Shown here one piece after another: positions 1-23,670 of a stretch of 23,670 nt of DNA. A model generated the notes under the pieces. It searched no databases. It was given only the letters and a program-made list of their open reading frames with translations, and had not been told where the DNA came from. Numbering within the stretch: position 1 is the first letter of the stretch; the number at the start of each line of letters is the position of its first letter. The DNA lies in IMG/VR virus record IMGVR_UViG_3300031772_000287, positions 1 to 23,670 of that record. One strand, written 5' to 3'. The position numbers were made by a program, and so were the translations under genes. The DNA comes from a virus.

Positions 1-629
1 ATCATTGTCCATCATGTGGTGGTAAGATCTTTGATGGCAGATCTGTTGATTTGATGAAAGAATTAAAAGAAGCTATGGAAAAAATGCCAAATGATCCTCA
101 GGGATTGGCAGGATGGCTTTTATCAAATTATCGTATGGAGAAGGTAGGAGATGGTGAGCCTACTGGTTTTCATGGAAACAAGCCACAGGCGGTAGCAAAA
201 GCGGCGGATGGGCAACCATTGAAGCTAGCTCCTAATCGGCTTCAGCAATTTTTAAAGAATGCTGGGGTTAAGCCAGCTGAGCCAGCACGAATGACGAATC
301 TTGCTAAGCAGATAAATAATGCAGGGCTAGATGACGGCGTTGATTACGGTATTGTTGAAGAAGGAGAGGCTACAGAAGAAGTTGAAGATTTTGTAGAAGA
401 GGCGAATGATCCAGATTTTACACAAAAAGTATTAACTGGCATGACACCTGGCGCCCCTGGTCGTTTTACAGCTACAGAGCGTAAAGCGTTGATGCAGAAG
501 ATGGCAGAAAATTCTTCTAATGATATGGGCGATTTACATCCGGCGTTACAGGATGATAGAAGAGAAAGACTTCGTAAACAACAGGAGCTTACTCATGGTG
601 GGGCAGTAGGCAAGATAACAAGAAGATAA
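1..629 (+). CDS. Partial hypothetical protein with zinc-knuckle motif (5' end outside window)
   Basis: The frame is open from base 3 to the TAA at 627-629, so about 208 codons are visible and the real start lies upstream. An ATG exists at 54, but it has no ribosome-binding site. The codons just before it spell HCPSCGGK, a CPxCGG zinc-knuckle half-site, which argues that coding extends upstream. The rest is hydrophilic: an acidic patch lies around the VEEGEATEEVEDFVEE stretch and a basic C-terminus ends GKITRR. I do not recognise the family. The stop overlaps the next start (TAATG), so the two genes are probably translated together. A zinc-binding or nucleic-acid-associated role is only a guess. 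Confidence 0.7.
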   Translation, partial: HCPSCGGKIFDGRSVDLMKELKEAMEKMPNDPQGLAGWLLSNYRMEKVGDGEPTGFHGNKPQAVAKAADGQPLKLAPNRLQQFLKNAGVKPAEPARMTNLAKQINNAGLDDGVDYGIVEEGEATEEVEDFVEEANDPDFTQKVLTGMTPGAPGRFTATERKALMQKMAENSSNDMGDLHPALQDDRRERLRKQQELTHGGAVGKITRR

Positions 630-970
630 TGACTATACGTTTAATAGATAATAAAAGAATAGAGCTTACAGCAACTGAATTTGAAGTTTATCAAGATGTT
701 TGTAAATCTTATGACAGACCGAATTTTCAAGGCAAAGATTTATTTTCAGGATTATTTGAAACAAATGAAAATGGAATTATTATTTTTCTAAGACCTCCTA
801 GCAAAAAATTTGTTAGTATGGAAGTGTTGACATTTTTGCAAAATATTATGGTTCATCAACATTTGCGTTTGATGTATGATGAAATAGATGCAACAAGACA
901 AAGCTTAAAAAACGAAGTTGCCGGTCTTATAGATCAAATAAAAGAATTGAAAGAAAAAATAAATGGATAA
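629..970 (+). CDS. Hypothetical protein, 113 aa, C-terminal coiled coil
   Basis: The ATG at 629 overlaps the previous stop (TAATG), which indicates translational coupling; there is no separate strong Shine-Dalgarno site. The N-terminal 80 residues look like a small mixed alpha/beta domain. The last 35 residues (from about DEIDATRQSL to KELKEKING) have a heptad-like pattern typical of a coiled coil. No catalytic motif, signal peptide or membrane segment is visible. It sits just upstream of the recombination genes, so a replication or recombination accessory role is possible, but this is neighbourhood inference only. Confidence 0.75.
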   Translation: MTIRLIDNKRIELTATEFEVYQDVCKSYDRPNFQGKDLFSGLFETNENGIIIFLRPPSKKFVSMEVLTFLQNIMVHQHLRLMYDEIDATRQSLKNEVAGLIDQIKELKEKING

Positions 971-987
971 TTTTTCATCAAATTGTT

Positions 988-1014
988 TTGACGAAGACGG
1001 AAATTAGATAAATA
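988..1014 (+). promoter_or_regulatory. Weak promoter candidate upstream of the UvsY-like gene
   Basis: The 95-bp gap before the gene at 1066 holds TTGACG (988-993) and, 15 bases on, TAAATA (1009-1014). The latter is part of GATAAATA (1007-1014), one base from the T4 late-promoter core TATAAATA. The spacing is short for a sigma-70 promoter and the genome is A+T-rich, so this is only a candidate. Confidence 0.2.
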
Positions 1015-1065
1015 AACATTAGTAAAGAGTCGAGTTTATACAAAATAATTGAATAGGAAGTTATT

Positions 1066-1587
1066 ATGACTGATAGTTGGGATGTTGTGCGACCTACAAA
1101 AGATAATGTAGACCCCGAAAAGGATACAGATCCGTCTGAATTAGATCCTGTTGAATTAACAAGTATGGGAGATTTATCAGAAATTCAATCTTCCATAGAA
1201 TCTTGTTTTAAAGAGATGCATTATGCTTCTTTACAAAAATACGACGCTGATAAAGCAGATAGAACTGCCGCATTATTTTTAATTACTCAAATGCGATTAT
1301 CCTCGTTAATTGAGGACGTTGAAATGAAAGCAAAGAATGCCAAAAACGAAATAGTTAGAATAGAAGCTGAAAAATACTTCGAATATAAAACTGGTAATTC
1401 AGATAAAAAAATAACAGAAAACATGTTATTGAATTATACAGCAAAAGATTCTGAAATAATAAAGACAAAAAAAGAATGCGTTCAATATGAAGCTCATTAT
1501 AAAAAATGGACTTATATAATGAGTACTTTAAAAGACGGTCATATATATTTTAGAAATTTAGGTAAAAACAAAAACTGGTCAGAATAA
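1066..1587 (+). CDS. Putative UvsY-like recombination mediator
   Basis: 173 aa, with AGGAAG (1055-1060) well placed before the ATG. The N-terminal 40 residues are acidic and probably disordered; the rest is strongly helical and charged. The segment RIEAEKYFEYKTG, followed by KITENMLLNY, a D/K-rich stretch and a late W (residue 148) near YIMSTLKDG, resembles the layout of T4 UvsY (RIEAQK..., then a helix with W and a DAIKSRG-type end). UvsY loads the UvsX recombinase onto SSB-coated single-stranded DNA. The gene ends nine bases before a RecA/UvsX-type gene, the neighbour expected for a mediator. Overall similarity is low by eye, so it could be another small coiled-coil DNA-binding protein. Confidence 0.45.
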   Translation: MTDSWDVVRPTKDNVDPEKDTDPSELDPVELTSMGDLSEIQSSIESCFKEMHYASLQKYDADKADRTAALFLITQMRLSSLIEDVEMKAKNAKNEIVRIEAEKYFEYKTGNSDKKITENMLLNYTAKDSEIIKTKKECVQYEAHYKKWTYIMSTLKDGHIYFRNLGKNKNWSE

Positions 1588-1596
1588 GGAAAATAA

Positions 1597-2586
1597 ATGT
1601 CAAAAGATAAAGAAGCACAAGTAGAAAAAAAAGATAAAAAAATAATTGCCGGAATAGATATTAATTTACTAGTAAAGAAGGCTCAAGAGTCTTATGGAAA
1701 GAAAGAGAATGGATTAGCAAGACAGCTATCTACTGGTAGTTCAATTATAAGACCATCAGAAGATAAAGATTTCGTTGTATGGACAAAGGGGGATCATTGG
1801 CAGACGTTAACTCACCTGCGAGGAATACCGTTTGGTAGAATTATAGAAATATCAGGAAAGCCAGATAGCGGCAAGTCTACGCATGCTGCCGCTTTTATGA
1901 AGTTTGCTCAAGATCAAGGGATTTTAGTTATTCTTTGGGATTCTGAAAAGAAATTTCAGAAAGAGCGATTTGATAATAAAATTGGTGGATGTTCGGAAAA
2001 CCTCATGGTGGTTGATACTAATAATATTCTTAATGGCGCTAAAGCCGTAGCCCATCTTGTTAATTCGGCTAAGGAAATGAACCCAGACGTTAAAATATTG
2101 ATCGTATGGGATAGCGTTGGAGCCTCAATTAATTCTACTGAAGACAAAGATGATGAGGAAGAATATTCTAAGCAGCCAGGCGTAACCGCGAAAGAAAATG
2201 CTTATGCTATTAGAAAATTCAACAAGCTTTCTAATAAGTATATAAATAGAGAGACTGGTGAAGAAACGATAGCTACATTAGTAATCAATCAAACTTATGC
2301 AAATATCGGTTCTGTTGGACAGACTGAGAAGGGCGGAGGCGAGATTTATTATTTATCAAGTGTTATTATCCAGCTTTTTAGAAAGGGTGATTTGACCAGA
2401 GTTAAAGGCGGAGATAAATATAAGTATGGAATTATTACTAGGGCCAAAGTAAAGAAAAACCATTTATTTGATGGGGACGAGTGTGTTGCTGAAATGGATT
2501 TGGTTATTTCAGCTGATGGAATTCAATTGGCGAAAGATGTGAAAAAAGTTGACGATATTAAAGGCTGGGAAGATCAAGAAGAATAA
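1597..2586 (+). CDS. RecA/UvsX-family strand-exchange recombinase
   Basis: 329 aa, preceded by AAGGA at 1586-1590. It has the RecA core: Walker A GKPDSGKST at residues 87-95, the glutamate-bearing LWDSEKKF at 113-120 (probable catalytic E117), Walker B ILIVWDS at 167-173, and the L2-like DNA-binding loop beginning NQTYANIGSVGQTEKGGGE at 231-249. The length is close to T4 UvsX (about 390 aa) and bacterial RecA (about 350 aa), with a lysine-rich N-terminus and an acidic C-terminus (GWEDQEE). It would form ATP-dependent filaments on single-stranded DNA and drive strand invasion in recombination-dependent replication and repair. A UvsY-like gene lies upstream and SSB and RuvC-like genes lie downstream. 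The family call is secure; the choice between UvsX and RecA type is not. Confidence 0.92.
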   Translation: MSKDKEAQVEKKDKKIIAGIDINLLVKKAQESYGKKENGLARQLSTGSSIIRPSEDKDFVVWTKGDHWQTLTHLRGIPFGRIIEISGKPDSGKSTHAAAFMKFAQDQGILVILWDSEKKFQKERFDNKIGGCSENLMVVDTNNILNGAKAVAHLVNSAKEMNPDVKILIVWDSVGASINSTEDKDDEEEYSKQPGVTAKENAYAIRKFNKLSNKYINRETGEETIATLVINQTYANIGSVGQTEKGGGEIYYLSSVIIQLFRKGDLTRVKGGDKYKYGIITRAKVKKNHLFDGDECVAEMDLVISADGIQLAKDVKKVDDIKGWEDQEE

Positions 2587-2632
2587 TTCTAATTGATAAA
2601 TCGAGCCACCTCAAATGAGAAACTATTAAATC

Positions 2633-3016
2633 ATGGCTGAACAATCGAGACTAGATCCTGATCAACAAAGAGCCTCTGCGGATGCAGAGGCTCAAGCAAG
2701 ATTATTACGAAATTCTACTAATAATCCTGTATATTTAGTAAGGTTTGAAGATCCTGAAAACGCCCCAATTATAAGGTCATTTATCGTTTTAAAACAACCA
2801 TTAATGAATCCATATAGTGTGACGTTCCAGGGCTTCGAAACTTCTAAAAATGCGCGAAACAAGAAGAGTAAAGAACAGGATATTAGAACACGAGAAGAAG
2901 CTATATCGTATGTCAAAGACAATGATGTGAAGTTTCACGATCTGATTTGTCCGTGGCAGCGAGTGATATCTATAGAGAACCTGTCCTATCAATCGAAAAT
3001 AAACGCAAACAAATAG
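2633..3016 (+). CDS. Hypothetical protein, 127 aa
   Basis: It starts at ATG 2633 after a 46-bp gap and ends with TAG at 3014-3016. The ribosome-binding site is weak (GAGAA about 10 bases upstream). The N-terminal 25 residues are Ala/Gln/Asp-rich and probably helical or disordered. The middle (NPVYLVRFEDPENAPIIRSF) looks like beta strands, and a short C-terminal domain follows. It is not recognised. It lies between the recombinase and SSB genes, so a role in recombination or replication is plausible by position only. A perfect 10-bp hairpin lies inside codons 13-21 and may affect its translation or transcript processing. Confidence 0.75.
   Translation: MAEQSRLDPDQQRASADAEAQARLLRNSTNNPVYLVRFEDPENAPIIRSFIVLKQPLMNPYSVTFQGFETSKNARNKKSKEQDIRTREEAISYVKDNDVKFHDLICPWQRVISIENLSYQSKINANK
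2670..2693 (+). repeat. Perfect 10-bp inverted repeat inside a coding region
   Basis: GAGCCTCTGC (2670-2679), a 4-base loop GGAT, then GCAGAGGCTC (2684-2693). Seven of ten pairs are G-C, unusual in this A+T-rich DNA. It starts 37 bases after the ATG of the 127-aa gene. There is no T-run after it, so it does not look like a terminator. Confidence 0.8.
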
Positions 3017-3037
3017 AAAAAAAGGAAAAAAAAACAA

Positions 3038-3721
3038 ATGTCGAACAAAATCCAATTCGGACTAGCGTCCTGGGATACTACTGACGTAAAGAGACCGTCT
3101 GCAAAAGAAAAGAACGAGAACCTTTTTATGAGGCTAGATAGCGGGAATAACGTTATTCGCCTCGTTACTAAGCCTCATGAGTACCTTGTGCATCGTTATA
3201 AGGTTGATGAGAAAGATCCTGGTTTTGGTGAGCGTGTGCTTTCCAGCCTGTTCCACGGGAGCGATCCTCTCGTAGACATGGGTTTTAAACCAAAGCGTAG
3301 ATGGCTGATTGGGATTATTGATCGCAAGACTCAATCGTACAAGATTCTTGACATAAGCGTTTCGGTGTTCAAATCGATTCAAGAGCTTGTTCGTGATGAG
3401 GACTGGGGCGATCCAACTCAGTATGACATCGATGTAAAGGTAGATAAAGACGGCGGAGCGACGGGGTATTACACAGTAATTCCAAAGTCAAAGAAGCCGT
3501 TATCTAAGGAAGATTTAGATCTCAAAGAGAAAGCAGATCTCGATGATCTAAAGCGTCGTTGCACCCCTCCAACCGTTGAGCAGGTTCAAGAGCGAATTGA
3601 TGCAATCAAGGCAAAGCGGAACGGTGCGAACGGTACGAACGGAGCAACCAAACCCGCTGCTACAGCTGCTCATAGTTCTAGCAGCGATGATGACGAAGAG
3701 GATTTCCCTCCAGTGGCCTGA
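3038..3721 (+). CDS. gp32-like single-stranded DNA-binding protein
   Basis: 227 aa, reached through an A-rich leader with AGGA at 3023-3026, 11 bases before the ATG. Residues about 28-45 (NLFMRLDSGNNVIRLVTKP) match the start of the OB-fold core in phage gp32-type proteins. A Gly/Asn/Ala-rich linker (195-212) leads to an acidic tail SSSSDDDEEDFPPVA at 213-227, the kind of tail SSBs use to bind partner proteins. I see no clear zinc-binding cysteine/histidine set like that of T4 gp32. It would coat single-stranded DNA and organise recombinase, primase and polymerase. The coding sequence is much richer in G+C than its surroundings (31 of 60 bases in 3241-3300 against 15 of 60 in 2701-2760), and a strong terminator follows directly. 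Both fit a highly expressed gene. Confidence 0.85.
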   Translation: MSNKIQFGLASWDTTDVKRPSAKEKNENLFMRLDSGNNVIRLVTKPHEYLVHRYKVDEKDPGFGERVLSSLFHGSDPLVDMGFKPKRRWLIGIIDRKTQSYKILDISVSVFKSIQELVRDEDWGDPTQYDIDVKVDKDGGATGYYTVIPKSKKPLSKEDLDLKEKADLDDLKRRCTPPTVEQVQERIDAIKAKRNGANGTNGATKPAATAAHSSSSDDDEEDFPPVA

Positions 3722-3743
3722 CCTAAGCAGGATAGGTTTTCTT

Positions 3744-3779
3744 GAAAAAGCGGCTCAAAAGGCCGCTTTTTCGTTTTTT
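3744..3779 (+). terminator. Rho-independent terminator after the SSB gene
   Basis: A perfect 11-bp stem pairs 3744-3754 (GAAAAAGCGGC) with 3762-3772 (GCCGCTTTTTC) around a 7-base loop, followed by GTTTTTT at 3773-3779. It begins 22 bases after the SSB stop codon and is the only classical intrinsic terminator I found in the window. Confidence 0.92.
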
Positions 3780-3801
3780 AATGCTTGATATATACCAAGG
3801 C

Positions 3802-4395
3802 ATGAATCACGATCTTTATCAAACCATATTAGGATTAGATATAAGCACAACTACAATAGGCATTTCAATAATTAATAAATGCTTTCAAACTGGTAAAATA
3901 ACGCTAGATGTATGCAAATATTACAAACCTCCAAAAGATGGAAGTATTTTTGAAAGGCTTATTCAAGTTAAACAATTTATTTTAAATTTATTAGAGCGTT
4001 ATGATCCGGATGTAGTTGTAATAGAGGATTACGCCCGTTTTATGGCTGGCAGCTCAGGTGCAGCAACTATAATTCCTCTTGCAATTTTTAATACTACAAT
4101 AGGCCTTACAGTATTTGAAAATACTGGTAATGAGCCAATATTAATGAATGTCAATACTATTAGAAAATGGCTCAAGACAGGAGAGGAAAGATTAAAAAAA
4201 GAAGATATTCCAGAAGCTGTTGCTTATCATTTAAAAATAGATTTCCCGTATGAAATTACTAAGAAAGGCAAAATTGCTGTAGAAAGCTATGATAAAGCAG
4301 ATTCCGCAGCAGTAGCACTAGCTTATTTAAAGTCTATTGAGCCAAAAATTGTTAAACCAAAGAAGAGTCGAGCCAAAAAAGTAATGGAACTGTAA
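3802..4395 (+). CDS. RuvC-like Holliday junction resolvase / RNase H-fold nuclease
   Basis: From ATG 3802 the protein has 197 aa. It carries the RuvC acidic motifs in order: TILGLDISTTTIG (D13 on strand 1), VVVIEDYARF (E75) and YDKADSAAVA (D164/D167). RuvC-fold nucleases cut four-way junctions in a metal-dependent way, which fits a phage using recombination-driven replication and needing branch removal before packaging. The basic C-terminus (KPKKSRAKKV) suits DNA binding. The start is uncertain: an in-frame ATG at 3781 would add seven residues but sits against the terminator with no ribosome-binding site, while AAGG before 3802 is only one base away from that ATG. I chose 3802 because it places D13 where family members usually have it. 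Confidence 0.85.
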   Translation: MNHDLYQTILGLDISTTTIGISIINKCFQTGKITLDVCKYYKPPKDGSIFERLIQVKQFILNLLERYDPDVVVIEDYARFMAGSSGAATIIPLAIFNTTIGLTVFENTGNEPILMNVNTIRKWLKTGEERLKKEDIPEAVAYHLKIDFPYEITKKGKIAVESYDKADSAAVALAYLKSIEPKIVKPKKSRAKKVMEL

Positions 4396-4401
4396 GTCAT
4401 T

Positions 4402-5385
4402 ATGAACCTATCTGAAGCATATAATATAATTGGTGTAAACTCGGATTCTACACAGGATGAAATAAAGACAGCTTATAAAAAGCTAGTTTTAAAACATCAT
4501 CCGGATCGTAATAAAGATAACGAAAAAGAAGCCGAAACGAAATTTAAACAGATTAATGAAGCTATGCAAATTATAGAGCGTGGTGAAGAACCGGAATACC
4601 CACAGTGGGACAGCAATAATATTGCTCAACAAATATTTATAAATTTTAATTCTGGGCATCAACGCACAAGAAGGCCGGATCCTATTGTTCATACTCGTAT
4701 TACTTTTGTTGAGTCTGTTTTGGGGTGTGAGAGAGATATATCTTATACAAGATATATAAAATGTAATAAATGTTCTGGTAAAGGATTAATATACGACAAA
4801 TTAGTTAATTGTAAAATATGTAAAGGTCTTGGAAGAGTAGAGTCCTCTTTTTCAAGAGGTAATGCCAAATTTTATAGCACTTGTAATGTTTGTCAAGGAA
4901 TAGGCTCTGATACTGAGAAGTGTAAAGATTGTGACGGAGAAGGCTCTGTCAAAAAGGAAGAGCAGCATAAATTGCAATTCCCTTGTGGTTTAACCGATGC
5001 GCAAATAATAAGAGTAGGAGGAGCTGGTAATTTTGTGCAATATCATCCACAATTTGGTGATATGCATTCTGATGTTTTTATCAGAGTACAGGTAGAGCCT
5101 GATAAAGATATGACGCTGAATGGCAATGATGTTATATCTAATATAGACTTAATTCTATTAGAGGCATTAAAAGGAACAACAAAATCAGTAAGAACCGTAA
5201 AAGGTGAAATGAAATTGAAAATTCAACCTGGCATTAAACATGGCAATCAAATCAAAGTTGTTGGTTATGGAGCGGGAGAAATAGGTTCACATTTGTTTAT
5301 TGTAAATGTTAAGTATCCAGAAAACACCGAAGAGTTGATTAGGTTATTAGAAAAAGAGCAACAAGAAAAGGCAAACAATGTTTAG
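4402..5385 (+). CDS. DnaJ (Hsp40)-type co-chaperone, zinc-finger type
   Basis: 327 aa. An N-terminal J-domain (residues 3-60) has the HPD motif at 33-35, which stimulates DnaK ATPase. Four CxxCxGxG repeats follow at 121-128, 137-144, 161-168 and 174-181, forming the two zinc sites of type I DnaJ, then a C-terminal substrate-binding region to about 305. The linker between J-domain and zinc region (61-118) lacks the usual Gly/Phe-rich stretch, and the protein is shorter than E. coli DnaJ (376 aa). No DnaK or GrpE gene is in the window, so it would recruit host DnaK, perhaps for remodelling replication complexes or folding virion proteins. It starts six bases after the resolvase stop and overlaps the next gene by eight bases. 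Confidence 0.93.
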   Translation: MNLSEAYNIIGVNSDSTQDEIKTAYKKLVLKHHPDRNKDNEKEAETKFKQINEAMQIIERGEEPEYPQWDSNNIAQQIFINFNSGHQRTRRPDPIVHTRITFVESVLGCERDISYTRYIKCNKCSGKGLIYDKLVNCKICKGLGRVESSFSRGNAKFYSTCNVCQGIGSDTEKCKDCDGEGSVKKEEQHKLQFPCGLTDAQIIRVGGAGNFVQYHPQFGDMHSDVFIRVQVEPDKDMTLNGNDVISNIDLILLEALKGTTKSVRTVKGEMKLKIQPGIKHGNQIKVVGYGAGEIGSHLFIVNVKYPENTEELIRLLEKEQQEKANNV

Positions 5386-5779
5386 AATTTATTGTGATAA
5401 CAAAGGCTGTGGCAAGGATATGGAGCCATTATTAAATGTCAATACTAACGATGTAGAATGCGTTGAATGTGGCAAATCCATAAAAAGCATTACAAGTTTT
5501 ACCAAATCTCAAATGAAATCGATTGGGCAGATTAAGAGAGATGAGAAGGTTAAGCAGGCTTTTTCTGTTCAATGTCGTTCTTGCATGAAAGAGAGCGCCC
5601 CAAAATTAGGTGATAAAAATGAGCTTCGATGCTCTATTTGTAATAATCATTTAGATTATTTGTCTGCTCCATATGCTCATGCTGTTAGAGAAAATTTATT
5701 GAGGAAACAAAAGAACATAGCTACTGTTTCAGTGGCATCAGTGAATGTTGCACCTAAGGTGACTGCTTCATTTAAATGA
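5378..5779 (+). CDS. Double zinc-ribbon protein
   Basis: 133 aa with two zinc-ribbon-like units. The first has CDNKGC near residues 6-11 and CVEC at about 26-29. The second has CRSC at about 67-70 and CSIC at about 85-88. A Ser/Val/Lys-rich tail follows. It overlaps DnaJ by 8 bp and the primase gene by 4 bp (ATGA), so the three are probably made together. DnaG-type primases normally have an N-terminal zinc-binding domain that reads the template, and the primase next door lacks one. This protein could supply that function in trans, but its Cys4 ribbons are not the CHC2 form of DnaG. A transcription-factor-like zinc ribbon is an alternative. Confidence 0.8.
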   Translation: MFRIYCDNKGCGKDMEPLLNVNTNDVECVECGKSIKSITSFTKSQMKSIGQIKRDEKVKQAFSVQCRSCMKESAPKLGDKNELRCSICNNHLDYLSAPYAHAVRENLLRKQKNIATVSVASVNVAPKVTASFK

Positions 5780-6573
5780 ATTTAAAAGAGTTATCAATAA
5801 ACATTCGTGAGCGTTCGGCTATGTTTGCAGAAGTTTTGCAAGCTTGCCGAACTTTGCTTATTCATAATCCATTGGCGTCTGAGTCTAGAGATTATTTAGA
5901 TAGCAGAATTGCTACTTTTTATCAAGATCGTTTTCAGTTTGGGTATTTTCCAAATAATGAAAATCTGCAAAAACTTATAAATATGGTTGGTGAGGAAAAG
6001 CTTAAATCATTAGATTTAATATATGACAAATATGTTAATGATGCAGACTGTATGGTAGCGGTCAAACAAAGTATTTTATCATCACATAATTTAATTATGC
6101 CATATAAAGATGTTTATGGCAACATTGTAGCACTAGTGGGGCGCACTCTTCTTTCAAAAGAAGAACAAAAAGAAAAGAATATATCTAAATATAAAAACTC
6201 GCAATTTCATAAATCATTACATATGTTCGGTCTTTATAATAGTAAGCGTAGTATTATTTCGAATAATTGCGTGCTTCTTGTGGAAGGACAATTTGATTGT
6301 ATTTCTTGTCACGTTCATGGTTTTCATAATGTGGTTGCTTTAGGCGGTGTTGCTTTTAGTAAATATCAATTTGCTTTATTATCTAGATATACTAATAATA
6401 TAAAGCTATTATTAGATAATGATAGTCCTGGATTAAACGCCGCCAATAAAATAATCGAAAGATACTCATCATTTGCTAACATTAAGAAAATCCAGCTTCC
6501 GTCCTGTTATAAAGATGTTGATGAGTATTTGTTAAAGAGCAACGATTATGGAGCATTAAATTTTACAGGATGA
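5776..6573 (+). CDS. DnaG-like primase catalytic core (TOPRIM), no zinc domain
   Basis: 265 aa starting at an ATGA overlap with the preceding stop. The RNA-polymerase core of DnaG is visible: YLDSRIA and FQFGYFP (40-59), IMPYKDVYGNIVALVGRTL (107-125) and KYKNSQFHKSLHMFGL (138-153). The TOPRIM metal sites follow: VEGQFD at 169-174, LLLDNDSPG at 211-219 and KDVDEY at 246-251. This part makes the short RNA primers for replication. Bacterial DnaG is about 600 aa with an N-terminal CHC2 zinc domain and a C-terminal helicase-binding domain. Both are missing here, and no helicase is in the window. The adjacent zinc-ribbon gene is a candidate partner. Confidence 0.88.
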   Translation: MNLKELSINIRERSAMFAEVLQACRTLLIHNPLASESRDYLDSRIATFYQDRFQFGYFPNNENLQKLINMVGEEKLKSLDLIYDKYVNDADCMVAVKQSILSSHNLIMPYKDVYGNIVALVGRTLLSKEEQKEKNISKYKNSQFHKSLHMFGLYNSKRSIISNNCVLLVEGQFDCISCHVHGFHNVVALGGVAFSKYQFALLSRYTNNIKLLLDNDSPGLNAANKIIERYSSFANIKKIQLPSCYKDVDEYLLKSNDYGALNFTG

Positions 6574-6578
6574 TAAAT

Positions 6579-6677
6579 ATGTTAGACTCAACTGCTAATA
6601 GGCTTGGGCATTGTAAGCAATCTATCTCAAATATGATGGATTATAATTTAATTTATTTTTACAGCAGTGAGGTTTAA
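6579..6677 (+). CDS. Possible small ORF, 32 aa
   Basis: ATG 6579 to TAA 6675-6677, with AGGA at 6567-6570 eight bases before the start. It fills the gap between the primase stop and the sigma-like gene, whose ATG follows one base after its stop. The product starts MLDSTANRLGHCKQSISNMM, which could form a short helix-turn-helix, and ends with an aromatic-rich tail. At this length it may be chance, a leader peptide for the next gene, or a real micro-protein. Confidence 0.35.
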   Translation: MLDSTANRLGHCKQSISNMMDYNLIYFYSSEV

Positions 6678-6678
6678 T

Positions 6679-7122
6679 ATGACAGATAGAAGCAAGAATC
6701 GATCAGATCGTTACCAATGGGTTCTTATAGAATGCCCTTGTTCTCCAGAAATGATGACAGAGGTTTGTGATTCTGATGGCATCGGAGCCCAATTAAATCC
6801 ATGGGGTTATAATGAAGAATTATTTGAATTAAAAGACAAATTGAAAGCCGCTTTTTGGAGAATTGTTGACACTCAGCTTACTTCAAGACAAAAAGAGGTT
6901 ATTCATCTTTATGCCGAAGGTCTTACTCAAACTGAAATTGCTAAGAAATTAAATGTAAATCAATCAAGTATCACAAAAAGTATTAATGGAAATTGTGATT
7001 ACAGAAATGGACGTAAAGTTTATGGTGGAGCTAGAAAAAAATTAAGAAAAATTGCTGATAAAGATGAAGAAATAAAAGAAATATTAGATAGAATAGCAGA
7101 TTTACAAAGTAATAATTATTAA
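6679..7122 (+). CDS. Sigma-70 region-4-like helix-turn-helix protein
   Basis: I chose ATG 6679 (147 aa) because GAGG at 6669-6672 lies six bases before it; a GTG at 6667 overlaps that site. Residues 68-103 hold a clear helix-turn-helix of sigma region 4 / LuxR style: LTSRQKEVIHLYAEGLTQTE, then IAKKLNVNQSSITKSI. The N-terminal 60 residues contain ECPCSPEMM and a PWGYNEELFELKDKL segment. The C-terminus is basic then acidic (KKLRKIADKDEEIKEI). No sigma region 2 is visible, so it is unlikely to be a complete sigma factor by itself. It may be a DNA-binding transcription regulator or a sigma-like subunit for middle or late genes. Its stop overlaps the GIY-YIG start (TAATG). Confidence 0.8.
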   Translation: MTDRSKNRSDRYQWVLIECPCSPEMMTEVCDSDGIGAQLNPWGYNEELFELKDKLKAAFWRIVDTQLTSRQKEVIHLYAEGLTQTEIAKKLNVNQSSITKSINGNCDYRNGRKVYGGARKKLRKIADKDEEIKEILDRIADLQSNNY

Positions 7123-8093
7123 TGAGTGAGTATGAAGAAAATATTGTTGAGCCTTCATACGGTGTTATTTACTTAATTATTAATAATATAAATAAAAAAA
7201 TATATATTGGGCAGACAACTTCTGATATTCCTAAAAGCAGATGGTACAAACATATATATTGCGCAAATCATTCTGCTATTTATTATTTTGGGAAGGCTAT
7301 TAAAAAATATGGTGCCAAAAATTTTTCATTTAAAATAATAAAAAAGTGTAAAAATCATGAAGATTTGAATTATTGGGAAATCTATTATATAGATTTTTAC
7401 GATTCAAGAAACAGAAAAAAGGGGTATAATATAAAAGAGGGCGGTAGTCACGGAAAACATTCTGAGGAAACGAAGGAAAAGTTAAGAGTGATAAATACTG
7501 GCAAAACTCTTACTAAAGAGCATAAATTGAAATTATCTCAGGCTCATTTAGGCAAAAAACATTCTAAGAAATGGAAAAAATTAATGTCTAAATTGATGAC
7601 TGGTAAAAAATTATCATCAGAACATTGTAAATTAATATCCATTGGTAAAAAAGGCAAAAAATTTACCAAAGAACATAAAAAAAATATTTCAATATCTAAG
7701 AGTGGTGAAAATAGTTCCACTGTTAAATTAAATTGGGCTATAGTTAATAAAGCAAGAACAGAATATAAAACTGGTAAAACAACATTAAAAAAATTGTCTC
7801 AAAAATATAACGTTTGTGAAAGCAATATGCGATCCATTATTTCAAATCACTCTTGGATTGATTTAAAATATGACACATCTGACGCTGATAAAATAAAAAT
7901 TAGTAATAAAAAGCATTCAGGTGAAAGTAACCCGAAGGCTAAATTATCATTGAATATGGTTAGGGCTATACGGGCAGAAAAAAAATCAAAACCAAATATT
8001 ACAGATTTGGAAATAAGCAAAAATTATAATATTAGCCGCCCGTCAGTTTCATTAATATTGTTAAATAAAACGTGGATAGATGATTTAATTTGA
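7122..8093 (+). CDS. GIY-YIG homing endonuclease with NUMOD3 repeats and two helix-turn-helix modules
   Basis: 323 aa. The N-terminal GIY-YIG nuclease has GVIYLI (14-19), KIYIG (26-30), a likely catalytic arginine in SRWYKH (R40) and the metal-binding glutamate in NYWEIYYI (E86). Residues 109-190 are a string of short NUMOD3-type DNA-binding motifs (GKHSEETKEKL, GKTLTKEHKLKLSQ, GKKHSKKW, GKKLSSEHCKLIS, GKKFTKEHKKNIS). Two tandem copies of a helix-turn-helix module follow at 194-245 and 267-318, each starting with SGE-N/S and ending in W-I-D. Such enzymes cut a specific site and spread their own gene. The ATG overlaps the sigma-like stop and the stop overlaps the HNH start. It is probably an inserted free-standing element. 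Confidence 0.93.
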   Translation: MSEYEENIVEPSYGVIYLIINNINKKIYIGQTTSDIPKSRWYKHIYCANHSAIYYFGKAIKKYGAKNFSFKIIKKCKNHEDLNYWEIYYIDFYDSRNRKKGYNIKEGGSHGKHSEETKEKLRVINTGKTLTKEHKLKLSQAHLGKKHSKKWKKLMSKLMTGKKLSSEHCKLISIGKKGKKFTKEHKKNISISKSGENSSTVKLNWAIVNKARTEYKTGKTTLKKLSQKYNVCESNMRSIISNHSWIDLKYDTSDADKIKISNKKHSGESNPKAKLSLNMVRAIRAEKKSKPNITDLEISKNYNISRPSVSLILLNKTWIDDLI

Positions 8094-8761
8094 GCAAAAC
8101 ATGTATAAAATGTAAAAAAAATAAAATAGAAAATTTAGATAACTTCTATTTTAGAAAAGACACAAATAGATTTATTAATACTTGCATTCTTTGTATTAAT
8201 ATAAAAGAACATGAATATAGAGCCGCTAATAAAATAAAAGAATTAATACGAAAACGTATATACAATTCAAATAATAAAGATAAAATTTCAAAACAAAAAA
8301 GCGAATATTATCAATTAAATAAAGAAAAAATACTTGCTAGTCAAAATAAATATGAAAAAGCAAATTATGAAAAAATAAAAAAATATAGAAAATGTTGGCA
8401 GAAAAACAAAAGAGACGCCGATCCCGCATATAGATTACGATATAATGTAGGGCGGGCCGTTCGTTCAGCTCTTATTAAGGCTGGTTATTCAAAATCAAAC
8501 GCTTCTTTTTTCGATTATGTTGATTATACTGCCAAAGAACTGAAATGTCATTTTGAATTATTATTTGAGTCATGGATGAATTGGAATAATTATGGCAATT
8601 ATAAAATAGGTGGAATTCAAAGATGGAATATAGACCATATAGTGCCACAATCGAAATTACCTTATGATTCTATGGCGCATGAAAATTTCAAAAAATGTTG
8701 GGCATTACACAATTTGCGCCCAATGGAATCTATAGAAAATATTAAAAAAAGACAGAAGTGA
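8090..8761 (+). CDS. HNH homing-type endonuclease
   Basis: 223 aa. The start is TTG at 8090-8092, overlapping the previous TGA (TTGA), so translation likely depends on coupling. This start keeps the first zinc pair C5-x2-C8, matched by C32-x2-C35. A long Lys/Asn-rich helical region (45-110) follows. The C-terminal HNH nuclease has WNIDHIVPQSKLPYD (D182-H183) and CWALHNLRPMESIENIKK (N208, N217). Phage HNH proteins of this kind are usually free-standing homing endonucleases. Its place directly behind a GIY-YIG gene makes a double insertion between the sigma-like gene and the gene at 8918. Confidence 0.88.
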   Translation: MSKTCIKCKKNKIENLDNFYFRKDTNRFINTCILCINIKEHEYRAANKIKELIRKRIYNSNNKDKISKQKSEYYQLNKEKILASQNKYEKANYEKIKKYRKCWQKNKRDADPAYRLRYNVGRAVRSALIKAGYSKSNASFFDYVDYTAKELKCHFELLFESWMNWNNYGNYKIGGIQRWNIDHIVPQSKLPYDSMAHENFKKCWALHNLRPMESIENIKKRQK

Positions 8762-8917
8762 TTTCACATTATTTGGTTTATATGGGCTATCTCAGCAAAA
8801 AGCCTTAGATATGAACAGAATTGACTTATCGCTTTATATTTTCATTAAAGTAATTGTCTACTACTTATCTTGTATTCATTAGTATTCTGCGGATATATGT
8901 GACTAAGGAGTCTGGTA
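8762..8917 (+). other. 156-bp intergenic region after the homing endonucleases
   Basis: No clear gene. One frame (8760-8882) is open and reads protein-like (FGLYGLSQQKALDMNRIDL), but it lacks a start signal for its full length. Inside it, ATG 8811 to TAG 8880-8882 would give 23 mostly hydrophobic residues with no ribosome-binding site. TTGACT (8821-8826) could be a -35 box, but the -10 match is poor. AAGGAG at 8905-8910 serves the next gene. Confidence 0.4.
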
Positions 8918-9388
8918 ATGAAATTTGATGTAGATTATTTAAATTTAGACCAACAGCTTACTGAGCCAAAATATTTTAAGTATGCTGATGTAAAAGACCA
9001 GCTTGTTAAAGTAGCTTTTGATATAGTTAAGTTTCGTGAGACAGATGCTATTGACGGTTTATGGCAAATTCAACAGACTAATGATGGTGAAATCATTGTT
9101 GCTACATATCAAGATGAGCAAGAAGTTAGCAAACAGGCTTCGGCAATTAGTTGGGAAGCGCGTTCTAATACAGCTGGTAATAGCGTAACTATATTTTACA
9201 AAGGTGTGCCAATAACAAAAGTTGCAATAATGCAATATGGTATACCGGCAGGAGATGCTCATTTAGTTTGTAAATATGTACCAGAGAAATTAGCTAGCAG
9301 CACAGATTTTCGTAAGAAAATGTTAAACGAACTCTCTAATGATGATCGTTTGGAACTTCTTAAGAAGTTTCCAGAGTTAAATGACTAA
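8918..9388 (+). CDS. Hypothetical protein, 156 aa
   Basis: A strong ribosome-binding site (AAGGAG, seven bases before the ATG) marks the start of a new gene block after the homing endonucleases. The protein looks like one compact alpha/beta domain: strands around GLWQIQQTNDGEIIVATY and SVTIFYKGVPITKVAI, then a helical C-terminus (FRKKMLNELSNDDRLELLKKF). No cysteine cluster, signal peptide or membrane segment is visible. I do not recognise it. It lies 12 bases before the 546-aa gene and probably shares its transcript. Confidence 0.8.
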   Translation: MKFDVDYLNLDQQLTEPKYFKYADVKDQLVKVAFDIVKFRETDAIDGLWQIQQTNDGEIIVATYQDEQEVSKQASAISWEARSNTAGNSVTIFYKGVPITKVAIMQYGIPAGDAHLVCKYVPEKLASSTDFRKKMLNELSNDDRLELLKKFPELND

Positions 9389-9400
9389 CAGGAAACAAGC

Positions 9401-11041
9401 ATGAGTTTTAATCAAGATATTTACAAGGCTGCCAAAGAGATAGAAAAAGCAGCAAAAACACTAGAAAATAGTGAAGAATTCATCCTTATGCCACTTACCG
9501 TTAAAATGGTAAAGGCAGCTGAGGCTTATCCAGAAGATCAAACTATCAAACAAATGGCTGCTTTTTTAAATAATCGCTCCCATAAAAAAGCCATATTTAT
9601 TACTCGTGGAGAACTAAGAGATGTTTATAAAGCTCTTTACACTCGTAATACTAAATGTGCTGATTTAATGTCTGATGAGCTTGGCAAAGCTGATGCGCTG
9701 CCTGAGCCGCAAAAGATGATTCGTGATAAAGACGAAGGCAGCATCATCGCTGAGGCATTTAACAATCTTGGCAACCCAGCATTAGCAAATGCTTTAAGTG
9801 CTGCTTTTGAAGGCAAAGATGTATCTTTTGAGAATTACTCAGCTCCAATTGCGAGACAAGCAGAAAGGAATTGCGCCATTGAATTAGATAAAATTGGTGC
9901 TGATGCTCACAAAATTACTACGGTAGCAGGCAAAGAAGATATATTAATTTGTCAAGCAACTTACGAGACTCCAAAAGGCCAAAGCAGCGTATTAATTCCT
10001 GTTGAGGTAGTAAACGGAAGAGCTTTATTGCCTTCTGTTTTTTTAAGCCGTTCAGGGTTTCAGGATTTAGAAGGAGATGCTTTAACGAATCATTTAATTA
10101 ATACTGCTGGTAAAAAATGGAAAATTGATGTTCAGCAATTATTAAAGGTTCTTTCGAAAGCCAAAGCTGGACCAACTAAAGAGATTAGCGAGGTAGAGGC
10201 GATAGTAGCTAAGTTTGCAGCACAGCAAGGCACTCCAGCTAATCATTCATCAGATGCTTTACTTTATCAAGAGGTTGATAAGGAGCATATTGAGGTTCAA
10301 CTTCCTGAAGCAGAAGACACACAGAAGTTTGCTGAAAAATTGCATACAGCAAAAGGAGCGGCAGAATTTACATTTGGCAAGAAAGCAATTGATGCCGGAC
10401 GCACAATGTTAAGAAATATTATGGCCAGTTATGGTTATAATAATATTCAAATAGCAGTTGCGGATACTGATAATGATAAGGTTTGTTTTGCAGTAGCTAT
10501 TGATAATGGAGCTGGATTTAAGGTTCCAGTGAAAATTAGCGGCGGCTTGCCAGTTGAACCATCTGTTATTATCGCAAATGGTTCTATTGCTGAATTCTCT
10601 CAAAAAGGCGTCTCTAAGACTTTAATTGAGAACAAAGATTATGAATCCGCAGCATTAGCGTCTCAGCTTCATGGAGTTAAGCCTTCTGAATTAATTGAGA
10701 CGGTTCGCAAGGCAATGACAGATGGTAATTACAACAAAGCAGAGGAAGCATTGAATGTATTATCACAAACAGATCAAAAAGCGTTTCATTACGCATTTGG
10801 TATGTATCAGTCAGTATTGTCCGGTAACACCATAAACAAACTTGCTGCGGAAGATACTTCCAAGTGTTTACGACAAGTTAAGCACGCTCATAGCAAACAT
10901 GTAATTTGTGGTCATACCGGATTACCATTGCACAAAGTATGCCAAGATGAACATGGCGATTGTCAACCATTGTATCGTAAAGACCTAAAGAACACAAATG
11001 AGGGCGGCTCATTTTTACATTCTAGAATTTACTTAGGATAA
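9401..11041 (+). CDS. Large hypothetical protein with C-terminal Cys/His cluster, 546 aa
   Basis: The ribosome-binding site is AGGAAA at 9390-9395. The N-terminal 200 residues are mainly helical (KAAKEIEKAAKTLENSEEF, then MIRDKDEGSIIAEAFNNLG). The middle has beta-rich segments such as SSVLIPVEVVNGRALLPSVF and NIQIAVADTDNDKVCFAVAI. The C-terminal 60 residues carry C489, C503, C514 and C521 with several histidines (HAHSKHVICGHTGLPLHKVC, then DEHGDC), which look like a zinc site. It is not recognised. Size, good expression signals and position upstream of terminase and portal suggest a virion or assembly protein. It ends two bases before the next ATG. Confidence 0.85.
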   Translation: MSFNQDIYKAAKEIEKAAKTLENSEEFILMPLTVKMVKAAEAYPEDQTIKQMAAFLNNRSHKKAIFITRGELRDVYKALYTRNTKCADLMSDELGKADALPEPQKMIRDKDEGSIIAEAFNNLGNPALANALSAAFEGKDVSFENYSAPIARQAERNCAIELDKIGADAHKITTVAGKEDILICQATYETPKGQSSVLIPVEVVNGRALLPSVFLSRSGFQDLEGDALTNHLINTAGKKWKIDVQQLLKVLSKAKAGPTKEISEVEAIVAKFAAQQGTPANHSSDALLYQEVDKEHIEVQLPEAEDTQKFAEKLHTAKGAAEFTFGKKAIDAGRTMLRNIMASYGYNNIQIAVADTDNDKVCFAVAIDNGAGFKVPVKISGGLPVEPSVIIANGSIAEFSQKGVSKTLIENKDYESAALASQLHGVKPSELIETVRKAMTDGNYNKAEEALNVLSQTDQKAFHYAFGMYQSVLSGNTINKLAAEDTSKCLRQVKHAHSKHVICGHTGLPLHKVCQDEHGDCQPLYRKDLKNTNEGGSFLHSRIYLG

Positions 11042-11043
11042 TC

Positions 11044-11781
11044 ATGAGAACTTCAGATCTATTAAACAGTCTTGCTGATAGTTTAGAAAATGCGGATAAT
11101 GATATTTTAGTAAAGGTGGAAAATAACCAGCATTTTACTGATATTGTAGCGAATGCTTTAATATCTGCTGCTGCAATTATTCGCAATGCTGCTGAGGAAG
11201 TTGATGATTTCGGACCAGATATTTCCGCAGATGATTTGGATGAAATGGCTGCCATTGCAGAAGAATATGATAGTAGCGGAGATCCTGCACTTCAAAAAGT
11301 AGCAGCTGTTATTGATGAGCTATTAATTAGTATTAGTTCTGATAAAGAAGCTTTATATAAATTTAAGGCAGCTGAAGATTCGGAAATTGATAGACTTAAA
11401 AATAAATATCATGATGAGCAAGGTGATGCAATTTATAACAATGCTAACAAAGAGCATCATAAGGAATATGAAAAAGAGAGTGGGGGCAACCCAGAAGAAG
11501 CTATTAATAAAGGTGTTAAACAATATCGCCCATTAGCCGCTCCGCTTAGCACACGTTCTTGCCCCGAACATCCTGGTGAACAAATGATGAGAGTAGCGGA
11601 CAGTGTTTACCAATGCAGCTTAGATAAGCAAATTTATAATTATGAGGCTGGTTATACTACTATGGCAGGTAACCAAATTCCGGGAACTGGAGTTTCTAAC
11701 CAAACTAATCATTTTAACGATTTAGCACCGGAGCATACAAATTTTAGCACTAGAGAACAAGTGCTGAATTCTGATTATTAA
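11044..11781 (+). CDS. Hypothetical protein with partial zinc motif, 245 aa
   Basis: It starts two bases after the 546-aa gene (AGGATAATC precedes the ATG). The first 110 residues are acidic and helical. Residues 110-160 are very hydrophilic. The C-terminal part has SCPEHPGEQM and VYQCSLDKQIYNYEAGY, in which C173, H176 and C191 could bind a metal; a fourth ligand is unclear (D194 is possible). It ends in a Gly/Asn/Thr-rich tail. It is not recognised. The preceding protein also ends in a Cys/His cluster, so the pair may have related roles in assembly. Confidence 0.8.
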   Translation: MRTSDLLNSLADSLENADNDILVKVENNQHFTDIVANALISAAAIIRNAAEEVDDFGPDISADDLDEMAAIAEEYDSSGDPALQKVAAVIDELLISISSDKEALYKFKAAEDSEIDRLKNKYHDEQGDAIYNNANKEHHKEYEKESGGNPEEAINKGVKQYRPLAAPLSTRSCPEHPGEQMMRVADSVYQCSLDKQIYNYEAGYTTMAGNQIPGTGVSNQTNHFNDLAPEHTNFSTREQVLNSDY

Positions 11782-11804
11782 GCCTCTCTGCTAAGGAGAG
11801 CATA

Positions 11805-12572
11805 ATGGATTTCTCAAAAATTTTAGCGCATCCAGATAAAGATGAGATTATATCAAAGCTTGTTAATGGATTAAAGACCAAGGATATTTCTGATTGGCTA
11901 AAATTGAAATATCCAAATAGCGATCAAACACATTTAAAACTCTCTAGCAAGATGCTAAAAGAGTTTGTAGATAATAATCTTGATTTATATAATACTTTAA
12001 AAAATGACATTACTGATGTTAAAGCCGATAATAAACAAAATAAAAAAATAGCAGAATCTTTACTAAATAATAAAACATATAAACAAAGATTAAATGAGCT
12101 TGCTGATAATGATATAGATATTAAGCGAATTATGACTGAGGTTGTATTTTTAATACGTGAACGTATTGAACAATATTTTGATAAAGTTCAAGAGAATCCC
12201 GGTAATTTAAAACCTGATTATGGTTTGATTAAATGGTTTGAAGTTCTTTTAAATGCAACTGAAAAATTTGATAAAATCATAAATAAAGCTCCAGATCAGA
12301 TTATACAACATAACATTACGATGCAAGCTATGGACCAACATACTGCAATATTTCAGGATGTAATCCGTGAAGTTTTGGCAGAGTTGGATCCTGAGGCTTC
12401 ATTTTTGTTTATGGACAAAATGCGAGAAAAGCTAAACGCTCTTGTGCCACCAGAGTTGGACAAGCCTTTGACACAAGAGAAACGCCTGGTTGAAGCTAAA
12501 ATATTAATGACTCAAGCAGAGAATATAAAAGAAAGCGAACTTGAGGGCGAAATAGGAAGCAATGATGAATGA
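11805..12572 (+). CDS. Hypothetical protein, possible terminase small subunit
   Basis: 255 aa with a strong AAGGAG site at 11793-11798, seven bases from the ATG. The first 55 residues include a helix-turn-helix-like stretch (ISKLVNGLKTKDISDWLKLK). A long helical region follows (residues 55-160). The C-terminal half holds IQHNITMQAMDQHTAIFQDV, then REVLAELDPEASFLFMDKM, a layout I associate with small-terminase-like or head-associated phage proteins. Small terminases bind the packaging site and recruit the large subunit, but here the large subunit is about 5.5 kb away. The call is tentative; an unrelated DNA-binding or scaffold protein is equally possible. It overlaps the next gene by eight bases. 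Confidence 0.75.
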   Translation: MDFSKILAHPDKDEIISKLVNGLKTKDISDWLKLKYPNSDQTHLKLSSKMLKEFVDNNLDLYNTLKNDITDVKADNKQNKKIAESLLNNKTYKQRLNELADNDIDIKRIMTEVVFLIRERIEQYFDKVQENPGNLKPDYGLIKWFEVLLNATEKFDKIINKAPDQIIQHNITMQAMDQHTAIFQDVIREVLAELDPEASFLFMDKMREKLNALVPPELDKPLTQEKRLVEAKILMTQAENIKESELEGEIGSNDE

Positions 12573-14424
12573 ATATATTAAAAATAAGCTTCAAAAAGCA
12601 CATTTGCTGCCGGAGGATTTAAAACAAAATCTTTTTCGTGAAGCCGAAGCTTTGTCATTATTAGGAGTATCTTCAGATAATGATTATAAAGATGCTTTTT
12701 ATATTAGTTTACATGCTAAAAAGATAGCAGAAGAGCTTTCTGGCAAACAGCTTGATAATAATGAATTAGCTAAGGTTTCTGCTGCTATAATGCAAAATAG
12801 AGAGAAATACCCAATTCATACTATTTTAAATTTTTATCTTGCTGCGGCCAATGCATTAAAAGAAGTTGAAATACCTATTAAGAAAATCGCATATCCTCAA
12901 AGCGATGCTGGCCAATATTTTCCTTCGCCATATAATAGAACAAAATGGATGAATGCAATGAGGGCAGTCTATGCTAATTCTGTAAACATGGATCGTACTC
13001 AGGCTTTTGAACTTGTAACCAAAAATTGGGAAAAGATGGAAAAAGATAACTTTAAACACTGGATGTTATTTTATGAGCAAAACACTCATAATAAATATAA
13101 AACAGCTCAGAGGGGCAATAGATATATGGAAGTGGGAGAGGGCGCCTTTTTACCACTTGATGTCAATAATTTAAAAGCATCAATTCCAATGCCAAACATG
13201 AGTGCTTACGAAGATCCTGCGCCACAAATACAACAACAGCAACAGCAGTCTGAAAAAGATAAACAAGAATTTGCTCAAAGAGAAATTATTGCTTTAATTG
13301 GTAGATTAAATTCTGCGGAAAGAATAGCTACAAAAACAGAAGCTGTGCGCAATGTATTAGGTCCAGAAGGCTTTAAAACATGGCTTAATGCTTTGCATAC
13401 TATTAAGCGTGAGATTCAGACTGCTCCAATTATGAATATCAGATCTTCGACCCCAAGAGATTTGATTATAAAACAAGCTAACATATTGGTTTCGAAGGGA
13501 CATTTAGAACCAGCTCGATTAATGATGGTTCTTGCTCAAGTAGCCCCTCCTCCATTGGAAGTGGCACCAGGAGGGCCACCACCAGCGGAAGTGGCTCCAG
13601 GGATGCCAGGTGACCCAGGTTTGGGGATGGGAACTGAGCCAACTCCTGATATGTCTTCTATGCCTGACATGGGATCCGGAGGCGAAAGTGAAAGTGATAG
13701 TCCAGAAGCTGCGATGAAAGAATTTTTAAAAGGATTATCTGGCGATTCATACTCTGATGAAAAAGACGAAAATAAAAGTGATGATGATAATGATGACACT
13801 AATGATGCTAATGATTTATTAGTCACTGAAGACGATCTTATAGCTACTGCTCAAGCAGCTGATGCTCCTGTTGCGCCTGCTGCTCCAGTATCATCAATAC
13901 CAGAGCATTTTTCTAGCGACGAAATTGAGCAAGCGCTTAAGAATGTTACAATTGAAACTGTAATTGAAAAATTGGAAGCGCTTGCTAAAATTTATGGTAA
14001 TCGCGAATTGGCAAGACAGCTCAACATTGTAGATTTAATGTTAGGCAGACTTGGTTTAGCAACTTACTTTCCAAATCTTGCAGAAGCAATGCGTTCGGCA
14101 TTAGATTCAAATCAATACGTATTGACTCGCGTTGAAGAAATTCTAGCTAAGTTAAAAAGCTCAACGGAAGGTACCGGACAACAAATTAGTTTAGCTCCTA
14201 CTGAGCCAGGAAAAGATGTATATGGACCAGATATTATGGGAATTAAATCGAAATTAGAAACGGATAAAGAAAAAGATAAAGCGCGAAAAGAAAAGCGCAA
14301 AGTTATGCAAGAAGCAGAAGATGTCGCTAAAACCACCCCTGCTCCTACCGCCCCAATAGCTCCGGCACAAGAATTGGCTGTTCCGGCAACAGTAGAGCCT
14401 GCGTCAACCAATGCTAGGATATAA
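12565..14424 (+). CDS. Long protein with Gln-, Pro- and Asp-rich linkers, probable virion-associated
   Basis: About 619 aa from ATG 12565; another ATG directly before it at 12562 is closer to AGGAAG (12554-12559), so 12565 has the better spacing. Helical N-terminal domain (1-180) with a conserved-looking core SPYNRTKWMNAM, then MEKDNFKHWMLFYEQNTHNK. A Gln run lies at about 223-229. A second helical domain follows (235-325), then a Pro/Gly/Met linker (328-372) and a Ser/Asp/Glu-rich stretch (373-416). A third helical domain covers 440-530, and the tail is Lys-rich then Pro/Ala-rich. No catalytic motif is seen. The domain-and-linker build fits a structural or scaffolding protein. The family is not recognised. 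Confidence 0.85.
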   Translation: MNEYIKNKLQKAHLLPEDLKQNLFREAEALSLLGVSSDNDYKDAFYISLHAKKIAEELSGKQLDNNELAKVSAAIMQNREKYPIHTILNFYLAAANALKEVEIPIKKIAYPQSDAGQYFPSPYNRTKWMNAMRAVYANSVNMDRTQAFELVTKNWEKMEKDNFKHWMLFYEQNTHNKYKTAQRGNRYMEVGEGAFLPLDVNNLKASIPMPNMSAYEDPAPQIQQQQQQSEKDKQEFAQREIIALIGRLNSAERIATKTEAVRNVLGPEGFKTWLNALHTIKREIQTAPIMNIRSSTPRDLIIKQANILVSKGHLEPARLMMVLAQVAPPPLEVAPGGPPPAEVAPGMPGDPGLGMGTEPTPDMSSMPDMGSGGESESDSPEAAMKEFLKGLSGDSYSDEKDENKSDDDNDDTNDANDLLVTEDDLIATAQAADAPVAPAAPVSSIPEHFSSDEIEQALKNVTIETVIEKLEALAKIYGNRELARQLNIVDLMLGRLGLATYFPNLAEAMRSALDSNQYVLTRVEEILAKLKSSTEGTGQQISLAPTEPGKDVYGPDIMGIKSKLETDKEKDKARKEKRKVMQEAEDVAKTTPAPTAPIAPAQELAVPATVEPASTNARI

Positions 14425-15167
14425 TGAAACTTCGAGAGGTGCTTAATCTTATTGCGCAAATTGCAAAGGAAAACGACTTATCTGAGCCGTTTATTGTAGG
14501 AGGTGTGCCTAGAGATAAGGTAATAGGCAGATTAAGCCAGCTTGTTGATTTGGATGTTTCTACAGGTGATGATGGCAGCAAATTCCTTGGCAAAGAATTA
14601 TCTCTGAGAATAAAAGCTCCATATAAGTTAATGCCAGATGGTCATTCACAAGTATTATTAGGCAATTTTAAAATAGATTTTTCGTCAAATTTTAATATTC
14701 CAGGTATTGATGGAATGTTAAAAAGAGCAGGAATGAAAAATCCTACTGATTTGCAGTTAGAGCAATATAGTAGAGATTTTACGTGCAACTCATTAATACT
14801 TACAATAGATTTGAAAACCATCAAGGATCCATTAGGAAGCGGAATAAAAGATATTAAAAAAAATCTTATCAGAACTTGTTTGCCAGCTTCTATTACATTA
14901 GGATATGATAACAAAAGAGTTGTTCGTGTTTTGTATCTTGCGGCCAAGCTTGGATTCAAGATTGATGATGATATTATTAAATGGATAAAAGCTCATCCGG
15001 AAAGTATAGGAAATGCTACTAATGAGTATGTAGTTAAGAAATTGAATAAAGCTTTTCAGGCTAACGAATCTCGCACGATTCAACTAATGAATGAATTGAA
15101 TTTGTGGCCACATGTTCCTTCTGTACCAAGTATTACTGAATATATGGTAAAGGCCAAGAGGATTTGA
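14424..15167 (+). CDS. CCA-adding enzyme / poly(A) polymerase-type nucleotidyltransferase
   Basis: 247 aa with the class II tRNA-nucleotidyltransferase head. It has FIVGGVPRD (23-31, the GG motif), DLDVSTG (42-48, first two metal-binding aspartates), KIDF (third acidic residue, D85), RDFTCNSL (117-124), DPLGSGIKDI (135-144), IRTC (149-152) and RVVRVLYLAAKLGF (165-178). The family adds nucleotides to RNA 3' ends, either CCA to tRNA or poly(A) tails. Bacterial members are about 400 aa; this one keeps head and neck but lacks most of the body and tail that select the tRNA, so the substrate is open. It overlaps the upstream gene by one base and its stop overlaps the ART start (TGATG), inside a run of virion-type genes. 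Confidence 0.87.
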   Translation: MKLREVLNLIAQIAKENDLSEPFIVGGVPRDKVIGRLSQLVDLDVSTGDDGSKFLGKELSLRIKAPYKLMPDGHSQVLLGNFKIDFSSNFNIPGIDGMLKRAGMKNPTDLQLEQYSRDFTCNSLILTIDLKTIKDPLGSGIKDIKKNLIRTCLPASITLGYDNKRVVRVLYLAAKLGFKIDDDIIKWIKAHPESIGNATNEYVVKKLNKAFQANESRTIQLMNELNLWPHVPSVPSITEYMVKAKRI

Positions 15168-16267
15168 TGCCTAAAAATATGGATAAAAAAATTGTTAGAC
15201 TTGCAATCGTTAGAAATAATACCGAGGACTCTTGTCCTTTCGGATTGAATATTCCTTATGGATGCAAGAATGCTGGCGATTTAATTACTAAGATGGCTCC
15301 TTTAGATTCATTAGGAGACGAAGCGAGCAAAGAAGAAAAAGACGATATCGCTAAGGCTAATAACCGTTTTTTCATGTGGCATAATCCCGGAGAACGTTGT
15401 TTTTATGCTGGAAAATTATTTGTGGACAAACCTACGGTGGAGTGTAATTGGCACAGTAATGCTCCCGGAATTACTGAAAAAGGAATTCTTGGAGCGCCAT
15501 TTTATTCTAAAGTATATAATAATATTGGGTTAGACGGAGTAAATTCATTTCCATTAGGATATTATGGAGACAATGATATTAGTCGCAATATGTATTATGG
15601 GCTTTATTCATTAATGGGTAGTAAACAAAATATTAATTTAATTAAAACAGCTCTTGCTACAAAAAATAAAAAGCCTGAAGCTCCAAAACATGGCCCATTC
15701 GGAGAATATGCCTGGTCTTCAAAACGAGAAGCTGTTCCAGAAGAAGATGATGTCGAAATAGAAAAACAAATATACGAACAATTACGCAAACATTTTCTTA
15801 CATATAATAGAGAAGGTTTACCAGAAATGACAGCCTTATTTTTATCTATGTTAATGGAACTTGGATGGTATAAAAATATTTTACATAAACCTGCACACAA
15901 AATATTATATCGTGGAATGAAAATAAATTCCAAAAAACAATTAGCCGATATATTAAATTTAGATGAAAAAGAACTGTCTGATAATGGCAGTAAAGATTTT
16001 GAGGAAGGCATTAGCATTCCTCCGACTAATGGATATTCTACCTCTTGGTCATTTAAAAAACATGTCAGTAAAGAGTTTTCTAATAAAGGAAAAAGAGGAT
16101 TTGCCGTTACTTTAATTGCCGAAGTGTCCGAAAATCCAAATAAATTTCTTGCTGGACCAGGCGGATTGTATGACGTTGAAGGAATTTCTAAGTATCATTT
16201 AGAAAAAGAGACTGTGGGTTTGGAGCCAATAAGAATAAAAAAAATAGAATGGGAACGAATAGATTAA
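15167..16267 (+). CDS. Probable ADP-ribosyltransferase (R-S-E class) with N-terminal Cys domain
   Basis: 366 aa from ATG 15167, with AGAGGA just upstream and a TGATG overlap with the nucleotidyltransferase. The C-terminal third has the three marks of R-S-E mono-ADP-ribosyltransferases in order: KILYRGM (R249), YSTSWSFKKHVSKEF (S-T-S at 291-293) and HLEKETVGLEPIRIKKIEW (E346-x-E348, then the closing strand). These enzymes move ADP-ribose from NAD+ to target proteins or nucleic acids; T4 Alt, ModA and ModB are phage examples. An ExE motif often goes with arginine targets. The N-terminal 150 residues are a different domain with C23, C33, C78 and C93 (SCPFGLNIPYGC; CFYAGKLFVDK; VECNW), probably metal-binding. 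The position among virion-type genes raises the chance of injection with the DNA, as for Alt. The motifs were read by eye only. Confidence 0.72.
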   Translation: MPKNMDKKIVRLAIVRNNTEDSCPFGLNIPYGCKNAGDLITKMAPLDSLGDEASKEEKDDIAKANNRFFMWHNPGERCFYAGKLFVDKPTVECNWHSNAPGITEKGILGAPFYSKVYNNIGLDGVNSFPLGYYGDNDISRNMYYGLYSLMGSKQNINLIKTALATKNKKPEAPKHGPFGEYAWSSKREAVPEEDDVEIEKQIYEQLRKHFLTYNREGLPEMTALFLSMLMELGWYKNILHKPAHKILYRGMKINSKKQLADILNLDEKELSDNGSKDFEEGISIPPTNGYSTSWSFKKHVSKEFSNKGKRGFAVTLIAEVSENPNKFLAGPGGLYDVEGISKYHLEKETVGLEPIRIKKIEWERID

Positions 16268-16379
16268 TTTACGCAACAGAGTTTTTAAAGCCAATAAAGT
16301 GATATTCTAATGCTATGCTAATAATGAGTCATTAAAAGTAGTGGCATTTTATGATATTTAGCATGTTGAAAGGACGCAA
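16268..16379 (+). other. 112-bp intergenic region with a loose inverted repeat
   Basis: It holds no gene. ATGCTAA (16315-16321) and TTAGCAT (16358-16364) form a 7-bp inverted repeat with a 36-base loop, which may be chance. GATATTCTA at 16301-16309 and GATATTTA at 16353-16360 are -10-like. AAAGGA at 16369-16374 is the ribosome-binding site for the next gene. A promoter here is plausible because the gap is one of the longest in the late region. Confidence 0.35.
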
Positions 16380-17324
16380 ATGAGCCTAGCCAAACTAGCA
16401 CAACAGATTTCTGATCCAGATTACTTCGTTATTGGAGATCCATCAACCGGTCATAAACCAGCTGAAATAAACAATGCTGATGAAGTTTTATACGTTGATG
16501 ATGATGAAGATGATAATGAAGATAATGATGGTAAAAAAGCAGAGCCCGTAGGTAACGGACAAGTAATAATGCAGGTTGGTGATGAAGAGCCAATGAGGCT
16601 TAATTTCGTTTTACCGAATGTTCCAGGGGCGGATAACCAGGACGAAATTGAGGATCCAGCTGAAATAGTAGTAGAAGAAGAGCCGGAATCAATCTCTGTT
16701 GAAGAACCGGATGTTTGGGATTGGCAGAAACGTGGCGGTATTTCTAAGTTCCCAACGTGGCTTCATCATATGTTTCAAAATTCTCCTCCTCATACTGGTC
16801 ATGACACAGTAGGTCTTGAGCGCATTATTGCATACCTTGGCGCTTTAGACAGAGAGATTTCAAAAGCAGTACGTTCTGATTTAAAGAGCGAGCTTGATAT
16901 GAGCCAAATTGAAACGGCTCGTAATGAAATTCAAAAAGGCTGTGATCGTTGCACTGATCGTTTAGAAAAGATTATTTCTAATAAGCGTCCAAAGAAAAAG
17001 AAGGCTCAAGCCGATGGAGAACTTGTTAAAGAAGGTCAGAAAATATCTGGTATCAAAGGCATAATGGTAACTGTCCCGCTTTTAATTTCCAGAATTGCCA
17101 GAGTTTGTATAAATGGCATGGTATCTGGAGGTCACGATATTGAGGATTTATTTAAAAGACAAGCTGAATTATATAAATTAACCATGAGAGAAAAAGCGGA
17201 GCTATTACAATTGTTAGAAGATTGTGGATATACTATGCGAAGAGATCGAGGCATACATCCTGATGAAGATATAGATATAAGAAGAAGTGATAATTTTGAT
17301 TGGGCCGCAAACTATCATGCATAA
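16380..17324 (+). CDS. Hypothetical protein with acidic N-terminus, 314 aa
   Basis: Good ribosome-binding site (AAAGGA, five bases before the ATG). Residues 40-50 are almost all Asp/Glu/Asn, and acidity continues to about 110. A folded domain begins near VWDWQKRGGISKFPTWLHH (112-130) and runs through a helical region with C188-x2-C191. A basic patch (NKRPKKKKAQ, 201-210) and a C-terminal helical domain with RQAELYKLTMREKAELLQLL follow. It is not recognised. It sits after the ART gene and two genes before the large terminase, so a head, connector or packaging accessory role is possible by position only. Confidence 0.82.
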   Translation: MSLAKLAQQISDPDYFVIGDPSTGHKPAEINNADEVLYVDDDEDDNEDNDGKKAEPVGNGQVIMQVGDEEPMRLNFVLPNVPGADNQDEIEDPAEIVVEEEPESISVEEPDVWDWQKRGGISKFPTWLHHMFQNSPPHTGHDTVGLERIIAYLGALDREISKAVRSDLKSELDMSQIETARNEIQKGCDRCTDRLEKIISNKRPKKKKAQADGELVKEGQKISGIKGIMVTVPLLISRIARVCINGMVSGGHDIEDLFKRQAELYKLTMREKAELLQLLEDCGYTMRRDRGIHPDEDIDIRRSDNFDWAANYHA

Positions 17325-17330
17325 TAAGTC

Positions 17331-17342
17331 TGATATAAAATA
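17331..17342 (+). promoter_or_regulatory. Late-promoter-like AT motif
   Basis: TGATATAAAATA lies in the 41-bp gap, 23 bases before the ATG at 17366. It resembles the T4 late core TATAAATA with one extra base. No -35 box is convincing, as would be expected of a late-type promoter, but the composition makes chance likely. Confidence 0.25.
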
Positions 17343-17365
17343 TAGCAATATTAGGTCATAATTAT

Positions 17366-18034
17366 ATGAGCAGAGGCGGAAATAAAATAAACAGAGCTGA
17401 CGGAGATTACGAAAGATCTTCATCTATGCCCAAATGGCTATCTAACTTTGCTGAATCACTAGAAAATAAACAAAAGTCAGCAGTTCAAGTTGCTCGTGAG
17501 CGTGATCATGAAGGCCATCAATATTCTATTTTGAATCAAATTTCAAATATGGTATCAGATAAGCCTCGACATGCTACTGTTGATAGTATTGTTAAAGAAA
17601 TGCGTGAGCGTACAGGGCTTGATGATTATTTAAAACGCATCTCGGCTAAAGTTGACATAAAAAAAAACTTAAAAGTTGAGGCAAATAAAACCGAATCAGA
17701 TTTGCCAAAGTCTTTATCTAAATACAAAAGTTGTTCTGATGATATTATAAATTACATCAGAAACACTATTGATAATACACATGGAATGGGAGTGACTATT
17801 CCACAATTGCAACATGATATTTTGTATACTTTTGGCAAGCGTCATGGTATTGAAACTCAAGATATTTTGAATGATGATGTAGCAAAGTATATTAATAATT
17901 GTATTGTGGCAGCGCAAGCGCATATTGTCCCAGAGGCACACAACCCTCATATTGGGGCGGGTGTCGGACGAACAGAAAAAGAAAATGATGAAGATAAGGA
18001 TGCTTTTGCTATTCTAATGCCGGCGACAGGGTAA
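17366..18034 (+). CDS. Hypothetical protein, 222 aa
   Basis: Start at ATG 17366 with a weak AGG about ten bases upstream. The N-terminus is basic and Ser-rich (SRGGNKINRADGDYERSSS), then PKWLSNFAESLENK and a mostly helical body. A second domain (about 125-190) reads IINYIRNTIDNTHGMGVTIP and YINNCIVAAQAHI, followed by a charged tail EKENDEDKDAFAI. No motif is recognised. It ends 12 bases before the large terminase and is presumably on the same transcript. A small-terminase or packaging-accessory role would fit the position, but no small-terminase signature is seen. Confidence 0.8.
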   Translation: MSRGGNKINRADGDYERSSSMPKWLSNFAESLENKQKSAVQVARERDHEGHQYSILNQISNMVSDKPRHATVDSIVKEMRERTGLDDYLKRISAKVDIKKNLKVEANKTESDLPKSLSKYKSCSDDIINYIRNTIDNTHGMGVTIPQLQHDILYTFGKRHGIETQDILNDDVAKYINNCIVAAQAHIVPEAHNPHIGAGVGRTEKENDEDKDAFAILMPATG

Positions 18035-18046
18035 TAAAAGGTATGA

Positions 18047-19900
18047 ATGCCGGCAGTAAACCCAGCGAATAAAGACGTATTTAATCAATTTAAAGACAGC
18101 GTTCTTAACATTGACCCCGTAACTTTCTGCGAGAAGTATTTAACATTAGAAAGCCAGCCTTTCCGTTTAAGCGAAGGATACAAACCGTTCGCTGATATTT
18201 ACAGATATATTGGGCTTCGTGCAATTCAAGAGGGCGCAAAGCCAGTAATTTTGGTGAAAGGTCGTCAGGTTGGAGCAACAACCATGGCTACTGCGCTAGA
18301 AATGTATTTTATGGCGTCTGGCATTTTTGGCTGCAATGGCCGTCCTCCAATGAGGATCATTCATTGTTTCCCAAATTTAATTCACGTTTTCAGTTATGCA
18401 AAAATTAAATTGAACAATGCAATAATGGCATCTCTTTTGGTAGACGATCCATTTAAACCAGGTCGCAAGCGTTCATATATTAATCTTAAAATTGACAGTT
18501 CGTCTCCTAGCAATGACAGCTTGCAATTTAAACAATTTGTTGGCGGAAATTTCTTGCGTATTGAGTCTACCGGATTAGAAGCGGATCGTCTACGTGGTGG
18601 TACTGTAGATTGTTTATTCTATGACGAAGTTCAAGATATTCCAATTGCTGCTATTTCCAATGCTAACAAACTATTATCTCAGGCTCGTTATGGAACGGAG
18701 ACTGAAGGCGTACAAGTATATTTCGGCACGCCAAAACAAAGAGGTACTGATTATTGGAAAATGTGGAATGATTCTTCACAACAATATTTTCAATTAGGTT
18801 GCGAAAAATGTAAAAAACATTTTCCATTATATACTCCATCTTCTAATGATTGGGAGAAAGTTTGGCTATATGGGTTTATTGTAAAATGTGTTCATTGTGG
18901 TCATGAACAAGACAAACGTTCAGCAGCAGAAAGAGGTAAATGGGCAGCGCTTAACGGTAATGAAAATTGTGGATTTGTTGGTTATCATATTAATCAACTA
19001 TACATGCCAAATTTCACGAAAGAAAAGATACTATCGAAAAAACCAGAGAATAGCCCTATTGCCACAGAAAGATCTTATCAAAATGAAGTATTGGGTGAGT
19101 TTTATACTGGTGATGCCGCTCCTATTACGCCAGAAGAATTGCATGAAAAGTGTGCAGATATAGGGCGCAAAATGAGAGCGAGCATTTCTGTATCAGATAA
19201 AAAGAAAGTTTATGCAGGATTCGACTGGGGAAAGAAACAAGATGTTGAAGGTCAAGAAAAGATGGGCCAGTCTTATAGCTCAGCCGTTGTTATTACAGCG
19301 GAAGGCCCTCATTTGCTTTCTGTTCAATTTGCGACTCTATTAAGACGCAATGATTTTGAATATAAAAAGCAGTTAGTAGAACAAATGTTTCGTCAATATA
19401 GTGTTGGATTGGCGGTAGGCGATATTGGTTATGCTAATGATTTAACAGAAGTGTTACAGAAGGAATATGGTAATAGATTTTTGGCAAGCGAGGCAAAAGG
19501 AAATATGAAGAATCACGTAAAATTTGTTACTGATGAATTTCCAAATACAATTCGTTTTGATAGAGATTATTATATTGCAGATTTGTTTGATATGTTAAAA
19601 AAAGGCAATATTAGATTTCCGTATGGAGATTATGAAAAAATTTCATGGTTAATTGCGCATTGTTGCAGTATGGATATTAAAACAACGTCTGACAGATTTG
19701 GTGAGCCTATGTCTCATTATGTTAAAGGAGCAACGCCGAATGATGGATTTATGGCTTTATTGAATGCTTATTTAGCTTATAAATTTGACATAACTGGTGG
19801 TTTTAGCCAAAGCACATTAATAAATCCTAATAATGTTCGGGACGATCCAAATGCTCGCCGTGCAATTCCAGCTGTTACTGGTTATATTCCTAGAATGTAA
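18047..19900 (+). CDS. Terminase large subunit (packaging ATPase/nuclease) with zinc-binding insertion
   Basis: 617 aa; ATG 18047 follows AAAAGG. ATPase domain: Walker A-type KGRQVGATT (71-79) and Walker B DCLFYDE (188-194), then the coupling-motif-like FGTPKQRG (226-233). A four-cysteine insertion (C252-x2-C255, C281-x2-C284) with a GF-GYH-NQLYMP segment after it resembles the lambda GpA-type layout. C-terminal RNase H-fold nuclease: YAGFDWGKK (D393), AVGDIGYANDL (D459) and ATPNDGFMALLNAYLAY (D566). It pumps DNA into the prohead through the portal and cuts the concatemer. The portal gene follows 38 bases on. No intein or intron interrupts it. Confidence 0.93.
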   Translation: MPAVNPANKDVFNQFKDSVLNIDPVTFCEKYLTLESQPFRLSEGYKPFADIYRYIGLRAIQEGAKPVILVKGRQVGATTMATALEMYFMASGIFGCNGRPPMRIIHCFPNLIHVFSYAKIKLNNAIMASLLVDDPFKPGRKRSYINLKIDSSSPSNDSLQFKQFVGGNFLRIESTGLEADRLRGGTVDCLFYDEVQDIPIAAISNANKLLSQARYGTETEGVQVYFGTPKQRGTDYWKMWNDSSQQYFQLGCEKCKKHFPLYTPSSNDWEKVWLYGFIVKCVHCGHEQDKRSAAERGKWAALNGNENCGFVGYHINQLYMPNFTKEKILSKKPENSPIATERSYQNEVLGEFYTGDAAPITPEELHEKCADIGRKMRASISVSDKKKVYAGFDWGKKQDVEGQEKMGQSYSSAVVITAEGPHLLSVQFATLLRRNDFEYKKQLVEQMFRQYSVGLAVGDIGYANDLTEVLQKEYGNRFLASEAKGNMKNHVKFVTDEFPNTIRFDRDYYIADLFDMLKKGNIRFPYGDYEKISWLIAHCCSMDIKTTSDRFGEPMSHYVKGATPNDGFMALLNAYLAYKFDITGGFSQSTLINPNNVRDDPNARRAIPAVTGYIPRM

Positions 19901-19907
19901 CTAATTA

Positions 19908-19918
19908 TATAATATAAT
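19908..19918 (+). promoter_or_regulatory. TATAAT-type motif before the portal gene
   Basis: Two overlapping TATAAT hexamers (19908-19913 and 19913-19918) lie in the 38-bp gap before the portal ATG. No matching -35 element is found 16-18 bases upstream. This could be a late-type -10 or simply A+T-rich spacer. TTGGAG at 19926-19931 is the ribosome-binding site. Confidence 0.22.
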
Positions 19919-19938
19919 TTAGTATTTGGAGTCAATAA

Positions 19939-22900
19939 ATGTCAAATTCTGATAAATTCATGCTTTCAAGAGAGGCGCCGCCTGTAATATCCCCGCAGAT
20001 GGTAAAATCTGTGAGTCAACATAGGCGATCATTATTGGAAAATGAAGTAACTGCCGGAAAATTTAGAGAAACTGCTTCTTCTCCATTTCATAATGCAGAT
20101 AATGGAACGGGGCCAACACCGGCTGGGTTCGCTACAGCAAGTTCAAGTCCAAGATTTAATAAACTTGGACAAGAGGCAGCTACATTTGGTGGTGGAGGCG
20201 GCGCGGCAGGAAGCTCAGGCACCGGATATAGAGGGTCAGGCGGGACAGTTCGGCAGGCTCCGGAAGTATATAGTCCATTATGGCTAAATTCAAATATGAA
20301 TTTGCCGCGTGATAGAGCTACCATTAATGCTTGGTCACGTTCGTTCTTTGCATTAAATCCAATGGTTCAAAATGCAATTAGCTTACATTCTACATATCCA
20401 ATTTCTAAACTTAATATAAAATGTAAAAACGAAAAAGCTAGAAAGTTTTTTGAAAACATGATTGAAGAAATTGAGTTAATGAACATTTGTGTTCAAATTG
20501 CTCAAGAATATTGGACATTAGGAGAGGCTTTTGTTTACGCAGAATTAGATGAGCGTTCTGCAAAATGGAGTCGCATATTAATACAAAATCCTGATTACAT
20601 GACTGTTAAGCGTTCTGTTATTGCTAATGAGCCTATTATTAGCTTGAGGCCAGACGAGAATCTTCGTAGAATTGTAACATCAAATAGACCCTCTGATATT
20701 CAACAGCGTCAGCAATTAGATCGTAAAATAATTGAGCACGTTCGTAGAGGCGAAAATATTCCTCTTAGCAATTTTTATGTCTCTCATTTGGCAAGAAGAA
20801 TTAGTCCTTATGAAATTCGTGGCACGGGTCTTATTGTAAGCTGTTTTAGACAGCTTATGTTATTTGATCAACTTAGAGAAAGCAAATTCGCACAAGCGGC
20901 AAATATGATAAACCCACTTACTTTAATTAAGGTTGGTGGCCCAGATTATAAGCCAAGCCCAGAAGATTTAGATAAATGGCGCGAACTGTTCGAATGTCAT
21001 GATGAGGAAACGGAAGTTTTAACAGACAAAGGTTTTAAGAAATTTGATGAAGTAATTGAATATGCTGAAGCAATGGATGGAACATACGGTCAATCATATA
21101 TTACATATTCAAAGCCAGTTAACGGAATTAAAATAGCATGTTTTAATGCAGATTCTGAACAATTAGAATATCATGAACCATCAGCGGCGCATGTATATAA
21201 TTACGATGGAGATATGTATCATTTTGAGAATGAAAAGATTGATATTAAAGTAACCCCAAATCACGGAATGTGGGTATCTAAAAAAGAATATGAATATAAT
21301 GGCCATATATCTTTAAGAAAAACATATTGGGGAGATTGGAAAAAAATTAAAGCCGAAGATATTAATTTAACAGATTATAGCAGGTTTAGATCTAAAATTA
21401 ATTGGATTGGAAATGATAATATTAAATCAATTAATGTTTGTGGTAATGAAGTTCCGGCAGAATTATATTTGGAATTTTTGGGTTATTTAATTAGTGAAGG
21501 ATGTTTATATACAAATAATAAATATAAATATACAGTTGGTATTTGTCAAGCAAAAGAAGATAATGTTATTATTATGAAAAATTGTGTGGCAAAATTTTCT
21601 ACAAATATAAACAAATCTTATTCAGAACAAATACAAAGACGTAAAAATCATAAAGATTGTTGGTCAATAATATTTTCTGGAAAAAAATTATATAATCATT
21701 TTAAAGAATGTATTGGCGATATTAATGGAAATGTTAAAGCAGAATATAAACAAGTTCCACGATGGATAATGGATTTGAGCCCAAGATTGTTGACTATATT
21801 TTTAGATGCTTTAGTAAGAGGTGACGGATCTGTTTATGATAATCCTAAAAAAGAATCAAACAGATTTGCATATTATACAACATCAAAACAATTAGCAGAA
21901 GATGTTTATGAAATAGTATATAAATGTGGTTATGTTCCAACAATGTTTGTACGTGATGATGATAAATATATTGATGGAAGAAGATTGCCGCTTTATACTT
22001 TATTATGGTCAAGTTCTGGTAATGGAGAATTTCCATTGGTATATAAAACATCAAGAAACAGTATAACAAAAGAAAAACACGAGTTATTGAAAAAAGAAAA
22101 ATATAATGGCAAAGTTTGGTGTTTTACTGTTCCTACTGGATTGTTTGTAACTAGAAGAAATGGGAAAATAACAATTCAACAAAATTCGGCTCAATATGAC
22201 AAAGACTTTAAAGTCTTCACTCATGAGGCCGTAACAGTTGAGCGTGTAGGGCATGGTCAAGGAATATATGATATTTCCGGAGATATTACTCAGCTTATAA
22301 AGGAAATGTATATAGGTCTTGTAGTACCTCAAGTATTAATGGATGGTGGGGCTGACACTTCTTATGCAAACGGCAGCGTGGCACTTGATGTTTTACGTCA
22401 GCGGTATATGCAATTTAGGAACATGTTATCAAGTTGGTTACGCAGAAAAATATTTGCTCCAATTTCAAAAGCTAATGATTTTTATGAATATGTAGATGGC
22501 GAAAAGGTTTTGATTGTACCCGAAGTAGAATGGAATCACATGTCATTATTTGATATGGGCGATTACATTGGTAACCTCACTCAATTAGTATCTGCTCAAC
22601 CGGCCAAGGTTTCTTTGCAAACGTTATACAAATCTTTAGGCCTTGAATATGACGATGAGGTCAGAAAGATTCGTAAAGAAAATATTAAGAATATGATTCA
22701 AATGAAAGAAATGGAGGCTTTGTCAAGAATGCCTCTTAATGATCTTCGTGCTCTTGGCGATGAAGATGAGATTCAAGAAGTTACCGAAACTCCATTGCCT
22801 GGCGAATCAGCATATGACGCAGCCGGAGGCATGGGAGGAGGCATGGGAGGAGGCATGGGAGGCATGGGAGGAGGTATGGGCGGAGGCATGGGCGGAGGTT

Positions 22901-22989
22901 TGGGCTTAGGCGGCCCACCAGGAGGAGGTCCGCCACCACCTATGCCAATGCCAGGAGGTATGGGAGGACCACCTGGCGGCTTAAAATAA
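19939..22989 (+). CDS. Portal protein precursor, interrupted by an intein
   Basis: 1016 aa as translated; removing the 397-residue intein (353-749) leaves a 619-aa portal. The N-extein has a Gly/Ser/Ala-rich lead (about 55-110), then a portal-type core: RATINAWSRSFFALNPMVQN, SLHSTYPISKLNIKC and LGEAFVYAELDE. The C-extein continues with VPQVLMDGGADTSYANGS, a helical region SVALDVLRQRYMQF, and the crown-side segment WNHMSLFDMGDY. The tail is a Met-Gly repeat and a Pro/Gly end. The portal forms the ring through which the terminase packs DNA and to which the tail attaches. Splicing must occur to join ELFE to SAQYDKDF. Confidence 0.9.
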   Translation: MSNSDKFMLSREAPPVISPQMVKSVSQHRRSLLENEVTAGKFRETASSPFHNADNGTGPTPAGFATASSSPRFNKLGQEAATFGGGGGAAGSSGTGYRGSGGTVRQAPEVYSPLWLNSNMNLPRDRATINAWSRSFFALNPMVQNAISLHSTYPISKLNIKCKNEKARKFFENMIEEIELMNICVQIAQEYWTLGEAFVYAELDERSAKWSRILIQNPDYMTVKRSVIANEPIISLRPDENLRRIVTSNRPSDIQQRQQLDRKIIEHVRRGENIPLSNFYVSHLARRISPYEIRGTGLIVSCFRQLMLFDQLRESKFAQAANMINPLTLIKVGGPDYKPSPEDLDKWRELFECHDEETEVLTDKGFKKFDEVIEYAEAMDGTYGQSYITYSKPVNGIKIACFNADSEQLEYHEPSAAHVYNYDGDMYHFENEKIDIKVTPNHGMWVSKKEYEYNGHISLRKTYWGDWKKIKAEDINLTDYSRFRSKINWIGNDNIKSINVCGNEVPAELYLEFLGYLISEGCLYTNNKYKYTVGICQAKEDNVIIMKNCVAKFSTNINKSYSEQIQRRKNHKDCWSIIFSGKKLYNHFKECIGDINGNVKAEYKQVPRWIMDLSPRLLTIFLDALVRGDGSVYDNPKKESNRFAYYTTSKQLAEDVYEIVYKCGYVPTMFVRDDDKYIDGRRLPLYTLLWSSSGNGEFPLVYKTSRNSITKEKHELLKKEKYNGKVWCFTVPTGLFVTRRNGKITIQQNSAQYDKDFKVFTHEAVTVERVGHGQGIYDISGDITQLIKEMYIGLVVPQVLMDGGADTSYANGSVALDVLRQRYMQFRNMLSSWLRRKIFAPISKANDFYEYVDGEKVLIVPEVEWNHMSLFDMGDYIGNLTQLVSAQPAKVSLQTLYKSLGLEYDDEVRKIRKENIKNMIQMKEMEALSRMPLNDLRALGDEDEIQEVTETPLPGESAYDAAGGMGGGMGGGMGGMGGGMGGGMGGGLGLGGPPGGGPPPPMPMPGGMGGPPGGLK
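20995..22185 (+). mobile_element. Intein with LAGLIDADG homing endonuclease in the portal gene
   Basis: 397 codons in frame, residues 353-749 of the precursor. Intein residue 1 is Cys (CHDEETEVLTDKGFKKFDEV, block A). Block B is KVTPNHGMWV with H90. Two LAGLIDADG-type helices are EFLGYLISEG (160-169) and IFLDALVRGDG (268-278), as in dodecapeptide homing endonucleases. Block F is VWCFTVPTGLFVTRRNGK. The C-terminus is Gln396-Asn397, followed by Ser as +1 residue, instead of the usual His-Asn. The DNA is more A+T-rich than the exteins (12 of 60 G+C in 21481-21540 against 20 of 60 in 20761-20820), which suggests separate acquisition. Confidence 0.93.
22825..22911 (+). repeat. 12-bp tandem repeat coding for a Met-Gly tail
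   Basis: GGAGGCATGGGA repeats exactly at 22825, 22837 and 22849, then continues in shortened and diverged copies to about 22911. It encodes the GGMGGGMGG-type stretch near the portal C-terminus. Such repeats arise by slippage and can vary in number between related phages. Confidence 0.85.
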
Positions 22990-23004
22990 TCAAATAATAA
23001 TTTC

Positions 23005-23054
23005 GCATTGATAAAGATAATCAAAGTATAATCTTGCATTCATGAAGATAATCA
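23005..23054 (+). repeat. Direct repeat, 19 bp, 31-bp period, upstream of the last gene
   Basis: GCATTGATAAAGATAATCA (23005-23023) and GCATTCATGAAGATAATCA (23036-23054) match at 17 of 19 positions, with starts 31 bases apart, close to three helical turns. They lie in the 117-bp gap between the portal gene and the next gene and flank a TATAAT (23027-23032), so they could be paired protein-binding sites. Confidence 0.7.
23027..23032 (+). promoter_or_regulatory. Candidate -10 element between the direct repeats
   Basis: A perfect TATAAT lies 75 bases before the ATG at 23107. No good -35 box is present at normal spacing (TTGATA at 23008-23013 is only 13 bases away), so it is either a -10-only late-type promoter or chance. 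Confidence 0.28.
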
Positions 23055-23106
23055 CTTGATATTACAAAGCTCTATTATTATTTACGCCTTTTAGTAGGAG
23101 AACTTC

Positions 23107-23670
23107 ATGTCTTTAAACGAGCAGCAACTTATAACCATAGCGCAAGCCTATGGTATAAAACATTGGTTATCAAGTCCTTTATCTGGTGCAAAGAGAAAAA
23201 TCTTAGAACATTTCTGGGATAAATATCGTGGGCACATGGATGTATTGCGTGACGCTGATGAAAATATGCGTGCAGTAGCAGCTGGATTTGATAATTATAT
23301 TAATAATGCCAGAGCTGCATATAAGCAGAAAAGGTATATTGATGTTGCTCACTGGATTGGCCAAATTAATTTAGGCTCTCATAGAATGCTTCAGTTAGCT
23401 AAACAAGTTGTTGATTTGAAGTCAGAACATTTGGCAGAACAATTTGGTCAATCAACAGAAGCGGATCATGAAGCTGATTATTTTACTGCGCCTCCTGCGG
23501 AAAGTGGCGGTTTTACCTCAACTGCTGCTATGGAAATAGAAGCTGGACTAATAGGTGATGCTATTAGCGGAATTTCTGGTGGCTTTTTAGAGAAGATGTA
23601 TTGGAAACAGACACAAGCGCGTAAAATAGCATTAGATCTTCTTATCAAAGATTCTTCTAGATATGTAGAA
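23107..23670 (+). CDS. Partial hypothetical protein after the portal (3' end outside window)
   Basis: ATG 23107 with TAGGAG about seven bases upstream; the frame is open for 188 codons to the window edge. It begins MSLNEQQLITIAQAYGIKHW and is largely helical, with an HFWDKYRGHMDVLRDADENM segment and a middle helix MLQLAKQVVDLKSEHLAEQF. A Pro/Gly/Ser-rich linker lies near APPAESGGFTS. No motif is recognised. Directly after a portal gene one often finds a prohead protease, a scaffold or a head-tail protein, but I see no protease signature in the visible part. A virion role is inferred from position only. Confidence 0.78.
   Translation, partial: MSLNEQQLITIAQAYGIKHWLSSPLSGAKRKILEHFWDKYRGHMDVLRDADENMRAVAAGFDNYINNARAAYKQKRYIDVAHWIGQINLGSHRMLQLAKQVVDLKSEHLAEQFGQSTEADHEADYFTAPPAESGGFTSTAAMEIEAGLIGDAISGISGGFLEKMYWKQTQARKIALDLLIKDSSRYVE

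What the first reader, a model, noticed from the sequence alone, without database searches (positions are those of the whole stretch)
15167..16267. Phage ADP-ribosyltransferase with a four-cysteine N-terminal domain, encoded among virion-type genes
The C-terminal third shows the R / S-T-S / E-x-E order of R-S-E ADP-ribosyltransferases (R249, S291-T292-S293, E346-E348). The N-terminal domain carries C23, C33, C78 and C93 and is unlike T4 Alt, ModA or ModB as far as I can tell. If the protein is packaged, as T4 Alt is, it could modify host targets at the moment of infection.
Basis: partly seen in the sequence, partly recalled or inferred. Interest (0 to 1): 0.75.

Follow-up and report, generated by a model that had tools for sequence, protein, structure and literature searches.

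The report
Phage protein with fused ADP-ribosyltransferase-like domain
A gene beside the DNA-packaging genes of an uncultured large phage joins a small four-cysteine protein, which related phages carry alone, to an extra half that looks like an enzyme attaching ADP-ribose to proteins, possibly to take over the host at infection; the enzyme assignment rests on sequence motifs and is not yet proven.

Summary
It sits between a tRNA-nucleotidyltransferase-like gene and the terminase/portal genes. Comparison with relatives changes the picture. Residues 1-155 are a clade-conserved protein, found alone in the same slot in ten other large-phage lineages, with all four cysteines invariant. It has a Cys4 part (1-104) and a tail part (105-155); the tail part also occurs without the Cys4 part in an eleventh phage. 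Residues about 193-366, with R249, S291-T292-S293 and E346-x-E348, occur only in the window phage (and an identical contig). An R-S-E ADP-ribosyltransferase (ART) motif rule found only ModB and Alt among 234 T4 ORFs and nothing in 908 other phage ORFs, yet matches here. Profile comparison with T4 Mod proteins is only suggestive (rank 3 of 724, R motif alone). No database family matched, and AlphaFold2 gave no usable C-domain model, so the fold is untested. Best reading: a lineage-specific fusion of an ART to a packaging-cluster protein, comparable to known MuF-ART and portal-ART fusions. Virion packaging is inferred, not shown.

The parts
15167..16267 (+). Complete gene of the fusion protein, 366 aa (P0001), stop included
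   Evidence: Open frame, start overlapping the upstream stop (TGATG), Shine-Dalgarno-like AAGAGGA
15167..15478 (+). Cys4 module, residues 1-104; C23, C33, C78 and C93 invariant; probable zinc or other metal site (inferred)
   Evidence: 11 distinct sequences aligned, four Cys invariant; profile finds it in all 11
15479..15631 (+). Tail module, residues 105-155 (PLGYYGDNDISRNMYYGLYSLMG); conserved end of the stand-alone relatives, also present without the Cys4 module in L004
   Evidence: hmmsearch over 1871 phage ORFs: all 11 plus L004:7727-8368, E 2e-5
15632..15742 (+). Linker, residues 156-192, K/P/E-rich, not conserved
   Evidence: Outside the conserved alignment
15743..16264 (+). ART-like domain, residues 193-366: YRG (R249), STS (291-293), E346-x-E348; only in this phage
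   Evidence: Motif test with T4 control; absent from all relatives and collections searched
14424..15167 (+). tRNA nucleotidyltransferase-like gene immediately upstream, conserved context marker
   Evidence: PF01743 E 1.4e-9; same position in relatives
16380..17324 (+). Conserved downstream gene g314, unknown function, context marker
   Evidence: Same position in relatives
18047..19900 (+). Terminase large subunit
   Evidence: PHROG 675 E 1.8e-61
19939..22989 (+). Portal protein carrying an intein-like insertion
   Evidence: PHROG 16240 E 1.6e-47; most relatives align only over residues 1-369 and 750 onward

Best explanation
The gene encodes a fusion. The N-terminal 155 residues are a small protein conserved in a clade of uncultured large phages, encoded in the packaging cluster (shown). 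This phage alone added a C-terminal domain of about 170 residues that is most likely a mono-ADP-ribosyltransferase of the R-S-E class (motif-based inference): R249 and the STS motif would hold NAD+, E348 would be the catalytic glutamate, and E346 of the ExE pair would favour arginine in a protein target, as in T4 Alt (from knowledge of the class). The likeliest use is that the conserved part brings the enzyme into the assembling head or portal vertex, and the enzyme enters the cell with the DNA and modifies a host protein early in infection (inferred). I put the ART fold at about 0.8 and virion delivery, given an ART, at about 0.5; the confidence below is for the fusion of an R-S-E ART to a packaging-cluster protein that acts on host proteins, by whatever timing.
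For: R/STS/ExE in order with normal spacing, and a motif rule that picks ModB and Alt only among 234 T4 ORFs, none of 908 others, and this protein; 13 of 200,000 shuffles carry the strict motif; the R-motif region aligns in register with the T4 Mod profile. Conserved N-part in the same slot in relatives, four Cys invariant. Terminase and portal in the same gene run. Literature: about 44% of phage ARTs lie in contexts suggesting head packaging, ARTs are fused to MuF and portal proteins, and over 40% of jumbo phages encode ARTs (PMC9503650).
Against: No family or PDB sequence match. hhalign aligned only the R motif, and in the larger test two other ORFs, one a terminase, scored higher (rank 3 of 724). 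No homologue of the C-domain, so conservation of the catalytic residues is untestable. AlphaFold2 models unusable. No virion proteome; the N-part has no known function.
Confidence: 0.6

Rival explanations
1. An active ART that is not packaged: it is made with the late genes and acts inside the infected cell on host or phage proteins, like T4 ModA and ModB but late.
For: No packaging evidence exists; the N-part could be a non-structural assembly or packaging factor. [quoted passage not shown]
Against: Position in the terminase/portal gene run and physical fusion to a clade-conserved packaging-cluster protein fit delivery better (PMC9503650).
Confidence: 0.3
2. The C-terminal half is not an ART; the YRG, STS and ExE motifs are coincidental in an orphan domain of another fold, perhaps a structural extension of a virion protein.
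For: No profile, structure or homologue support; hhalign gives only the R motif and rank 3 of 724; no usable fold model.
Against: Motif rule is specific in T4 and silent in 908 other ORFs; motif rare in shuffles.
Confidence: 0.2
3. An ART-fold domain that has lost or changed activity (NAD+ binding or NAD+ hydrolysis only), kept for binding.
For: Single orphan sequence, so selection on the catalytic residues cannot be shown; the two available copies are identical over 9,649 bases.
Against: All three motif positions are intact, including both glutamates.
Confidence: 0.1

Closest known systems
T4 Alt (head-packaged mono-ADP-ribosyltransferase)
   Same: R-S-E motif order with ExE; encoded by a large-genome phage
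   Different: No detectable sequence similarity beyond the R motif; different N-terminal part; Alt is not beside terminase/portal; packaging not shown here
T4 ModB / ModA
   Same: Similar domain size, LYRG-type R motif; the R region aligns in register
   Different: Mod proteins are single-domain and not injected; only 16-22% identity in a forced alignment
MuF-ART and portal-ART fusions, polyvalent phage proteins (PMC9503650, PMC5512222)
   Same: Logic: ART fused to a protein of the head/portal/packaging set
   Different: The carrier here is not MuF or portal but a Cys4-plus-tail protein not in Pfam or PHROGs; ARTs of polyvalent proteins described in PMC5512222 have an H-Y-D active site, this one is R-S-E
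Bacillus phage G
   Same: Nearest cultured relative by portal (38% over 238 residues)
   Different: No counterpart of the conserved N-part or of most packaging-cluster genes

Membership tests
R-S-E ADP-ribosyltransferases | R in strand 1, S-T/F-S motif, catalytic E in ExE or QxE, in that order | tested here: met
   R249, S291-T292-S293, E346-x-E348; rule finds only Alt and ModB in T4
R-S-E ADP-ribosyltransferases | ART fold (split beta-sheet of two three-stranded units) | tested here: inconclusive
   Mean pLDDT 36.5 and 44.2; C-domain mostly below 50
R-S-E ADP-ribosyltransferases | Profile similarity to a known ART family | tested here: inconclusive
   No HMM match in Pfam, PHROGs, NCBIfam or PADLOC; ModA and ModB also miss Pfam; hhalign rank 3 of 724
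R-S-E ADP-ribosyltransferases | Conservation of catalytic residues among homologues | not testable with these tools
   No homologue of the C-domain in viral contigs, phages, plasmids, or the related records
R-S-E ADP-ribosyltransferases | NAD+-dependent ADP-ribose transfer | not testable with these tools
   Needs a biochemical assay
T4 Alt family / Pfam PF03496 | Match to the PF03496 profile | tested here: not met
   No PF03496 match; T4 Alt matches at 5.8e-36
Virion-packaged phage ARTs | Present in the virion and injected | not testable with these tools
   Only gene position and fusion to a clade-conserved packaging-cluster protein
MuF-ART fusions | MuF (phage Mu gp30 / SPP1 gp7) domain | tested here: not met
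   No Pfam or PHROG match for the N-part in any of 11 members beyond chance level
Zinc-binding domains | Four conserved candidate metal ligands | tested here: met
   C23, C33, C78 and C93 invariant in 11 sequences; metal binding itself untested
Zinc-binding domains | The four cysteines meet at one metal site in the fold | tested here: inconclusive
   Only residues about 41-70 were modelled with confidence

The most novel reading that the evidence does not exclude
The conserved N-part, above all its 50-residue tail module, is a virion-docking adaptor of an uncultured large-phage clade, and its gene slot is a cargo position where effectors such as an R-S-E ART are added. That would be a carrier for injected effectors separate from MuF and portal. 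The variable slot (ART here, a different front part in L004, another protein plus an HNH-type gene in L008) fits but does not show it.
Probability: 0.2. Interest if true: 0.65.

Novelty: new variant of a known kind. Interest (0 to 1): 0.45.

Why it matters
Head-packaged phage ARTs are an established theme, but the known carriers are few (Alt itself, MuF, portal, polyvalent proteins). A new carrier family with invariant cysteines, beside terminase and portal and present alone in at least ten phage lineages, gives a defined piece to test for virion targeting, and a natural with/without-ART comparison across one clade.

Tried and rejected
Sequence and HMM searches of the whole protein and of each half against Pfam, PHROGs, NCBIfam, PADLOC and PDB sequences: nothing; the N-profile's single PDB hit (cytochrome c555 trimer, E 0.0039 summed over three repeats of about 6 bits) was rejected as a repeat artefact. 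Homologues of the C-domain in viral contigs, cultured phages, plasmids and related records: none; three tblastn hits at E 3-8 rejected as chance. Genome-contig scans for the whole protein and for the Cys motif: none. PF03496 and PF18760 in the related phages: none. MAFFT of the C-domain with Mod proteins aligned the R motif but not STS and ExE, so it was not used as evidence, and no degenerate search could be built from it. AlphaFold2 alone and with ten N-part homologues: too poor for fold searches, which I did not run because low-confidence models give meaningless matches. A first hhalign control of 150 shuffles and 200 ORFs looked favourable; the larger control with 723 ORFs weakened it to rank 3, and I report the latter. 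Phage G as a positive motif control failed: it is said to encode at least 10 ARTs (PMC9503650), but no ORF there fits this R-S-E rule.

Full report
The window is a 23,670-base virus record, probably a fragment of a larger genome, since genes run off both ends. The identified genes all read on the plus strand: UvsX-like recombinase, single-strand binding protein, RuvC-like resolvase, DnaJ-like protein, primase, then a run of unknown genes, a tRNA nucleotidyltransferase-like gene, the gene in question, two unknown genes, the terminase large subunit and the portal. The gene is intact, starts one base inside the upstream stop codon (TGATG) with a Shine-Dalgarno-like AAGAGGA in front, and encodes 366 residues.

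Relatives. Searching viral contigs with the terminase gave related phages at 51-63% identity, and a Cys-motif alignment and DNA pattern added more, on contigs up to 392 kb. Ten distinct phages besides the window's own carry a protein matching residues 1 to about 155 at 29-58% identity, in the same slot between the nucleotidyltransferase and g314, with terminase and portal downstream where the contig reaches that far. In all of them the protein ends within some 65 residues of the match and shows no ART motif. The only other copy of the full-length protein lies in an identical stretch of 9,649 bases in another contig, so it gives no independent information.

Anatomy. Alignment of 11 distinct sequences leaves C23, C33, C78 and C93 invariant, with CPFGLxIPFACKNAG as the signature. 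A profile of residues 105-155 (GYYxDNNxSRNxYYGxYSLxG) also finds the protein in the same slot of L004 at E 2e-5, where the Cys4 part is missing. In L008 the slot holds an HNH-type protein and another unknown protein. The slot therefore varies, and the tail part is the most widespread piece. Residues 156-192 look like a linker.

The ART-like half. Residues about 193-366 contain KILYRGM (R249), GYSTSWSF (S291-T292-S293), and HLEKETVGLEPIRIKKIEWE (E346-x-E348). These are the signatures of R-S-E mono-ADP-ribosyltransferases; ExE is the pattern usual in arginine-specific enzymes (general knowledge). A motif rule with spacing limits found ModB and Alt, and nothing else, among 234 T4 ORFs, missed ModA, and found nothing in 638 phage G ORFs and 270 ORFs of related loci. 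A stricter form occurred in 13 of 200,000 shuffles. Both rules were written after seeing the sequence. Profile comparison is weaker: hhalign against T4 Mod-family proteins aligns only the R region with any weight and ranks this domain third of 724 phage ORFs, behind a terminase. No library family matches, but ModA and ModB also miss Pfam, so this does not argue much either way. AlphaFold2 failed on the C-domain. I put the ART fold at about 0.8.

Function. A fusion to a protein encoded in the packaging cluster, in a phage whose relatives fall in the size class where ARTs are common and often head-packaged (over 40% of jumbo phages have ARTs; about 44% of phage ARTs lie in contexts suggesting packaging; PMC9503650), makes delivery with the DNA the likeliest use. 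Nothing here shows that the N-part is in the virion. The alternative of an unpackaged, late-acting ART is open.

Membership and novelty. The protein meets the motif test for R-S-E ARTs, is inconclusive on fold and profile, and fails membership in Pfam PF03496 (which holds T4 Alt) and in MuF fusions. It works, most likely, like T4 Alt, but is not a member of that family by sequence. The carrier is absent from the libraries searched. I rate it a new variant of a known kind, interest 0.45.

Noticed in passing
window:19939-22989: Portal gene carries an intein-like insertion of about 380 residues (from CHDEETEVLTDKGFKKF to TIQQN before SAQYDKDF). Most relatives align only outside it; L006 aligns across it at 64% identity.
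   Followed up: partly
window:14424-15167: A tRNA nucleotidyltransferase-like gene (PF01743) is a fixed member of the packaging cluster in this clade; its role there is unclear, and the window has no tRNA gene.
   Followed up: partly
window:7122-8761: GIY-YIG and HNH homing-endonuclease-like genes, lower in G+C (0.27) than the neighbours, sit between a sigma-like gene and g156; relatives have GIY-YIG copies at other places in the cluster.
   Followed up: no
L008:2732-4118 and L004:7727-8368: The slot of the fusion gene holds different proteins in these relatives: an HNH-type gene plus an unknown protein in L008, and in L004 a protein sharing only the tail module.
   Followed up: partly
L009:9971-11810: Terminase large subunit is split over two overlapping frames, suggesting a frameshift, sequencing error or programmed event.
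   Followed up: no
window:4402-5779: DnaJ-like gene with a CxxCxGxG zinc region in a phage, followed by a cysteine-rich 133-aa protein.
   Followed up: no
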